Source: Rhodothermus profundi (GTDB lineage Bacteria; Bacteroidota; Rhodothermia; Rhodothermales; Rhodothermaceae). From it: a stretch of DNA of 64,000 nt. The stretch lies in the NCBI RefSeq assembly GCF_900142415.1, contig NZ_FRAU01000007.1, positions 1 to 64,000 on the forward strand, read 5' to 3'. Position 1 is the stretch's first letter, and the number at the start of each line of letters is the position of its first letter. The notes below the pieces were generated by a model. That model was not told where the DNA came from. It worked only from the letters and a program-made list of their open reading frames with translations, and did not search any database. The translations under genes were made by a program, and so were the position numbers. This document shows, one piece after another, positions 1-64,000 of this stretch.

Positions 1-1
1 C

Positions 2-544
2 TGGAAAATCAGCCTGGGCTTGCTGCTTGTCGCGCTAAGCTGGAGCCTCTACGGCTGGCAAACGCAGCGACGCCTGCCGCAGGTGCCCTTCCCGTCCAAG
101 GCGTTCGTGCCCGTCTGGACCCCGACCAAAGCTCCAGTACCAACTGACCGCCCGGGCGAGGTGCTGCTGTTTTTCAGCCCGGACGACTGCGGGCAGACGG
201 TGGCGCGCACGGCGGCCTTCTGGGTCGAAGGGGCGCAGGCGCTGGGCTATCGGGTGGTGGGGATTCTGGAAGACCGGAGCCGGGAGCTGGCACGCCGCTA
301 TGCGGCGGTGATGGGATTTCCGTTCGCGGTGTGGTGGGATTCGGTGGGTTGGTACGGGCGGCATTATGGGGCGTTGGCGTTGCCGCGGGCGCTGGTGCGG
401 CGGGAGGGTCGGGTGGTGGGGGAGCTGGGGCCGGAGGCGTTGCGCACGGTGCGGGGGGTTGAGTCGGTGCGGCTGTTGTTGGCTGCTTATTTCCGCGAAG
501 ATCTTTCTGTTCTCAAAAACCAACCAGAAGGAGGTGAGCTATGA
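2..544 (+). CDS. Membrane-anchored thioredoxin-like protein (5' end outside window)
   Basis: The reading frame is open to the left edge, so the N-terminus is missing. A TTG at 20 is only an internal candidate start. The visible protein begins with a hydrophobic segment (ISLGLLLVALSWSLYGW), then a Pro-rich linker, then a probable thioredoxin-fold domain with a VLLFFSPDDCGQT strand-turn. Only one Cys sits in the CxxC position; the second is Thr, so it would act as a one-Cys or non-redox relative. Its stop overlaps the start of the next gene (ATGA at 541-544), implying translational coupling with the Cys-rich peptide. Family assignment rests on the local motif only and is tentative; a thiol role fits the neighbour. 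Confidence 0.55.
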   Translation, partial: WKISLGLLLVALSWSLYGWQTQRRLPQVPFPSKAFVPVWTPTKAPVPTDRPGEVLLFFSPDDCGQTVARTAAFWVEGAQALGYRVVGILEDRSRELARRYAAVMGFPFAVWWDSVGWYGRHYGALALPRALVRREGRVVGELGPEALRTVRGVESVRLLLAAYFREDLSVLKNQPEGGEL

Positions 545-765
545 GACGCTGGAAGGATCGGCTGGCGACGTTGTTTCTGGTGGTGGCGGTAGGCCTGAGC
601 CTGCTGCCGTGGATTGTGCCGGCAGTTTCTGAAGAAAGGACCTCCGCAGAGTGTCCCAGTTTGGACTATGATTGGATAAGGAAAGAGATCTACTGCAACT
701 GGCTTATTCCCTGTTATGGAAGACCGTTATGCTGCTTTGATTGTGGAATTGCCATTGTTCAATAA
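541..765 (+). CDS. Small secreted six-cysteine peptide
   Basis: A 74-residue protein with a basic start (MRRWKDR) and a hydrophobic stretch (residues 9-29), which together read as a signal peptide or anchor. A short mature part follows with Cys at 38, 52, 58, 64, 65 and 68. Six cysteines in about 31 residues suggests disulfides, metal binding or modification. It overlaps the upstream thioredoxin-like gene by four bases and is followed after 16 bases by a beta-propeller gene. In Bacteroidota, small exported peptides of the NVEALA type are known beside 6-bladed beta-propeller genes. I see no NVEALA motif here, so the link is by gene arrangement only. Confidence 0.6.
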   Translation: MRRWKDRLATLFLVVAVGLSLLPWIVPAVSEERTSAECPSLDYDWIRKEIYCNWLIPCYGRPLCCFDCGIAIVQ

Positions 766-781
766 AAAGTCAATAATCATT

Positions 782-1840
782 ATGTTCAAAGATACATGTA
801 GAATATTTTTAATTTTAATAATAATCTGGATTTATTCACTTACCTCCCTGGGACAATCTATCGAGGATGTAATCCTATGGGTTGACTCGCTCAAACTTGA
901 GGAGACAGAAGAAACATTTACAGGAATTATTGAGGTGAGTTTAGATCCGGAAGGAGGCTTTCTGGTAGCGGATGTTCAGGAGCATCAGGTGCGCCTTTAC
1001 ACGCAAGAAGGTCATCTACGTTTATATTTTGGCGGTCCCGGGGAGGCGCCGGGTAGATTGCGTCATCCTCGGGCGCCGGTCCGCCTTTTATCCGGTAGGA
1101 TTCTGGTCCCTGATTTTGGAGGGCATCTCTCGTTATTTGATTCCCGTGGAAAGTTTATCCGGCGGTATACCCGGGTTGTCGTATCAGGAACCTATGCGGT
1201 GCGGGATGTACCGGGGCCTGAAGTTTTATTAATTGGCATGCGAAAAGCCCAGCGAGGTGCTCAGCCGTTGCTTCATTTTTTCGATCCAGAAAAGGGAAAG
1301 ATTACCAAAAGCTTTTTTCCTCATCCTATTTCTCCGGGCCAGTATGGTGGCGTAATACATTCATTGGCACATTTAGTTGATGCGGATGTACTGGGTGATC
1401 GTATTGTAGCCACTTTTCTTTTGTTGAACCGGCTTTATTTTTTTGATCTAAATGGCCGGTTTATTGAAGCGATTGAAGTGCCCTTACGCCATTTTCGACG
1501 AACGATTCCTGAAAAGCCAATAGCCTCGTTGGAAGCATTTACTCAGTTTTTAGAAAGTCACTCGCTTTTGACGCGCGTTTTCTGGTTAAACCGAAAAATC
1601 ATTCTAATTCTTTATAAGGATTTGTTGGATGTTCAACGCCGAAAGGCCCGCTGGAGTCTGGCAGGAGTCACGCCGAGAGGAAGCGTATTGTTTGAAGTGA
1701 CGGACGTACCTCGACTGCTGGCGGTTAATCCACAGACAGGGACCTTGTTTTTCACGCATCCGAATTACGAAACAGAGAATCACTGGCTCGTAGGCCGCTT
1801 GAAGCCGCATGTACTTCGAGCTGCTGGACTCCGGCCGTAA
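782..1840 (+). CDS. Exported 6-bladed beta-propeller protein, AT-rich
   Basis: The frame extends back to 716, but the ATG at 782 is preferred because it directly precedes a signal peptide (FLILIIIWIYSLTSLG) and avoids overlap with the previous gene. The roughly 330-residue mature part contains repeated strand units of the propeller type (LDPEGGFLVADVQEHQVRLY; GRILVPDFGGHLSLFDSRGK; DRIVATFLLLNRLYFFDLNG), as in the 6-bladed beta-propeller family common in Bacteroidota. No Shine-Dalgarno sequence is obvious. Base composition is clearly AT-richer than the surrounding genes, which suggests acquisition by transfer. The substrate or partner is unknown; the adjacent Cys-rich peptide is the obvious candidate partner. 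Confidence 0.7.
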   Translation: MFKDTCRIFLILIIIWIYSLTSLGQSIEDVILWVDSLKLEETEETFTGIIEVSLDPEGGFLVADVQEHQVRLYTQEGHLRLYFGGPGEAPGRLRHPRAPVRLLSGRILVPDFGGHLSLFDSRGKFIRRYTRVVVSGTYAVRDVPGPEVLLIGMRKAQRGAQPLLHFFDPEKGKITKSFFPHPISPGQYGGVIHSLAHLVDADVLGDRIVATFLLLNRLYFFDLNGRFIEAIEVPLRHFRRTIPEKPIASLEAFTQFLESHSLLTRVFWLNRKIILILYKDLLDVQRRKARWSLAGVTPRGSVLFEVTDVPRLLAVNPQTGTLFFTHPNYETENHWLVGRLKPHVLRAAGLRP

Positions 1841-1860
1841 GTGCATCTCTCGGGAGGGGC

Positions 1861-2085
1861 ATGGCTGCCGGTGGCTGTGGGTGGTGGTCAGCGGAGCCCT
1901 CTTGTGCGAGTGCGGCGATTGAGCCCTATGGGGTGCTTGTTTCGATTTCGGGCAGGTGACAGCAGCCGCTGGAGCTTCCGGGCCCGGTGCTGGGGCGAGA
2001 CGGGGTCTATCATCTTTACATTCGCTTGTCGGACGAGCCGGCTCGTCGGTTGATCGGGCGCTACCGGGTGGCAGTGCGGCAGTGA
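1861..2085 (+). pseudogene. Decayed small ORF interrupted by a stop
   Basis: An ATG at 1861 follows a strong ribosome-binding site (GGGAGGGG). The frame runs to 1957, where a TGA interrupts it, and continues in the same frame with protein-like sequence (GRDGVYHLYIRLSDEPARRL and on) to a TGA at 2083-2085. In another frame, 1866-1920 encodes a hydrophobic, signal-like stretch (RWLWVVVSGALLCECG), so a frameshift near 1915 is also possible. The simplest reading is a remnant of a small exported protein, possibly another member of the cassette to its left. It holds most of the otherwise gene-free stretch 1841-2153. Confidence 0.35.
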
Positions 2086-2153
2086 AAGAGGTGCCCGCAG
2101 CTCAAAAGAATGATAGCGTAGGACGGATTATCTGCTTTCTCCGCCCATCAGCG

Positions 2154-2615
2154 TTACAGGTCTTTTTCCAGCCGCAGTCGATAGTCGCGATAAAATGTAT
2201 TGTAGTCGGCGCGGGTGACCCGGAATCCCTCGGTCAGTCCCAGCACAGCCATGCCGGGATGCCGGTTCGGAAACGTATCGTAGGCGAAGCGTCGGTAGCC
2301 CTTCTGGCGCGCCCGTTCCATCATCACGTACAGCAGTTGGCGGGCAATGCCCTGACGCCGGTAGGCCGGCAGCACGCCCCCCTTGGCGCTGTAAAACGTG
2401 CGGCTGTTTTCCCGATAGCCAATTTTGAACCCAACGGGCACCCCGTCCACCCGGGCCAGCAAAATCATGAGATCGTCCCGATCGAACGTATTAATGATGC
2501 GCTCTTCCTCAAAGATGGCCCGGTTCAGTTCGCGAATTACCTCCAGTTGTTCCAGTCCGACCTCTTCGATGGTCAGGACGGCACCGCTTGGAACAGGTGC
2601 GCGATAGCGTTCCAT
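2154..2615 (-). CDS. GNAT-family N-acetyltransferase
   Basis: A 153-residue single-domain protein of the length usual for GNAT acetyltransferases, which move an acetyl group from acetyl-CoA to an amine. The acetyl-CoA binding region is visible as YSAKGGVLPAYRRQGIARQLL (the R/Q-x-x-G-x-G/A element), followed by VMMERARQKGYRRFAYDTF and a C-terminal GFRVTRADYNTFYRDYRL. The start codon lies two bases beyond the stop of the helicase gene, so the two are almost certainly cotranscribed. The substrate cannot be told from sequence. Confidence 0.85.
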   Translation of the reverse strand: MERYRAPVPSGAVLTIEEVGLEQLEVIRELNRAIFEEERIINTFDRDDLMILLARVDGVPVGFKIGYRENSRTFYSAKGGVLPAYRRQGIARQLLYVMMERARQKGYRRFAYDTFPNRHPGMAVLGLTEGFRVTRADYNTFYRDYRLRLEKDL

Positions 2616-2617
2616 TG

Positions 2618-4663
2618 CTAGTCGGCAGCCGGTAATGCGGAAGCGCTTGAACCTGGAAGTTCATGGATAGAAGGCGTAGTCGGTTCCTCGACCAGCACCC
2701 AGGGTTCCAGAACCTCCTCCGGCAGATTGTCGAGGAAGCGACTGGGGCTGGTCAGGTATGAACCGGTTCCTGCCTGGTAACGCACCATAGGATAGGAAAT
2801 GAACAGGTTTTCGCGAGCGCGGGTAACGGCTACGTACAGCAGCCGCAACTCTTCATCCAGCGCCTCTGGATCGCTCAGGGCATAGGCCGAAGGGAGAATT
2901 CCCTCCAGGGCGTGGATGAGAAACACTGTATGGAATTCCAGCCCCTTGGCTGAATGGATGGTTGAGAGCACCAGCGGCGGTTCGTCTTCGACAAGCGGAT
3001 CCACTTCCAGTGCGGTTAGCTCCAGCGGGTCCAGCACCAGGGCCTCCAGAAAGGCAGCCCGGCTCTGAAAGCGCGCGCTCAGGCTGACCAGGTGCTCCAG
3101 GTCCTGCAACCGCCGCGGGTAGTCTTCGTAGTAGCGGCGTTCGCACAGCGGACGGTAGTAATGCAGCAGTTCGGTCAATTGCGCCTCTACGGGCAGATCG
3201 GTTTCTTTCAGCTTACGCAGCAGCGTAAACAGCCGGATCAGCGCCTCAGCATAGCGCGGCGAGAAGGGTCGCTCTTCCAGCGTAAACGGCGCGCCATCTG
3301 CCGAGGTGATCCATTCGATCAAGCGCTGAGCCGTGCGCGGGCCAATGCCTTCAATCAACTGCAGCACGCGGTTCCATGCCGCTGCATCCTTCGGGTTTTC
3401 GAGCAACCGGAGATAGGCCAGCAGGTCCTTCACGTGCGCGGCTTCGCTGAGCTTGAGTCCTCCGTACTTTACATAGGGAATGCCGCGTCGGTTAAGCTCC
3501 AGCTCCAGGTCAAAGGCATTGTGGCTGCTCCGGAACAGCACGGCCATCTGATGCAGTGGCACGCCCTGCTCGCGGAGCGTCAGGATCATCTGGCAGACGA
3601 AGCGGCTTTCGGTGCGCTCATCAGGCGCCGGGATAATGGCGGGGCGTTCGCCTTGTTTGCGCTCGCTGAAAAGCACTTTATCGTAGCGGCGGTGCGCCCG
3701 CTGAATGATCCGATTGGCCAGGTCCAGAATGGGCTGCGTGGAGCGATAGTTCTGCTCCAGCTTCAGGATGCGTGCGTCAGGAAACAGCCGAGGAAACTCA
3801 AAAATGTTGCGGAAGTCGGCCCCGCGAAAGCGGTAGATTGACTGAGCATCGTCGCCTACAGCCATGACGTTACCGTGCACAGCAGCCAGATGCTGCACGA
3901 TCTGCGCCTGGAGCCGGTTGGTGTCCTGGTATTCATCGACGAGCACGTGGCGGCATCGCGCCGCCACCTGACGATGCACGTCAGGATGTCGGGCAAAGAG
4001 TTCGATGGTGCAGGCCAATAGGTCGTCATAGTCCATGAGCCCGTGCTGGCGCTTGTAACGGGCGTAGTCTTCGCGAAGCATGCGAAGCGCCTCCAGGTGC
4101 TCTAAAAATTGCGGGTAGCGCATCTGCAAGATTGCTTCCAGATCGGCGTCGGGATGACTGGCAGCGGCCGAAAAGATGGCCTGAATCGTCTGTTTTCGGG
4201 GAAAGCGGCGGCCGCTCCGGTGCAGTCCATGGGCCGTTCGGAGCAGATCGATCACGTCCGCTGCATCGGAGGCATCCAGGACCGTAAAGTTGGTGGGATA
4301 CCCCAGCCGACCGGCGTAACGCCGAAGCAGCCCTAGACAGAAGGCGTGAAAGGTACCGCCCTGCACCCGTTCGCAGCGACCGTCGAGCAAGGCCGCTGCC
4401 CGCGCCAGCATTTCTCGCGCGGCCCGCCGGGTAAATGTTAAGAGGACGATTTCCTCCGGCGGCGTCCCGGTCTCGACGAGATAGGCCACGCGATAGACCA
4501 GCGTCCGCGTCTTCCCGGTGCCCGCTCCGGCTACCACGAGAATGGGACCGCCGCCAGCTGTCACTACCGCATACTGTTGCGGGTTGAGCGCTCCGGCATA
4601 GTCTACCGTCAGACGGGCAGGAGGAAGCTCGGCCTCTGGCTTTAGAACAAAACGGCGCGCCAT
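2618..4663 (-). CDS. UvrD/PcrA/Rep-type superfamily 1 DNA helicase
   Basis: A 3'-5' ATP-dependent DNA helicase of the UvrD/REP family, acting in repair or replication restart. Motifs in order: Q-motif region NPQQYAVV, Walker A GAGTGKT (Lys about 51), LLTFTRRAAREM, DEXX box VDEYQDT, GDDAQSIYRFRGA, LEQNYRST, STIHSAKGLEFHTVF and YVAVTRARENL. The frame extends to a TTG at 4699; the ATG at 4663 (MARRFVLKPE) is chosen, giving 681 residues. It lacks the long C-terminal extension of classical UvrD and may be a lineage-specific paralogue. The divergent parA gene starts 219 bases away, and that gap holds only AT-rich promoter-like sequence. Confidence 0.92.
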   Translation of the reverse strand: MARRFVLKPEAELPPARLTVDYAGALNPQQYAVVTAGGGPILVVAGAGTGKTRTLVYRVAYLVETGTPPEEIVLLTFTRRAAREMLARAAALLDGRCERVQGGTFHAFCLGLLRRYAGRLGYPTNFTVLDASDAADVIDLLRTAHGLHRSGRRFPRKQTIQAIFSAAASHPDADLEAILQMRYPQFLEHLEALRMLREDYARYKRQHGLMDYDDLLACTIELFARHPDVHRQVAARCRHVLVDEYQDTNRLQAQIVQHLAAVHGNVMAVGDDAQSIYRFRGADFRNIFEFPRLFPDARILKLEQNYRSTQPILDLANRIIQRAHRRYDKVLFSERKQGERPAIIPAPDERTESRFVCQMILTLREQGVPLHQMAVLFRSSHNAFDLELELNRRGIPYVKYGGLKLSEAAHVKDLLAYLRLLENPKDAAAWNRVLQLIEGIGPRTAQRLIEWITSADGAPFTLEERPFSPRYAEALIRLFTLLRKLKETDLPVEAQLTELLHYYRPLCERRYYEDYPRRLQDLEHLVSLSARFQSRAAFLEALVLDPLELTALEVDPLVEDEPPLVLSTIHSAKGLEFHTVFLIHALEGILPSAYALSDPEALDEELRLLYVAVTRARENLFISYPMVRYQAGTGSYLTSPSRFLDNLPEEVLEPWVLVEEPTTPSIHELPGSSASALPAAD

Positions 4664-4882
4664 TTTGACCGATCGGGGCAAATTCTGTTTTTTTCTCAAC
4701 GCAGCTCTACAGAGCGTGATCCAGTGGGCTGCTTTTTTGCGAGGGGACTGGTTTACGCTTTCGTTTCTTTATAGATTAGAGAACCCGCAGGTTGTGTGCG
4801 TTGGCACCTGTGCAACAAAGGCCGGCCACCATCCGTTTCTGCTCCGTTTGTAGATCCGGTGGCTATAAGCTTTTATAATCCC

Positions 4883-5776
4883 ATGGGTAAAGTTATTGCG
4901 ATAGCCAACCAGAAAGGCGGCGTCGGAAAAACCACCACCGCGATCAACCTGGCTGCTTCCCTGGCAGCCATCGAGCATCCCACCCTGCTGATCGACATCG
5001 ATCCACAGGCCAACTGTTCTTCAGGCGTGGGAATCAATCCCCGAACGGTCCAGAAATCCACCTACGAGGTGCTCATCGGCGACATTTCCCTGGAAGAAGC
5101 CATTCAGCCAACCGAGCTGCCATTTCTGGAAGTCGTCCCCAGCCACATCAACCTGGTCGGCGCCGAGATTGAGATGATCGATGTCATGGAGCGGGAACGG
5201 ATTCTGGCCAATGCGTTGCGTCGCGCCCGCCGCAAGTACGACTTTATCATTATTGATTGTCCTCCCTCACTGGGCCTGTTGACGCTCAACGCCCTGACGG
5301 CCGCCAACTCCGTGCTCATTCCTGTCCAGGCCGAATATTTTGCCCTGGAAGGACTGGGCCAGCTTCTGAACACGATCAAAATCGTACGCCAGCATCTCAA
5401 TCCAGAGCTAGAAATTGAAGGAGTGCTCCTTACCATGTTTGATACCCGGCTGCGCCTTTCCAACCAGGTAGCCGAAGAAGTGCGCCGCTACTTCGGCGAC
5501 CGCGTCTTTCGCACCATCGTGCAGCGCAACGTGCGTCTTTCGGAGGCGCCCAGCTTTGGCCGGCCGGTTTTGCTCTACGACATTACCAGCATAGGAGCCC
5601 GTAATTACATGGCGCTGGCCCGTGAAATCATCCAGAACAACCAGCGTTTTTTGCTGCCGGAGCCAACAACCGAAGCAGCTTCTACCAACGGTTTGTCCAT
5701 CCCTGCCAGCGGACGTTCGCCCTCGGCGTCTTCCGACGCCACTTCGCTTCGCCAGCACCCCGGACGTGACGCCTAA
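4883..5776 (+). CDS. parA: Chromosome-partitioning ATPase ParA (Soj)
   Basis: A 297-residue ParA/MinD-type ATPase that works with ParB and parS to segregate replication origins. The deviant Walker A motif is at the N-terminus ([18 protein letters not shown]). Walker A' is [16 protein letters not shown], and [16 protein letters not shown] is the Walker B region. The frame opens upstream at 4796, but family members begin at [13 protein letters not shown], so 4883 is used. A Ser/Ala-rich C-terminal tail (from about 265) is not part of the conserved fold. parB follows after 18 bases. I could not find a consensus parS site in the window. Confidence 0.95.
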
Positions 5777-5794
5777 GCAAGCCAACACAGGTTT

Positions 5795-6751
5795 ATGGCC
5801 ACGAAAAAAGTAGCCCTGGGGCGCGGGTTGAGCGCCCTGCTCCCAAGCGCAAACCAAGAGACAACCCCGCCTGAAGAAGTAACGGGCGTTGAAACGCCGA
5901 AAAGTCGGCTCTACCATTTTGAAGAGCGGCTTCGCCTACTGGGACGGGTAGCCGAGATTGAAATCGACCGGATTCGTCCCAACCCATACCAGCCGCGGAA
6001 AGACTTCGACGAAGAGTCTCTGGATGAGCTGGCCCGCTCTATTGCGCAACTGGGCATCATTCAGCCCATTACGGTGCGGGCGTTGGGAAACAATGAGTTT
6101 GAGGTGATCTCCGGCGAACGCCGCCTGCGGGCAGCGCGGCGCGCTGGTCTGAAACGCATCCCGGCCTATGTGCGTGAGGCCGACACCGAAGAAATGCTGG
6201 AGATGGCGCTGGTCGAGAACGTCCAGCGTGAAGAGCTGAATCCTATTGAAGTAGCTCTGGGTTACCAGCGGCTGATTGAAGAATGCGGACTGACCCAGGA
6301 GCAGGTTGCGGAGAAGGTAGGCAAGAATCGCGCAACAATAGCCAACTTTTTGCGCCTGCTCAAGCTTCCGCCCCGCATCCAGGCCAGCCTGCGCGACGGG
6401 ACCATTACAGCAGGGCACGCGCGCGCCCTGATTGGCTTGCCTGAGCCTGTCCAGCTTCGCCTATTGCAGGAAATAGAAACGAAGCAGCTCTCCGTCCGCG
6501 AAGTCGAAGAACGCGTGCGCGCCTGGCATCGCCGCCAGGAACGCCAGCATGCCTCTGAAACAACACCCGCTTCCGCTGAACCCGACCCTGAAACGCTCCA
6601 GCTTCGCACCTACGAAGACCAGTTGCGTCGACGGCTGGGCACCCAGGTGCGCATCCGGCATCGCACAGGTGGCCGAGGGGGACGCATTGAAATCGCTTAT
6701 TTCTCGGATGAGGAGCTGGAACGCCTCCTGAACCTGCTACTGGGCACATGA
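5795..6751 (+). CDS. parB: Chromosome-partitioning protein ParB (Spo0J, CTP-dependent clamp family)
   Basis: A 318-residue ParB. After a variable Ala/Pro-rich leader come the conserved N-terminal boxes IRPNPYQPRKDFDEESLDELA, LGIIQPITVR, ISGERRLRAARRAGL (CTP-binding arginine box) and ALVENVQREELNPIEVALGYQRLI. A helix-turn-helix follows for parS binding (LTQEQVAEKVGKNRATIANFLRLLKLP). The C-terminal dimerisation segment ends IAYFSDEELERLLNLLLG. Length and order are standard. Its stop overlaps the start of the DUF5683 gene (ATGA), so all three genes form one operon. Confidence 0.96.
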   Translation: MATKKVALGRGLSALLPSANQETTPPEEVTGVETPKSRLYHFEERLRLLGRVAEIEIDRIRPNPYQPRKDFDEESLDELARSIAQLGIIQPITVRALGNNEFEVISGERRLRAARRAGLKRIPAYVREADTEEMLEMALVENVQREELNPIEVALGYQRLIEECGLTQEQVAEKVGKNRATIANFLRLLKLPPRIQASLRDGTITAGHARALIGLPEPVQLRLLQEIETKQLSVREVEERVRAWHRRQERQHASETTPASAEPDPETLQLRTYEDQLRRRLGTQVRIRHRTGGRGGRIEIAYFSDEELERLLNLLLGT

Positions 6752-7269
6752 CGGGGCTGCTGCTGGCTTTCCTGCTCTTTGCAGGGGAAGCTCCTGCGCC
6801 CCGGCCTCCCGACTCGACCCATTCCCCGAACGGAGCCCTCTGGCGGGCGCTGGTGCTTCCCGGATGGGGACAGATCTACAACCGTCAGTACTGGAAAGTC
6901 CCCTTTGTCTATGCGGGACTGGGCGGTCTGGCAGCGCTGGCTCATTTTTTGAACGAACGCTATCTGCTCTACCGCCACGCCTACCTGTATGCCATCGCGC
7001 CCGAACAGTATCCCCAGTACCGGGAAGCAGGGGAACGCTTCCGCACCGTGATCGAAGCCGGTCGTGCCGATCTGCTGCGCCTGCAGCGCGACCGCTATCG
7101 CCGTAACCGAGACCTTACCTACATTGCGCTGGGCTTATGGTACGGACTGACCGTACTGGACGCGTATGTTCACGCGCACCTGTATGATTTCGACGTGAGT
7201 GAAAACCTGCAAGTCTCTGTATTTCCTGGACCAAACGGAACCACTATGCACCTGTTCTGGCGATTTTGA
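6748..7269 (+). CDS. DUF5683-type membrane protein
   Basis: A 173-residue protein with a hydrophobic N-terminus (LLLAFLLFAGEAPAP), the family hallmark WRALVLPGWGQIYNRQYWKVPFVYAGLGG, and a second membrane-like segment (YIALGLWYGLTVLDAYVHAHLYDFD). The PGWGQ-YN-yWK pattern and the C-terminal YVHAHLYDFDVSE pattern are typical of DUF5683 proteins, which in Bacteroidota are commonly encoded right after parB, as here. The function is not established. The four-base overlap with parB supports coupled translation. Confidence 0.85.
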   Translation: MTGLLLAFLLFAGEAPAPRPPDSTHSPNGALWRALVLPGWGQIYNRQYWKVPFVYAGLGGLAALAHFLNERYLLYRHAYLYAIAPEQYPQYREAGERFRTVIEAGRADLLRLQRDRYRRNRDLTYIALGLWYGLTVLDAYVHAHLYDFDVSENLQVSVFPGPNGTTMHLFWRF

Positions 7270-7355
7270 AATTTTGATTTTCTTTTCTGCATGAATTTTA
7301 CGATCTTCCAGCCAAATGTCGCGACCATCCGGCCTGCAGGGGAAGCATCAGTCTC

Positions 7356-8489
7356 ATGGCACGCATTGTCTATGCATTGAGTGGGCAGGGGCGGGGCCAT
7401 GCTTCGCGCGTGCTGGCGATCGCCCGGGGCCTGCGCGAGCGAGGCCATGAGCTTCGTTTCTGCTGTGGCGGCACGGCCCGGGCTGTGCTGGAAGCCTGCG
7501 GCGAGCCCGTCTGGCCTGTTCCTGCCCTTCGGCAGGTGCTGCATGGCAATCGCATGCGCCTGGCAGCCACCCTGCGCGCTAATCTACCGGTGCTCCGCAA
7601 GTTGCGCTGCCTGCTTGACGAACTCACCGAGTTGCTGGCTGACTTCCGTCCGCATCTGGTGATTACCGACTTTGAAGCGCTCACGCCCCGTGCGGCCGCC
7701 CGGCTGGGCCTGCCCGTGCTGTCATTCAACCATCAGCAAGTCATTACGGAAACGCGCTACACGCTCCCTTTCCGTTACTGGAAAGATGCGCTGCTTGCCC
7801 ACCTGGCCATTCACCTGATTGCTCCGCCCCGTCCCCTGCACGTGCTGCTGACTTCGTTTTACTTTTTGCCGCTGCGCCATCCCGAACGCACCACGCTGAT
7901 CCCCCCCATTATTCGCCCCGAAGTGCAACACCTGACGCCCACCGAAGAGGCGCATGTACTGGTTTACTTTAACCAGCCAGAAGGCGTGGATCATTTACCA
8001 GAAGTGCTGGCCTCTCTTCCTGTACCGTTTGTGCTCTATAACGTCCCTCGCTCCCCTCATGCAGACGACTATCCCAACCTGACGTTTAAGCCCCCTACCA
8101 TCGACGGCTTTTTAGAAGATCTGGCTCGCTGCCGGGCCGTTCTTTGCACTGCAGGTTTTACGCTGATGAGCGAGGCCCTTTACCTGGGCAAACCGCTACT
8201 GGTCGTCCCCAACCGGGGCATTTTTGAGCAAACGCTCAACGCCCTGTTCTTAGAGCGAAAGGGACTGGGCATGGCAATTTGCGACCGAGAGCTGCGCGCA
8301 GACGATGTCCAGCGCTTTCTGGAAGCCTGCCCCTATTACCGGCAGCGTTTGCAGGCCCATCCGTTGCGCTGCGGCAATGAAATGGCACTGGATTTCATTG
8401 AACGCCTGCTGCATCGCCTGGAGATGCGCCGCTATCGGGGACGTCCTCTGCAAACCATCCGTGAAAATACCGCGCTTTCGTTCATCTAA
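7356..8489 (+). CDS. Glycosyltransferase of the MurG/GT-B fold
   Basis: A 377-residue GT-B glycosyltransferase resembling the MJ1255/family 28-like group. The N-terminal nucleotide/acceptor loop reads ALSGQGRGHASRVLAIARGLRERGH. The C-terminal donor-binding half carries AVLCTAGFTLMSEALYLGKPLLVVPNRGIFEQTLNA, matching the conserved glycine/glutamate pattern that contacts the UDP-sugar. The donor and acceptor are unknown. It sits 104 bases upstream of a serine palmitoyltransferase gene on the same strand, so glycosylation of a membrane lipid is a reasonable but unproven idea. Confidence 0.8.
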   Translation: MARIVYALSGQGRGHASRVLAIARGLRERGHELRFCCGGTARAVLEACGEPVWPVPALRQVLHGNRMRLAATLRANLPVLRKLRCLLDELTELLADFRPHLVITDFEALTPRAAARLGLPVLSFNHQQVITETRYTLPFRYWKDALLAHLAIHLIAPPRPLHVLLTSFYFLPLRHPERTTLIPPIIRPEVQHLTPTEEAHVLVYFNQPEGVDHLPEVLASLPVPFVLYNVPRSPHADDYPNLTFKPPTIDGFLEDLARCRAVLCTAGFTLMSEALYLGKPLLVVPNRGIFEQTLNALFLERKGLGMAICDRELRADDVQRFLEACPYYRQRLQAHPLRCGNEMALDFIERLLHRLEMRRYRGRPLQTIRENTALSFI

Positions 8490-8593
8490 ACCGAATAGGA
8501 ACGATGCGCCATAGATCCTTGTGCTCCATACTGCGTTTTAGCGCAAGTTTAAGGATGCTGCCCCAAATGTAGAAACCATTGCAGGATATGCCC

Positions 8594-9874
8594 ATGTCGG
8601 ACGCGGCCCGTACGCCACAGGAACGGCTGGATACACAGGTGTCGTCTTCGGAGCCCAGCCTGTTTGCCAAGTGCCACAAATTCTTTGCGCCAGACGGCGA
8701 TTACGCCCGGGTGCAGGCGGCGGGCCTGTACCCATACTTTCGTCCCATTGAGCGCAATGAAGGAACCCGCGCCATTATTAACGGCCGGGAAGTCATCATG
8801 GCGGGCTCAAACAACTACCTGGGGCTTACTTCGGACCCCCGGGTTAAAGAAGCCGCTATCGAAGCGGTCCGTAAGTACGGAACGGGGTGTACGGGAAGCC
8901 GCTTTCTCAATGGTACGCTGGACCTGCACCTGGAGCTGGAAGAGCGTCTGGCCCGCTTCATGGGACGGGAAGCCTGCATCGTCTTCTCGACCGGATACAT
9001 GACCAACATGGGCGTCATCCAGGCGCTCACTTCCAAAAATGACATCATCTTTTCGGATAAGGACAATCACGCAAGCATCGTGGCCGGGACGCAGGTCAGC
9101 CTGGCCGATACGGTGCGCTACCGGCACAACGACCTGGATCATCTGCGCCGCCTGCTCGAACGCGCACAGGCCGAACGTCCGGAAGCGGGGAAGCTGATCG
9201 TTACCGATGGCGTATTCTCTATGAGCGGCGTGATTGCCCGCGTGCCAGAGCTGGTGGAGCTGGCCGAAGAGTTCGGCGCCGCACTCATGCTGGACGATGC
9301 CCATGCCGTCGGCGTCATCGGTCCGGGCGGACGGGGCTCGGCTGCCTATTTCGGCCTGGAGCACAAGGTGCACCTGACCGTCGGCACCTTCTCGAAAAGC
9401 TTTGCCTCCCTGGGCGGGTTCTGCGTGGGCGACCGCGATGTGATCGAATACATCCGCCACACCAGCTCTGCCCATATTTTTTCGGCCTCCATGCCGCCCG
9501 CCAACGTGGCCACCGTTCTGAAATGCCTCGACATCATTGAACAGGAACCGGAACGGCTCGAGCGGCTCTGGAAAATTTCGGACTACATGCGCGAAGGCTT
9601 CCGAAACGCTGGCTTTAACGTCTGGAACAGCCAGACGCCCATTATTCCCGTCGTTATCGGAGACATGATGACCTGCTTCCGGTTCTGGCGCGAGCTACTG
9701 GAAGAAGGGGTATTCGTCAACGCGGTGGTCCCGCCAGCCGTACCCCAGGGCCAGGCGCTCATGCGAACGTCGTTCATGGCCACGCACACCGACGAAGAGC
9801 TGGACTACATCCTAGAAGCATTCTACCGCGTCGGTAAGCGACTGGGCGTCATCCAGGCCAATGGAAGCTGTTAA
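8594..9874 (+). CDS. spt: Serine palmitoyltransferase (sphingolipid synthesis, PLP enzyme)
   Basis: A PLP-dependent alpha-oxoamine synthase. I assign serine palmitoyltransferase, which condenses serine with an acyl-CoA or acyl-ACP to 3-ketosphinganine, because the sequence follows the Bacteroides-type enzyme closely. The pattern includes AAGLYPYFRPIE, SNNYLGLTSDP, KYGTGCTGSRFLNGTLDLH, DNHASIVAG, LMLDDAHAVGVIG, and the PLP lysine in GTFSKSFASLGGF (about residue 268). The close relatives AONS and glycine C-acetyltransferase have a different lysine-loop consensus. Start at 8594 (MSDAART) is chosen because AGGA lies seven bases upstream; the frame also opens at 8579 and 8588. The next gene overlaps by 14 bases. 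Confidence 0.85.
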   Translation: MSDAARTPQERLDTQVSSSEPSLFAKCHKFFAPDGDYARVQAAGLYPYFRPIERNEGTRAIINGREVIMAGSNNYLGLTSDPRVKEAAIEAVRKYGTGCTGSRFLNGTLDLHLELEERLARFMGREACIVFSTGYMTNMGVIQALTSKNDIIFSDKDNHASIVAGTQVSLADTVRYRHNDLDHLRRLLERAQAERPEAGKLIVTDGVFSMSGVIARVPELVELAEEFGAALMLDDAHAVGVIGPGGRGSAAYFGLEHKVHLTVGTFSKSFASLGGFCVGDRDVIEYIRHTSSAHIFSASMPPANVATVLKCLDIIEQEPERLERLWKISDYMREGFRNAGFNVWNSQTPIIPVVIGDMMTCFRFWRELLEEGVFVNAVVPPAVPQGQALMRTSFMATHTDEELDYILEAFYRVGKRLGVIQANGSC

Positions 9875-11030
9875 ATCCCCGGAGACGGCCGTCGTTGACA
9901 CGCCGGTGCAGGTAGTGCCGGTACGCAGCAGACGCCTCCTGCGCAAATTTATCGATTTACCGTACCGGCTCTACCGCGGGCATCCTTACTGGGTCCCTCC
10001 GCTGCGCCGAGACGTGGCAGAGACGCTCTCCCCGCGGAAAAACCCGTTCTTCGAACACGGCCAGATTCAGCCGTTTGTGGCCCTGGATGCATCCGGGCGC
10101 GTGGTCGGACGCATTGCGGCGATCATCAACGGCATGCACCTGAAGAAGTACAACGATGGAGTTGGTTTTTTCGGCTTCTTTGAGTGCGTGTCGGATTTTG
10201 CCGTCGCCCGCGCCCTCTTCGATGCCGCCGCCGAATGGCTCCGCGCGCAGGGCCTGCAACGCATGCGGGGCCCCACCAACCCCTCCCTGAATGATGTAGC
10301 CGGTCTTCTGGTCAACGGCTTCGATCGCGCTCCTTCTATCCTGATGCCCTATAACCCGCCTTACTACGCCGACTTTCTGGAGCAGGCGGGCTTTGAGCGG
10401 GTCATGACCATGTGGGCCTACTATGTTCATAAAAAATACCTGAAAACAGAAAAATTAGAACGCGGCGTTGCCCTGGTTCGGCGGCGCAACCCCACCATCA
10501 CGTTGCGCACGCTCGACATGCGCCGCTTCGACGAAGAGGCCCGAACCGTGCTGGACATCTATAATGAAGCCTGGTCGGAAAACTGGGGCCATGTGCCCAT
10601 GACCGAAAACGAATTTCAGCACCTGGCCCGCGCTTTAAAGCAGGTCGTGGACCCGGAATTAGTCCTGATTCTTGAGGATGAGGGCTATCCCATCGCCTTC
10701 TCGCTGTTGCTGCCCAATCTCAACCAGGCCCTCCGGCATGCACGTAACGGACGCCTGTTTCCTTTCGGTCTCATCAAGGTGCTGCTGGCTGCTAACCTGG
10801 GCGCCATCTATGAGACCCGTATGCCGCTCATGGGCATCCGCAAGAAGTACCACGGACGCGGCCTCGATGCCCTGCTCGTACTGGAGACCATCCAACGTGG
10901 CAAACGCCGCGGGTATGAAGCGTGCGAGATGAGCTGGGTGCTCGACACCAACAAAGTTTTGCTGAACGCCCTCAACCATTTAGGGGCCGTGGTGGATAAG
11001 GAGTATGCTCTCTTCGAAAAATCCCTTTGA
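9861..11030 (+). CDS. GNAT-like acyltransferase, 389 residues, linked to spt
   Basis: A long protein of the GNAT N-acyltransferase superfamily. A middle block (RMRGPTNPSLNDVAGLLVNGF, then PYNPPYYADFLEQAGFERVMTMWAYYV) and a C-terminal acyl-CoA-site-like block (MGIRKKYHGRGLDALLVLETIQRGKRRGYEACEMSWVLDTN) are visible. Twice the length of ordinary GNAT enzymes, it probably has two such folds. The 14-base overlap with spt argues for a joint pathway. Bacterial ceramide synthesis needs an N-acyltransferase, and this is the natural candidate by position, though not by demonstrated homology to known bacterial ceramide synthases. Confidence 0.75.
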   Translation: MEAVKSPETAVVDTPVQVVPVRSRRLLRKFIDLPYRLYRGHPYWVPPLRRDVAETLSPRKNPFFEHGQIQPFVALDASGRVVGRIAAIINGMHLKKYNDGVGFFGFFECVSDFAVARALFDAAAEWLRAQGLQRMRGPTNPSLNDVAGLLVNGFDRAPSILMPYNPPYYADFLEQAGFERVMTMWAYYVHKKYLKTEKLERGVALVRRRNPTITLRTLDMRRFDEEARTVLDIYNEAWSENWGHVPMTENEFQHLARALKQVVDPELVLILEDEGYPIAFSLLLPNLNQALRHARNGRLFPFGLIKVLLAANLGAIYETRMPLMGIRKKYHGRGLDALLVLETIQRGKRRGYEACEMSWVLDTNKVLLNALNHLGAVVDKEYALFEKSL

Positions 11031-11724
11031 AAATATTCGCTTTATCTACTTTGACCTGGACGACACGTTGCTCGACCACCGCGCGGCCGAACAGGCAGCC
11101 CTGGCCGATGTGAAAGCGGCCTTCCCGGACGTTTTTGCCCACGTACCCCTGGAAAAACTGCTGCATACCTATCACACCATCAACACCGAACTCTGGAAGC
11201 AGTACCAGCAGGGCACCATTGACCGCCCAGCGCTGATGCATGCCCGTTTTGCCCGGCTCATCGACGCGCTAGCGCTGCGCAACGTTACTCCTGATCAGCT
11301 CAACGCCTGCTATATGGACCGCTACCGCCAACACTGGCGCTGGACACCCGGTGCCCGCGACGCCTTTCTGACCATCGCAAAGCACTTTCCAGTAGGCATC
11401 CTGACAAATGGCTTTGCGGCGGTGCAACACGCTAAGCTGGCGCGCTTTCCGGAGCTGCGCCAGCACACGCGTGCCCTGGTTATCAGCGAAGAAGTCGGCG
11501 TCGCTAAGCCTCACCCTGCCCTCTTTGCACAGGCCGCGCGCGCTGCAGCAACCGAGCCCGCTGCAATTCTGTACGTAGGCGATTCGTTTGGCAGCGACGT
11601 CGTCGGAGCACAAAACGCCGGATGGCAGGTGGCATGGTATACTCCTACGCCACCCGCATCTGTCCCGGAAGGGGTCTTTACCTTCAGGTGCTGGCCTGCG
11701 CTGCTACGCCAGCTCGGTCTTTGA
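11005..11724 (+). CDS. HAD-superfamily hydrolase (YjjG-like phosphatase)
   Basis: A 239-residue haloacid dehalogenase-type phosphatase. Motif I is IYFDLDDTLLDH, motif II is VGILTNG, motif III lysine is in VGVAKPHPALF, and motif IV is LYVGDSFGSDVVGAQNAGW. A helical cap lies between motifs I and II, as in YjjG-type nucleotidases. The start overlaps the acyltransferase gene by 26 bases, and AAGGAG lies just before the ATG. It may be a general house-cleaning phosphatase, or it may remove phosphate in the lipid pathway encoded upstream; sequence does not decide. Its 3' end overlaps the convergent hypothetical gene by 21 bases. Confidence 0.85.
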   Translation: MLSSKNPFENIRFIYFDLDDTLLDHRAAEQAALADVKAAFPDVFAHVPLEKLLHTYHTINTELWKQYQQGTIDRPALMHARFARLIDALALRNVTPDQLNACYMDRYRQHWRWTPGARDAFLTIAKHFPVGILTNGFAAVQHAKLARFPELRQHTRALVISEEVGVAKPHPALFAQAARAAATEPAAILYVGDSFGSDVVGAQNAGWQVAWYTPTPPASVPEGVFTFRCWPALLRQLGL

Positions 11725-12081
11725 TGAGGTACCGGTTGTGACCGGACGCGCGCTGCGCCCTTCCACAGGCGGTCGATCTTCCTGCGTAGCAGCCCAGAGT
11801 CGCTCAACCAGCTCCCAGGCAGCCCACACCTGATCCTTCAGGCCTTCCAGCCGGACCTGAAGGTGGGCTGCATTACGCCACAGGTCGGGTCGCAGACTTG
11901 TCTGCACATGCTGGAGCAGGCGACCGCCGTCTGCATATGCCTGGTCGATCTCCTGCGCTAGCATCTGCAGCTCACGGGCAAGCTGCGCGAGCACCTGCAG
12001 GGCTTCTTGCTCTGCCGCTCCGTCCGGCATGACCAGGGGCCAGTGGACGTGCATTGCCTGGCGCTGATTTGCATCGGCCAT
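11704..12081 (-). CDS. Hypothetical helical protein
   Basis: A 125-residue protein without a family I recognise. ATG at 12081 (MADANQRQAM) is chosen because GGAAG lies seven bases upstream; the frame is open to 12135. The central part (residues 20-110) is strongly helical and Leu/Gln-rich with heptad-like spacing (EALQVLAQLARELQMLAQEID), so a coiled coil or helical bundle is likely. The C-terminal tail is low-complexity (Ser/Thr/Arg). There is no signal peptide. It is convergent with the HAD gene and divergent from the receiver-like gene. Confidence 0.6.
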   Translation of the reverse strand: MADANQRQAMHVHWPLVMPDGAAEQEALQVLAQLARELQMLAQEIDQAYADGGRLLQHVQTSLRPDLWRNAAHLQVRLEGLKDQVWAAWELVERLWAATQEDRPPVEGRSARPVTTGTSSKTELA

Positions 12082-12302
12082 AGCGCTTCCGGATGTTAGA
12101 AAGTGCTGTTTCCGTAATGACCACTTTTTTCGCATTCGGATCCCGCACTGCCCCGAAAAAACGCAGGCCCTTTAGTTGGCGCAACACTTTTTTTGCCAGA
12201 AAACCGAGGGGCTATGCGCCAATAGTACTTTCAAGTTCAGCGTAGAGCTTCGAGCTTATAGTCAAAGCTCGTTGTATTCTGCTGTGTTGTTTTTGTTGTT
12301 TT

Positions 12303-12740
12303 ATGTCCCACCGTGCAATTAATGGGCAGCGTCGGTTGCTGCTCCTACTGGACGCGGATACGGCCCTCCATCCCTTCATCCAGGCAGCCCTGCGTAGGGC
12401 GCCCTATGCGCCGTTGCGCTACCTGGAATGCCATCCGGTGGTCAATGCAGAGCAGCTCCGAAATCATCTGCACGAACGCCGTTATCATGTAGCGTTGCTC
12501 TCGTTGGAGTCCATAGGGCATCCCACCCGACCCCTTCTGGAAAATGCGCACCGCACCATCCAGTTAATTCAGGAAGCCCCCGTGGACCACCAACCTCCGG
12601 CGGTCGCCATGACTTCGGTCGGCACCTCAGCCCACCGCGAAGCCATACTTCGCCTAGGATTTGCCGGCTACCTGTGCAAACCGTTCACGCTTGCCACCCT
12701 GTTTCAGGAACTGAGTACAGCCCTGGCGCTCAGCACCTGA
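12303..12740 (+). CDS. Response-regulator receiver-like protein lacking the phosphoacceptor Asp
   Basis: A stand-alone receiver-fold protein of 145 residues. The acidic pocket (LLLLLDADT, Asp17 and Asp19), the switch Thr/Ser (AMTSVG) and the lysine (GYLCKPFTL, Lys126) are kept. The strand that should end in the phosphorylated aspartate reads VALLSLES, with Ser67 in its place. It is therefore probably a pseudo-receiver that signals by binding rather than phosphorylation. There is no output domain and no adjacent histidine kinase. Its 3' end is one base from the convergent DUF493 gene. Confidence 0.75.
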   Translation: MSHRAINGQRRLLLLLDADTALHPFIQAALRRAPYAPLRYLECHPVVNAEQLRNHLHERRYHVALLSLESIGHPTRPLLENAHRTIQLIQEAPVDHQPPAVAMTSVGTSAHREAILRLGFAGYLCKPFTLATLFQELSTALALST

Positions 12741-12741
12741 A

Positions 12742-13017
12742 TCACAGCGCAATCACGCCGCGCACGCGAGCGGCTGCCTTGTAGATGGCAATGATTTCAT
12801 CACTGGAGCGCACTTCCATCCGCGCCGTCAGGCTAATGTAATTGCCTTTGCGGGACTCGCGGATCGTGACCGGATAGTGTCCAAAAACAGCCCGAAGCGC
12901 CTCACGCTCGCTGGAAGGGGCAATAAACTTGAACAGATACTCAGCCGGCCACTCGTTCTGGTCATCCAGCAGCTCCTGAAACCGATCCCACCAGTTCTGC
13001 TGCGGTAAACTGTCCAT
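12742..13017 (-). CDS. DUF493 (YbeD-like) family protein
   Basis: A 91-residue protein of the DUF493/YbeD family, small alpha/beta proteins with an ACT-like fold. Recognised from YLFKFIAPSSEREALRAVFG, the SRKGNYISLTARMEVRSSDEIIAIYKAAARVRGVIAL pattern (family: GnYvsvTv...s.eq...iY..l.....V...L) and the matching length. The function in this lineage is not known. The 250-base gap to the divergent ROK gene is AT-rich and must hold promoters for both. Confidence 0.82.
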   Translation of the reverse strand: MDSLPQQNWWDRFQELLDDQNEWPAEYLFKFIAPSSEREALRAVFGHYPVTIRESRKGNYISLTARMEVRSSDEIIAIYKAAARVRGVIAL

Positions 13018-13247
13018 CGACGTAATTTCCTGCCTGTTTTTTCCCAGAGCTTCGGTTACTCACAGGCAAAAAGTACGCCCGTTCAATCTGTTCGTTCATC
13101 CTCCTACGACGAAAGCCAATACCGATAAGCCCCCTGTTTCACCCGATCGCAACTTTTTTATTTTAACTTAATAGAAGACAACATCTTACAATCTGCCTGA
13201 ATCTTTCAAAGCAAAATCAAGATTTAATTTTTATCTTTCAACATCTA

Positions 13248-13259
13248 AAAAGCGCTTTT
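13248..13259. promoter_or_regulatory. Palindromic candidate operator before the ROK regulator
   Basis: A perfect 12-bp palindrome, AAAAGCGCTTTT, ends eight bases before the ROK start codon, within an AT-rich 250-base gap. Its position over the ribosome-binding region suggests autoregulation, but no second copy was noticed nearby. Confidence 0.35.
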
Positions 13260-13267
13260 CAAAAAAT

Positions 13268-14521
13268 ATGCTGCTGGGGACCAATCTCAAACACGCCAAG
13301 GCCTATAATTTCCGGATCATCTTGGAGACAATCCGGCGCTTTGGTCCAATTTCACGCGCCGATGTAGCTCGTCGCACGGAACTCACCGCTCAGACCGTCT
13401 CCAATATCACCCGGGAATTGCTGGGGATGGGGCTGATCTATGAGGCCGAACGACGACGCGACGGGCGAGGAGCCCCTTCGATTCTGCTGGCCATCAACCC
13501 TGATGGCGCTTACTCCATCGGGCTCGATCTGGATCGCGACCATCTGACTGCGTTGCTGGTAGACTTCGCCGGCCAGATCCGCCGACGCGTCTATCAGACG
13601 CTGGAAGGAGTCCTGCCTCCCGAGCAGGCCATGGATTTGCTGGCCCGAACGGCAGAACGGCTCCTTCAGGACACCGGCGTGCCTCGCGAAAAGGTCTGGG
13701 GCATTGGCGTGGGCATTCCAGGACCCCTGGACGTCTCAAAGGATGGCCACGTTACCAACATTGCCAACCCCCGAGCTTTTCCTGGATGGCGCCGCGTCCC
13801 GGTCGTCGATATTCTGGAACAACGCCTCAGGCTGCCCATCTTCCTGGAAAACAACGCCACGGCAGCAGCCGTCGGCGAACGCTGGTACGGCGCCGGTCAA
13901 CATATCCCTACCTTCTTCTACGTATTCTTCAGTGAAGGACTGGGGGGTGGACTCATTTTCAACGGCCTGCCTTATGACGGCTATACCGGTAACGCCGGCG
14001 AGCTGGGCTACTGCTACCTTCCTCCCGAAATCTTCTCGGCCGAAGATCTGCACGTTTTCAAAAAACCCCATCTGGGCATTCTGTTCAGCGTCCCCCGCCT
14101 GTATCGTCAGCTCCAGGAAGCCGGCTACACGGCTCGCAGCCTGGAAGACCTGGAACAGCTCTTCCAGGACAAAAACCCGGTGTTGATCGACTGGCTGCAC
14201 GAGGGACTGGAACATCTTGCCCCGATCATCCTAGCCATCGAGTACATAATTGATCCAGAAGCCATCTTTTTCGGGGGGCGCTTACCAGAAACCATCATTG
14301 CCTATATCATCGAATGGTTGCAACAGCGCCTGGCTGAACTGCGCATTGAAGAAAAACCTCCAGTGCGCCTGTTGCCCGGGACGGCCGGGGTCGATGCTGC
14401 CGCTCTCGGCGTAGCTACCCTGCCCCTTTATGTCCAACTGGCTCCGGGACTCCACGTGTTGCTGAAGACGGGTAATGGTGAAGCCCTGACCCCAACCCGT
14501 TCGTCTGCCCCCGCCCGTTAA
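13268..14521 (+). CDS. ROK-family transcriptional repressor (NagC/XylR type), zinc motif missing
   Basis: A 417-residue protein with an N-terminal winged helix (ISRADVARRTELTAQTVSNITRELLGMGLI, about residues 25-60) and a C-terminal ROK sugar-kinase-like domain (YSIGLDLDRDHLTALLVDFAG; VWGIGVGIPGPLD; LENNATAAAVGERWYGAG; YTGNAGELGYCYLPPE). ROK proteins normally continue after GELGH with a Cys-rich zinc loop (CxCGxxGCxE). Here the His is Tyr and the Cys loop is absent, so sugar sensing is probably altered. No sugar genes adjoin it; the target is likely elsewhere or its own promoter. Its stop overlaps the convergent hydrolase gene. Confidence 0.88.
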   Translation: MLLGTNLKHAKAYNFRIILETIRRFGPISRADVARRTELTAQTVSNITRELLGMGLIYEAERRRDGRGAPSILLAINPDGAYSIGLDLDRDHLTALLVDFAGQIRRRVYQTLEGVLPPEQAMDLLARTAERLLQDTGVPREKVWGIGVGIPGPLDVSKDGHVTNIANPRAFPGWRRVPVVDILEQRLRLPIFLENNATAAAVGERWYGAGQHIPTFFYVFFSEGLGGGLIFNGLPYDGYTGNAGELGYCYLPPEIFSAEDLHVFKKPHLGILFSVPRLYRQLQEAGYTARSLEDLEQLFQDKNPVLIDWLHEGLEHLAPIILAIEYIIDPEAIFFGGRLPETIIAYIIEWLQQRLAELRIEEKPPVRLLPGTAGVDAAALGVATLPLYVQLAPGLHVLLKTGNGEALTPTRSSAPAR

Positions 14522-15441
14522 AAGGTTCCAAAAAGAAAACGAAGTACCTGCTGCGCAAACACTTCCGGCTGCTCTAAAACCAACAGGTGGCCGGCATGGG
14601 GGATAAGTATACCCTGCGCTTCAGGAAGCCGCTGCAGGGCCACTTGAAGGATATCGGCTGGTGTCTCGGTGGGCCTGAACAATCGATTGGGAATGAGCTG
14701 ATCATCTTCCCCAAATACCACCAGGGTGGGGTGCGACACTTCAGGCAACCGCGCAAACACCGGCTCGTCCAGCATACCGGCTATCGCCCGCGCATTGGCT
14801 TCGGCATAGGCTCGAAAATCAGCGCGCCGCTGCATTTGCTCGCGTTGCTGCAACAGCCAACCGAACCGATCCGGATCCCAATGGGCAAAGTTGCGCTGCA
14901 CGTTCTGCGCGTAAAGCGCCGGTGGCATGGCTTCAATGGCTTCGGCCGTAAACAGCAGTTTCAACTGGGCCGCCGCTTCCGGCGTGAACGTCTCAATCCC
15001 GGCTGGCGCCGCCAGCACCAACCGACGAACGCGCGCCGGATGCCGGAGCGCCAGAGTAAGCGCAATCTGCCCTCCCATGGACAGGCCGATCAGATCAACC
15101 TGCCTCAGCCCCAGCGCATCCAACCAGGAGACCAGCACCTCGGCATAAAAGGACGGGGTGGCCGGTACGTTGTGCTTGTCCGAAAGTCCAAATCCGGGCA
15201 GATCCAACGCCAGAACGCGTGCCTTGCGGCGAAGCAACGGAACCACAGCCCGCCAGATCGACAGGTTGGTACCCAGACCGTGCACCAGTACCACCGGTGG
15301 GCCAGCGGTGCGGCTGTCGTGGTACACCAGGCGGTACCCCTGCACCTGAATGGTGTCAAGCGCCGCCGGATAGCCTGCCAGCGGCTGAGCCGCTGCATGC
15401 GGAACGGCCACCAGCATCATGAGCAGTCCTATTCGTTTCAT
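14518..15441 (-). CDS. Exported alpha/beta hydrolase
   Basis: A 307-residue alpha/beta-hydrolase with a signal peptide (MKRIGLLMMLVAVPHAAAQ). Core motifs: oxyanion-hole LVHGLGTNLSIW, ALDLPGFGLSD, nucleophile elbow GLSMGG (Ser121), acid in VFGEDDQLIP and base in PHAGHLLVLE. It probably cleaves an ester, thioester or similar bond in the periplasm. It is the last gene of a six-gene minus-strand operon and overlaps the CoA-ligase gene by four bases. A role releasing a free carboxylic acid for uptake and activation fits the context but is inferred. Confidence 0.87.
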   Translation of the reverse strand: MKRIGLLMMLVAVPHAAAQPLAGYPAALDTIQVQGYRLVYHDSRTAGPPVVLVHGLGTNLSIWRAVVPLLRRKARVLALDLPGFGLSDKHNVPATPSFYAEVLVSWLDALGLRQVDLIGLSMGGQIALTLALRHPARVRRLVLAAPAGIETFTPEAAAQLKLLFTAEAIEAMPPALYAQNVQRNFAHWDPDRFGWLLQQREQMQRRADFRAYAEANARAIAGMLDEPVFARLPEVSHPTLVVFGEDDQLIPNRLFRPTETPADILQVALQRLPEAQGILIPHAGHLLVLEQPEVFAQQVLRFLFGTF

Positions 15442-16958
15442 TGGTTCAGCCGGTTGAGCGCCTGCGCGCGGAGGGCGCGCTTGTCACATTTACCTGTCGG
15501 CCCAAGCGGAAGCGTCTCCAGAAAAAACACATGGCGCGGCACCTTGTAACCGGCCAGCTGCGTCCGGCAATAAGCCTGCACCGCCTCGGCCGTCAGCGTC
15601 CGCCCGGGCTTCAACACCAGAAAAGCAGCGCCTGTCTCGCCCCACTTTGGATCCGGCACGCCCACCACAGCCGCCTCAGCTACGTCCGGATGCCGCCGAA
15701 GCACGGCCTCAACCTCGGCAGGATAGACATTTTCTCCGCCGCTGATATACATGTCCTTCTTGCGTCCCACGACATAGAAATAGCCGTCTGCATCCTGCCG
15801 CACCAGATCGCCCGTGTGGAACCAGCCCGCTGCGTCGATCGCTTCGGCCGTCGCTTCCGGCCGTTGCCAGTAACCCGGCGTTACCACCGGTCCCCGCATC
15901 AGCAGTTCGCCCACGGTATCCACCCCCACCTCACGTCCCTGCTCATCGACCACGCGCACCTCAACATAGAAATTGGGGAGCCCTATCGACCCGATCTTTC
16001 GGAGGGCATCGGCCTCCGAAAGCGAAAAGCAATTGACGCCCACTTCCGTCATGCCAAATCCCTGACGAATCGGGACCCCCTTCGCATGCCACCGCCGAAT
16101 CAGCGGCTCCGGCATTGCCTCGCCTCCTACCACCGCATAGCGGACGGTCGAAAGCGACGTGCGCTCAAAGCGGGGATGCTCGGCCAGCATCCGGAGCATA
16201 GTGGGCACGCCCCAGAGAATGGTGATGCCGGCCTCCTCACAGAGCTGAAGAATCTGGCCCGGATCAAAGCGGTCCAGTAGATAGGTATGCCCTCCTTTGA
16301 ACAGAAAAGGCGTCAGCAGCACATTCCAGCCTCCTGTATGGTAAAACGGCGCCGCATTAAAGGAAACGTCCTGGCTGGTCAGATCCAGACGATGGATGGT
16401 ATTAAAGGCATTCCAGGCGATCATGCCATGCGTAATGATCGCCCCTTTAGGACGGCCAGTCGTACCCGAGGTGTAAAGGATCATGAGCGGATCCTCCAGG
16501 TGCACCGCAGGACGCACCTTTCGCTGCGCACCGGACCGAGCAAACGTACGCACCGTCTCCAGCGGAAGCAAGGCGTCGACGCCCAGCGTCCGCGCCACGT
16601 CCGTATAAGGCGCATCATAGACGAGCAACGCGGGCGTACTGTCGGCCACCTGGTAGGCCAGCTCCGGGGCAGCCAGTCGGTAATTGAGGGGCACCAGGAT
16701 CCATCCTGCCTTCTGACAGGCCACAAACAGCAGCACATGCTCGGGCCGGTTTTCGGCCAGCACGGCGATGCGGTCTCCCTTCTGCACGTCAAATTGCGCT
16801 GTCAGGACGGCCGCCAGTGCCTCACCTTCGTCATGCAGCCGCGCAAACGTCCAGCGCTCACCGGTCGGCACCCAGGTAAGCGCGGGACGCTCCGGCCAGT
16901 ACTGCGCGTTTCGTTCCAGCCAGTCGGTGCGAATGAAGGGTTGCCGATCGGATTTCAT
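15438..16958 (-). CDS. AMP-forming acyl-CoA ligase
   Basis: A 506-residue ANL-superfamily ligase. The P-loop-like core is LMILYTSGTTGRPKGAIIT; later motifs are GFGMTEVGVNCF, GELLMRGPVVTPGYW, WFHTGDLVRQDADGYFYVVGRKKDMYISGGENVYPAEVE, and the C-terminal lysine in GPTGKCDKRAL. It activates a carboxylic acid to its acyl-CoA via acyl-AMP. The substrate may be a fatty, aromatic or short-chain acid; the sequence is of the general long/medium-chain and o-succinylbenzoate-like type. It overlaps both neighbours by four bases, so expression is tightly coupled with the symporter and the hydrolase. Confidence 0.9.
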   Translation of the reverse strand: MKSDRQPFIRTDWLERNAQYWPERPALTWVPTGERWTFARLHDEGEALAAVLTAQFDVQKGDRIAVLAENRPEHVLLFVACQKAGWILVPLNYRLAAPELAYQVADSTPALLVYDAPYTDVARTLGVDALLPLETVRTFARSGAQRKVRPAVHLEDPLMILYTSGTTGRPKGAIITHGMIAWNAFNTIHRLDLTSQDVSFNAAPFYHTGGWNVLLTPFLFKGGHTYLLDRFDPGQILQLCEEAGITILWGVPTMLRMLAEHPRFERTSLSTVRYAVVGGEAMPEPLIRRWHAKGVPIRQGFGMTEVGVNCFSLSEADALRKIGSIGLPNFYVEVRVVDEQGREVGVDTVGELLMRGPVVTPGYWQRPEATAEAIDAAGWFHTGDLVRQDADGYFYVVGRKKDMYISGGENVYPAEVEAVLRRHPDVAEAAVVGVPDPKWGETGAAFLVLKPGRTLTAEAVQAYCRTQLAGYKVPRHVFFLETLPLGPTGKCDKRALRAQALNRLNQ

Positions 16959-18430
16959 GATCTCGGTTGAATGGTCGGTTGCTGCATCTTGCGACCCAGC
17001 AGCGCCACCGCTGTGCTGCTCAACACAGCCCAGGTTGCCGGAACCGCCGGATTATTCCAGTAGGGGCCAAGCTGTCCGTAATACATGCCAAAATGGACCG
17101 TCAACGCCGTCAGCGCCGCTATCATAATGACGCGCGGCGGGAGCGAGACGCCCAGGACGCCCAGAAGCACCGGAGCGAACGTGGCCGCAAACAGGGCATA
17201 GACCCCGTTCTGCGCTAAAATAGCTACAGAAAGCGCCGGCGTAAGCTGGTCATACCCTAACCCCAGCAGCAGAGGGGCCAGCGCGACCAGCGTCAACTTG
17301 CCCACTTTCAGCGCGCGCCGCTCTACCACGCTGGCCGGCACCCCGCGCATCAATGCCCAGGATCGATACAGATCGTTCGCCACAATAGCCGCCAGCGCTA
17401 CCATCAGTCCTTCCAGCGTCGAATAACCGGCCGCCAGCAATCCAATGGTGATCAGCCCACGCACCACCGGACCAAACCGTTCTACCAAGTAGGTGGGAAT
17501 GACCGCATCGGCGACCAGGTCCGCTTCGGGCATCAGCAGGCGGGCATACAGACCAGTCAACAGCACGGAGAAAAACACAAATGCTACGCCGAACCCAACC
17601 AGCAGGTAGCGTCCTACATCGGCTTCAGAGCGAAGATAAAGGGCTTTGGACAGCAGATGGGGCTGGGTAATGACCGCCACTCCTACAACAAAATTGGCCA
17701 CAAAGACTTCGAACGGACTGCGAAACAACAAACTTTCGGGATTGACGGGACGCGCCAGGTTCGGATCGATAGCCGCCAGCCGGGCAAGCAGGCCCGACAG
17801 CCCCCCTTCCCAGTAGGCCAGGCCCGACCCGATCAGCAACACGGCCACAATGAGCATGATCAACGCCTGGGCCGTGTTCGTCAGCGTATGCGCACCGGCT
17901 CCCCCCAGCAGTAGATATCCCAGCGGAATCGCTATCGTCAGCACCAGCGCCACCACCAGCCCGATGCCCAGCACGCTGGAAAGTACCCGGGCCAGCCCGA
18001 CCACAATCAGCACCATGAACGTGATGAGCAGCAGACTCAGCAACGCATAGAGCACCCCGAGCCGTCGGTCGTCGTAACGCGCTGCAATCCATTGCGGCAG
18101 GGTTAACGCTGCGTAGCGATCGCCCAACCGACGAAAACGCCGGCTCAACACCACCACCCCTACCAGGATGCCCAGCGGCGTGGCCACACCGTAGCCCAGG
18201 TAACCTGCCCATCCGTAGAGATAAACCAATCCCGGATTGATAACGAACGTCGCGGCACTGGTCAGATTCGCCGCCAGAGAGAGCCCTACCAGCACAGGAC
18301 TGACCGCACGGCTTCCGACCGAAAACCCTGCCAGTCCACGCGTTCCACGCATCCCGAGCAGGGCTGCCCCGCCGACCAGCAGCAGGTAAGCCAGAAAGAA
18401 TCCCCAGCCAATGGCATGTTCTGCTCCCAT
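16955..18430 (-). CDS. Sodium:solute symporter (SSS family)
   Basis: A 491-residue polytopic membrane protein with about 13 hydrophobic segments, belonging to the SSS family that imports organic solutes with Na+. Recognisable stretches are GFSVGSRAVSPVLVGLSLAANLTSAATFVINPGLVYLYGWAG, GYSTLEGLMVALAAIVANDLYR and the C-terminal repeats of the LeuT-like fold. The substrate is not evident. Cotranscription with a CoA ligase and a TonB receptor suggests a carboxylate such as a fatty, aromatic or hydroxy acid. Confidence 0.9.
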   Translation of the reverse strand: MGAEHAIGWGFFLAYLLLVGGAALLGMRGTRGLAGFSVGSRAVSPVLVGLSLAANLTSAATFVINPGLVYLYGWAGYLGYGVATPLGILVGVVVLSRRFRRLGDRYAALTLPQWIAARYDDRRLGVLYALLSLLLITFMVLIVVGLARVLSSVLGIGLVVALVLTIAIPLGYLLLGGAGAHTLTNTAQALIMLIVAVLLIGSGLAYWEGGLSGLLARLAAIDPNLARPVNPESLLFRSPFEVFVANFVVGVAVITQPHLLSKALYLRSEADVGRYLLVGFGVAFVFFSVLLTGLYARLLMPEADLVADAVIPTYLVERFGPVVRGLITIGLLAAGYSTLEGLMVALAAIVANDLYRSWALMRGVPASVVERRALKVGKLTLVALAPLLLGLGYDQLTPALSVAILAQNGVYALFAATFAPVLLGVLGVSLPPRVIMIAALTALTVHFGMYYGQLGPYWNNPAVPATWAVLSSTAVALLGRKMQQPTIQPRS

Positions 18431-18440
18431 AAGCGTGCGG

Positions 18441-19415
18441 TCAGGTGTCGTAGGCCCAGCGAAGCGCCATGGCAGCCAGCGCTGCTCCTCCCCCCGAGGC
18501 GATCAGGTACACCAGATCCCCTCGTCGCAGCCGATGCTGGCAGGCGGCATCGGCCAGCACCATCGGAATACAGGCGCTTCCCGTGTATCCATACCGATCC
18601 ATCACATAGTGCGTGCGCGTTTCCGGCAGTCCCAGCACTTCCAGCGTCTCCCGAATGCTGAGCACATTGATCTGGGTAAAAAACAGGTGATCCACGTCCT
18701 CAGGCGCCACCCCCAGCGCTGCGGAAAGCCAGCGTACCAGGCGCGTCCAGTGATCGACGTTGTAGGTCTTCGGAAACTTTTTTCGAAATTCCAGAACCTG
18801 AGGGCCTGCCGGGCAGCAGGCGCCTCCGGTGTAAATGCCCATGTAGTCGTAGTACTGGCCTTCCGCCTCCAGACGGGTCAGCAAAATGCCTGGTTCGTCC
18901 TCATCGGCCGGAGCCAGCACTACGGCGCCGGCTCCATCCGCAAACAACGTAGCGATGTTACGCTGGGAAAAGTCCAGGAATCGGCTCATCAGATACCCAC
19001 CGGCCACCAGTACCGGACCATTTCCTCGTTCTACAAACTGCCGTCCGATTTCCAGGGCGGTTACAAAGCCGGCGCAGGCCGCATTGACATCGAACGTTCC
19101 TGCCCGCGAGGCCCCCAACTTGTGCTGCACGACAGTAGCCGTAGCCGGCGAGAGATAGTCGGGCGTGTCGGTTGCCACAATGATCAGCGTTAGATCGGCC
19201 GGAGACAGCCCCGCTTCCTTCAGCGCAGCCCGGGCTGCAGCGACTACCAGATCCGACGTAGTCTGTCCGTCTTCAGCGTACCGCCGCTCCCGAATGTTGC
19301 GCTGCGTGCGCAGGAAGCTGTCCACATCTTCGCCGTAGTATTCGTTGAAATAGGCATTGGTCACCACGCGGGGCGGGGCGTAGAGTCCGGTTCCGATAAT
19401 CTGTGCCCGTGCCAT
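18441..19415 (-). CDS. FabH-like ketoacyl synthase III homologue lacking catalytic His and Asn
   Basis: A 324-residue thiolase-fold protein with the KAS III layout. The nucleophile Cys114 is intact (FDVNAACAGF), and the C-terminal glycine motif (IASGGGAALAAMAL) is present. Where FabH has PHQAN it reads FTQIN (Thr247 for His), and where FabH has GNTSAAS it reads GYTGSAC (Tyr277 for Asn). Without these residues, decarboxylative condensation with malonyl-ACP is unlikely; acyl transfer or a non-decarboxylating reaction is more plausible. It lies five bases after the SDR gene and ten before the symporter, within one operon. Confidence 0.88.
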   Translation of the reverse strand: MARAQIIGTGLYAPPRVVTNAYFNEYYGEDVDSFLRTQRNIRERRYAEDGQTTSDLVVAAARAALKEAGLSPADLTLIIVATDTPDYLSPATATVVQHKLGASRAGTFDVNAACAGFVTALEIGRQFVERGNGPVLVAGGYLMSRFLDFSQRNIATLFADGAGAVVLAPADEDEPGILLTRLEAEGQYYDYMGIYTGGACCPAGPQVLEFRKKFPKTYNVDHWTRLVRWLSAALGVAPEDVDHLFFTQINVLSIRETLEVLGLPETRTHYVMDRYGYTGSACIPMVLADAACQHRLRRGDLVYLIASGGGAALAAMALRWAYDT

Positions 19416-19419
19416 TGGC

Positions 19420-20163
19420 CTACAGGGTTAATCCTCCATCCACGTTGAGCACCGCGCCTGTGATAAACGAAGCCTCGTCGGAGGCCAGAAACAGGTAGGC
19501 ACGGGCCACCTCTTCGGGACGTCCCAGGCGCTGCAACGGCGTGCGCGTGCGCACCATGTCCAGCACCTTCGCCGGCACCTGCCGCGTCATGTCGGTTTCG
19601 ATAAACCCGGGCGCTACCGCATTGACCCGGATACCGTAGCGTCCCAGCTCGCGCGCCCAGGTTTTTGTCATGCCAATGACACCGGCTTTGGTCGCCACGT
19701 AGTTTGTCTGTCCGAAATTGCCGGCATGCGCCACGACAGACGAGGCGTTCAGGATGCACCCGCTTCCCTGCGCTTCCATGTACGGCAGCACGGCCTTCGT
19801 GCACAGAAAGACGCCGGTCAGGTTCACTTCGACCACCGCCTGAAACTGCGCCAGGGTCATCTTGCGCAGGGTGGCATCCTGCGTAACGCCCGCGTTATTG
19901 ACCAGGATGTCGATGCGTCCGAAACGGGCTGCTGTGTCCTGCGCCATGCGCTCAACCTCCTCGGGGCGCGTGACGTCCACCGAAAGGGCCACCATGCGCG
20001 CTCCTTCTGTCTGCATTTCCTGCACCAGCGCCGCAGCGGCTGCGCGGTCCCGGTCGGCCACCACCACCGCTGCCCCCTCACGGGCAAACAGGATGGCCGT
20101 GGCCCGACCGATACCGCGCGCGCCGCCGGTTATGATAGCGACTTTCCCTTCCAGTCTTCCCAT
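19420..20163 (-). CDS. Short-chain dehydrogenase/reductase, FabG-like
   Basis: A 247-residue classical SDR that reduces a 3-oxoacyl or similar carbonyl with NAD(P)H. Visible are the cofactor glycine motif TGGARGIG, NNAG (89-92), Asn114, and the Ser142/Tyr155/Lys159 catalytic set (ASSVVAHAGNFGQTNYVATKAG), then PGFIETDMT. Length and motifs fit FabG, but it sits with an acyl-CoA ligase and an atypical KAS III rather than with the fab genes, so it is probably a pathway-specific paralogue. It starts three bases after the TonB receptor gene. Confidence 0.88.
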   Translation of the reverse strand: MGRLEGKVAIITGGARGIGRATAILFAREGAAVVVADRDRAAAAALVQEMQTEGARMVALSVDVTRPEEVERMAQDTAARFGRIDILVNNAGVTQDATLRKMTLAQFQAVVEVNLTGVFLCTKAVLPYMEAQGSGCILNASSVVAHAGNFGQTNYVATKAGVIGMTKTWARELGRYGIRVNAVAPGFIETDMTRQVPAKVLDMVRTRTPLQRLGRPEEVARAYLFLASDEASFITGAVLNVDGGLTL

Positions 20164-20166
20164 GAC

Positions 20167-22602
20167 TCAGTACCTCCATCCGGAAAAGTGGTAGGTAAGC
20201 CCCAACCAGGCCAAACGACCGCGCACCGGAGCGCCCAGCACATCGTAGCCTTTGTTGTTCAACAGATTCGAGATGCTTACCGTCAGGTCAAGTCCGATGC
20301 GCGGCACCCGGTACCCCAGCGTCAGATCTACCACCGTACGCGCCGGGACTTTGCCTCCATGCTGCGGCAGCATGGTCTCGCTGTTCCAGTAACCCGATAC
20401 GAAACGATAGGCACTCTGGTAGCGAGCGCTCAGGCTGACAAAAGCGCCTTCCAGGGCGGCATCGTGCACGGTCACCTGGCCCTTTAGCTTTGTTTCGGGC
20501 ACGTTCAGCGGCAGCTCGCGCTGCCCGGCCGTCTCTGTAAAGCGGCGAAGCGAGATCAGCGAAACGCTGCCAGAAAGGGTGACATACGAGGACGGGTACA
20601 GCGTAAGCCCGACGTCCAGTCCTGCCACCTGCGCCCGGCCAAAGTTCAGATAGGTCAGCAAACCATTGAACCGCGCATCCGAAGCCGGAGCCTGCACCGG
20701 CGTGCTTCCGTCGGCCTCATAGGCCACCGTGGTAAAGCCATCGGCCACCAGCGTCAACGGACTGATGAAGTTGCGGTACCAGGAGTAGTAGCCCACGACG
20801 TCCACGAACGCCCGCGTGCCAAAGGCCCCCTTGTACCCCAGCTCCAGCGCGTCAACCTGCTCCGGCTCCAGCCCGGCTATCCGATTCACAACCTGCCCAC
20901 TGGCATCCTTAATCACGTAGCCTTCTCGATTGCCAAAGGCATTGACATAATAGCCGGGCACAATGTCGAAACGCGGGATAGGAATGAACAAGTAGTTCTC
21001 CAGAATGGTCGGACTTTTGAAGGCCCGATTGTACCCGACGCGGACGTTGTGGCCGGGATAAACGGTGTAGACCAACGCCACCTTGGGACTGAACTGGGTG
21101 CTGTAGTTCGTATGGCGGTCGATCCGGGCTGCCGTTACCAGACGCAGCCGATCCGGTACCAACCGGAGATCCACCTGGGCATAGCCCCCCACTTCGGTTG
21201 CGCTGAGATCTTCCCCGCCCGCATCAGCCAGAAACGTCCCGTCCGAGTCCGGCAGATAACGCCGCACCTGCAGCCCGGCCACTACGCGCCCCTGCAGAAA
21301 CGGCAGGGCCTGCCGGTACTGAATCTCCCCATCCAGCAGCGCCCCGCGATCCACGAACGTGGTGGCGTCCCGCAGCACCTCCAGGTCCACCTGCGCCAGC
21401 GGCCGTCCTGCCGCTACCTGAGCAGCCGCCGCCTGCACCACGGCATTGAGCTGATAGGTTCGGCCTGCATCGTTCTTCGTGCGCGTGAACTGAACGTACC
21501 AGTTCGGATGGCTCAGTTCCACCGTCTGGTACTGCACCACCCAGCCCCGGACGTGATTGCGGCCGTTGTTAGTCAACCCGAAGTTGTCGTTGGTTGAATA
21601 GCCCAGGCCGGCTTTGGCCTTCCACGCTCCCAGGCGGTAGTACAGGAACCCTTCCAACTTGGCCGAGCGAATGCGATAGCCCCCCAGGTCTCGCAACACC
21701 TCCCCTTCGTAGATCGACGTGCCGTAGTTGTGCAATCCCTCTTCTCGGCTCGGCGCAAAGTCCTCGGCCTTCAGGTACTGGCCCGTAATCTTCCAGCCCC
21801 AGGCGCCGATGGTTCCGGCGGCTCGCCCCGTTACATCGATCAGCGATCGCTCACCCGTCCGGGCCATCAGGGAAAGCCCGGACTCATCCCAGGGATCTTT
21901 GGTGATGACGTTCACCACCCCGGTGTGGGCGTTCGGACCATACAGCGCCGAAGCAGGCCCCACGACCACCTCAATCGCTTTGATGTCCAGCGGGGCAGTG
22001 GGCAGAAAATTCCCCTGAGGGAGTCCGGTCCCGGGAAGCTGCGCTACACGGCCATCCACCATGGCCAGCATGCGCGTGTTGAACTGGCTGTTGAAGCCGC
22101 GTGCCGAAATGCCCTGGGCATTGATGCCTGCATCCACGAAGTCAATTCCTTTCAGGCCAGCAAGCGCCGACAGAAACGTGCCGCCACCGGTGCGCGCCAG
22201 GTCGGCCGCTGTGATGGTTTCAATGGTAACTGGCGCTTCCAGCAGTTTTTCCGTCTGCCGCGTGCCGGTTACCACTACCGCCTCGGCTTCAAACAGGACG
22301 GGCTCCAACGCCAGCGTTAGCTGCACCGACGCCGCGCCCACCGCTACCGGCTGCTGCAGCGTTTGATACCCCACAAACGAAACCTGCAAGGTGTAGCGTC
22401 CCGGGGCGACGGGCCCCAGACGAAACGCACCGTCCACATCGGTGGTCGTGCCCTGGCCGGTCTCCAGGAGCACAACGTTGGCGCCAGGCAGCGCCGCGCC
22501 ACGGTGCGCCTCCCGCACCTGACCTTCAATCCAGACGGACTGTGCCAGGGCGAAAGGGCTTACGAGCCAGCCCAGCCAGCATAACCAGAGCAGCCGTTTC
22601 AT
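20167..22602 (-). CDS. TonB-dependent outer-membrane receptor
   Basis: An 811-residue receptor. A signal peptide (MKRLLWLCWLGWLVSPFALAQ) is followed by a carboxypeptidase-D-like beta domain (IEGQVREAHRGAALPGANVVLLETGQG), then the plug domain (VVVTGTRQTEKLLEAPVTIETITAADLARTGG; GPASALYGPNAHTGVVNVITKDPW) and a 22-strand barrel ending in aromatic-rich LAWLGLTYHFSGWRY. It is the first gene of the operon, with a good ribosome-binding site (GGGAGG) and an upstream promoter overlapped by a palindrome. It imports an unknown ligand, presumably the acid or ester handled by the downstream enzymes. Confidence 0.93.
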   Translation of the reverse strand: MKRLLWLCWLGWLVSPFALAQSVWIEGQVREAHRGAALPGANVVLLETGQGTTTDVDGAFRLGPVAPGRYTLQVSFVGYQTLQQPVAVGAASVQLTLALEPVLFEAEAVVVTGTRQTEKLLEAPVTIETITAADLARTGGGTFLSALAGLKGIDFVDAGINAQGISARGFNSQFNTRMLAMVDGRVAQLPGTGLPQGNFLPTAPLDIKAIEVVVGPASALYGPNAHTGVVNVITKDPWDESGLSLMARTGERSLIDVTGRAAGTIGAWGWKITGQYLKAEDFAPSREEGLHNYGTSIYEGEVLRDLGGYRIRSAKLEGFLYYRLGAWKAKAGLGYSTNDNFGLTNNGRNHVRGWVVQYQTVELSHPNWYVQFTRTKNDAGRTYQLNAVVQAAAAQVAAGRPLAQVDLEVLRDATTFVDRGALLDGEIQYRQALPFLQGRVVAGLQVRRYLPDSDGTFLADAGGEDLSATEVGGYAQVDLRLVPDRLRLVTAARIDRHTNYSTQFSPKVALVYTVYPGHNVRVGYNRAFKSPTILENYLFIPIPRFDIVPGYYVNAFGNREGYVIKDASGQVVNRIAGLEPEQVDALELGYKGAFGTRAFVDVVGYYSWYRNFISPLTLVADGFTTVAYEADGSTPVQAPASDARFNGLLTYLNFGRAQVAGLDVGLTLYPSSYVTLSGSVSLISLRRFTETAGQRELPLNVPETKLKGQVTVHDAALEGAFVSLSARYQSAYRFVSGYWNSETMLPQHGGKVPARTVVDLTLGYRVPRIGLDLTVSISNLLNNKGYDVLGAPVRGRLAWLGLTYHFSGWRY

Positions 22603-22644
22603 GACCGCCTCCCTGTGTTTGTGAGTGTATGGTGAAGAAATTTA

Positions 22645-22672
22645 TTTATAGGCAACGTTTGAAATTTTTCAA
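22645..22672 (-). promoter_or_regulatory. Candidate promoter of the TonB-receptor operon
   Basis: On the minus strand a TTGAAA (22667-22672 on the plus strand as TTTCAA) is followed after 16 bases by TATAAA (22645-22650), a sigma-70-like pair. The TTGAAA lies inside the palindromic operator, so a bound regulator would block polymerase. It stands 43 bases before the receptor start codon. The match is by eye and the transcription start is not known. Confidence 0.4.
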
Positions 22673-22675
22673 ACG
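22656..22675. promoter_or_regulatory. Operator palindrome upstream of the TonB-receptor operon
   Basis: A perfect inverted repeat, CGTTTGAAA-TT-TTTCAAACG, with nine-base arms. The same core, TTTGAAA-N2-TTTCAAA, occurs in front of the regulator gene at 23219-23236. Two copies flanking a GbsR/MarR gene make it the likely binding site of that regulator. Confidence 0.65.
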
Positions 22676-22697
22676 ATCAATCTAAAAAAAGAATCAT

Positions 22698-23204
22698 TCA
22701 GCTTGAAGACACGCCGGCAGCTTCCAGTTGCGCCCGGACCCGCTCCCACTCCTGGGTAAAGTTCTCGTAGAACTGTTCCATGAGCCGATAGAAGGCCTGC
22801 ATGTGCCGCAACCGTTCGATTGCTGCCTGGTGGGCAGGATCTCCCGACGCCTCCATCTCCCGTAGAAATTGCTCGGCCGTACGCCGGTTCTTTCGAACCG
22901 TGGCCAGATTAAACTTGAAGTTGTTCAGGAAAAGATCAGGATGCGCCACGTAATAGTCCCGCCGGTTTTCCGGCCCGTTCACCTTCCGCACCAGCCCAAT
23001 GCTGGCCAGCTCCCGAATCGTGCTCGAAATCGGCCCTTTCGAACGATTGAGCAGGGTAGCAATGTCATCCAATGAAAGCGGCTCCGCTTGCGTCAACAAC
23101 AACCCGACGATCAATCCCTTCAGCCGCGACAGGCCATACCCTTCGTAAATGTTGCCGAACTCCTCCACCAGATCACGCTGCAGTGGCGTCAGCCCTCGTC
23201 CCAT
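22698..23204 (-). CDS. GbsR/MarR-type transcriptional regulator
   Basis: A 168-residue winged-helix protein of the GbsR (MarR-like) family. The DNA-binding region is LTQAEPLSLDDIATLLNRSKGPISSTIRELASIGLVRKVNGPENRRDYYVAHPD (about residues 37-90), followed by a helical C-terminal dimerisation and sensing part. It lies directly upstream of the TonB-receptor operon on the same strand. Matching palindromes lie before its own start (15 bases away) and in the gap to the receptor gene, which points to autoregulation and control of the operon. The ligand is unknown; an acyl-CoA or free acid intermediate is a reasonable guess. Confidence 0.85.
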   Translation of the reverse strand: MGRGLTPLQRDLVEEFGNIYEGYGLSRLKGLIVGLLLTQAEPLSLDDIATLLNRSKGPISSTIRELASIGLVRKVNGPENRRDYYVAHPDLFLNNFKFNLATVRKNRRTAEQFLREMEASGDPAHQAAIERLRHMQAFYRLMEQFYENFTQEWERVRAQLEAAGVSSS

Positions 23205-23218
23205 ATCTCTTTTGATTC

Positions 23219-23236
23219 ATTTGAAACTTTTCAAAT
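23219..23236. promoter_or_regulatory. Operator palindrome upstream of the GbsR-type gene
   Basis: The inverted repeat ATTTGAAA-CT-TTTCAAAT has eight-base arms and the same TTTGAAA-N2-TTTCAAA core as the site at 22656-22675. It ends 15 bases before the regulator start codon, a position suited to autorepression. Confidence 0.6.
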
Positions 23237-23308
23237 AAAAATAAAATGGACAACCTCGATTGTCAAGGGCTCATGAATAAAACAGGACCGCCTCGACCTT
23301 CCGTGAAA

Positions 23309-23328
23309 CCCTGTAGTTAACTACAGGG
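23309..23328 (+). promoter_or_regulatory. MerR-type operator palindrome of the copper operon
   Basis: A perfect 20-bp palindrome, CCCTGTAGTTAACTACAGGG, lies 37 bases upstream of the MerR-type gene. Its form matches the CCCTxTAGT...ACTACAGGG operators known for heavy-metal MerR regulators, which sit in an over-long spacer between -35 and -10. TGAAAC (23304-23309) and TACAGA (23331-23336) could be those boxes, but they are poor matches. Confidence 0.6.
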
Positions 23329-23365
23329 CGTACAGAGCCTCGCCATCTTTAGAAGAAAGGGATCC

Positions 23366-23809
23366 ATGATGACCCGTGGCGAACTGGCCCGGCGGACCGG
23401 CGTGCATGCTGAAACGATCCGCTACTATGAACAGCGCGGCCTGTTGCCTCCGCCGCAGCGGACAGCCGCTGGATACCGCACCTATACCGAGACAGACGTC
23501 GAGCGGCTGCGCTTTATCAAGCGGGCCCAGGAACTGGGCTTTTCGCTGCGAGAAATCGAAGAACTGCTAACGCTGGAAGCCACGCCGGGCGCCAGCAGTG
23601 GACTGGTTCGCCAGCGAGCACTGGCCAAAATCGCCGAAATCGAAGCGCGAATTCGGGACCTGACCCGCATTCGCGATACGCTGCGCCGTCTGGTAGCGGC
23701 CTGCGACGGTCAGGCTCCAATTGAGCACTGCCCCATCTTGCACGCCTTGCACGACAAGCACGGAGCGTATGTCGATGACGGAGCCGCTGACGGAAAATCC
23801 CACGCCTGA
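23366..23809 (+). CDS. MerR-family metal-responsive activator (CueR-like)
   Basis: A 147-residue MerR protein. The N-terminal winged helix ([55 protein letters not shown]) is standard, followed by the dimerisation helix and the metal loop Cys113-x8-Cys122 ([13 protein letters not shown]). The position that is Cys in the divalent-metal sensors (ZntR, MerR) is occupied by Ser here (Ser77/78), as in Cu(I) sensors such as CueR. This agrees with the CopA and CopZ genes that follow. AAGAAAGG precedes the start as ribosome-binding site. Its end overlaps the start of copA. Confidence 0.85.
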
Positions 23810-26240
23810 GACCAGCGCGGCGCTGCGCCTGCCCGTTGAGGGCATGGAATGCGCAGCTTGCGCCGTTCGCATCGAACGACGCCTGCGCAATGTGCCGGGC
23901 GTGCGGGAAGCGGCGGTCAACTACGCCACCGGCGAAGCGGCGGTGGCCATCGATCCCAACGCGGTTGGTCTGGATCAGCTCGTAGCGACCATTGAAGCCG
24001 CAGGCTATGGCGTCCGCACCGAAACCCTGCGGTGCCCGCTGACGCGCGCGCCTTCCGATGGCGAGCTGGCGCAGCTTTTTGCGCGCACGAATGGCGTGCT
24101 AGCCTGGGAAGTTGTTTCTGAAGGCGAAACGCCGGTGCTTCAGGTGCGCTACGTACCGGTGGTGGCCGATCCGGCCGCGTTGCAGCAGCAGCTCGCCGCG
24201 GCCGGCTTGCTGGCCGAACATGAACGCCAGGCTGTACCGACCGGCCGTGAGGCGCTGCGCCGCGAACGCGAAGCCCACTACCGAGACGCTCGACGGCGTT
24301 TCTGGATTGCCGCCGCGCTGAGCATTCCGGTCGTTGTGCTGGCCATGTGGCCGGGCGCCCATGAACTGGCCGGCGCTGTCTGGATCCAGTGGTTGCTGAC
24401 CACGCCCGTTGTCTTCTGGTCGGGCCGCCCATTCTTCACGGGAGCCTGGCGGGCTTTCCGTCATCACGCGGCCGACATGAACACTCTTGTAGCCATTGGC
24501 GTGGGCGCTGCCTATGTTTACAGCACGGTTGCCACTGTCTTCCCGCGCTTTTTTGAAGCGGCCGGACGCGCGCCAGATGTCTATTTTGAGGCAGCCGCGG
24601 TGATCGTCACGCTGATCCTGCTGGGTCGCATGCTCGAAGCACGGGCGCGCGCTCGAACCAGTGCAGCCATCGAAAAGCTGCTTGATCTGCAACCGCCTCG
24701 CGCTCGCGTTGAACGCAACGGGCATCTGGAAGAAATCTCTGTCGAAGCGGTCCGGGTAGGAGACCGGGTGATCGTTCGCCCTGGAGAAAAAATTCCCGTG
24801 GACGGCGTCATCGAAGAAGGGGTGGCGGCTATTGATGAAAGCATGATCACGGGCGAGTCGATTCCGGTCGATAAAAAGCCCGGCGACTCGGTAATAGGGG
24901 GCACCGTAAATCGAAGCGGAGCGCTGGTCATCCGCGTTACCCGTATCGGGCGTGACACGGTGCTTCAGCAGATTGTCCGTCTTGTTGAAGAAGCTCAGGC
25001 CCGTAAAGCGCCCATTCAACGGCTGGCCGACCGCGTGGCGGGCATCTTTGTCCCTGCAGTGCTCCTAGTAGCTATTGCCACGTTTGTGCTCTGGTTCGAC
25101 TTTGGGCCAGAGCCGCGACTGACGCACGCCTTGCTCACCTTTGTGTCCGTGCTCATTATTGCCTGCCCCTGTGCGCTGGGGCTGGCTACCCCCACCGCCA
25201 TTCTGGTCGCTACAGGCCGGGCTGCTCAGATTGGCGTGCTGATTAAAGGAGGCGATGCGCTGGAACGTTTGCGCCAGGTCGATCTGATTGTGTTCGACAA
25301 AACCGGCACGCTCACCGAAGGGCGTCCGCGTCTGGAGCGTGTCGTATCGCTGAACGGGTATGACGCCGACCAATTGCTGACCCTGGCGGCGGCTGTTGAG
25401 CAGCGTTCAGAGCACCCGCTAGCCCGCGCTATTGTGGAGGCGGCCGAAACGCGCGGCCTGAAGCTTCCGTCCGTCCAGGACTTCGAGGTGCTGACCGGTC
25501 TGGGCGTTGCCGCCCGGGTGGATGGGCGCCTGGTGCAGATCGCACGTCCGGCTTTTCTGGCGGAACAGGGCATTCCGGTGCCGGAAGAGATGGTAGCCAG
25601 GCTGGCTGGCGAGGGGCATACGGTTGTGGCCGTGGCCGTGGATCATCGGCCAGCCGGCCTGCTGGCCATTGCCGACACGATTCGCCCTTCAGCCGAATCG
25701 GCTATCCGGGCCCTGCATCGCATGGGTCGTCGCGTCGCGATGATTACGGGCGACAGCGAAACCGCAGCCCGGACGGTTGCCCGGCGACTGGGAATCGACG
25801 AAGTACGCGCCAACGTGCTTCCTCAGGATAAAACAGCGGCTGTGGCTGCTTTTCAAGCGGAAGGCTATGTGGTGGCTATGGTAGGCGATGGCATCAATGA
25901 TGCCCCTGCCCTGGCACAGGCCGACGTAGGCATTGCAATGGGCACAGGCACGGATGTGGCTATTGAGGCCGGCGACGTCACGCTCATGCGGCCCGATCTG
26001 CGCGCTGTGGTAGACGCGTTCCGGCTGTCTACTCGCACGCTCCGCACCATCAAGCAGAATCTATTCTTTGCCTTTATATATAACGTGCTGGGCATTCCCA
26101 TCGCGGCGGGAGTGTTGTATCCATTTACGGGCCTGTTGCTCAGTCCCATGATTGCAGCAGCCGCCATGGCGCTTTCAAGCGTCTCGGTCGTCACGAACAG
26201 TCTTCGGCTGCGACGTTTTCAACCTGAACTGCTGTCCTGA
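23775..26240 (+). CDS. copA: Copper-exporting P1B-1-type ATPase CopA
   Basis: A heavy-metal P-type ATPase of about 821 residues that exports Cu(I). The order is: N-terminal HMA domain ([12 protein letters not shown]), a second degenerate region without CxxC, eight membrane helices, actuator TGES, CPC metal site ([13 protein letters not shown]), phosphorylation motif [27 protein letters not shown], and the P1B-1 hallmarks in the last helices ([15 protein letters not shown]). The start at 23775 or 23769 is favoured over 23721, because GGAG lies nine bases before 23775. The gene overlaps the MerR gene by about 35 bases, so they are coupled. Confidence 0.94.
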
Positions 26241-26242
26241 TC

Positions 26243-26569
26243 ATGGATACGACCGCCTGGATCGTGACGCTGATTGGCCTGGCCGCTATGGCCTGGGTCG
26301 TCTGGTATTTCTGGCTCTCTGAGCCCCGCGCGACAACACCCAACCAACCCAGAATATCTGCCATGAAAACGCAGGAAACGCTTCAGATCGAAGGCATGAG
26401 CTGCCAGCACTGCGTGCATGCCGTAACCAACGCCCTGAAACAGCTACCCGGTGTCGAAGTGCAGTCGGTCGAAATTGGTCGCGCTACGGTTGCCTACGAT
26501 CCGGAACAGGTCAGCCGGGATCAGATCAAGGCCGCCATTGAAGCGGAAGGCTACACGGTAGCTACCTGA
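26243..26569 (+). CDS. Membrane-tethered CopZ-like copper chaperone
   Basis: A 108-residue protein joining an N-terminal transmembrane helix (WIVTLIGLAAMAWVVWYFWL, residues 6-25) to a complete HMA metal-binding domain (residues 44-107, GMSCQHC with Cys54 and Cys57, VEIGRATVAYDPEQVSRDQIKAAIEAEGYTV). It begins two bases after copA. It probably hands Cu(I) to CopA at the membrane. An internal ATG (codon 41, 26363) directly precedes the HMA domain and could give a soluble 68-residue chaperone from the same gene. CopZ proteins are normally soluble, so the tether is unusual. Confidence 0.85.
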   Translation: MDTTAWIVTLIGLAAMAWVVWYFWLSEPRATTPNQPRISAMKTQETLQIEGMSCQHCVHAVTNALKQLPGVEVQSVEIGRATVAYDPEQVSRDQIKAAIEAEGYTVAT

Positions 26570-26683
26570 AGCGCTTTCTGGCGGCGCCTGTCCTGGCTGA
26601 GCGCTTTTTAAGGTAACGCTGAGACCGCTTTAAGCATTGGATCTGTATCCTTTAAAAGGATTGAAGATACGTGCCCAACACCT

Positions 26684-27100
26684 ATGCGCGGCGTCGTGTA
26701 CAGAGGAGTTCAGGGTCTGGGGATCGGGCTGGCAGCCCTGATGTTGACCGGACTGCTGCATCTGCTGGAGCCTGCCTGCCTGATCCCGACCCCGACCCGC
26801 GCAACAACCGATGCTTCCCTACCGGTAGGTTGTCTCTCCGGCGGCACACCAGAGGCTTCATCAAGCACCTTCTGCATCCTTTCTGATCCCGCCTCCTGCT
26901 GCCTGGAAGCCCACCGGGTCTCGTGGACGTCTCGTCCGGCAACAGGCACCTGTTGCCACGCCTCGCCCACGTTCAAGGCACTGTCCCCCACCCATACGGC
27001 AAAGCAAACGCCCCTGCAGCCGGCTGCCCTACCCACCACGCAACAACGACGTGCTTCAACGGTAGCACGCTACCTGCAATTCGCCGTGCTACGCCTCTGA
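26684..27100 (+). CDS. Cys-rich exported protein in the copper island
   Basis: A 138-residue protein I do not recognise. The N-terminus is basic followed by a hydrophobic stretch (GLGIGLAALMLTGLLHLLEPA), reading as a signal peptide. Seven cysteines follow (32, 50, 64, 72, 73, 90, 91), including two CC pairs and a CCH, then a low-complexity Thr/Pro/Gln tail. Such a layout fits a periplasmic metal-binding protein. It lies between copZ and the CusC-like gene on the same strand. There is no clear ribosome-binding site, so the gene is likely but not certain. Confidence 0.5.
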   Translation: MRGVVYRGVQGLGIGLAALMLTGLLHLLEPACLIPTPTRATTDASLPVGCLSGGTPEASSSTFCILSDPASCCLEAHRVSWTSRPATGTCCHASPTFKALSPTHTAKQTPLQPAALPTTQQRRASTVARYLQFAVLRL

Positions 27101-27203
27101 GCCCAACCCGCATCCTGCCTGAATGCCTTTCAGGCAGAAGGTCAACCGATCCCTACCTGCGCACAGCATCTGGTTTCCTCTAACCTTAGCAAAGAAAGGG
27201 CTT

Positions 27204-28487
27204 ATGCGTAGCCATGTAAGCTATTTAGGATTAATGCGTATTCTTACTTTTTTGATCTTTCCTCTGACGCTCTATGCACAGCCGAACGCGTCTATCCCCC
27301 AGCTATCGCTGAGTGCGCTGGTTCAGGAGGCCTTGCAGGCCAATCCGGCGTTGCAGGCTGCCCGGCTGGCTGCTGCAGCGCGCGGCACCCGTCCGGTTCA
27401 GGTCGGGTCGCTGCCAGACCCTTCCTTCGAAGCGGGTTACCGGCCCCTGGCTATCGGGAGCTTCGAAGGTGCCGCGCCGGCTACTTTCATGCTCATGCAG
27501 CGGCTGCCTTTTCCTGGAAAGCTCCGCCTGGATGCCGAGGCCGCTCAGCTTGAAGCCGAAGCCGCGGCTCAGGATGCCGATGCCCTGGCCCTACGGCTGG
27601 TGTTTGCCCTGCGCGCTACCTACTTTGAACTATACCGCCTGCAGGAGACGCGTCGGCTGATTGAGGACTTCCAGGAGCGACTGCGCGCCTTTGCCGAAGC
27701 AGCCGCCGTCCGTTACGAAGTCGGGCAGGGCTCCCAGGCAGCCGTGCTGCGCGTGCAACTGGAGCAGCATCGGCTCTCACGACAATTGCTGGACCTCCAG
27801 GGTGCCTGGCAGGCCCTGTATGCCCGACTGATTCAGCTTACTGGACGCACCGATCTGCCCGACACGGTGCGTCTGGAGCCGCTCACGCCACCGGCCGCTC
27901 TTCCTCAGCAGTCCATAGCGGAGGCGTTCGAGCGCCATCCCGAAGCGCTGGCGCTTCGCCTGCGCGAACACCGCGCCCGCACGCTTATCCGGCGTGCTCG
28001 TCGAGAATACTGGCCGGACTTCGTAATCGGGGTCGGACTGACCGATATGATGCGCATGAACCAGCCGGTCGCTCCCCTTTCCTCGCTGGATGATCGGCTG
28101 GCCGTGCGTTTTGGCGTCATTTTACCATTGCAGCGGGCGCGCCGATCGGCTCGGGTCGAAGAGACCCGCCTGGAAGCGCGGCGCCTGGAAGCCCGCTACA
28201 TCGATCTCTACAACCGCTTTCTCAGCCGCTGGCAGGCACTCGAAGAACGCTTTGCTGCCGACCGGGCCAATCTGGCCCTCCTCGAACAGACGCTGATTCC
28301 AGAAGCCCGAACCACGCGGGAAGCTCTGCTGAGCGCCTATACAACCGGCCAGGCATCGTACCTGGATCTGCTGGATGCAGAGCGCGCGCTCTTTGAGCTT
28401 GAACGCCAGTGGGTCAACACCCTCACGCGCCTGCTCCTCACGCAGGCCGAAGCCGAGCAATTGCTGGGTCTGTTGCCATCCCCGTGA
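27204..28487 (+). CDS. TolC/CusC-like outer-membrane efflux protein
   Basis: A 427-residue TolC-family channel, the outer-membrane part of the RND pump encoded next. Signal peptide MRILTFLIFPLTLYAQ lies just inside the start. Two similar helical halves are seen (LSALVQEALQANPALQAARLAAAARG...; QSIAEAFERHPEALALRLREHRAR), and near the end GQASYLDLLDAERALFELERQWVNTLTRLLL, typical of CusC/CzcC proteins. Start 27204 (MRSHVSYLGL) has AGAAAGG upstream; 27234 is an alternative. Confidence 0.88.
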   Translation: MRSHVSYLGLMRILTFLIFPLTLYAQPNASIPQLSLSALVQEALQANPALQAARLAAAARGTRPVQVGSLPDPSFEAGYRPLAIGSFEGAAPATFMLMQRLPFPGKLRLDAEAAQLEAEAAAQDADALALRLVFALRATYFELYRLQETRRLIEDFQERLRAFAEAAAVRYEVGQGSQAAVLRVQLEQHRLSRQLLDLQGAWQALYARLIQLTGRTDLPDTVRLEPLTPPAALPQQSIAEAFERHPEALALRLREHRARTLIRRARREYWPDFVIGVGLTDMMRMNQPVAPLSSLDDRLAVRFGVILPLQRARRSARVEETRLEARRLEARYIDLYNRFLSRWQALEERFAADRANLALLEQTLIPEARTTREALLSAYTTGQASYLDLLDAERALFELERQWVNTLTRLLLTQAEAEQLLGLLPSP

Positions 28488-28513
28488 AAAAACCAAACTG
28501 TTGGAGGATAGCC

Positions 28514-29857
28514 ATGCGTACGCGCATTGTCCTGTTTTCAAGCCTGCTGGGCCTGTTGCTCATCGCCTACGTGGCCCACAGTCTGTGGCGGAGCAACGCG
28601 GAGGTACCCGTCGCTTCGGTCGACACCACGACCGCCATGGCCCCACCCTCGGGTGGACTGGCCGCCTTTGACAAAAACGGCGACGGAATCGTCTACCAGG
28701 ACCCCATGCATCCCTGGATCGTCCTGGACGCTCCCGGGAAAGCGCCAGACTGCGGCATGGACCTCGTCCCGGTTTCCATCCATGAAGGCATGGACATGGA
28801 AACGGATGGATCGGTCCGGATCGACCCCGTGGTGCTCCAGAACACGGGAGTCCGCCTGACCACTGTCGAGGTAGCGCCACTGGCGCCCACGGTGCGCGCA
28901 ACGGCCCGCCTGGAGGTCAACGAGCAGCAACTCGTTGCCGTATCGCCCAAGATCAGCGGCTGGGTCGAAGTACTCTATGTGGACTACGAGGGCGCCCGCG
29001 TTCGCAAAGGGGAGCCGCTTCTGGAAATCTATAGCCCGGAGTTAGTCTCTACCCAGGAAGAATACCTGCTGGCCCTGCGAAACGTCCGCCAGCTCGCTGG
29101 CACACCGGCTGAAGCTGACGCGCGTCGGCTGCTGGAGGCCGCCCGTCGTCGGCTGCTTTTCTGGGATATTACCGACCAGCAGATTCAGCAGCTCGAAGAA
29201 ACGGGCCAGCCGCGCAAAACGCTGACCCTGTATGCCCCTGCCTCCGGGACGGTGCTGGAAAAGAAAGTGGTGGAAGGCCAGAAGATCCAGGCCGGTCAGA
29301 CGCTGTTCGTGCTGGCCGACCTCTCGACGCTCTGGCTACAGGTGGACGTTTATGAGCACGACCTGAGCTGGGTTGTCCCTGGCATTCGGGCAGAAATCAC
29401 CCTGCCCTATGATCCGACCGTTCGCCTGGAAGGCTATGTGGACTACGTCTACGACACGCTGGACCCGACCACCCGGACCGCCCAGGCTCGCATTGTGGTG
29501 CCCAACCCCGGCCTGCGACTCAAGCCCGGTATGTATGCGGTGGCCACACTGCACGGGCGGCCTACGCCACCTCGACCGCTGGTACCAGACGAAGCCATTG
29601 TACGCTACGGCAACGAAGCCTTTGTCATCGTAGCCCTTGGGGAAGGCCGCTTCCTTCCTACCAGGGTTCAGGTCGGTCATGAGGCTAACGGATATGCCCA
29701 GATTCTGGACGGCCTGCAGGGAGGCGAGCAAATCGTTGCCCGCGCCCAGTTTCTTATCGACTCAGAAGCCCGCCTGAAAAGTGCCCTGGGCGCGCTGATG
29801 AGCGGTCATCAACATGGCAGCGCGATGGAGGCGGACGAGCCTGACGCCCACTCCTGA
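28514..29857 (+). CDS. CusB-like periplasmic adaptor of a metal RND efflux pump
   Basis: A 447-residue membrane-fusion protein. After an N-terminal membrane anchor (IVLFSSLLGLLLIAYVA) comes a heavy-metal-binding domain (YQDPMHPWIVLDAPGKAPDCGMDLVP, residues 61-86), then barrel-sandwich and hairpin regions (ATARLEVNEQQLVAVSPKISGWVE; ARVRKGEPLLEIYSPELVSTQEEYL) and C-terminal beta domains (DEAIVRYGNEAFVIVALGEGRFLPTRVQVG). The usual first Cys of the YxCPMHP motif is Asp63 here; Met and Cys80 remain. Start 28514 has GGAGG upstream. It links the CusC- and CusA-like parts. Confidence 0.9.
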   Translation: MRTRIVLFSSLLGLLLIAYVAHSLWRSNAEVPVASVDTTTAMAPPSGGLAAFDKNGDGIVYQDPMHPWIVLDAPGKAPDCGMDLVPVSIHEGMDMETDGSVRIDPVVLQNTGVRLTTVEVAPLAPTVRATARLEVNEQQLVAVSPKISGWVEVLYVDYEGARVRKGEPLLEIYSPELVSTQEEYLLALRNVRQLAGTPAEADARRLLEAARRRLLFWDITDQQIQQLEETGQPRKTLTLYAPASGTVLEKKVVEGQKIQAGQTLFVLADLSTLWLQVDVYEHDLSWVVPGIRAEITLPYDPTVRLEGYVDYVYDTLDPTTRTAQARIVVPNPGLRLKPGMYAVATLHGRPTPPRPLVPDEAIVRYGNEAFVIVALGEGRFLPTRVQVGHEANGYAQILDGLQGGEQIVARAQFLIDSEARLKSALGALMSGHQHGSAMEADEPDAHS

Positions 29858-29892
29858 ATCAGATTTCTTCCACCTAAACCTGAAAAACAGCC

Positions 29893-32800
29893 ATGTTAGA
29901 GCGGATCATAGAAGGAAGCATGCGGAACCGCCAGCTCGTGCTCATGCTGGCGATTCTGCTGGCCGCCCTGGGCGTGTGGGCCACCCTGAACATTCCGATT
30001 GATGCGATACCGGACATCTCCGATGTGCAGGTGGTCATCCGCACCGAATACCCCGGGCAGGCTCCGCAAATTGTCGAAGACCAGGTTACGTATCCGCTGG
30101 CTACGGCCATGCTGGCCGTGCCGGGCGCCCGGACGGTCCGGGGCTACTCCATGTTCGGGACCTCCTTCGTCTACATCATCTTCGAAGATGGAACCGACAT
30201 GTACTGGGCCCGAAGTCGGGTCCTGGAATATCTGAACCAGGTGGCCGGCACCCTGCCTGAAGGCGCCAAGCCGGCCATCGGACCGGACGCCACCAGCGTC
30301 GGCTGGATCTTCGAATACAGCCTGGTCGATACGACCGGACGCCACGACCTGGCCGACCTGCGCACCCTGCAGGACTTTTTCCTGAAATACGAGCTACAGT
30401 CCATTCCCGGGGTCTCGGAAGTCGCCACGGTCGGTGGGTTCGTCAAGCAGTATCAGATTGTCGTTGATCCGCAAAAGCTGCTGGCCTATGGCATCCCGCT
30501 GAGCCATGTCCGCATGGCTATCCAGCGGTCTAACCGGGAAGTAGGCGCTCGTCTGCTGGAACTGGGTGAACGGGAGTTTATCGTGCGGGGGCGCGGCTAT
30601 ATCCAGAGTCTGGACGACCTGCGCCAGATTCCCCTGAAAGCGAAAGATGGGACGGTCATCACGCTGGACGACGTCGCCATCATTCGGCATGGCCCGGAAA
30701 TTCGGCGCGGCATTGCCGAGCGCAACGGCGAAGGCGAAGTGGTCGGAGGGATTGTAATCATGCGCTATGGCGAAAATGCCCTGCGCGTGATCGAACGGGT
30801 CAAGGCACGCCTGGCCGAGCTGGAGGCCAGTTTGCCCGAAGGCGTTACCATTAACATCGAATACGATCGTTCCCGGCTAATCCGGGATGCAGTTCGGACG
30901 GTCACGCTGAAGCTCTGGCAGCAGTTGGCCGTTGTCGCGCTAATTGTCTTTGTGTTTCTGCTGCACGTGCGCAGTGCCTTTGTGGCGCTGGTCTCGGTGC
31001 CGCTGGGCGCGCTGACCGCGCTGCTCATCATGTACCTGCTGGGCGTCAACGCCAACATTATGAGCCTGGGGGGCATTGCGGTGGCAATTGGGGTGATGGT
31101 GGACGCTTCCCTCGTGATGGTGGAAAACGCTTTTAAGCATCTGGAGCAGGCCCGCCTGAAAGCGGGCACCACGCAGCTTACCGCCAGCGAACGCCTGCGC
31201 GTGCTGCTGGCATCTGCCCGCGAGGTCGGCCCCAGCATGTTCTTCTCGCTCCTGATCGTGACGATCAGCTACCTGCCGGTATTTGCACTGCAGCAGGTAG
31301 AAGGCCGCCTGTTCCGCCCCCTGGCCATGACGACCACGTTTTCCATGGCCGCGGCATCGGTGCTGGCCGTTACCTTGATTCCTGCCCTGATGGTCCTCTT
31401 CGTACGGGGCCGCATCCGCACCGAACATCAGAATCCCCTGACGCGCTTCTTTGCCTGGGCTTACCGGCCAGTGATCCGCTACACGCTCCGCCATCCGTGG
31501 CGCATCGTGCTGGGCAGCGTGTTGCTGCTGGGGTTGACGCTGCTGCCCATTCAGCGGTTGATGCTGGGCCGCGTTTACATCGACTTTCCCCAGATCGGCT
31601 CCGAGTTTATGCCGCCGCTGAACGAGGGCGATCTGCTCTACATGCCGACCACCCTGCCCGGCATCTCTCCTCAGAAGGCCAAAGAACTGCTTCAACAAAC
31701 GGACCGGATTATCAAGAGCTTTCCCGAGGTTAAGTCGGTCTTTGGCAAAGCGGGCCGCGCCGAAACGGCTACCGACCCAGCTCCCCTGTCCATGTTTGAA
31801 ACGATCATCATCCTGAAAGATCGGAGCGAGTGGCGGCCCGGGATGACGTTGGACCGGCTCATTGAAGAAATGGACCGGGCCCTGCGCATTCCTGGATTGA
31901 CAAATGCCTGGACGATGCCCATCAAAACCCGGGTCGATATGCTGGCCACGGGCATCAAGACACCGGTTGGCATCAAGATTATTGGACCGGATCTCCCGAC
32001 GCTGGAGCAGATCGGGGCCCATCTGGAACAGGTGCTGCGCCAGGTACCGGGCACCCGCTCGGTGTACGCCGAACGGGCCATGGGAGGCAGCTACCTGGAC
32101 GTGGTGGTTGACCGCGCCGAAGCAGCCCGCTATGGCCTGACCGTAGGCGACGTGCTGGAAATTGTGCAGACGGCTATTGGCGGCATGAACGTTACCACCA
32201 CCATTGAGGGGCTTGAACGGTACCCGGTGCTGGTCCGCTACCCCCGCGACCTGCGCGACAACCTTCCGGCTTTACGCCAGGTGCTGGTGCCCACTCCTTC
32301 AGGTGCCCAGGTTCCGCTGGGGCAACTGGCCCGCTTCGAGCTGGTCGAGGGCCCGCCCATGATCAAAAGTGAAAATGCTCGCCCCAACGCCTGGGTCTAC
32401 ATCGACCTGGAGCAGGGTATCGATATCGGCTCATACGTCCAGCAAGCCCAGGAAATTGTGGCGCAAGAGGTATCCCTGCCGCCTGGTTACTCCCTGGTCT
32501 GGAGCGGGCAGTATGAATACATGGAGCGAGCATCGCGGCGGCTGCGGTTTCTGGTGCCGCTGACCATCGGGATCGTGTTCTTGCTGCTGCTCATTCACTT
32601 TCGCAGCCTGCGCGAGACCTTGCTGCTCATGGCCACGCTACCTATGGCGGCTATTGGAGCCGTCTGGCTTATGAGCATACTGGGCTTCAACATGAGCGTT
32701 GCCGCTGCGGTGGGCTACATTGCCGTGGCCGGACTGGCAGCCGAAACCGGCGTGGTCATGCAGGCCTTTCTGTCCGACACCATCGCCCGTTACCGCCGAG

Positions 32801-33123
32801 AAGGTCGCCTGACCTCGCTAGCAGCCCTACAGGCTGCTCTGGAAGAGGGAGCCTCGCGTCGCGTGCGCCCGCTGCTAATGACGGTGTCGACCTCGTTGAT
32901 CGGCCTCCTGCCTGTTATGTTCGGCTCTGAAACCGGAGCCGAGGTCATGAAGCGCCTGGCCGCTCCCATGGTAGGCGGCCTGTTCAGCGCGGCCGCCCTG
33001 ACGCTGGTGGTTATCCCTGCCCTGAACATGATTATCCACCGCATTCGGCTTCGGAAAGAACTGTCAACCCGCACCACCGACCATCAGCCGGAACCTGCGC
33101 CGGCTTCCTCCCCGGCTTCGTAA
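29893..33123 (+). CDS. CusA/CzcA-like heavy-metal RND efflux transporter
   Basis: A 1076-residue inner-membrane proton/metal antiporter of the HME-RND class. The N-terminal LERIIEGSMRNRQLVLMLAILLAALGVWATLNIPIDAIPDISDVQVVIRTEYPGQAPQIVEDQVTYPL block is diagnostic. The two six-helix bundles are clear (VVALIVFVFLLHVRSAFVALVSVPLGALTALLIMYLLG with GGIAVAIGVMVDASLVMVENAFKHLE; LTIGIVFLLLLIHFRSLRETLLL). With the TolC- and CusB-like genes it forms a tripartite pump. CusA is the better guess than CzcA because of the copper genes upstream. Confidence 0.93.
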   Translation: MLERIIEGSMRNRQLVLMLAILLAALGVWATLNIPIDAIPDISDVQVVIRTEYPGQAPQIVEDQVTYPLATAMLAVPGARTVRGYSMFGTSFVYIIFEDGTDMYWARSRVLEYLNQVAGTLPEGAKPAIGPDATSVGWIFEYSLVDTTGRHDLADLRTLQDFFLKYELQSIPGVSEVATVGGFVKQYQIVVDPQKLLAYGIPLSHVRMAIQRSNREVGARLLELGEREFIVRGRGYIQSLDDLRQIPLKAKDGTVITLDDVAIIRHGPEIRRGIAERNGEGEVVGGIVIMRYGENALRVIERVKARLAELEASLPEGVTINIEYDRSRLIRDAVRTVTLKLWQQLAVVALIVFVFLLHVRSAFVALVSVPLGALTALLIMYLLGVNANIMSLGGIAVAIGVMVDASLVMVENAFKHLEQARLKAGTTQLTASERLRVLLASAREVGPSMFFSLLIVTISYLPVFALQQVEGRLFRPLAMTTTFSMAAASVLAVTLIPALMVLFVRGRIRTEHQNPLTRFFAWAYRPVIRYTLRHPWRIVLGSVLLLGLTLLPIQRLMLGRVYIDFPQIGSEFMPPLNEGDLLYMPTTLPGISPQKAKELLQQTDRIIKSFPEVKSVFGKAGRAETATDPAPLSMFETIIILKDRSEWRPGMTLDRLIEEMDRALRIPGLTNAWTMPIKTRVDMLATGIKTPVGIKIIGPDLPTLEQIGAHLEQVLRQVPGTRSVYAERAMGGSYLDVVVDRAEAARYGLTVGDVLEIVQTAIGGMNVTTTIEGLERYPVLVRYPRDLRDNLPALRQVLVPTPSGAQVPLGQLARFELVEGPPMIKSENARPNAWVYIDLEQGIDIGSYVQQAQEIVAQEVSLPPGYSLVWSGQYEYMERASRRLRFLVPLTIGIVFLLLLIHFRSLRETLLLMATLPMAAIGAVWLMSILGFNMSVAAAVGYIAVAGLAAETGVVMQAFLSDTIARYRREGRLTSLAALQAALEEGASRRVRPLLMTVSTSLIGLLPVMFGSETGAEVMKRLAAPMVGGLFSAAALTLVVIPALNMIIHRIRLRKELSTRTTDHQPEPAPASSPAS

Positions 33124-33143
33124 GCTTCCTCGGCCCGTTTCTT

Positions 33144-33175
33144 GTGTGCGGTAAAAGTGCTAATTTGCCGCACAC
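33144..33175 (+). other. Hairpin between cusA-like and barrel genes
   Basis: An inverted repeat, GTGTGCGG...CCGCACAC, extended by four further pairs (one G-T) around an eight-base loop. It lies 20 bases after the CusA stop and 18 before the next start. It has no T-run, so it is not a canonical terminator. Part of it (TTG...TAATTTG) also looks like a Bacteroidetes-type promoter for the barrel gene. Confidence 0.4.
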
Positions 33176-33193
33176 CATCCAAAAGGGCCCATC

Positions 33194-34693
33194 ATGCGTC
33201 GCTACCGGTGGCCGAGCGTTGTGTGGTGCCTTGTTTTCTGGAGCGCAGCCGTGGGGGCGGCGGCCCAGCCGTCGCCTCCACGGGGCACCCTCTTAGAATG
33301 GGCAGCCCATATGCGCCGCCTGGTGCTGGATCGCACGCATGGCTACGGCGGCCGCTACTACGAGGGCGGCCTTTTCCGCACGTTCACCCGCAAAATGGAC
33401 TACGAGTACGAGCTGGACCTGCTTACCTATCGCTTCTCGCTATTTGATGACGCCCGCTGGGTGCAGCGTCCCGGAGGGTACCGGGTCTATACCGGCAGCA
33501 TCGACTACGGGGTCTTTGTAACTGAGAGTCAGTTCAAGCACACCGTTGCCCTGAATCGCCGCAGTCGCTTTCAGCTATGGGGCCTTCAGGAAGAAAACCT
33601 TCGGGCTCGGCGCTTCTTTGTCGAAATAGGCTATACCTATCAACTGGCCGCCCAGCACCAGATTGGCCTGCGTCATACCCTGGGGATGGACAAAGCCGAC
33701 CTGGATTTTTCCCTGCATTATCAGTGGCGTTCGCTTGCCCGCGGTGGCGTGCGCCTGGAACTGGGCCTGCTGGACTGGGCCAGCAATTTTGTTTACCGAT
33801 TGATAGCCCGGAGCAATCGCAGCTTTGAAACCCGCCAGCGCTACCAGCACCGTCCTTATTTACTTTCGATCACAGCGACCACCCCGGTCGCTTCGCCGCT
33901 CCGAGCCGAACTGGCCGCCGGCCTGCAAACCCGCGCCCGGGCTCGCGTTGACCAGACGGTCGCCCGCACTCCAGGTCGCGCTGGCTATGTAACCGAACAG
34001 TTGCGCGCCTTTGAAAACCAAGAGTCAGTTGGATATCTGGGATTGCTGCTTGAATACGCTCATCCCTTCTTTACCCTGGGCGTTACCTATCGCGGCCGCT
34101 ACGCTTCGGTCAACCGCACCCCGTCCGCCGACAGCACCGGCTGCTGGGAAGCCGCCCGCGGACTGAGCCGCTGCTGGGTACCCTATCCCGCCCACTTTCA
34201 AAGCCGGGAATTCTCCAGCGCTTTAGGCCTGCACGGTGCGCTGCGCTGGCGCCGCCTGGCCGTGCAAACCGAGTGGATTCGCGCCATCAATGGCGATCGA
34301 ATGCAGGGTCCCGCCTTACCGGAAGCCTTTGTGGTTCCCTATGACTTTCGCGAGCGCCGCCTGACCGGCAAAACGCGTCTGACCTACCTGTCGCCAGGAG
34401 GCTTCTGGGCGGCGCTGGAGCTCAACCTCGAAGACCGTAACGTACGAGGTCCTCGACAGGCCGGTACCATTAATCTTTCGTTTCGTCGTAACTTTCCCGA
34501 CCAAGTAGTCCCGTTCAACCGGCGGGTTACCCTACTGCTGGGCTATCAGCGCCCCACGCTGGAACTGACCGTCGGCGTCTCCTTTGATCAGGACGGTGAC
34601 CTGTACAGCGGCTGGGGCATTCCCAGTCAGTGGCGCGACAGACCTGCCCGTTTTGACGGAGGCTTCTTTCGCCTACAACTAACCTGGCCGTAA
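33194..34693 (+). CDS. Putative outer-membrane beta-barrel protein
   Basis: A 499-residue protein with a signal peptide (WCLVFWSAAVGAAAQ) and then almost continuous alternating aromatic/polar strands (FKHTVALNRRSRFQLWGLQE; RRFFVEIGYTYQLAAQHQIGLRHTLGM; RVTLLLGYQRPTLELTVGVSFD), ending in GGFFRLQLTWP with the aromatic-rich strand expected of a barrel. The N-terminal region (MRRLVLDRTHGYGGRYYEGGLF) is well conserved in appearance but unknown to me. It lies between the copper pump and a PepSY protein. A role in metal or redox homeostasis is inferred from position only. Confidence 0.65.
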   Translation: MRRYRWPSVVWCLVFWSAAVGAAAQPSPPRGTLLEWAAHMRRLVLDRTHGYGGRYYEGGLFRTFTRKMDYEYELDLLTYRFSLFDDARWVQRPGGYRVYTGSIDYGVFVTESQFKHTVALNRRSRFQLWGLQEENLRARRFFVEIGYTYQLAAQHQIGLRHTLGMDKADLDFSLHYQWRSLARGGVRLELGLLDWASNFVYRLIARSNRSFETRQRYQHRPYLLSITATTPVASPLRAELAAGLQTRARARVDQTVARTPGRAGYVTEQLRAFENQESVGYLGLLLEYAHPFFTLGVTYRGRYASVNRTPSADSTGCWEAARGLSRCWVPYPAHFQSREFSSALGLHGALRWRRLAVQTEWIRAINGDRMQGPALPEAFVVPYDFRERRLTGKTRLTYLSPGGFWAALELNLEDRNVRGPRQAGTINLSFRRNFPDQVVPFNRRVTLLLGYQRPTLELTVGVSFDQDGDLYSGWGIPSQWRDRPARFDGGFFRLQLTWP

Positions 34694-34698
34694 TTACG

Positions 34699-35475
34699 AT
34701 GCGCGTACCCGTTCGCACCATCCGCAAAATCCACCGCTACCTGGGGCTCATTATCGGCATCCAGCTTTTGCTCTGGACCGTCAGCGGCCTGTTTTTCAGT
34801 CTGAACCCCATTGAAAAGGTGCGTGGAGAGCATCTGATGGCTCCGCCACCCACGCTTTCCCTCGACGACACCCTGCTGGCCTCACCAGCCCGGGTGCTCC
34901 AGGCTGTTGAGCAGCGATTTCCAGGCGCTGAGGTGCTTCAGATTACCCTGCGTCCGCTCCTGGACCGGCCGGTCTATGAGATTACGCTGCGCACAAACGA
35001 AACCCTGCGTTTCGCGCTGGCCGACGCCCGCACTGGCCAACTGCGCCCCCCTATCACAGAAGCTGAAGCTATAGCTATCGCTCAGGCCGACTTCACGCCG
35101 GAAGCCCCTGTTGCCGCCGTCGAATACCTGACCGAAGCTCCGCGTGGTTCTGAATTTCGAAACAGCCCGCTGCCTGTCTATCGGGTGGTTTTTGACCATC
35201 CTACGGGAACGCGCATCTACGTGGCCGCCGAAAATGGCCAGATTACGGCTCGTCGCAATGATACCTGGCGCTGGTTCGACTTTTTCTGGATGTTCCACAT
35301 CATGGACTACCGGGATCGGGACAATTTCAATCACCTGCTTCTTCAGGGCTTTTCCCTGTTTGGATTGCTTACGGTGCTCAGCGGCTTTGTGCTCTGGGCT
35401 GTTACCTCGCCGACGCTTCGGGGACGCCGGAAGCGGAAGCGCATTCGTCAGGTGGTCGGGTCTCCTCAAGCGTAG
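34699..35475 (+). CDS. PepSY-associated transmembrane protein
   Basis: A 258-residue inner-membrane protein. The first helix carries the family signature IRKIHRYLGLIIGIQLLLWTVSGLFFS. Then comes a periplasmic PepSY-like region (ARVLQAVEQRFPGAEVLQITLRP) and the DTWRWFDFFWMFHIMDYRDRDNFNH block, followed by a last helix (FSLFGLLTVLSGFVLWAV). Conserved His residues in both helices are sometimes linked to haem. It starts five bases after the barrel gene, so the two form a unit. PepSY proteins often accompany metal uptake or copper genes. Its 3' end overlaps the convergent MFS gene by 74 bases. Confidence 0.82.
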   Translation: MRVPVRTIRKIHRYLGLIIGIQLLLWTVSGLFFSLNPIEKVRGEHLMAPPPTLSLDDTLLASPARVLQAVEQRFPGAEVLQITLRPLLDRPVYEITLRTNETLRFALADARTGQLRPPITEAEAIAIAQADFTPEAPVAAVEYLTEAPRGSEFRNSPLPVYRVVFDHPTGTRIYVAAENGQITARRNDTWRWFDFFWMFHIMDYRDRDNFNHLLLQGFSLFGLLTVLSGFVLWAVTSPTLRGRRKRKRIRQVVGSPQA

Positions 35476-36676
35476 CGGCAGCAATCCCCCCGGAAAGCAG
35501 CGTTAGCCCCGCGATGGTACCAATCGCCCAGGAAATGCTCAGCACGTCAGCCAGCACGCCAGCCAGCAACGCACCGATCACATACCCCCCATCACGCCAG
35601 AGCCGATAAACCCCTACGGAAGTAGAGCGCCAGGCGGGATGCGCTACATCGCCGATGACGGCTAAAAGCGTCGGGTACACCATGGCTGTGCCTACGCCCA
35701 GGCCTACCATGGCCGCAGCCTGCCCGGCAAACGCAGGAGAAAGCAGCATGCCCCCAATGCTTACGCCCTGCAGCACCATTCCCCCGACGATCAACGGTCG
35801 CCGACCTAGGCGGTCGGAGAGAGCTCCTGTGATTAGTTGCCCCAGCCCCCAGACGGCCGGATAGAGCGCGGCCAGCCAGCCAATCTGCGTCAGGCTATAG
35901 CCCAGCGCCGCGAAAAAAAGCGGAAACAGCCCCCAGGCCATGCCATCGTTCAAGTTATTCACCAGACCGGCCTGGCACACAGCAAACAGCCGCCGGTCGC
36001 GCCAGGAAGTGCGCAGAAATACCTCGCGAAACGACGGAGTCGGCTCCTGAGAATCAGCGTGCTGCTGCGCTTCGAGCGCAGCGTGGTGCCGCGTCTCCCG
36101 CACAAACAGCAACGAAAGTCCGAGACCGGCCAGCGAAAACCCTACCCCCAGATAAAACGGCTGCGGTCGCAGCGCATAAGCGGCCGCTACATAACCGGTC
36201 GCCAGCGCGGCCAATGATACGGCCAGGTAGCCGGCCGCCTCGTTTAGCCCCATCGCCAGGCCGCGCTGCCGGGGCCCCACCAGGTCAATCTTCATAATGA
36301 CTGTCATCGACCAGGCCAACCCCTGATTCAGCCCGAGCAACACATTGGCCACGACCACCCAGTCCCATGAGGGGGCCCACATGAGCAGCCAGGGCACTGG
36401 CAGACCTACCAGCCAACCGGCCAGCAGCACCCGCCGCCGTCCGATCTGATCGCCCAGTCGACCTGCCAGAAGGTTGGCCAGCGCCTTGGTCAACCCAAAA
36501 CTTGCCACAAAGGAAAGCGTCGCCACCCGCGACGCCAACCCGAACTCCTGCTCGGCCAACAGGGGAAGAATCGCCCGCTCCATCCCTACCATAGCCCCTA
36601 CAAAAGCGTTGACGACGACCAGCAGGCTAAACTGCACCCAGTTGGCCCGCAATCCCAGACGAACCGGCGAATCCAT
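35402..36676 (-). CDS. MFS transporter, divergent from the ArsR/ATPase module
   Basis: A 424-residue, 12-helix major facilitator. Motif A-like loops are seen in both halves (LLAGRLGDQIGRRRVLL; ITGALSDRLGRRPLIV), with the distinctive GLNQGLAWSMTVIMKIDLVGPRQRGLAMGLNEAAGYLAV segment in the first half. It is transcribed away from the ArsR-type regulator across a 230-base AT-rich gap, so control by that regulator is likely. The substrate is not known; metal or metal-complex efflux fits the neighbourhood. Confidence 0.85.
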   Translation of the reverse strand: MDSPVRLGLRANWVQFSLLVVVNAFVGAMVGMERAILPLLAEQEFGLASRVATLSFVASFGLTKALANLLAGRLGDQIGRRRVLLAGWLVGLPVPWLLMWAPSWDWVVVANVLLGLNQGLAWSMTVIMKIDLVGPRQRGLAMGLNEAAGYLAVSLAALATGYVAAAYALRPQPFYLGVGFSLAGLGLSLLFVRETRHHAALEAQQHADSQEPTPSFREVFLRTSWRDRRLFAVCQAGLVNNLNDGMAWGLFPLFFAALGYSLTQIGWLAALYPAVWGLGQLITGALSDRLGRRPLIVGGMVLQGVSIGGMLLSPAFAGQAAAMVGLGVGTAMVYPTLLAVIGDVAHPAWRSTSVGVYRLWRDGGYVIGALLAGVLADVLSISWAIGTIAGLTLLSGGIAAATLEETRPPDECASASGVPEASAR

Positions 36677-36857
36677 AGCGCATGCTTCCGTTCAGATTGC
36701 TACGCAGCCAAGACGCGTGCGCTTCAGACAGCGTGCTCCTTCTCTCCTCGAAGCAACACGCGAAGGCAATCCCTTCGGATTACACACCTCTCCGAACTAT
36801 TGAGGCACGTCCCTCTTGTCGGTTTCTGGCTCTTGATCCTGCAGAGGGAGAATTCTT

Positions 36858-36877
36858 ATATTCTAACATCAGAATAT
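36858..36877. promoter_or_regulatory. Candidate ArsR-type operator
   Basis: The inverted repeat ATATTCT-N6-AGAATAT sits 29 bases before the ArsR start codon, in an AT-rich stretch. ArsR/SmtB regulators typically bind imperfect AT-rich repeats of this kind. A shorter repeat (AATAT-N4-ATATT, 36873-36886) overlaps it. Confidence 0.5.
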
Positions 36878-36906
36878 TATGATATTAAAATTAATAATTA
36901 TATTCA

Positions 36907-37236
36907 ATGTCTGCAATACCAGATCGTCTAGCCCTCAAGGCAAAGCTTTTTCGCGGGTTGGCCGATCCGGCCCGGCTAAGCCTTTTAGAGGCGCTGCGCG
37001 CGGGTCCCCAGACAGTTACGGCGCTGGTGCAGGCAACTGGCCTGAGCCAGCCCAACGTTTCTAACCACCTGCGCTGCCTGCTGGACTGTGGCCTGGTGCA
37101 TCGCAGCCGGCAGGGTCGTTTTACCATTTACCAGCTCAGCGATCCTCGCATTGCCGAATTGCTCCAGTTGGCCGAGCAGGTGCTGGCCGACATTGCGGCG
37201 GGCATTTACCATTGCACGCGCTACGACGCCCCATGA
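36907..37236 (+). CDS. ArsR/SmtB metal sensor with CmtR-like cysteines
   Basis: A 109-residue winged-helix repressor (LFRGLADPARLSLLEALRAGPQTVTALVQATGLSQPNVSNHLRCLLDCGLVHRSRQGRFTIYQL). It lacks the ELCVCDL site of CadC/ArsR. Instead it has Cys57 and Cys61 in the DNA-recognition helix (LRCLLDCG) and Cys103 near the C-terminus (IYHCTRY), the arrangement of Mycobacterium CmtR (Cys57, Cys61, Cys102), a Cd(II)/Pb(II) sensor. It should therefore release DNA on binding Cd, Pb or a similar soft ion. The next gene, a P1B ATPase, starts inside its stop codon (ATGA). Confidence 0.88.
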   Translation: MSAIPDRLALKAKLFRGLADPARLSLLEALRAGPQTVTALVQATGLSQPNVSNHLRCLLDCGLVHRSRQGRFTIYQLSDPRIAELLQLAEQVLADIAAGIYHCTRYDAP

Positions 37237-39302
37237 AGACCATCGAGTTGCCTGTCGAGGGCATGGATTGCGCCGATTGCGCCCGCCATGTGGCACAGGC
37301 CCTGGAGCGGGTGCCCGGCGTCTGCCGCGTTGAGGTGTTGCTGGCTGCCCAGAAAGCGGTCGTGGAAGTAGATCCCGTTCGGCCGCCTGCACTGGAGGCG
37401 TTGTGCCGGGCTGTCGAGTCAGCCGGCTATCGCGTCTCGCCTCCCGCTACGCCCCTGCCGAGCGCATCTCCCACGCGGCGTATCGTTACGCTGCTGGCCT
37501 TTGTGTTCGGGGCGGTGTTGACGGTTGTGGTGCTGGGCGAGTGGTTGGGGCTTTTCGAGCAGCTTACGGCACACGTGCCCCTGCCGGTGGGCATCGGACT
37601 GGTCGGGCTGCTGGGCTATCCCATCTTTCGCCAGGTAGCGCAGGCGCTGCTTCAGGGACGCATTCTGGCCCACACGCTTATGAGCATTGGGGCGTTGGCT
37701 GCGCTGCTGGCTGGGGCCTGGCCAACTGCGGTAGTGGTGGTTTTTTTCATGCGTATCGGGGAGTATGTCGAACGCTTCACGACGGAGCAGGCGCGGAGCG
37801 CGCTGCGAGGGTTGAGTCGGCTGATGCCCCGGCAGGCTCGCGTAGAGCGTGATGGAGCGCTGATCGAGGTAGCTGCTGAGTCGGTGCAGCCTGGTGAGGT
37901 AGTGCTGGTTCGGCCAGGGGAGCGCGTGCCGGTAGACGGGGAAGTGCTGGAAGGCACTGCTACGCTCGACACGTCGGCCCTCACTGGCGAATCCATGCCC
38001 GCCGAGGTAGGTCCGGGAAGTGTCGTGCTGGCCACCTCGCTCGTCCGTCAGGGCTACTTGCGTCTGAAAGCAACGCGCACTGGCACTGCCACTACATTTG
38101 GCCGCATCCTGCATCTGGTTGAAACGGCCGAGGCGAACCGGAGCGCTACCGAGCGGCTGGCCGACCGCTTTTCCGCCTACTACCTGCCGGTAGTAGGGGG
38201 CGTGGCTCTGCTCACCTATCTGGTGCGAGGCGACCTGATGGCTACCGTAGCCGTGCTCGTAGTGGCCTGTAGCTGCGCGTTTGCGCTGGCGACTCCTGTT
38301 GCGGTGCTTGCCGCTATTGGAGCTGCCGCTCGTCAGGGCATTGTTATCAAAGGCGGTCGCTACCTGGAAGCACTGGCTCGGACCGACGTCGTGCTGCTCG
38401 ATAAAACCGGTACGCTCACGCTGGGACGCCCGCAACTGACCGATGTGATTCCATTGCAGGATCGCTCGCCCGACGCCCTGCTGGCCCTGGCTGCCTCAGC
38501 GGAATATGCCTCAGAGCATCCGTTAGCCGAAGCCATTCGCGAAGCAGCCCGGCAGCGTGGTCTCCCGATACGTCGCCCGGAAAACACCCGACCGTTGCCC
38601 GGCATAGGAATTGAAGCCCGGGTCAACGGACACTTCGTGCGGTTAGGCCGCCTACCCGCAGGCCAGACCTTTCCGAAAGCAGACGCGCTGGCTGCAGCGG
38701 GTAAGACGCTCATGCTGCTGGAGATTGACGGGCAGCCGGCCGCTTTGCTGGCTGCGGCCGATACCGAACGCCCGGGCCTCCGCGAGGCGCTGGAGGCGCT
38801 GCGTCGGCTGGGCATTCGCCATCTGGAACTCCTCACCGGAGATCATCCCCGTACTGCCGAACCACTGGCTCGCCGGCTGGGCCTGACCTATCGGGCCGGT
38901 CTGTTGCCTGCCGACAAAATCCAGATCGTGCAGGCATACCAGGCCCGGGGCCATACGGTTGTGATGATCGGTGATGGCATCAACGATGCCCCAGCGCTGA
39001 TGCAGGCCGACGTTGGCATTGCGATGGGTTCAGGAACCGATGTGGCGCTCGACACGGCCGCCATCGTCCTTCTGCGAGACGACTGGCGGCAACTTCCCGC
39101 TCTGTTTCGTCTGGCCCGCCGCACGCGCCGCGTCATTGCCCTTAATCTCGGTTTTACAGCCCTCTATAACCTGATCGGCCTCGCACTGGCCGCGCTGGGC
39201 TATCTACCGCCTGTTCTGGCCGCTGCGGCGCAATCGTTGCCCGATCTGGGTATCCTGGGCAATTCGGCCCGCCTGCTTCGTGTCCGTCTGTCGACTTCCT
39301 GA
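37233..39302 (+). CDS. P1B-type heavy-metal ATPase with a CSC membrane motif
   Basis: A 689-residue metal pump. The order is: HMA domain (GMDCADC, Cys13 and Cys16), membrane helices, actuator TGES (251-254), transmembrane metal site ACSCAFALATP (Cys346-Ser-Cys348), phosphorylation motif LLDKTGTLTLG (Asp390), SEHPLAEA and [10 protein letters not shown]. The canonical proline of CPC is Ser, and the last helix reads AAAQSLPDLGILGNSARLL rather than the Cu or Zn/Cd consensus. CSC defines a rare, little-studied P1B subgroup. The frame also opens at 37212, but ATG 37233 overlaps the ArsR stop and is preferred. The CmtR-like sensor suggests Cd, Pb or Zn as substrate. Confidence 0.92.
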   Translation: MKTIELPVEGMDCADCARHVAQALERVPGVCRVEVLLAAQKAVVEVDPVRPPALEALCRAVESAGYRVSPPATPLPSASPTRRIVTLLAFVFGAVLTVVVLGEWLGLFEQLTAHVPLPVGIGLVGLLGYPIFRQVAQALLQGRILAHTLMSIGALAALLAGAWPTAVVVVFFMRIGEYVERFTTEQARSALRGLSRLMPRQARVERDGALIEVAAESVQPGEVVLVRPGERVPVDGEVLEGTATLDTSALTGESMPAEVGPGSVVLATSLVRQGYLRLKATRTGTATTFGRILHLVETAEANRSATERLADRFSAYYLPVVGGVALLTYLVRGDLMATVAVLVVACSCAFALATPVAVLAAIGAAARQGIVIKGGRYLEALARTDVVLLDKTGTLTLGRPQLTDVIPLQDRSPDALLALAASAEYASEHPLAEAIREAARQRGLPIRRPENTRPLPGIGIEARVNGHFVRLGRLPAGQTFPKADALAAAGKTLMLLEIDGQPAALLAAADTERPGLREALEALRRLGIRHLELLTGDHPRTAEPLARRLGLTYRAGLLPADKIQIVQAYQARGHTVVMIGDGINDAPALMQADVGIAMGSGTDVALDTAAIVLLRDDWRQLPALFRLARRTRRVIALNLGFTALYNLIGLALAALGYLPPVLAAAAQSLPDLGILGNSARLLRVRLSTS

Positions 39303-39422
39303 CCGGCAGGCTGCCATCCTGTCACCTGTCCTTCAACCGGTACGCTTTTCGTGCCCGGTCAGCGTGCACCTGTTTACTGGCAACGTGTCAGGGAGCGCAA
39401 ACCAATTAACCCGAGAAAAACA

Positions 39423-42065
39423 ATGAATCTGCAGAAATTTACCGTTAAGGCGCAGGAGGCGGTGCAACGCGCGCTGGAAATTGCCGCGCAGAAAAACCAC
39501 CAGGCAATTGAACCGCCGCACCTGCTCAAGGCTCTGCTAAGCGAGCCCCAGGGTACAGCGGTTTCCATTTTGAAACGGCTTGGCGCCAGTCTCGAGTTGC
39601 TGCACACGAAGACCGACCAGGCGCTGGCAAAACTGCCGGTCGTGCACGGCGCCTCGGTATCCGGGCAGTACGTAGGCAATGAATTGAAGAAAGTCTTCGA
39701 CCGGGCGCTGGCCGAGGCCGAGCTGCTCAAGGACGAATACGTCTCCAGTGAGCATCTGCTGATTGCGCTGGCCGAAAGCCAGACAGATGTGGGGCAAGCA
39801 CTCCGAGAACAGGGCGTCACCAAGGAAAAGATCCTGAACGTGCTCAAGGATGTGCGGGGAGCGCAGCGCGTTACCGATCCGCATGCCGAAGAGCGGTACG
39901 AAGCCCTGCAGCGCTATGGCCGTGATTTGACAGAGCTGGCCCGCAAGGGTAAGCTGGACCCTGTTATCGGCCGCGACGAGGAAATCCGGCGGGTGCTGCA
40001 GATCCTTTCGCGTCGGATGAAGAACAACCCGGTCCTGGTAGGAGAGGCCGGTGTGGGTAAAACGGCGATTGTCGAAGGACTGGCCTTGCGCATTGTGCAG
40101 GGTGACGTGCCCGAAAGCTTGAAAGATCGGCGCATTGTAGCGCTCGACATGGGCGCCCTGCTGGCGGGTGCCAAGTACCGAGGAGAATTTGAGGAGCGGC
40201 TGAAAGCGGTCGTTCGCGAAGCGGCTGCCTCGGAAGGGCAGGTCATTCTCTTCATCGACGAGCTGCACACCGTGGTAGGCGCCGGAGCAGCAGAAGGAGC
40301 TGTGGACGCAGCCAACATTCTGAAACCAGCCCTGGCGCGCGGTGAAATTCGCGTAATCGGGGCCACGACGCTCGACGAATACCGGAAGTACATTGAAAAG
40401 GATAAGGCCCTGGAACGGCGCTTCCAGCCTGTGCTCGTCGAAGAGCCCTCGGTAGAGGATACCATCTCCATCTTGCGGGGCATCAAAGACCGCTACGAGG
40501 TGCATCATGGCGTGCGCATCACCGACAGCGCGTTGATTGCAGCAGCCGAACTCTCCCACCGCTACATCACCGATCGGCATCTGCCGGACAAGGCCATCGA
40601 CCTGATCGACGAGGCGGCCGCGCGCCTGCGGATTGAAATTGATTCAATGCCGGAAGAGCTGGACCAGTTGGAGCGCCAGATCCGCCAGCTCGAGATCGAA
40701 CGGGAGGCGGTCAAACGCGACAACGACCAGGAAAAGCTGAAAGCCATCAACGAGCAGCTTGCGAACCTTGAGGAGCAGCGGCGGGCGCTCCGGGCGCGCT
40801 GGCAGCAAGAAAAAGAGTTGATCCAGCGCATCCGGCAAATCAAGGAGGAAATTGAGCAGCTTCGGATCGAATCCGAACAACTGGAACGGCAGGGAGAATA
40901 CGGCCGCGTGGCAGAAATCCGCTACGGCCGCATTCCAGAGCTGGAAAAACAGCTCAAAGAAGCTCAGCAAAAGCTGGATGAGGTCCAGAAGGATGGAGCC
41001 CTGCTGAAGGAAGAAGTTACGGCCGAAGACATTGCCGAAATTGTTGCGCGCTGGACGGGCATTCCCGTTGCCAAGCTGCTGGAAAGCGAGCGCGAAAAGC
41101 TGTTGCGGCTGGAGGAGGAGTTGTCCAAACGCGTCGTCGGGCAGCCTGAAGCCATCTCGGCTGTGGCCAACGCTGTGCGGCGCGGCCGCGCTGGACTTCA
41201 GGAGCCCAATCGGCCCATTGGCTCCTTCATTTTCCTCGGATCAACGGGCGTCGGGAAGACCGAGCTGGCCAAGGCACTGGCCGAGGCCCTCTTTAATGAC
41301 GAGAACGCCATGATTCGGATTGACATGAGTGAGTATCAGGAGCGCCACTCGGTCAGCCGCCTCATTGGCGCGCCGCCCGGTTACGTTGGCTATGAAGAAG
41401 GGGGCCAGCTCACCGAAGCCGTGCGGCGGCGTCCTTACTCGGTGGTTCTGCTCGACGAGATTGAAAAGGCGCATCCGGAAGTCTTCAACATCCTGCTCCA
41501 GGTGCTGGACGACGGCCGGCTCACCGATAACAAGGGCCGGACGGCCGACTTCCGCAATACTATCATCATCATGACCAGTAACCTGGGCTCTGAGCTTATC
41601 CGTGAACGCATCGACGCGCACGGCGGCGAGGTGCCTCCGGAGGTCTATGAGCGGATGCGCGAAGAGATTCTCCAGTTGTTGCGGCAGCGGCTGCGGCCCG
41701 AATTCCTCAACCGGATCGATGAAATTATCGTCTTCCGGCCGCTGGGCCACGAAGAGATCCGGAAGATTGTCGAGATCCAGTTTGCCCGTATCCAGCAACT
41801 GGCAGCTCGCAGTCATAAGCTCAAGCTGGAACTGACCGACGCGGCGAAAGACTGGTTGGCCGAGCGCGGCTTTGATCCTGTCTTCGGTGCGCGGCCGCTC
41901 AAGCGGGTCATCCAGCGCGAAATTACAAACAAGCTGGCGGAAGAAATCCTGTCCGGGTTCTTCTCCGACGGTGACACGATTCGGATTGACGTGGCGCCGG
42001 ACAGATCGGGGTTGATCTTCGAGAAGATCGCCCAGGTCGAGGCCGAGCCGGCCGGTACGGCCTAA
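39423..42065 (+). CDS. clpB: ClpB disaggregase
   Basis: An 880-residue AAA+ chaperone that rescues aggregated proteins together with DnaK. Order: Clp N-domain ([21 protein letters not shown], then [21 protein letters not shown]), first Walker A ([15 protein letters not shown]), Walker B ([13 protein letters not shown]), the long middle coiled coil (about residues 400-540, [26 protein letters not shown]), second Walker A ([18 protein letters not shown]) and [12 protein letters not shown]. Length is full. Start 39423 is set by homology; the frame opens at 39351. A strong terminator follows. No CIRCE-like repeat is seen upstream. Confidence 0.96.
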
Positions 42066-42095
42066 GCGCCGGCGCCGGTGGCTCTGTCCTCCAGG

Positions 42096-42124
42096 CCCGG
42101 GTCCATAACGGACCCGGGTTTTTT
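42096..42124 (+). terminator. Rho-independent terminator of clpB
   Basis: A nine-base GC-rich stem (CCCGGGTCC/GGACCCGGG) with loop ATAAC is followed directly by six T residues, starting 31 bases after the clpB stop. It lies between the converging clpB and nrdJ genes. On the minus strand the stem lacks a T-run. Confidence 0.9.
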
Positions 42125-42130
42125 GTTGGG

Positions 42131-43987
42131 TCAGTCAGCTTCTCGCTCAATGCTGCAGCAGTGTGTGCTTTCAGCCACGCCGGCATTGATGGCCTCCAGT
42201 ACAGCACCGCGCACCGGACTGGGCCGGTAGGTCGTGCACCCTTTCAGGCCATGCGCATAGGCCCAGTCGTAGAGCTGACGAAACGCCTGAAACGGCGTGT
42301 CGGCCGGCACATTCACGGTTTTTGAAATGGCTCCGTCCACATACGGCTGCAGGGCAGCCTGCATTTTTAGATGATCGTACGGGTCCAGATGCTGCGCGTC
42401 GACAAACGCTTCAGGCAGCATCTCGCTGTTGCCGTGCAGTCGTTGCCATAGCCGCAGTGCGTAGTCGGTCAGGGTGTACGCCTGTCGGCGGCCATTCATA
42501 TCCAGAATGTAGCGCGTGTAGCGATAGGCGAAAACGGGTTCAATGCCACTGGACACATTATTGGCCAGCAAACTGATCGTGCCCGTGGGCGCAATGGAAA
42601 GTAGATGGCTGTTTCGAATGCCGTAGGTAGCAATGCCTTTGCGAATGTCTTCCGGCAGCGACTGGATGAAGGGACTTTCCAGATAGCGCGCCCGCTCAAA
42701 AAAGGGAAACGGCCCCTTTTCGCGAGCCAGGGCAATGGAAGTGCGATAGGCCGTGTAGCAGATCGTCCGCATAATGCGGGCAGCCAGCCGCCGGGCTTCG
42801 TCCGAGGCGTAGTGCAGGCCCAGCATGATCAGCGTGTCGGCCAGTCCTGTGATGCCCAGGCCGATACGTCGCGTGCCCCGGGCCTGCTCGGCCTGCGCCG
42901 GCAGCGGAAAACCCGACACATCAATCACGTTGTCGAGCAGGCGCACGGCCACAGCGACAGTCTCCCGGATCCCTTCCCAGTCAAGATCGGCTTCCGGTGT
43001 AAACGGCGCCCGCACAAAGCGCGTCAGGTTGATCGAACCCAGATCGCAAGCGCCATAGGGGGGCAACGGCTGCTCGCCGCAGGGATTCGTGGCGGTAATA
43101 TGTTCGCGATAGGCAAGATTGTTCATCCGATTGATCGTATCGATAAAAAGCACGCCAGGCTCAGCGTAGTCGTACGTGGCGCGCAGCATCTGCTCCCAGA
43201 GCGCCCGTGCCTTCACAAGGCGGAGCACGCGGCAGGGAACGGGCCGGGCGGCGCCGGTCCAGCGTCGGTAAAGGATCGGTCGGTCTCCCATGCCTTCGTC
43301 TTCCAGCGTAGCAGCCGGAAAAACCAGCGGCCAGTCGGCGTCGCGCTGCACGGCTTCCATGAAGGCATCGAAGACCTGCACCGACAGATTAAAGTGCGTG
43401 AGCGCGCCCGGCTGGTGTTTTGCAGTGATAAACGTCTCGATGTCGGGATGATCGCATCGCAGCGTCGCCATCATAGCGCCCCGGCGGGCCCCTGTCGATA
43501 GTAGCGTGGCGCACATAGCGTCCCAGATATGCATGAACGAAACGGGACCCGAGGCAATAGTGCCCGTGGTGCGCGCGCGCGTTCCGGCTGGCCGCAACGT
43601 TGAGAAGTCGTAGCCAACTCCTCCGCCCTGTTGCATGGTCAGGGCGCCTTCTTTCAGGCTATCGAAGATGCCGTCGAGCGAGTCTTCAATAAGCCCCATA
43701 ACAAAGCAGTTGAAAAGCGTCACGCGGTGGCGGGTGCCGGCGCCCGCCAGAATACGTCCGCCCGGCAACAACTTGAAGCCATAGAGCACCTGATAGAAGC
43801 GCTGCGCCCAGCGTTCTCGTTCGGGTTCAGCCGCAGCCAGGGCCCGGGCTACCCGGCGCCAGGTATCTTCAATGGTTTGATCCCGCACGACGGCTCCTTC
43901 GCGGTAGCGGTACTTTGCATTCCAGACGTGCCAGGAGACCGGTTCATGAAAATGCGTTCCCAGGTCTGGTAGCCCTTCCACCGCCAT
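42131..43987 (-). CDS. nrdJ: Class II (B12-dependent) ribonucleotide reductase, short form
   Basis: A ribonucleotide reductase large chain of about 618 residues that makes deoxynucleotides with adenosylcobalamin. Motifs: LLPGGRILAGAGT, LFNCFVMG (redox Cys), MQQGGGVGYDFSTLRP, NPCGEQPLPPYGACDLGSINL (radical site Cys), LSIAPTGTISLLANNVSSGIEP and a C-terminal Cys pair (STHCCSIEREAD). No ATP-cone is present at the N-terminus, so overall activity control by ATP/dATP is probably missing. Start 43987 is chosen because the family begins near MAVEGLPDLG; the frame reaches 44095. folA lies just upstream on the same strand. Confidence 0.88.
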   Translation of the reverse strand: MAVEGLPDLGTHFHEPVSWHVWNAKYRYREGAVVRDQTIEDTWRRVARALAAAEPERERWAQRFYQVLYGFKLLPGGRILAGAGTRHRVTLFNCFVMGLIEDSLDGIFDSLKEGALTMQQGGGVGYDFSTLRPAGTRARTTGTIASGPVSFMHIWDAMCATLLSTGARRGAMMATLRCDHPDIETFITAKHQPGALTHFNLSVQVFDAFMEAVQRDADWPLVFPAATLEDEGMGDRPILYRRWTGAARPVPCRVLRLVKARALWEQMLRATYDYAEPGVLFIDTINRMNNLAYREHITATNPCGEQPLPPYGACDLGSINLTRFVRAPFTPEADLDWEGIRETVAVAVRLLDNVIDVSGFPLPAQAEQARGTRRIGLGITGLADTLIMLGLHYASDEARRLAARIMRTICYTAYRTSIALAREKGPFPFFERARYLESPFIQSLPEDIRKGIATYGIRNSHLLSIAPTGTISLLANNVSSGIEPVFAYRYTRYILDMNGRRQAYTLTDYALRLWQRLHGNSEMLPEAFVDAQHLDPYDHLKMQAALQPYVDGAISKTVNVPADTPFQAFRQLYDWAYAHGLKGCTTYRPSPVRGAVLEAINAGVAESTHCCSIEREAD

Positions 43988-44099
43988 AGCCGCTACGTTC
44001 GATACACTGATACCTGTTCTAATGATAACGCAGCGGCTGCGTTTGAGATTTGCTGCGGTGCCGCGACCTGAGGGATCCCGGCGAAAAATGGCCAATTCG

Positions 44100-44645
44100 T
44101 TACGGTACCGGCACGTCGGGCCGACGCCGATAGGTCACAAACCGAAAGCCTGGATGCTGCTCAACGGCCACTTCTTCGAAGATAGGACCGATGAGCGATT
44201 CATAGGGAGGAAAGAAAGTGTCGCCCTCGTAGTCTCCTTCCACCAGCGTCAGCTCCAGTCGGTCTGCACGCGGCAGAAACTGGGCATATACGTTGGCCCC
44301 ACCAGCGATGAACAGACGGGGCACTGCACCGGCCGCAGCCAGCGCTGCCTCCACGCTGGGATAGACCTCTACACCTGCCAGATCCGGATAGGTACGGGTT
44401 CGGGAAAGCACCAGATGGCGCCGGCCAGGCAGCGGTCCCCCGAACTGTTCCAGCAGCGACTCAAAGGTCTTCCGTCCCATGAGCAGTGGATGCCCCATGG
44501 TCAGTTGCTTGAAGCGCCGCAGGTCTTCCGGCAGATGCCAGGGCAGCCGCCCCTCTCGTCCAATGACCCGATTCTTTTCGGCCAGGGCGGCAATGAGCAC
44601 AATTTCTGGTCGTCTGAGTGCTGTCGCTTTATCCGACCGATGCAT
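44100..44645 (-). CDS. folA: Dihydrofolate reductase
   Basis: A 181-residue DHFR that regenerates tetrahydrofolate for the thymidylate synthase encoded just upstream. Typical motifs: VLIAALAEKNRVIGREGRLPWHLPEDLRRFKQLTMGHPLLMGRKTFES (substrate and NADPH sites), RRHLVLSRT, FIAGGANVYAQFLPRADRLELTLVEGDYEGDTFFP. The N-terminus is about 15 residues longer than usual (MHRSDKATALRRPE). It lies between thyA and nrdJ, forming a deoxynucleotide cluster. Confidence 0.93.
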   Translation of the reverse strand: MHRSDKATALRRPEIVLIAALAEKNRVIGREGRLPWHLPEDLRRFKQLTMGHPLLMGRKTFESLLEQFGGPLPGRRHLVLSRTRTYPDLAGVEVYPSVEAALAAAGAVPRLFIAGGANVYAQFLPRADRLELTLVEGDYEGDTFFPPYESLIGPIFEEVAVEQHPGFRFVTYRRRPDVPVP

Positions 44646-44859
44646 TGGTCCTGTTCTTATGCGTTCTTCTGCTGAAATAGGGGAGCCAGAGACCCTGCCT
44701 CTTCAAAGGCCTGGTGTGGGGAATGGTTACGCATGCCGAGGTACTTTCATGTTCGTCCTCCAGGCCCGACCCGCCTCGTGCCACCTGACGTTTCCTTCCC
44801 AGAGGACCGCTGCGAAAGACGCTGCCGGCATTGTTTTAACCGGACCGTTTCTGGCCGCA

Positions 44860-45693
44860 TCACACAGCAATCGGCGCCTTGATCGGCGGATGATACCGGT
44901 AGTTCACAAATTCGAAGTCTTCCATGCGATAGTCGAAGATCGACGGAGGCTTTCGCCGGATTACTAACTGAGGCAACGGATAGGGCTCGCGAGAAAGCAG
45001 CTCATTTACCTGCTCCAGATGATTCAGATAAATATGACAGTCGCCTCCTGTCCAGATCAGCTCCCCTACCTCCAGGTCGGTCTGCTGCGCTATCATGTGG
45101 GTGAGCAGGCTGTAGGAAGCAATGTTAAAGGGTACGCCCAGGAACGCATCGGCTGAGCGCTGAAAAACCAGGCAGGAAAGCTTCCCTTCTGCCACGTAAA
45201 ATTGAAAGAGTACGTGGCAGGGTGCCAGGGCCATTCGTCCCTGGCGTACGTTTTCCTGGGGGGAGCATCGCTCGTCAGGCAAATCTGCCACGTTCCAGGC
45301 GCTCACCACGTGCCGCCGCGACCAGGGTCGTTCTCGGATTGCGCGCACGACTTCGGCGATCTGATCAATCTCACGTCCATCCGGTGCGCGCCACCGACGC
45401 CACTGCTTGCCGTAGATGGGTCCCAGTTCGCCCTCTTCCGTTGCCCACTCGTCCCAGATTGTCACGCCGTGCGCGTGCAAATACGCCAGGTTTGTCTCCC
45501 CTCGGAGAAACCACAGCAGTTCGTGCACCACGCTCTTGAGATGGATCTTTTTCGTCGTGACCAGCGGAAAACCCGCCTGCAGGTCGAACCGCATCTGGTA
45601 GCCAAACACGCTGATCGTGCCGACGCCGGTGCGGTCTTCCCGTCGAATACCGTGCTGCAGGATATGGCGCAGAAATTCGTGATACGGTCGCAT
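44860..45693 (-). CDS. thyA: Thymidylate synthase
   Basis: A 277-residue ThyA that methylates dUMP to dTMP using methylenetetrahydrofolate. Motifs: [51 protein letters not shown], the catalytic [13 protein letters not shown] (APCH) and [37 protein letters not shown]. Length is normal. The 214 bases between it and folA contain no convincing gene. Confidence 0.96.
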
Positions 45694-45774
45694 GGCGCGT
45701 TGGAACGTAGCAAACGGGCGCTCGTTTTTCAGACAGACTGTTGCAATCTACGAAAGGTTTGACATTCTGGAAAT

Positions 45775-46035
45775 ATGGATCCGACGCTTCATCAAAAACA
45801 GGGGATCAACCACCTGAAGCGTGTGCTGGCCTACGCGCCTATGGTGGCCGAAAACGGTCGCGCGCAGGTGCATCTGACGCAGGAAGACTGGTTTGTGGTG
45901 GCCGATACGCTCTTCCGGATGCATACCCCAAAGGAAATGTTGCCGCCGGAGATTCAGGAATACCGGCTTACGAACGAAAACCGCACGATTGAGCTGGTTA
46001 CGCCGGATCTGGTAATCGAAGTGGAAATGTTCTGA
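45775..46035 (+). CDS. Small hypothetical protein
   Basis: An 86-residue soluble protein without a recognised family. It has a balanced composition typical of a real gene (VLAYAPMVAENGRAQVHLTQEDWFVVADTLFRMHTPKEMLPPEIQEYRLTNENRTIELVTPDLVIEVEMF) and an acidic C-terminal half. It is divergent from thyA across 81 bases and convergent with apaG, whose stop is three bases away. No function is proposed. Confidence 0.65.
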   Translation: MDPTLHQKQGINHLKRVLAYAPMVAENGRAQVHLTQEDWFVVADTLFRMHTPKEMLPPEIQEYRLTNENRTIELVTPDLVIEVEMF

Positions 46036-46038
46036 GGC

Positions 46039-46422
46039 TCAGTTGGCCGCCACACGCAGATCAAAGCGCGGGATCGTAACCCGGAAGCGGCGTCCGTCGG
46101 GCCACCGCATCAGGTAATGCCCCTCCATAGTGCCACTGAGTGACGAGAGAATGCAGTAGCTGCTGTAGATGTGCGCGTGGCCAGGCTTGATGACAGGCTG
46201 CTGGCCGATTACCCCTGCCCCTTCCACTTCGCGCACCAGGCCGCCCGCTTCTTCAATGCGCCAGTAGCGCCGCAAAAGCTGTACGGGCTCGTCTGTATGG
46301 TTCTCAATGCTGATGAAATAGGCAAAAACGAACCGCTTCTCAAAGAAATCGGATGGTTCGTCCAGATAGACCGGCCGTACGGTGACCGTTACCCCCCGCG
46401 TCGTTGCTGCGTAAGGAACCAT
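46039..46422 (-). CDS. apaG: ApaG family protein
   Basis: A 127-residue protein with the ApaG immunoglobulin-like fold, recognised by RFVFAYFISIENHTDEPVQLLRRYWRIEEAGGLVREVEGAGVIGQQPVIKPGHAHIYSSYCILSSLSGTMEGHYLM. ApaG proteins have been linked to Co2+/Mg2+ homeostasis and dinucleotide polyphosphate metabolism, but their molecular role is unclear. Start 46422 (MVPYAATTRG) is chosen because GGGGGAAG lies just upstream; a GTG at 46437 is the only longer alternative. Confidence 0.9.
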   Translation of the reverse strand: MVPYAATTRGVTVTVRPVYLDEPSDFFEKRFVFAYFISIENHTDEPVQLLRRYWRIEEAGGLVREVEGAGVIGQQPVIKPGHAHIYSSYCILSSLSGTMEGHYLMRWPDGRRFRVTIPRFDLRVAAN

Positions 46423-46480
46423 GTCTTCCCCCCGCACCCTATTTGAATCATGTAAAGCAAGGTTAGCCGTTGAACTCCCC

Positions 46481-46508
46481 GCATCTTTTTGCGTTGCATC
46501 TTTTTGCG
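46481..46508 (+). repeat. Tandem 13-bp direct repeat upstream of korA
   Basis: GCATCTTTTTGCG occurs twice, separated by TT (46481-46493 and 46496-46508), about 59 bases before the korA start. It may be a regulator or promoter element, because it lies in the only gap upstream of the kor operon. Confidence 0.5.
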
Positions 46509-46566
46509 AAATATCGGACGTTCTTCAGAAGATAGACCTCATTGATTCGCGCTCGTTTCTCTGATT

Positions 46567-48429
46567 ATGGCCGTCTTTGAAAAACCCGTGGAGGTCCTCC
46601 CTGAGGCGACCGTGCTCTTTGCCGGCGACTCAGGAGACGGCATGCAGCTAACCGGGATGCAGTTTGCCCGGGCTACGGCCCTGGCCCGTAACGATCTGGC
46701 TACGCTTCCCGACTTCCCTGCCGAAATCCGTGCACCGGCCGGTACCACGTACGGAGTCAGTGGCTATCAGCTCCACTTTGGTTCGGTTCCCATACGCACG
46801 CCGGGAGACGCTGTTGACATGCTGGTGGCCATGAACCCGGCGGCACTGAAAGTTCATCTGCCGCGCGTGCGCCGGGGCGGGACCCTGCTCATCAACGTAA
46901 ACGCCTTTGATCGACGTGGGCTGGAGCTGGCCCGGTATGAGACCAATCCGCTGGAAGATGGCTCGCTGGAAGGGTACCAGGTGATTCCCATCGAACTGAC
47001 GCGCCTGACGCGTGAAGCGCTGGCCGACAGCGGGTTGGATAAAAAGGAGATCGACCGCTGCAAGAACATGTTTGCGCTGGGGCTGGTGCTCTGGCTTTAC
47101 TCCCGCCCGCTGGGGCCGGTCGAGCAATGGCTGGCCCAGAAGTTTGCCAACCGACCGGCTATTCGGGATGCCAACCTGAAAGTGCTGCACAAAGGCTACC
47201 ACTACGGCGAAACGCACGAGCTGTTTGCCGTCCGCTACGAAGTGCGGCCAGCGCGCCTGCCCCCCGGTCTGTACCGGGCCATCCGTGGCGTCGAAGCGTT
47301 GGCGCTGGGCCTGATCGCTGCCAGCCACCAGAGTGGCCTGCCATTGTTTTACGGCTCCTATCCGATCACGCCTGCGTCGGACCTGCTGCATGAGCTGAGC
47401 CGTCACAAGAACTTCGGGGTAATGACCTTCCAGGCCGAAGATGAGATTGCTGCTGTGGGCGCCGCTCTGGGAGCTAGCTTCGGAGGAGCCTTAGGGGTAA
47501 CGGCCACCAGTGGCCCGGGACTGGCGCTCAAGGCAGAAACGCTTGGCCTGGCAGTAATGACAGAGCTGCCGCTGGTCGTAATCGACCTGCAACGCGGGGG
47601 TCCTTCCACAGGCCTGCCAACCAAGACCGAGCAGAGCGATCTGCTTTTTGCCCTCTACGGTCGCCATGGCGAAGCTCCACTACCTGTGCTGGCGGCCAGC
47701 TCACCGGGCGATTGCTTCTACGCCGCCTACGAAGCCTGCCGCATCGCCGTTCGCTACATGACCCCGGTAATTCTGCTGGCCGACGGCTACCTGGCCAACG
47801 GAGCGGAACCCTGGCGCGTGCCTGACGTGGCCTCGCTGCCCTCCTTTGAAGTGCGCTTTGCTACGGAGCCTAACTTCCACCAGAACGGCGACGCACGCTT
47901 TCTGCCCTATCTGCGAGACCCTGAGACGCTGGCGCGGTCATGGGCGCGTCCGGGCACGCCCGGGCTGGAACACCGCATCGGCGGTCTTGAAAAAGAGGAT
48001 GAAACAGGCAATGTCTCTTACGATCCCCTCAATCATCAACGCATGGTAAAGCTGCGGGCCGCCAAGGTAGCTCGCGTTGCTCGCGAAATCCCCCCCACAG
48101 AAATCTTTGGCGATCCAGAAGGGGATGTGCTGCTTATCGGGTGGGGTTCGACGCGCGGCGCCATTGAAGCGGCTGTCGAACACCTGCGCCGTCGCGGACT
48201 GCGCGTCGGAAGCGTGCACTTGCGCTACCTGAACCCGCTTCCCCCTGACCTGCCCGAAATTTTCGACCGCTACCACCATCTGGTGGTGCCGGAGCTAAAT
48301 AATGGGCAACTGGTGCGCGTGCTACGCGACGTGCATCTGCGCCCCTTCGTGCCGCTTAACAAAATCCAGGGTCTTCCTTTCCAGGCCCGGGAAATTGAAG
48401 CGTTCGTCACCGACCTGGTGCAGGCCTAA
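46567..48429 (+). CDS. korA: 2-oxoacid:acceptor oxidoreductase, alpha subunit with fused gamma domain
   Basis: A 620-residue subunit of a 2-oxoglutarate (or related 2-oxoacid):ferredoxin oxidoreductase. The N-terminal gamma domain (LFAGDSGDGMQLTGMQFARATALARNDLATLPDFPAEIRAPAGTTYGVSGYQLHFGS) is fused to the alpha/pyrimidine domain (FYGSYPITPASDLLHELSRHKNFGVMTFQAEDEIAAVGAALGASFGGALGVTATSGPGLALKAE). With korB it converts 2-oxoacid plus CoA to acyl-CoA, CO2 and reduced ferredoxin, in the oxidative or reductive TCA cycle. korB follows after 24 bases. Confidence 0.9.
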   Translation: MAVFEKPVEVLPEATVLFAGDSGDGMQLTGMQFARATALARNDLATLPDFPAEIRAPAGTTYGVSGYQLHFGSVPIRTPGDAVDMLVAMNPAALKVHLPRVRRGGTLLINVNAFDRRGLELARYETNPLEDGSLEGYQVIPIELTRLTREALADSGLDKKEIDRCKNMFALGLVLWLYSRPLGPVEQWLAQKFANRPAIRDANLKVLHKGYHYGETHELFAVRYEVRPARLPPGLYRAIRGVEALALGLIAASHQSGLPLFYGSYPITPASDLLHELSRHKNFGVMTFQAEDEIAAVGAALGASFGGALGVTATSGPGLALKAETLGLAVMTELPLVVIDLQRGGPSTGLPTKTEQSDLLFALYGRHGEAPLPVLAASSPGDCFYAAYEACRIAVRYMTPVILLADGYLANGAEPWRVPDVASLPSFEVRFATEPNFHQNGDARFLPYLRDPETLARSWARPGTPGLEHRIGGLEKEDETGNVSYDPLNHQRMVKLRAAKVARVAREIPPTEIFGDPEGDVLLIGWGSTRGAIEAAVEHLRRRGLRVGSVHLRYLNPLPPDLPEIFDRYHHLVVPELNNGQLVRVLRDVHLRPFVPLNKIQGLPFQAREIEAFVTDLVQA

Positions 48430-48453
48430 ACAATAAGCCCTGATATTGCTGCT

Positions 48454-49629
48454 ATGTCCGACCACAAGCGTCCGGAAGAAAATACCCCGCGGGGAACGCG
48501 TCCAGCGATGCCGCCAAGTGCAAAGCCGGCCATGCCGCCTCGGGCACGTCCGGCCTCAGCTCGACCAGCCATGCCGCCGACTGCCCGCCCGACAGGCGAC
48601 GGCAAGCCACGCCTGACGCGCAAGGACTTCGCTTCAGACCAGGACGTGCGCTGGTGCCCGGGATGCGGCGACTACGCTATTCTGGCTACTGTCCAACGCC
48701 TGCTACCTGATCTAAACGTGCCACGCGAAAACATCGTGTTCATTAGTGGCATCGGCTGTTCCAGCCGCTTCCCCTACTACATGAACACCTACGGTATGCA
48801 TTCCATTCACGGCCGAGCACCGGCCATCGCCACTGGCCTGAAAGCCAGCCGGCCTGAGCTGGACGTATGGATCATCACAGGCGACGGCGATGCCCTCTCC
48901 ATCGGAGGAAACCATCTGATTCACATCCTCCGACGCAACCTGAACGTGCAAATTCTGCTGTTCAACAATCAGATTTATGGCCTGACGAAAGGTCAATACA
49001 GCCCTACTTCAGAGGAGGGCAAAGTTACCAAAAGCTCGCCTTATGGTTCTATCGATCATCCCTTCAATCCCGTAGCCCTGGCGCTAGGCGCGGATGCCAC
49101 GTTTGTGGCCCGCTCCATGGACCGCGACACCAAACACCTTCAGGCCATCCTGCGCCGCGCCCATGATCATCGCGGGGCCGCCTTTGTCGAAATCTACCAG
49201 AACTGCAATATCTTCAATGACGGGGCCTTCTTCCAGTTTACCGAGCGCGACACCAAACCCCATCGCGCTCTGTTTCTGGAGCATGGCCAGCCACTCATCT
49301 TCGACGAAGGTCGCAAGGGCATCCGGCTCGATGGCTTTCAGCCAGAGGTGATCGACCTGACCGACGATCGCTGGTCGGTGAATGATTGTCTCGTCTATGA
49401 CGAAACCAACCGCGAACTGGCCCACATCATGGCCCGAATCTTCTTCCGGCCCGATCTGCCCCAACCTTTCGGCGTCTTTTACCGAGAGGAGCGTCCTACC
49501 TACGAAGACCTGCTTCACCAGCAGATCAAGGAGGTTACTGCGCGCAAAGGGAAAGGCGACCTTCAGGCCCTGCTTCAAAGCGGCGACACCTGGGTCATTG
49601 AGCCTGAACCGGCTGAAGAATCTGCGTGA
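48454..49629 (+). CDS. korB: 2-oxoacid:ferredoxin oxidoreductase, beta subunit, with Pro-rich N-terminal extension
   Basis: A 391-residue thiamine-pyrophosphate subunit. The TPP/cluster region is visible: RWCPGCGDYAILATVQ, GIGCSSRFPYYMNTYGMHSIHGRAPAIATGLKASRPELDVWIITGDGDALSIGGNHLIHILRRN (TPP GDG...N) and LFNNQIYGLTKGQYSPTSEEGKVTKSSPYG. The first about 50 residues are an unusual Pro/Ala/Arg-rich extension with PAMPP repeated three times (17-21, 25-29, 38-42), absent from ordinary KorB proteins. The next gene overlaps its stop. Confidence 0.92.
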   Translation: MSDHKRPEENTPRGTRPAMPPSAKPAMPPRARPASARPAMPPTARPTGDGKPRLTRKDFASDQDVRWCPGCGDYAILATVQRLLPDLNVPRENIVFISGIGCSSRFPYYMNTYGMHSIHGRAPAIATGLKASRPELDVWIITGDGDALSIGGNHLIHILRRNLNVQILLFNNQIYGLTKGQYSPTSEEGKVTKSSPYGSIDHPFNPVALALGADATFVARSMDRDTKHLQAILRRAHDHRGAAFVEIYQNCNIFNDGAFFQFTERDTKPHRALFLEHGQPLIFDEGRKGIRLDGFQPEVIDLTDDRWSVNDCLVYDETNRELAHIMARIFFRPDLPQPFGVFYREERPTYEDLLHQQIKEVTARKGKGDLQALLQSGDTWVIEPEPAEESA

Positions 49630-50768
49630 AACAGCCACAGGTCTCTCAGCAAAATGAGCCGGAAGCGCCGCGTCTAGCTCCCCGGGGACGGGGCGCCGCC
49701 TTTAATCCGTCCGGTCGCTTTGAGCCGCGCCATCTGATCCCCGATCCGGAGGCGCTTGCCCGGGAACCGGCTCCTTACCGACTGCCCACTACCATCGTAG
49801 AAGAACACGCGCGCTCGGCACTGGCCCGCAACAACAGCCCGGACATTCCCTTCACGTTTAGCCTGAATCCCTATCGGGGCTGCGAACATGGCTGCGCCTA
49901 CTGCTACGCCCGCCCCTACCATGAATACCTGGGATTCTCGGCCGGACTGGACTTTGAAACAAAAATTGTGGTCAAACGCAACATCGCCCACCTGCTGGAA
50001 CAAACGCTCCGGCGCCCTTCCTGGAAACCGCAGCCTATTGCGCTTTCTGGCGCGACCGATCCCTATCAGCCTCTGGAGCGTCAGTTGCAGCTAACCCGTG
50101 CCTGCCTGGAAGTTCTGCTGCGCTACCGCAATCCGGTGGTCATCGTGACCAAAAACGCGCTCATCCGGCGCGACCTGGACCTGCTTACCGAGATGGCCCG
50201 CCGGGAACTGGTGTTCGTATGGATCTCGGTCACCAGCCTGCAAGAAGAGATCACTGCCTGCTTAGAGCCTCGGACAGCCCGTCCTGCGCTTCGCCTGCGC
50301 ACCATCGAAACGCTGAGCCAGGCAGGCATACCTGTCGGCGTGCTGGCAGCCCCTGTAATTCCGGGCTTGACCGATGAGGAACTGCCTGCGATCTTGAAAG
50401 CAGCTACGCACGCAGGTGCCCGATGGGCAGGCTACACCGTGCTCCGTCTTCCCGGTGCCGTACGCACCATCTTTCTGGATGCGCTTCAGCGCCACTTCCC
50501 GAATCGGTACAACCGGGTTATCCGGCGCCTTAAGGCCATACGAGGCCCCTCGCTTAACGACACAGCGCCAGGTCGTCGCCTGCATGGAGCCGGCAAAGAA
50601 GCGGAACTGCTGGCGCAGCTCTTTATGCTGAGCTGTCGGCGCCTGGGCCTTAATCACACGCCTCCTGTCTTACGCACCGACCACTTCTGCCGCCCGGGAA
50701 ACCAACGCTCGCTTTTTGAACAAACAGACGGACGACCTTCTGCTCCGTACCATCCTGATTCGCTTTGA
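49626..50768 (+). CDS. Radical SAM protein (PA0069/SplB-like family)
   Basis: A 380-residue radical S-adenosylmethionine protein of the PA0069 group. The 4Fe-4S cysteines are in NPYRGCEHGCAYCYARPYHEYLG (CxxxCxxC), followed by FETKIVVKRNIAHLLEQ, ALSGATDPYQPLERQLQLTRACLEVLLRYRNPVVIVTKN and AGIPVGVLAAPVIPGLTDEELPAILKAATHAGA. It begins with a GTG inside the korB stop codon. The reaction is unknown; the family is related in sequence to spore photoproduct lyase, but no UV-repair role is shown. Confidence 0.88.
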   Translation: MKQPQVSQQNEPEAPRLAPRGRGAAFNPSGRFEPRHLIPDPEALAREPAPYRLPTTIVEEHARSALARNNSPDIPFTFSLNPYRGCEHGCAYCYARPYHEYLGFSAGLDFETKIVVKRNIAHLLEQTLRRPSWKPQPIALSGATDPYQPLERQLQLTRACLEVLLRYRNPVVIVTKNALIRRDLDLLTEMARRELVFVWISVTSLQEEITACLEPRTARPALRLRTIETLSQAGIPVGVLAAPVIPGLTDEELPAILKAATHAGARWAGYTVLRLPGAVRTIFLDALQRHFPNRYNRVIRRLKAIRGPSLNDTAPGRRLHGAGKEAELLAQLFMLSCRRLGLNHTPPVLRTDHFCRPGNQRSLFEQTDGRPSAPYHPDSL

Positions 50769-50984
50769 CGTAGCCGCGCTGCAACCCCCTCTGGATTTTC
50801 GCTCCTGCCCCTTCCCGAGCGCCCTGCCCGTCTGCCTCATCTGATCCTTACCAGCACACCAGAACGTAGCGATGCCATCTGTTTTATAGCCCGTGCTGTT
50901 CATGCCTTCTGACCTGGATTTGCTTGTCTTTTAGCAAACCTTCTTCTATTTTTTCCGCCGCTGTTGTATCTAAGGAAGAGATCT

Positions 50985-51416
50985 ATGCTGCAAGATCCGG
51001 CACAGCGTCGTGACCTAGGCCTGCTAATCCTGCGAATCGGACTGGGCCTGACGTTCGTGTTCATCCACGGAGGGCCTAAGCTGATAGGAGGACCAGAGCG
51101 ATGGGCCCGCGTGGGCCGCGCCATGGAAGTATTCGGGATCGACTTTGCCCCGACGTTCTGGGGCCTGATCGCTGCCCTCTCGGAGTTCGTGGGAGGCGGA
51201 CTGTTGCTCATGCTGGGGCTGTTCTTCCCCTGGGCGCTGGTGCCTCCGGCGCTCACGCTACTGGTTGCCGCTCTGGGGCACATGACCGGACTGATCTCTG
51301 GCACTCCCTGGTATGCCCTGGAAATGTTGGTCGTGTTCGTTGGACTGATGCTGACCGGCCCAGGCCGCTACAGCCTCGACGCACGCCTTCGACGATCAAC
51401 GGAAACGGCACCATAG
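50985..51416 (+). CDS. DoxX-family membrane protein
   Basis: A 143-residue four-helix membrane protein of the DoxX/DoxD-like family (DLGLLILRIGLGLTFVFIHGGPKLIGGPERWARVGRAMEVFGI; FWGLIAALSEFVGGGLLLMLGLFFPWALVPPALTLLVAALGHMTG). DoxX proteins are small quinone- or redox-associated membrane proteins of unclear role. Start 50985 is chosen because AAGGAAG lies eight bases upstream; the TTG at 50964 would precede it. The 216-base gap to its left is AT-rich near its end and probably holds the promoter. Confidence 0.86.
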   Translation: MLQDPAQRRDLGLLILRIGLGLTFVFIHGGPKLIGGPERWARVGRAMEVFGIDFAPTFWGLIAALSEFVGGGLLLMLGLFFPWALVPPALTLLVAALGHMTGLISGTPWYALEMLVVFVGLMLTGPGRYSLDARLRRSTETAP

Positions 51417-51598
51417 CGCTGCAGCTTACCGGATGATGCTGAACGCTCTCTGAAACGTGTTTCTTCCTTGCTGCTTCTCTCGAAAGGGACCAGCGGACAC
51501 AGCCCGGTGGCGGGCCGTAGCCTGCTTATGCTTCCTCGACGGCCGGATCGACGGGCAGGCACCCGACGTACAGGCTGCAGCGTAGGAACCTGCCGCTG

Positions 51599-52885
51599 AT
51601 GATGCGCTGCGCATCCCTGCTGATGCTCCTCGTGCTGGCCTGCCGGGCGCAAACGCCTGCCTTGCCCCGGCTCCCCGCCGACACGCTGCGAGCTGAAGAC
51701 GGCGGTGCGGTGGCTCTGCCCCCTGCTCGCTACCACGCCCTGGTACGTCTGGACTCCCTGTGGGCCCGGGTGCTTCCTCTTCATTACCGCACGTTGATTT
51801 TCGATGGCCACGTCGACACGCCGACGCGCATGCGGCAGGGCTTCGACTTTGGCCGCCGCCACCGCCGCGCCGATGGGCACGTGGACCTGCCTCGCATGTT
51901 TGAGGGTGGCCTGGATGCGGCCTTCTTTTCGATTTACGTGCCCGCTGCCTATGGGGAAGGTGCCGCCGCCGTCCGCTATGCCCGTCGCCTGATTGCCGAA
52001 GTGCGCCGCCAGGTGGCCGCGCATGCCGACCGCGTCGCCCTCGCCTATACTGCCGCCGACGTGCTGCGTCTTACGCGAAGCGGTCGCAAAGCCATCCTGC
52101 TGGGCCTTGAAGGTGGCCACGCCCTGGCAGGCTCTGTAGATACGCTCCGCGCCCTCTATGAAGCCGGCATCCGCTACGTCACGCTCACCCATGTCAACAC
52201 GAACAGCCTGGCCGACGCCTCGCAGGATCGCCCAAAGTGGAACGGCCTGAGCGAAAAGGGACGCCAGATCGTCCGCGAAATGAACCGCCTGGGCCTGCTC
52301 ATTGACCTGTCCCACACTTCCGACGCCACGTTTTTCGACGTGCTGGACCTTACGGAAGCGCCGGTCATCCTTTCCCATTCTTCCATGCGGGCCCTGGTAC
52401 CTGCCGTGCGGAACGTCAGCGATGAAATGCTTCGGGCGCTGGCCCGCAACGGCGGCGTCGTGCTCATCAATTTCTTCGACGCCCTGGTCAACCCCCACCT
52501 GACGGCCGACGTCTATGCCGAAGCCGAGCGCCGCACCGGAGGCAATCTGCGCCAGCTCTGGAATGCCGTCTATGCGATCCGACGCGAGCGAGGCCTGCCG
52601 GGCGCCACACTCGAAGACGTACTCGACCACATCGACCACGCGGTGCAGGTGGCCGGCATCGACCACGTGGGCCTGGGCTCAGACTTCGATGGGGTATTCG
52701 ACCTGCCTGACGGACTGGAAGACGTAACGCGCCTGCCCTGGATCACGTACGGCCTTTACCGCCGCGGCTATACGGAAGCGGAGATCCAGAAAATCCTGGG
52801 CGGCAACCTGCTGCGCGTGCTGGCCGAAGTCGAACGCGTTGCCGCGCGCCTGCAAGCTATGGAAGCCGGATCAGGCGCCGACTGA
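51599..52885 (+). CDS. Lipoprotein M19 (renal dipeptidase-type) peptidase
   Basis: A 428-residue membrane dipeptidase. A lipoprotein signal (MMRCASLLMLLVLAC, lipobox LVLAC) anchors it. The metal-binding motif FDGHVDTP, then DLPRMFEGGLDAAFFSIYVPAAYGE, EGGHALAGSVDTLRALYEAGIRYVTLTHVNTN, IDLSHTSDATFFDVLDLTEAPVILSHSSMRAL and HVGLGSDFDGVFDLPDGL are the standard zinc residues and fold of family M19. It hydrolyses dipeptides in the periplasm. The last 29 bases overlap the convergent nuclease gene. Confidence 0.93.
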   Translation: MMRCASLLMLLVLACRAQTPALPRLPADTLRAEDGGAVALPPARYHALVRLDSLWARVLPLHYRTLIFDGHVDTPTRMRQGFDFGRRHRRADGHVDLPRMFEGGLDAAFFSIYVPAAYGEGAAAVRYARRLIAEVRRQVAAHADRVALAYTAADVLRLTRSGRKAILLGLEGGHALAGSVDTLRALYEAGIRYVTLTHVNTNSLADASQDRPKWNGLSEKGRQIVREMNRLGLLIDLSHTSDATFFDVLDLTEAPVILSHSSMRALVPAVRNVSDEMLRALARNGGVVLINFFDALVNPHLTADVYAEAERRTGGNLRQLWNAVYAIRRERGLPGATLEDVLDHIDHAVQVAGIDHVGLGSDFDGVFDLPDGLEDVTRLPWITYGLYRRGYTEAEIQKILGGNLLRVLAEVERVAARLQAMEAGSGAD

Positions 52886-54038
52886 CGCGCTGCCCCGCCG
52901 TCTCCACTTCAACCCAGTACATCCCGGCCGCCAGTCCGCTCAGCTCCATCTCGAATCGCTGCGGCCCGGTGCCCGCGGGTCGCTTCCACCGGCGCACCAG
53001 CCGTCCAAGCACGTCCCATATCCGGATCGTGGCCGGTGCGCCGCGTCCGTTCCAGATCAGCGTAGCCCGGTCTCGCACCGGATGGGGATAGAGCTGGAGC
53101 GCAGCCGGCTGTGCGCTTCGGACTTCCACCGCTGTCGTTCCACCAAAGCGAAAGCGTGCGTAGACCGGCAGATGATCGGAGGTGGAAAACACAAATCCGG
53201 GAATGGCCTCCAGCAAGGCCGAAAAGCGCGCCGCCGAACCTTCCTCATAGGCATCGAACAGCTCGTCGGTGATCAGGATGTGGTCGATGGTGGAGCCCGT
53301 CCAACAGGTCAGGTTGTTGCCACACCAGGTGGGCACGTCGGCTGCATCGAGCGTTTCGGTGAGGAAGCGATAATGGTCGGCGTCGGCGCGGAACGCTTCG
53401 TAGGGTGAGGGAAGGCCGGTGATAATAGAGCCGTGCAATTCATCGTTCCAGTCGCCCAGCACCACAATGGGACGGTTTCCATAGAGCAGGTCGAGCTGGC
53501 TTTTAAGCCGTTGTGCGGCATCCCGGCGTCGGTTGTAGTCCGACAGATCGCGTCCTGCCTTCATGTGCAGCGTGATGAAGGTGATGATGACGGCCGTGTC
53601 GGGCAACTGCACCGTGGCTTCCAGGAGCAGCGGCGGCCGGTAGGCAAACGCCTTGGCAAAATCCGTCAGGATCTGCCGGACGCGGCGGAGCTGCACTACG
53701 TTGCGGTGGTAAACAAATGCGATCCGTTGCGTTACACCTGGCGCCGCGGTTTCAGCCAGCACGCCCTCGTAGTCGCTGCCCAGGCTGTCGAGTAGCGCCT
53801 GAAAGGCGGCCGGATCACTTACCTCCTGCAGGGCCCACAGGTCAATACCGCTCTGCGCAATGACGGCGCAAACGTTCGCCTGCTGGCGCGCCTCATCTGC
53901 TGGGCCATGATCAGGATCCCCGAACCATTCGACGTTCCAGGTGGCCACCTCCAGCGTCGTGGCCGTCCCGACCGATGGAATTTGCGCCCATGCCGAAACA
54001 GCCCAGCCGAGCAGCAGGACGCATGCGCAGCGTTTCAT
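52857..54038 (-). CDS. Secreted endonuclease/exonuclease/phosphatase-family protein with T9SS sorting domain
   Basis: A 393-residue exported protein. Signal peptide MKRCACVLLLGWAVSAWAQ; EEP domain (VATWNVEWFGDPDHGPAD; IDLWALQEVSD; VVLGDWNDELHG; FSTSDHLPVYARF, residues about 29-295) with the Asn, Glu, Asp and His residues of the DNase I-like site. A C-terminal type A sorting domain follows (LQLYPHPVRDRATLIWNGRGAPATIRIWDVLGRLVRRW...LAAGMYWVEVE), the export tag of the type IX secretion system. It probably cleaves nucleic acids or phosphoesters at the cell surface. It is the last gene of the minus-strand operon and overlaps its upstream neighbour by four bases. Confidence 0.88.
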   Translation of the reverse strand: MKRCACVLLLGWAVSAWAQIPSVGTATTLEVATWNVEWFGDPDHGPADEARQQANVCAVIAQSGIDLWALQEVSDPAAFQALLDSLGSDYEGVLAETAAPGVTQRIAFVYHRNVVQLRRVRQILTDFAKAFAYRPPLLLEATVQLPDTAVIITFITLHMKAGRDLSDYNRRRDAAQRLKSQLDLLYGNRPIVVLGDWNDELHGSIITGLPSPYEAFRADADHYRFLTETLDAADVPTWCGNNLTCWTGSTIDHILITDELFDAYEEGSAARFSALLEAIPGFVFSTSDHLPVYARFRFGGTTAVEVRSAQPAALQLYPHPVRDRATLIWNGRGAPATIRIWDVLGRLVRRWKRPAGTGPQRFEMELSGLAAGMYWVEVETAGQRVSRRLIRLP

Positions 54039-55303
54039 TCGAAGTCGGTGTTGAGCCGAAAGCGAGCGATGCGGTTGTTGCCGGTATCGGCCACGTATAC
54101 GATGCGTCGATCGTAGGCCACGCCCTGGGGATTGTTGAACTGACGGGAGCCATCGCCCCGTCCTCCGAACGATACGACTACCGGCTTCGTGCTGGCTGCC
54201 CCGGCCGGCGGGGCGACCCCTTCGACGCCTGCGGCGGTGAACACAAACAGGCTGTCCTTACAGGCATCCAGCACAAACAGGTAGTTGGTGCCATCGGCCG
54301 CAAAGGCCAGGTCCGATGGGCAGGCAAACTTGAAGTCCTCATACAGAAAGCCGTCGCCCCGGGTGGTGTCGCCCACCACCTGGATTTTGTCGGCATCGGG
54401 CCGGTATTCGATGCCATCCGGTGTTTCGACGGCGCGGATTGAGAGCACGGCGTAGCGCAGCCGTTCTCCCTCAGGGGGCGTCTGCGCGATGTAAAAGTCC
54501 CGGGTGAACGGGAACGTGGTGCGCTGGGGAGGATGGACGAACGTCAGCACGTCGGAAGGATTGATGGCGCTCCGCAGACTGGGCTGACGCGGATTGAGCG
54601 TCACGAGGGCCTGCGTGTTGATGCCGTCTGGCGTGAATTCCAGGATCGTGTTGTGCGGCAGAATCACCGACGCCGGATCGTTGACCGGTCCGCGCCGGGC
54701 CACGTAGATCGAATTGTCGGCCAGCACGGCTACCCCAGTAAATTCGACCTGTTCATCCGTAGGAATGGGATCCGGTCGGTTCAGCTTCCGGGAGCGGTCA
54801 TCAAACGGATGCCAGATGATGTCTACCAGCCGGGGGTTCCCGGTTGGGATGCCTGCGTAGTGCAGCACGACCGGCAGGTTCCAGGTGCGGCCGCCGATGG
54901 TGGTGTCGCGCCGGGCGGTCACGTACACGTGCAGGCGCCGGTCCTGAATGACCGAGGTTGCGCCTCCCGGAATCGGAATGAACGCAGCGGGTCGGCCGGC
55001 CTGGTCCAGCACGTGGAGGCCCCGGGCGTCCACCACGTAAATAAACGTGTCGAAGCCCACGTACACGTCGCGCGGGGCTTCCAGTGGCGCGCCGTCCCCG
55101 CCCAGCGTGTAAAACGGGAAGAGCGGCACGTACTCCACTTCGCGCAGCAGGCCGGGCTCGGTGCGGCCCACGCGAAAAATTTCCTCCGTGGTTGGATCCT
55201 GTTTGCTCCCTAGCAACGCATCGCACCCGACAAGCAGCAATCCCACCCCGAGAAGGAGTGGCGCTACGTTAGCGAACAACGTGCGGTATCCCGGCATGCT
55301 CAT
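54035..55303 (-). CDS. NHL-repeat-like beta-propeller lipoprotein
   Basis: A 422-residue lipoprotein (lipobox LLLVGC) with propeller-type repeats (PRDVYVGFDTFIYVVDARGLHVLDQAGRPAAFIPIPGG; NLPVVLHYAGIP; CPSDLAFAADGTNYLFVLDACKDSLFVFTAAG; FNNPQGVAYDRRIVYVADTGNNRIARF). The last two match NHL repeats. It probably sits on the outer membrane and serves as a binding or scaffold protein. It overlaps both neighbours by four bases, so it is made with the PorV-like protein and the nuclease. Confidence 0.82.
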   Translation of the reverse strand: MSMPGYRTLFANVAPLLLGVGLLLVGCDALLGSKQDPTTEEIFRVGRTEPGLLREVEYVPLFPFYTLGGDGAPLEAPRDVYVGFDTFIYVVDARGLHVLDQAGRPAAFIPIPGGATSVIQDRRLHVYVTARRDTTIGGRTWNLPVVLHYAGIPTGNPRLVDIIWHPFDDRSRKLNRPDPIPTDEQVEFTGVAVLADNSIYVARRGPVNDPASVILPHNTILEFTPDGINTQALVTLNPRQPSLRSAINPSDVLTFVHPPQRTTFPFTRDFYIAQTPPEGERLRYAVLSIRAVETPDGIEYRPDADKIQVVGDTTRGDGFLYEDFKFACPSDLAFAADGTNYLFVLDACKDSLFVFTAAGVEGVAPPAGAASTKPVVVSFGGRGDGSRQFNNPQGVAYDRRIVYVADTGNNRIARFRLNTDFE

Positions 55304-56367
55304 AACTCCAGGTTAAGCCCCACGCGGTGCACTGTACCGAGCCGTTCCAGATGTTGAAAGCCATAATCGAAGCGCGCCCGCAGACCCGTCACCAGTTCGG
55401 GCAGCCAGAACCCCACCCCCAGCGATGGCGTGCGAAATTCTTCAACACCAAATCGATAGCCTATTCGTACCATCAAAGTGTGATTCCAGGCATACTCAGC
55501 GCCCACGTTGAAGCTTTCGGCGTTGTCGTTCGGATTGGTAAGCTGGCCCAGCAGCACCAATCGATGTTGTGGATGATTCCGCAGCAAGGTGTAGCTGACG
55601 CCCAGTAAAAAGGTGGTGGGCGGCGTAATCGTTTCGAACTCCGTTTCGATCAACACTCCCCGTTTAGGCGTGGTGGCAATGGTCTTTGCATCCGCAGGGG
55701 CTTTGGCAACAGCGCTGGTTCGGTCGATTACCGGCCGCGCCAGCCGCCCTCGGGGACGTCCATCAAACCCAAAGTGTCGGATCGCGACCGCCATCTGCAC
55801 GCCTGTATCGCCCACCCGATAGAAAATGCCCAGGTCAAACACCAGGGTCTGGGTTACCAGTTCGGCCACACTCTCGCGCACGTAGCGGGCCGTTATGCCA
55901 TAGCTGAACAGATCGGTGAGCGGCTGCGCCACGCTCACTCCCAGCGCCAGGTCGCGGAAACGAAACGTCTCGCCGGTACCATACGGCTCAAATTCAGTTG
56001 TTACCGGCATCTCGCCCGAGTCGAGCGTTTGCAGGCTCAGTCCCAGGGTTACCCCTCCCCAACCGAGCGGGTAGATTAATGACAGGTAGTCGAGCCGAAT
56101 GTCTACAAAGTAGGCTGTGTGCCCAACACCTACCTGCACGTTTTCGAGCTGAGCCGCCAGCGCCGGGTTCCAGAACAGTGCAGACGCATCGAATGCCCCG
56201 GCCGCCACGGTCTCGCCCAGCGCAGCCGAGCGGGCGTCCACGGCAATCTTCAAAAACTGGAAGCCTGACGTGCCGGCCCGATCCCGTCCATAGGAGGGCA
56301 TGAGTTGGGCTCGGGCTTCTCCGAGCCCGCCAAACAACAGGGCCAGCACCAGATAAATCCGTGTCAT
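55300..56367 (-). CDS. PorV/PorQ-family outer-membrane protein
   Basis: A 355-residue outer-membrane barrel with signal peptide MTRIYLVLALLFGGLGEARAQ. The diagnostic N-terminal block is GTSGFQFLKIAVDARSAALGETVAAGAFDASALFWNPALAA, then VGHTAYFVDIRLDYLSLIYPLGWGGVTLGLS, as in PorV/PorQ proteins, which in the type IX system shuttle substrates to the attachment complex. Start 56367 is preferred to 56394 because it avoids overlap with the TonB receptor. Its place beside T9SS-tailed proteins suggests an accessory or paralogous PorV for them. Confidence 0.87.
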   Translation of the reverse strand: MTRIYLVLALLFGGLGEARAQLMPSYGRDRAGTSGFQFLKIAVDARSAALGETVAAGAFDASALFWNPALAAQLENVQVGVGHTAYFVDIRLDYLSLIYPLGWGGVTLGLSLQTLDSGEMPVTTEFEPYGTGETFRFRDLALGVSVAQPLTDLFSYGITARYVRESVAELVTQTLVFDLGIFYRVGDTGVQMAVAIRHFGFDGRPRGRLARPVIDRTSAVAKAPADAKTIATTPKRGVLIETEFETITPPTTFLLGVSYTLLRNHPQHRLVLLGQLTNPNDNAESFNVGAEYAWNHTLMVRIGYRFGVEEFRTPSLGVGFWLPELVTGLRARFDYGFQHLERLGTVHRVGLNLEL

Positions 56368-56371
56368 CGGC

Positions 56372-59290
56372 TCAGAACACATACGAAATACCAAACATCA
56401 CATGACGCGGCGGCAGGAAACGCGCCGGATTGAACGGAGGCAACCCGCTCGTGGTCGGGTCCTCGTACCGAGGGTCCCGCACATTGATGGGGACATCGAA
56501 GTCTCGGTTGCCCCGTAACTTCGTAAAGTCGGTTTTTCGGGGATCGACGTCAGGGTAGGCCTTTCCGGTTACCGGATTGATAATCACGCTATTTTTCTGG
56601 TTAAACAGATTAGTAATTTCGACCGAAAGCTCCAGGTCATTGCCGCCCAGTTGGATGCGGCGTCGCAGCACCAGATCGAACCACCACCAGGGCGCTCCGA
56701 TGCGGCTGTAGCGAGCGGCCGGATCCGAGACGATCTCATAGATCGGGCGCCAGTTTGGCTCGCCCGTAAACGGATTCGTCTGGTAGCCTTTGAATTCGGC
56801 CGGGGTGTAGCGCTGGCCACTGCGGAAGGTGGTAGAAAGAAACAGTTGCAGCCGGTTCAGTCCGGGGAGCCCCAGCAGCGGTCTGGGGCGGTCGTACGTA
56901 AGCGTAACGCTTGCTTTCAGGTCGAGCGGTCGGTCCCAGGCCAGTGGTGTTTCAAAGGTATTTTCGATGTCGCCCCGGGCCAGGAATTGGACCAGCGCAT
57001 CGTTGTTGGTCGAGCTCAGCCCGGTAGCGCGGGAAAACGAGCCGGCCAGTTGTCCCAGGAACCAGTTGCCGATGCGCTTTAGATAGCTGAGCTCCAGGCC
57101 GCGCACGCGGGCAAAATCCCCGTTGATGCGGAAGGCCCGCACGGTTTCGCGGCCGGTCGGATCTCGAATGATTACATTTTCAATGGTGATAAAATCGAAT
57201 TTGTCTCGCCAGAAGGCCGTTACGCTCAGCACATCGTTGCTGGTGACCTGGTAGCGGAGGCCCAGTTCGTAGGAGATATCTACCTCTGGGTTTAGATTTG
57301 GATTGCCCAGATCGGCAAAGAACGAACGGTCCTGGTAGAACGGGTCCAGGCCCGCATAGACAAAAGTGGGATGGGGCAGTCGGGTTGAGCGTCCGTAGTT
57401 AAAAAAGAGCACCTGGTTTTCGCGAATGGGGAACGACACGCGCAGGCGAGGCAGCAGGAAAAACTTGGTGCGGAGTCCAAAGAACGGTACGGTATCCTCC
57501 TTGTAGGCCTGGCGTACCGTTTCCAGGATAGGAGCGCGCGGGTCGTCAACGAGCCGGTCTACGTACCGGCCGGGCGACCACCATTCGAGCCGGAGCCCGG
57601 CGTTCAGGATGAGGCCTCGGTAGCGCACCTGGCCTGTGGTAAAGAGGGCGCCCCGGCGTGGTTTGACGCGCCAGATGTCGGCGCTCTCGCCCAGACGTCC
57701 GGTAGCCTCAGCTTCTTCCGAGCCAATGGGTGCTCCCACCCAGGGTCGAATGATGTCGATCCACTGGTAGTCGTTGAATTTTAGCTCCAGGCCGGCATTC
57801 AGCCGCCGGTTGCGATCTGTCGAGAACAGGGTGTAGGTAGCCAGTAGCGTCCACTCTTCGGCAAAGTGGTCGTGGAAGCGCGTAGCGATGCCGCCGTTGT
57901 TGAAGAGTCCGGGGCCGGGCAGAACGAACAGGGCATTCGGGTCGAAGGGCTGGCCATTTTCGTCCACAAAGATGGTGGCCGGATAGGTAACGATGCTTCG
58001 CGGATCCAGCTCGGTGGTGACGGCGCGGGGCCGCCAGCGGCGTCCGTTTGCATCGGCCCGCAGCCGCGTAAAGAGGCGGCTGACCTGGATTTCGTAAAAG
58101 GAGCGTTCGTTGATTACATGCGAGGCCTTCACATAGGCCAACACATTGTCATGCGCAAACGTGTTAGCATTTTCCGGCTGCAGGATAAAAGCATACTGAA
58201 AGCCCGGGGCTACCACCGCTTCGTTGCCTGTTACCTGCAACATGCGCGTGTTCTGGTTGACGGTCAGCGAGCGTTGATAGGCAGCCTGCAATTTCAGTCC
58301 GGGCCAGGGCGTGTAGGTCAGCTTCAAAAAGCCGTTCCAGCGGTTGCCTGTGCGCGGCAGCAGGAAGTTCCACTTGACCAGAGAGGAACGGATAGAGTCC
58401 GGATCTGACACCTGGCGGGTAAACCCATCGGAAAGTTGAACCTGGCCGGCGACAAAAAAGCGCAGCCGACTGGTGCCGAGCGGTCCGCCTAGCGTTAGCT
58501 CGTAGATATCTTCGCGGAAATTACTATCCCAGTTTTCGTTTAGCCGGCCAAAGTTGTCTCGCTTGTGCGTGAAGCTCCCGGAAAGGCGCTCGCCCCCTTC
58601 GCGGGTTCGAATGGAGACGACGCCCGAGGTGACATCGCCGTAGCGGGCATCCAGTCCGCCTGTGATGACCTCCACCTCCTGGAAGGCATTTGTGCCCAGA
58701 TCGAGCCCGAAGCCGGTGCCAGCCAGTGGATCACGGGCTGAGACGCCATCCACGTAATAGCCTGTCTCATAGGCGCGGCCTCCGCGAATGTACAGACCGG
58801 TCGGGTCCTGCAACACACCGGCTTGCTGGCCTACTACTTCCTGGACGGAACGCAATGGCGCGGCTTCGATCTGCTCGCGCGAAACGATATAAGCACTCGA
58901 TGATTGCTCGACATCTACCAGAGGGCGCTCTCCCACGATAACCACTTCCTCACCCACTACGACCTGTTCCCGCAGCGTGATGTCCAGCATGGTCGTCTCC
59001 CCATCTCGCACGCGCACACCGGTAAAGAGCTTTGTCTCGAAGCCCACATAGGAGACGCGCACCGAGTATTCGCCGGGGCGCAGCCCGTCAATTCGAAAAC
59101 GTCCTTCCAGATCCGTGGCTGCGCCGAACGCAGTGCCCACTACGATCACGTTCACACCGGGCAGCGGCTCGCCATACTCGTCACGCACAGTACCCGCAAT
59201 GCTACCCTGCGCCCGGGCCAGCTCCATGCTGCTTGCCCAGACGACAAGCAACAGCAAAGCTGTCCTGAATCCTGAAACGCTCCGATTCAT
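56372..59290 (-). CDS. TonB-dependent receptor-like protein
   Basis: A 972-residue outer-membrane receptor. A signal peptide (ALLLLVVWASSMELARAQ) is followed by a carboxypeptidase-D-like domain (SIAGTVRDEYGEPLPGVNVIVVGTAFGAATDLEGRFRIDGLRPGEYSVRVSYVGFE), then the plug (SSAYIVSREQIEAAPLRSVQEVVGQQAGVLQDPTGLYIRGGRAYETGYYVDGV; LDARYGDVTSGVVSIRTREGG) and a long barrel ending in PRHVMFGISYVF. It overlaps the lipoprotein gene by four bases and is followed by the PorV-like gene after four. It may act as import receptor or as an assembly partner for the secreted proteins of the operon. Confidence 0.93.
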   Translation of the reverse strand: MNRSVSGFRTALLLLVVWASSMELARAQGSIAGTVRDEYGEPLPGVNVIVVGTAFGAATDLEGRFRIDGLRPGEYSVRVSYVGFETKLFTGVRVRDGETTMLDITLREQVVVGEEVVIVGERPLVDVEQSSSAYIVSREQIEAAPLRSVQEVVGQQAGVLQDPTGLYIRGGRAYETGYYVDGVSARDPLAGTGFGLDLGTNAFQEVEVITGGLDARYGDVTSGVVSIRTREGGERLSGSFTHKRDNFGRLNENWDSNFREDIYELTLGGPLGTSRLRFFVAGQVQLSDGFTRQVSDPDSIRSSLVKWNFLLPRTGNRWNGFLKLTYTPWPGLKLQAAYQRSLTVNQNTRMLQVTGNEAVVAPGFQYAFILQPENANTFAHDNVLAYVKASHVINERSFYEIQVSRLFTRLRADANGRRWRPRAVTTELDPRSIVTYPATIFVDENGQPFDPNALFVLPGPGLFNNGGIATRFHDHFAEEWTLLATYTLFSTDRNRRLNAGLELKFNDYQWIDIIRPWVGAPIGSEEAEATGRLGESADIWRVKPRRGALFTTGQVRYRGLILNAGLRLEWWSPGRYVDRLVDDPRAPILETVRQAYKEDTVPFFGLRTKFFLLPRLRVSFPIRENQVLFFNYGRSTRLPHPTFVYAGLDPFYQDRSFFADLGNPNLNPEVDISYELGLRYQVTSNDVLSVTAFWRDKFDFITIENVIIRDPTGRETVRAFRINGDFARVRGLELSYLKRIGNWFLGQLAGSFSRATGLSSTNNDALVQFLARGDIENTFETPLAWDRPLDLKASVTLTYDRPRPLLGLPGLNRLQLFLSTTFRSGQRYTPAEFKGYQTNPFTGEPNWRPIYEIVSDPAARYSRIGAPWWWFDLVLRRRIQLGGNDLELSVEITNLFNQKNSVIINPVTGKAYPDVDPRKTDFTKLRGNRDFDVPINVRDPRYEDPTTSGLPPFNPARFLPPRHVMFGISYVF

Positions 59291-60918
59291 CGCTCTGGGA
59301 AACCAAGGCTCCGCAGCAACAACATAATGGCCTGGCGGCCAGCATCTGGATCGCCGTCGGCTCCGATCAGCACCGGCTCTCCCGTGAGCTCGTTCACCAG
59401 CGGCAGCCCAAAAAGGGCTACGCGAGCATCGGCACTGATGGATGCAACGGTACGGGGATGGGGCCAGCGCCCACGACGGCCTCTGCGACTTAGATACTGA
59501 TAGTCGGCTTCATACAGGGGAACGATTGTTGCACCTTCTGCAAAGTAGGGCAGCTCGTTGATAAAAAACCGATTGCTTTGCAGCGGAGGCAGTACGGTTG
59601 ATACGCCTGGAGGAGTATTTACCGGCGTAATAGCAGCTCCACTGGCCAGCTCCAACCGTCGCACTGTGTCGGGCAGTACAAGCAGGTCGCTGAGCGGCAA
59701 CAGTAAGATAGCCGGATTGCCCAGGTTTGCTGCAGGATCACGCGGCTGGGTTACGGGGCTATGCACCAGGATGCGCCCGCCCTGCTCGAAGAACAGATCC
59801 ATTACTGCCGCCGCGTACGGCAGATTGTTACCTACAATGCTATTGACCGTCGCCGTTGATACCCAGTAGATGTAGTCCCAGAGCGCCAGCGTCTGGCGCA
59901 GTGTTGGATCAGGCACCGGTGGCAACGCGTCCGAACGGGGCGTATTGCCGGCTGATCCGGTCACGTACGGCTGCGACAGATCCCACTCATCAATGGGCAT
60001 TCCGGGCGGCAGAAAGTCGCGCAAAATTGCCCGATGATAGGCCATTACAACGGTCCCGGTAGCCTTTCGGTAATCGTTGACCAGCAGCACCCGGCTCCGG
60101 GGTTTTTTGACAAACCAGGTATACCGGGCCAGTGCGCTGCTTGTATCAGCCAGGTCAACAGCCCGTACGTAGAAAGTATTTTCGGCATCCAGCCGAAGCC
60201 CCGGCACTTCGATAGTTGTCGACCGGAAGGCGCGGCCCGTATAGACCCGGGCCGTCGCTTCGGTCTGCGTGGGATTGTCCCGGTCAACGTTCGCCACAAA
60301 GGTTACAAAATCGACGTCGGGCGGCAGGGCCACGAACTGCGTTGAATCGTTGAAGCTGACTTCAATGCGCGCCAGATTGACAGCTCCGTCTGGATCTTCG
60401 GCCTGCCAGCTAAAGGAAAAGATCGGAAACGTAGTGTCAGGCGGCAGTTCAAAACTGATCAGGCGGATCTCCGGCGGAGAATTGCGAATCGGGAAAACCG
60501 TACGCGCAGGGGTAGGATCGGCCAGCCCTTCGTTATCGATAGCCCGCACTTCGAACACCACGTTAGCCGTAGCGCGGCCCGGCGGAATGGGCAACAGAAT
60601 GAGCGAATCGTTGCGGACCGTTCGGACCCACAAGGCCTCGGTTGGCACGGCAGCCGCATCATAATAGCGGAATTCGTAGGCCGCTACATAGCCATCTGGA
60701 TCGTCGCCCGTCCAGGATACGTAGACCGTGCTAACAAGCCGCTCTTCGTCTGCCAGGTTATCGACGAGGGAGCTGTCGCGCACGCTCAGGTAGGTCTCGG
60801 GGGGCAGGTTGGGCAGCGGCTCTCCGGTAAATCCGGCATCGCAACCGGTCATCACCCCGCCGAGCAGGATACTCACTACCAGTGTTCGCAAAAGGGACGT
60901 CACGGCCTCCTGCACCAT
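59287..60918 (-). CDS. Large lipoprotein with beta-sandwich repeats and C-terminal alpha/beta domain
   Basis: A 543-residue lipoprotein (lipobox GVMTGC). The N-terminal half has two fibronectin/immunoglobulin-like units (VSTVYVSWTGDDPDGYVAAYEFRYYD; FPIFSFSWQAEDPDGAVNLARIEVSFND). The C-terminal half (from about 290, RVLLVNDYRKATG...) resembles a Rossmann or glutamine-amidotransferase-like fold, a weak call. The frame reaches 60972 through a strong hairpin, but the signal peptide lies directly after ATG 60918, so that start is used. The TonB receptor gene overlaps its end by four bases. Confidence 0.75.
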   Translation of the reverse strand: MVQEAVTSLLRTLVVSILLGGVMTGCDAGFTGEPLPNLPPETYLSVRDSSLVDNLADEERLVSTVYVSWTGDDPDGYVAAYEFRYYDAAAVPTEALWVRTVRNDSLILLPIPPGRATANVVFEVRAIDNEGLADPTPARTVFPIRNSPPEIRLISFELPPDTTFPIFSFSWQAEDPDGAVNLARIEVSFNDSTQFVALPPDVDFVTFVANVDRDNPTQTEATARVYTGRAFRSTTIEVPGLRLDAENTFYVRAVDLADTSSALARYTWFVKKPRSRVLLVNDYRKATGTVVMAYHRAILRDFLPPGMPIDEWDLSQPYVTGSAGNTPRSDALPPVPDPTLRQTLALWDYIYWVSTATVNSIVGNNLPYAAAVMDLFFEQGGRILVHSPVTQPRDPAANLGNPAILLLPLSDLLVLPDTVRRLELASGAAITPVNTPPGVSTVLPPLQSNRFFINELPYFAEGATIVPLYEADYQYLSRRGRRGRWPHPRTVASISADARVALFGLPLVNELTGEPVLIGADGDPDAGRQAIMLLLRSLGFPER

Positions 60919-60926
60919 AATCTGTC

Positions 60927-60961
60927 GGGTGGGCAGCGGCTCTAAGAGCCGCTGCCCACCC
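60927..60961 (-). other. Strong intercistronic hairpin
   Basis: A perfect 16-base stem (GGGTGGGCAGCGGCTC and complement) with loop TTA, between the secreted-protein stop at 60972 and the lipoprotein start at 60918. It has no T-run, so it is more likely a transcript-stability or attenuation element than a terminator. Confidence 0.7.
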
Positions 60962-60971
60962 GGCCAACCCA

Positions 60972-63164
60972 TTACTTCATACGGACGATCATGCGCGTCG
61001 CCGTACCCGCCTCTGTGGTCAGGCGCACCACATAAAGCCCGTTCGACAGATGCCGGCCGTCTAGCTTCACCTCATGCATGCCGGCTGGCTGCACGCCGTC
61101 GACCACTACGGCCACCCGGCGGCCCAGCAGGTCAAACACCTCCAGCCGGACGGGTCCGGTCTGGGGCAGCGTGTAACGCAGCGTGGTAACGTCGGCAAAG
61201 GGGTTGGGATAGTTCGGTGCCAGCGCAAAGGTGGCCGGTAGCGCCTCGCCCGGATCTACATCCGTGATGGTGCCAATATCCGTGGCCGGATCTTCGGGCA
61301 CGAGCTTGTACTCGCCGAACGAGTACCACCAGATCCCCTGGATGAACGCGAGCTGGTCGCCAGCCTGAAAGGTGCTTGCCGCAAAGTCTCTGGGAATAGC
61401 TGCCGAGCGGTCGTCGGCCTTTACCTTGTTTTCTGCGGTTCCATCTGAGGAAAAAGACCACTCTCCATAGCCTTCATCCGGATTAATAATGGTAACGTTC
61501 TCAAAGCGCACAAGCATTCCTTCATGCGCTTCGGCTATGGCTGGATCGACCAGATCGTTTGTGGTCATTAGCTTGTAGCCCAGAAAATCACCCGTGCTTG
61601 TTTTCGTAAAGACCACACTGTCCAGCTCGGTTACCCCGAACCGCTCCCGGATATGGGCCCGGGTGATGTGCAGCCGGTCACCCCGCTGCAGCGTATCCCG
61701 GACCGTCGAGGGCAGGTTCAGCAGAATCCCCGACCACGGTCCCAGATTCGCATCGTCCTGCACGGCTACCATCCCCGAAATAGCCGGCTGACTTTGCACG
61801 ACAACGTTCAGGTTCATGTCCGTCGTAACCCCGACAAACGGACTGCCTCCCGGCCCACCGGTAGGCGTTTCCTGGACGTGAGCTACCTGCGTGATTCCAT
61901 TGTAGAGGACGCGGTAGTACTGATCGTCTGAGCGCACGCGCGCCCCTGTATTGTCCTCCGCCTCTATCCAATAGACCACAAAATCTCCATCTGGCGCTGC
62001 CGGAATGTCGGCCTGATAAAGCGCCAGCGTGCCCTGTCCTGTCTTCGCAGCGGCCGGAGCAGCCTGGACGATCTGGGTGTCGGGTTGCGAACTGGTATAG
62101 TAGTGCAGCTCTACTTTTGCAAGCTGTCGGTTCGGGTCAGGCGTCACATTAAAGGTAACGGTTACCGGTGCATTGCCCGGGACAAAGGTAGGACGGCTGA
62201 CGTCGGAAATGGCTGGTGGCGACTCAAGCACTTCCAGGTCGGTATCTTCAAAAGGTGCCAGTTTCAGCATGGCACCGGGCGGAACCGCTCCCAGATCAAA
62301 CGCTTCGAACGTACCCCGGAAGACCACAAAGCCCTGCACGTTGATCAGCGCCCCGGGCGGTGGTGGCCGGAACGGATCGCCGGGATCCCGGCGGTTGTAT
62401 TCGGCGGGATAGCCAGCACGGTCGTTCCGGAAGCGCAGTGAGATGTCGTCCGCCTGCACAAAAGTCTGACCGTTGTCGCTCGAAAATAGCCAGTTGGGCC
62501 GTCCCTGGTCCGCCAGCGTGCTGCGCAGGATGGTAGCGCTTTCGATTCGGACGTACTGGTTATTCAGCCGGGCGAAATTATCCCAGTTCACCTGCACTTT
62601 GCCGGTGGCCATGTTCATATTCAAATCGGCTGTAGTAACCACCACCGGATCGAGCAGGCTGTCGGGCAACCCCAGCGTAGTGTAGTGCCCTTTGAACTCA
62701 ATGCTGATAGGCGTCAACTGAATCGTATGGCCAAAGTAGGTCACCACCGCCGTGAAGGTGGCCACGTCCCCTTTGGTCAGGTTCTTCAGCCCTGTCGTTT
62801 CGTAGGAGCCGTCCACAATCTGGATGGTCATGCCATCTTTGCCCTGGGAGATGGCAGCCGTGTCGCGCACGAACACATGCAGGCGCGAAGGCACATTATC
62901 CTGGTTTAGACTGGCCAGCCCCGAGTTAAGCGGGTCGCTCATGACCACGCCTGTGAACCGTACTGTATCGCCGGTCAGTGGCGAGCGAATCAAGCTTTGA
63001 ATGCGGCTGATATCAAGGTTGGCGCCTAACTGCTTGAGCAGGGCCAGACTGTCGGGGTGAATCTGGTTAATCTCCCGCACGGTTACGTCTTTGATTTGAG
63101 CACGAGCTGGCAGCATCAGCCCGATGCCCAGCATCAGCAGCATGAATGTAGCAATGCGTTGCAT
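60972..63164 (-). CDS. Large secreted protein with OB-fold-like modules and T9SS sorting domain
   Basis: A 730-residue exported protein. Signal peptide MQRIATFMLLMLGIGLMLPARAQ. Two or more beta-barrel modules resembling OB-folds or DUF5689-type domains are seen (SPLTGDTVRFTGVVMSDPLNSG...GDVATFTAVVTYFG; SGMVAVQDDANLGPWSGILLNLPS...RGDRLHITRAHIRERFGVTELD). The end is a classic type A sorting domain (FALAPNYPNPFADVTTLRYTLPQTGPVRLEVFDLLGRRVAVVVDG...GLYVVRL). It is presumably exported by the type IX system and fixed to the surface. The function is unknown; it lies in the same operon as the EEP nuclease. Confidence 0.85.
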   Translation of the reverse strand: MQRIATFMLLMLGIGLMLPARAQIKDVTVREINQIHPDSLALLKQLGANLDISRIQSLIRSPLTGDTVRFTGVVMSDPLNSGLASLNQDNVPSRLHVFVRDTAAISQGKDGMTIQIVDGSYETTGLKNLTKGDVATFTAVVTYFGHTIQLTPISIEFKGHYTTLGLPDSLLDPVVVTTADLNMNMATGKVQVNWDNFARLNNQYVRIESATILRSTLADQGRPNWLFSSDNGQTFVQADDISLRFRNDRAGYPAEYNRRDPGDPFRPPPPGALINVQGFVVFRGTFEAFDLGAVPPGAMLKLAPFEDTDLEVLESPPAISDVSRPTFVPGNAPVTVTFNVTPDPNRQLAKVELHYYTSSQPDTQIVQAAPAAAKTGQGTLALYQADIPAAPDGDFVVYWIEAEDNTGARVRSDDQYYRVLYNGITQVAHVQETPTGGPGGSPFVGVTTDMNLNVVVQSQPAISGMVAVQDDANLGPWSGILLNLPSTVRDTLQRGDRLHITRAHIRERFGVTELDSVVFTKTSTGDFLGYKLMTTNDLVDPAIAEAHEGMLVRFENVTIINPDEGYGEWSFSSDGTAENKVKADDRSAAIPRDFAASTFQAGDQLAFIQGIWWYSFGEYKLVPEDPATDIGTITDVDPGEALPATFALAPNYPNPFADVTTLRYTLPQTGPVRLEVFDLLGRRVAVVVDGVQPAGMHEVKLDGRHLSNGLYVVRLTTEAGTATRMIVRMK

Positions 63165-63195
63165 GGCAGTCGGGGTTTTGGTGGTGGTTAGGGGG

Positions 63196-63999
63196 TTATT
63201 TAAGGATCACAAACTTTCCACGCTGGATTTCACCGGTCTCCAGGTCCTTTACGGTAAAGAGATAGAGGCCGGCTGCTAGCTCCAGACCATTCTCAGAAAG
63301 CAGATCCCAGGCATGCTCGCCTCCACTGAACTGGCGGCCGGGACCGCTGAAGTCATTGAACCATCGGATATCTCCGCGGTAGGTGGCGGCGTCGTGGTAG
63401 AGCGTTTTGACAATCTCGCCGGCCAGCGTATAGATGCGGATTTCGCATCGGGGGGGCAGGTTGTAGAAGTAGAGCTTGCGCGTTCGGCTCGTTCCGCCAT
63501 CCCAGGCCGCTCCAGCCCGATAGGGATTGGGATAGACGCCCACGGGTCCACGCCGGGTAGGAATCGTCCCCGGAAAGACCCGGACGGCACCAGCGGTTCG
63601 CGACGATTCGAGAGGTTCCAGACCGGCGTCTGGATCTCCTTCGTCGAAGGCAGTCACGATAAACAGGTATTGCCAGCCCGCTTTGAGATCCGGCATTTCG
63701 AAGCGATACCAGTACTGCGTCGTATCGTCTGGGAACGTAACGGGCTCTGAGAGTCGAATAGCGGCAAAGCCATTGTTGAAGCCGGTTCGATTTCCGGGTT
63801 TGTCATACTGCGCAATCAGGACGGCGCGATCCAGCAGATTGCCCTGCAGATCATCACCGGGATTTGTACGATAGATGCGATAGCCTTCGAAGTCTCGTCG
63901 TCCGGTTACCGGATCGACAGCGGCCTCAGCGCTTCGGTCCCAGTAGAGCACCACGCCGGTGCGCGTGCGGCCGGTCTCCGGATCGGTGTCGGTGGTAAA
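63196..63999 (-). CDS. Secreted protein with C-terminal sorting-type domain (5' end outside window)
   Basis: Only the C-terminal 267 residues are present; the frame stays open to the window edge (FTTDTDPETGRTRTG before the internal GTG at 63954). A fibronectin-like segment (VLYWDRSAEAAVDPVTGRRDFEGYRIYRTNPGDD; WYRFEMPDLKAGWQYLFIVTAFDEGD) is followed by a FlgD/T9SS-like end domain (GVYPNPYRAGAAWDGGTSRTRKLYFYNLPPRCEIRIYTLAGEIVKTL...GLYLFTVKDLETGEIQRGKFVILK). It is upstream of, and in line with, the secreted-protein operon (31-base gap), so it is probably its earlier member. Confidence 0.75.
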   Translation of the reverse strand, partial: FTTDTDPETGRTRTGVVLYWDRSAEAAVDPVTGRRDFEGYRIYRTNPGDDLQGNLLDRAVLIAQYDKPGNRTGFNNGFAAIRLSEPVTFPDDTTQYWYRFEMPDLKAGWQYLFIVTAFDEGDPDAGLEPLESSRTAGAVRVFPGTIPTRRGPVGVYPNPYRAGAAWDGGTSRTRKLYFYNLPPRCEIRIYTLAGEIVKTLYHDAATYRGDIRWFNDFSGPGRQFSGGEHAWDLLSENGLELAAGLYLFTVKDLETGEIQRGKFVILK

Positions 64000-64000
64000 T

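Follow-up and report, generated by a model that had tools for sequence, protein, structure and literature searches.

What does an enzyme do when it keeps the fold and the reactive cysteine of β-ketoacyl-ACP synthase III (KASIII, FabH) but has other residues in place of its catalytic histidine and asparagine? The question is raised by a gene in the window, i.e., the 64,000-nucleotide stretch of Rhodothermus profundi DNA analyzed here. The open reading frame is complete and encodes a full-length protein (Table 1), in which both KASIII Pfam domains, PF08545 and PF08541, scored above their cut-offs. An AlphaFold2 model of the protein (mean pLDDT 95.8, pTM 0.94) had KASIII, FabH, or BioZ structures as all of its top matches with Foldseek and VIA-align (Z of about 46 to 47, rmsd of 1.5 to 2.0). 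No curated NCBIfam model scored above its own cut-off: the protein missed those of the FabH models TIGR00747 (210.5 versus 292.1 bits) and NF006829 (232.9 versus 249 bits), that of the PRK06840 model NF005308 (124.6 versus 315), and, by far, those of the HMG-CoA synthase models TIGR01835 (20.7 versus 360) and TIGR00748 (41.8 versus 353). It also fell short of the cut-off of the thiolase domain PF00108 (24.7 versus 26.4 bits). We use CTY as shorthand for Cys-Thr-Tyr proteins of this kind.

Table 1. Positions of the CTY-KASIII gene, its key codons, and the surrounding operon in the window
Feature	Position	Strand	Remarks
MarR/CudC-like regulator, first gene of the operon	22698..23204	minus	PF13463/PF01047, weak NF047500
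TonB-dependent outer-membrane receptor	20167..22602	minus	PF00593, PF07715, PF13715
FabG-like short-chain dehydrogenase, NAD(H) type	19420..20163	minus	Asp37 at the end of beta-2; 247 aa
CTY-KASIII gene	18441..19415	minus	324 aa; KASIII fold; Cys114/Asp83/Thr247/Tyr277
Asp83 codon	19167..19169	minus	Asp in 111/111 relatives; aligned with the catalytic Glu of HMG-CoA synthase
Cys114 codon	19074..19076	minus	nucleophile; equivalent to E. coli FabH Cys112; invariant (111/111)
Thr247 codon	18675..18677	minus	replaces catalytic His244; Thr in 110/111 relatives, Ser in 1; His in 12/12 canonical FabHs
Tyr277 codon	18585..18587	minus	replaces catalytic Asn274; Tyr in 111/111 relatives; Asn in 12/12 canonical FabHs
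Sodium:solute symporter (SSF family)	16955..18430	minus	PF00474; near the CTY gene in 18/19 same-phylum loci
AMP-forming acyl-CoA ligase	15438..16958	minus	PF00501/PF13193
Alpha/beta hydrolase with N-terminal signal-peptide-like stretch	14518..15441	minus	PF00561; MKRIGLLMMLVAVPHAAAQP... read by eye
Promoter-like site TTGACA-17-TATTTT upstream of the operon	23238..23266	minus	count not above chance expectation; suggested by position only

A GTDB genome scan recovered 80 loci with full-length relatives (46 to 95% identity), and 35 of 198 genomes from the same phylum carried one strong match each. With a Chloroflexota plasmid relative (43% identity) and a divergent Bdellovibrio paralogue added, the comparison set reached 111 sequences from about ten phyla, of which somewhat fewer are independent since a few loci were fetched twice. 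A pseudogene was ruled out, given a full-length gene with relatives at 46 to 95% identity across about ten phyla. The CTY proteins grouped as one clade in a maximum-likelihood tree (support 99/94), so that the FTQIN and GYTGSAC motifs do define a clade, a point the first-pass annotation had raised for checking. The CTY proteins and a PRK06840-like sister clade were together split from canonical FabH (support 100/98). The CTY clade is a large bacterial family that keeps the FabH fold and the reactive cysteine, with the rest of the catalytic residues swapped. We found no paper on this clade or assay of any member in the open-licence literature, and found no function for the PRK06840-like sister clade.

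The first-pass annotation had described an intact Cys114, Thr247 in place of histidine, and Tyr277 in place of asparagine, and this description held both in the alignment with E. coli FabH (probability 100%) and across the 111 relatives. The alignment is gap-free around all three sites, which lie in the motifs DVNAACAGF (Cys114), FFTQIN (Thr247), and GYTGSAC (Tyr277). Chance or misalignment was ruled out by the invariance of the pattern and by the flanking residues Gln248, Asn250, and Gly276, which hold the alignment in register; Gln248 itself is kept in 111/111 CTY relatives. All 12 canonical FabHs compared, 11 of them from the same genomes as CTY genes, have Cys-His-Asn. The protein thus shares with the FabHs of E. 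coli, Aquifex, and B. subtilis the fold (33 to 36% identity), the nucleophilic cysteine, and the equivalents of Gln245 and Asn247, but differs by the Thr/Tyr pair, by Asp83, by its operon, and by serine at two further positions, namely, the gate residue Phe87 (Ser in 109/111 CTY proteins) and Phe304 (Ser in 108/111). Three more replacements, Asp140 by Tyr, Ala216 by Asn, and Leu220 by Trp, occur in 111/111 CTY proteins each. Arg249 is the ACP-docking residue of E. coli FabH, and its equivalent varies within the CTY clade. In FabH, the acyl group is accepted by Cys112, and malonyl-ACP is decarboxylated by His244/Asn274. Both residues of this pair are required for malonyl decarboxylation in E. 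coli FabH, while a PqsC His mutant still acylates, i.e., acyl loading in PqsBC needs no histidine (PMC4807248). CTY proteins should therefore load acyl groups yet lack the decarboxylating pair.

Two elements go beyond the first-pass annotation, namely, Asp83 and the operon. Asp83 (VATD83TPDY) is aspartate in 111/111 CTY proteins. The same position is never acidic in the 12 canonical FabHs (V, T, S, A, I, or L) and is glutamate in 5/5 members of the PRK06840-like sister clade, which further resembles the CTY proteins in its cysteine and in having no catalytic asparagine, but differs by a histidine at the Tyr277 site, Leu or Thr at position 247, and only about 27% identity to the CTY protein. 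Three profile alignments placed Asp83 on a glutamate: that of archaeal-type HMG-CoA synthases (GSE), that of a bacterial HMG-CoA synthase (GTE), and that of the sister clade. In HMG-CoA synthase, a glutamate serves as general acid/base when the C-C bond is formed (Chun et al. 2000, cited in PMC13412983). We take the aligned residue to be this catalytic glutamate, Glu79 of the S. aureus enzyme and Glu95 of the avian enzyme. HMG-CoA synthase and CTY proteins share the superfamily fold, a nucleophilic cysteine, and an acidic residue that aligns between them, but HMG-CoA synthase keeps a histidine at the Thr247 position (the His of FHQPN in locus L124). The alignments suggest that Asp83 lies in the CTY active site.

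The gene is part of a seven-gene minus-strand operon running from 23204 down to 14518, in the order MarR-like regulator, TonB receptor, FabG-like dehydrogenase, CTY-KASIII, symporter, ligase, and hydrolase. The symporter and ligase genes and the ligase and hydrolase genes overlap by 4 bases each, and CTY-KASIII is spaced 4 and 10 bases from the genes flanking it. Judged by eye, hydrolase counterparts in several other phyla resemble secreted proteins or lipoproteins. Downstream, a plus-strand gene for a ROK-family regulator/kinase (13268-14521) converges on the operon, its end overlapping that of the hydrolase gene by 4 bases. Upstream, a CueR/MerR-like regulator and a CopA-type copper ATPase (23366-26240, plus strand) are transcribed away from it; the start of the ATPase is uncertain because the called open reading frames of the two genes overlap.

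The core of the operon is found again in other phyla. To count neighbors, we ran profile searches on 46 loci flanked by 4 kb or more in both directions, scoring genes within 6 kb, and on 19 additional same-phylum loci. The ligase was found near the CTY gene in 41/46 and 19/19 loci (60 of the 65 with full flanks), the dehydrogenase in 32/46 and 18/19, and the hydrolase in 37/46 and 15/19; besides the symporter (Table 1), the regulator recurred in 16 of the 19 same-phylum loci. At ten canonical FabH loci of the same genomes, the ligase and the hydrolase were each found at none, the dehydrogenase at four, plsX at three, and fabD at three. Import genes also recur, with a type that varies by phylum: SSF and TonB genes in Bacteroidota/Rhodothermota, and Liv-type binding proteins in Chloroflexota, the latter near the CTY gene in the three Chloroflexota-type loci examined. 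The Chloroflexota plasmid locus has a CoA-transferase family protein at the usual place of the ligase, and Competibacter-type genomes have no ligase near the CTY gene. Some loci contain additional MaoC- or ECH-type hydratases. HutH genes beside some Ignavibacteria CTY loci were set aside as apparent chance neighbors.

The dehydrogenase bears on the direction of the pathway. An aspartate or glutamate at the end of the second strand, which favors NAD(H), was present in 62/62 CTY-neighbor dehydrogenases and in 0/5 canonical FabGs, that of E. coli included. Among solved structures, the window dehydrogenase is closest to 4nbu, 4nbw, 4nbv, and 4nbt, presumably the FabGs that Javidpour et al. 2014 described as NADH-dependent, followed in fifth place by 2et6, a (3R)-hydroxyacyl-CoA dehydrogenase. 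NAD use, the importers, and a secreted hydrolase together argue for breakdown rather than synthesis. As for the substrate, aliphatic (R)-3-hydroxyacids, as in PHA, would suit the operon because of the FabG-type dehydrogenase and the hydrolases, which weakly resemble PHB depolymerases. Aryl-propanoid-type acids would suit it because the nearest solved relatives of the window ligase include the feruloyl-CoA synthetase 8wev and because of the MaoC/ECH-type hydratases in some loci.

With its catalytic residues swapped and its gene in an uptake-and-breakdown operon, the CTY enzyme probably cleaves or links carbon chains through a reaction different from that of FabH. We give about an even chance to the reading that CTY-KASIII is a CoA-dependent, non-decarboxylating C-C enzyme of a catabolic operon, most likely catalyzing a thiolase-like retro-Claisen cleavage. 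A (hydroxy)acid freed by the secreted hydrolase would enter the cell through the TonB receptor and the sodium symporter, and the ligase would turn it into a CoA thioester, so that CoA rather than ACP would carry the chain. The NAD-dependent FabG-like dehydrogenase would then convert 3-hydroxyacyl-CoA to 3-ketoacyl-CoA, which the CTY enzyme would cleave. In this step, Cys114 would attack the C3 ketone, Tyr277 and Thr247 would stabilize the leaving enolate, and Asp83 may serve as proton donor/acceptor before CoA releases the acyl group from the enzyme. By superfamily equivalence, traced through FabH, Thr247 and Tyr277 presumably occupy the sites of the thiolase NEAF asparagine and GHP histidine, respectively, and Ala306-Ser307 that of the second cysteine. 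The absence of both the GHP histidine and the second cysteine from the CTY protein speaks against a thiolase-like mechanism. Two further observations count against the cleavage reading: every genome checked has at least three ordinary thiolases, with one CTY cluster containing a thiolase of its own, and Competibacter-type genomes lack a ligase near the CTY gene. A role as substitute for missing thiolases was ruled out by the thiolase counts.

Tentatively, and with a little less than even confidence, we consider the CTY site a second solution to thiolase chemistry in the KASIII branch, that is, a family spanning phyla whose Cys-Asp-Thr-Tyr site catalyzes Claisen cleavage (or condensation) and needs neither the His/Asn of KASIII enzymes nor the thiolase His and second Cys. 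If so, an unrecognized pathway for hydroxyacid esters would rely on the CTY enzyme to cleave the C-C bond. The catalytic site of this enzyme would be, as far as we found, new to the superfamily, and the enzyme would account for the C-C chemistry of a catabolic operon found repeatedly in Bdellovibrionota, Bacteroidota/Rhodothermota, Myxococcota, Chloroflexota, and other groups. CTY genes are, or would be, annotated as "beta-ketoacyl-ACP synthase III," a name that is probably wrong throughout the clade. The pattern D83, C114, T247, Y277 lets annotators separate the CTY clade from real FabH and is open to mutation tests.

The first-pass annotation had left acyl transfer, thiolysis, and non-decarboxylating condensation side by side; the operon and Asp83 favor a non-decarboxylating (retro-)Claisen reaction and disfavor plain acyl transfer with an amine or alcohol as acceptor. 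The same chemistry run forward would be a condensation of the OleA or HMG-CoA synthase type, in which the acyl-enzyme would react with a second acyl-CoA, Asp83 would act as the base, and the dehydrogenase would reduce the 3-keto/3-hydroxy product. The position of Asp83 on the HMG-CoA synthase glutamate is in line with this, as is the change of the gate residue Phe87 to serine, which could admit bulky acyl chains. OleA likewise combines a KASIII-like fold and CoA substrates with a non-decarboxylating reaction, and the hydrolase, ligase, and short-chain dehydrogenase neighbors formally resemble OleB, OleC, and OleD. We nevertheless consider a forward condensation unlikely, as the dehydrogenase is a 247-residue FabG-type enzyme with an NAD motif rather than OleD-type, the hydrolase has, by eye, a signal peptide, and importers recur. 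In addition, Ser89-Pro90 would stand at the place of the OleA Glu117-Pro, going by the position traced through FabH. Glu117-Pro is essential in OleA (PMC7064751). An OleABCD operon was considered as well, and the dehydrogenase type and the Ser-Pro motif, placed in the same indirect way, speak against it.

An acyltransferase or thioesterase, in which Cys114 would pass an acyl group from acyl-CoA to a hydroxyl, an amine, CoA, or water and no C-C bond would be made or broken, appears quite unlikely. In its favor, acyl loading in a KASIII fold needs neither His nor Asn, as the PqsC mutant mentioned above indicates (PMC4807248), and KASIII-fold acyltransferases exist (PMC9573744). Several KASIII-fold enzymes with altered triads are in fact known, namely, CerJ and ChlB3 (Cys-His-Asp; PMC9573744), DpsC (Ser-His-His), and PqsC (Cys-His), but none has Cys-Thr-Tyr. 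CerJ and ChlB3 use a histidine at the Asn-position motif and an aspartate five residues on, where the CTY protein has Tyr277 and Cys282. Moreover, the operon contains no acceptor-making or glycosyltransferase gene, and acyl transfer would leave the invariant Asp83 and the dehydrogenase unexplained.

The canonical FabH of the same genome (C2) lies in plsX-fabH-fabD and has the motifs PHQAN and GNT, which rules out the CTY gene as the sole KASIII of the genome and hence as its real FabH; each of seven other CTY genomes examined also has at least one canonical FabH. A further KASIII of the own genome (C12:59446-60414), whose PHQAN/GNS site is intact, has genes reading like bioF and bioA on either side and looks BioZ-type, so that the biotin precursor may come by a BioZ-type route. 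Given an ordinary FabH and this BioZ-like KASIII elsewhere, the window gene is a third, specialized copy. The expectation of the first-pass annotation that decarboxylative condensation should fail is well supported by the clade-wide loss of His and Asn and by the separate canonical FabH, but falls short of proof, because a FabH His mutant, as cited in PMC4807248, shows only a 10-fold loss of activity. An ordinary decarboxylating FabH that copes with the exchanged residues and serves to prime an unusual fatty acid is nonetheless highly improbable: the tenth of activity retained by that mutant and the FabH-like fold favor it, while the joint absence of His and Asn across the clade, the lack of plsX or fabD nearby, the unconserved ACP-docking arginine, and the canonical FabH already in the genome stand against it.

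Some CTY clusters contain further genes. KASIIIs of the sister clade were observed in several of them (L083:4050-5126, L063:45-1103, L075:4840-5829, L152:10316-11338, and L150). In Bdellovibrio, the divergent CTY-type KASIII (355 residues) directly follows a gene of the acetyl-CoA hydrolase/CoA-transferase family (L025:3958-6332), and this genome carries a standard CTY gene besides the divergent one. Lastly, a family of about 515 residues with almost no Pfam match, probably located in the outer membrane, is represented by L149:11562-13103 and by counterparts in L140, L141, L143, L019, L026, and L068; its members have the lipoprotein hydrolase on one side and the ligase or a small lipoprotein on the other.
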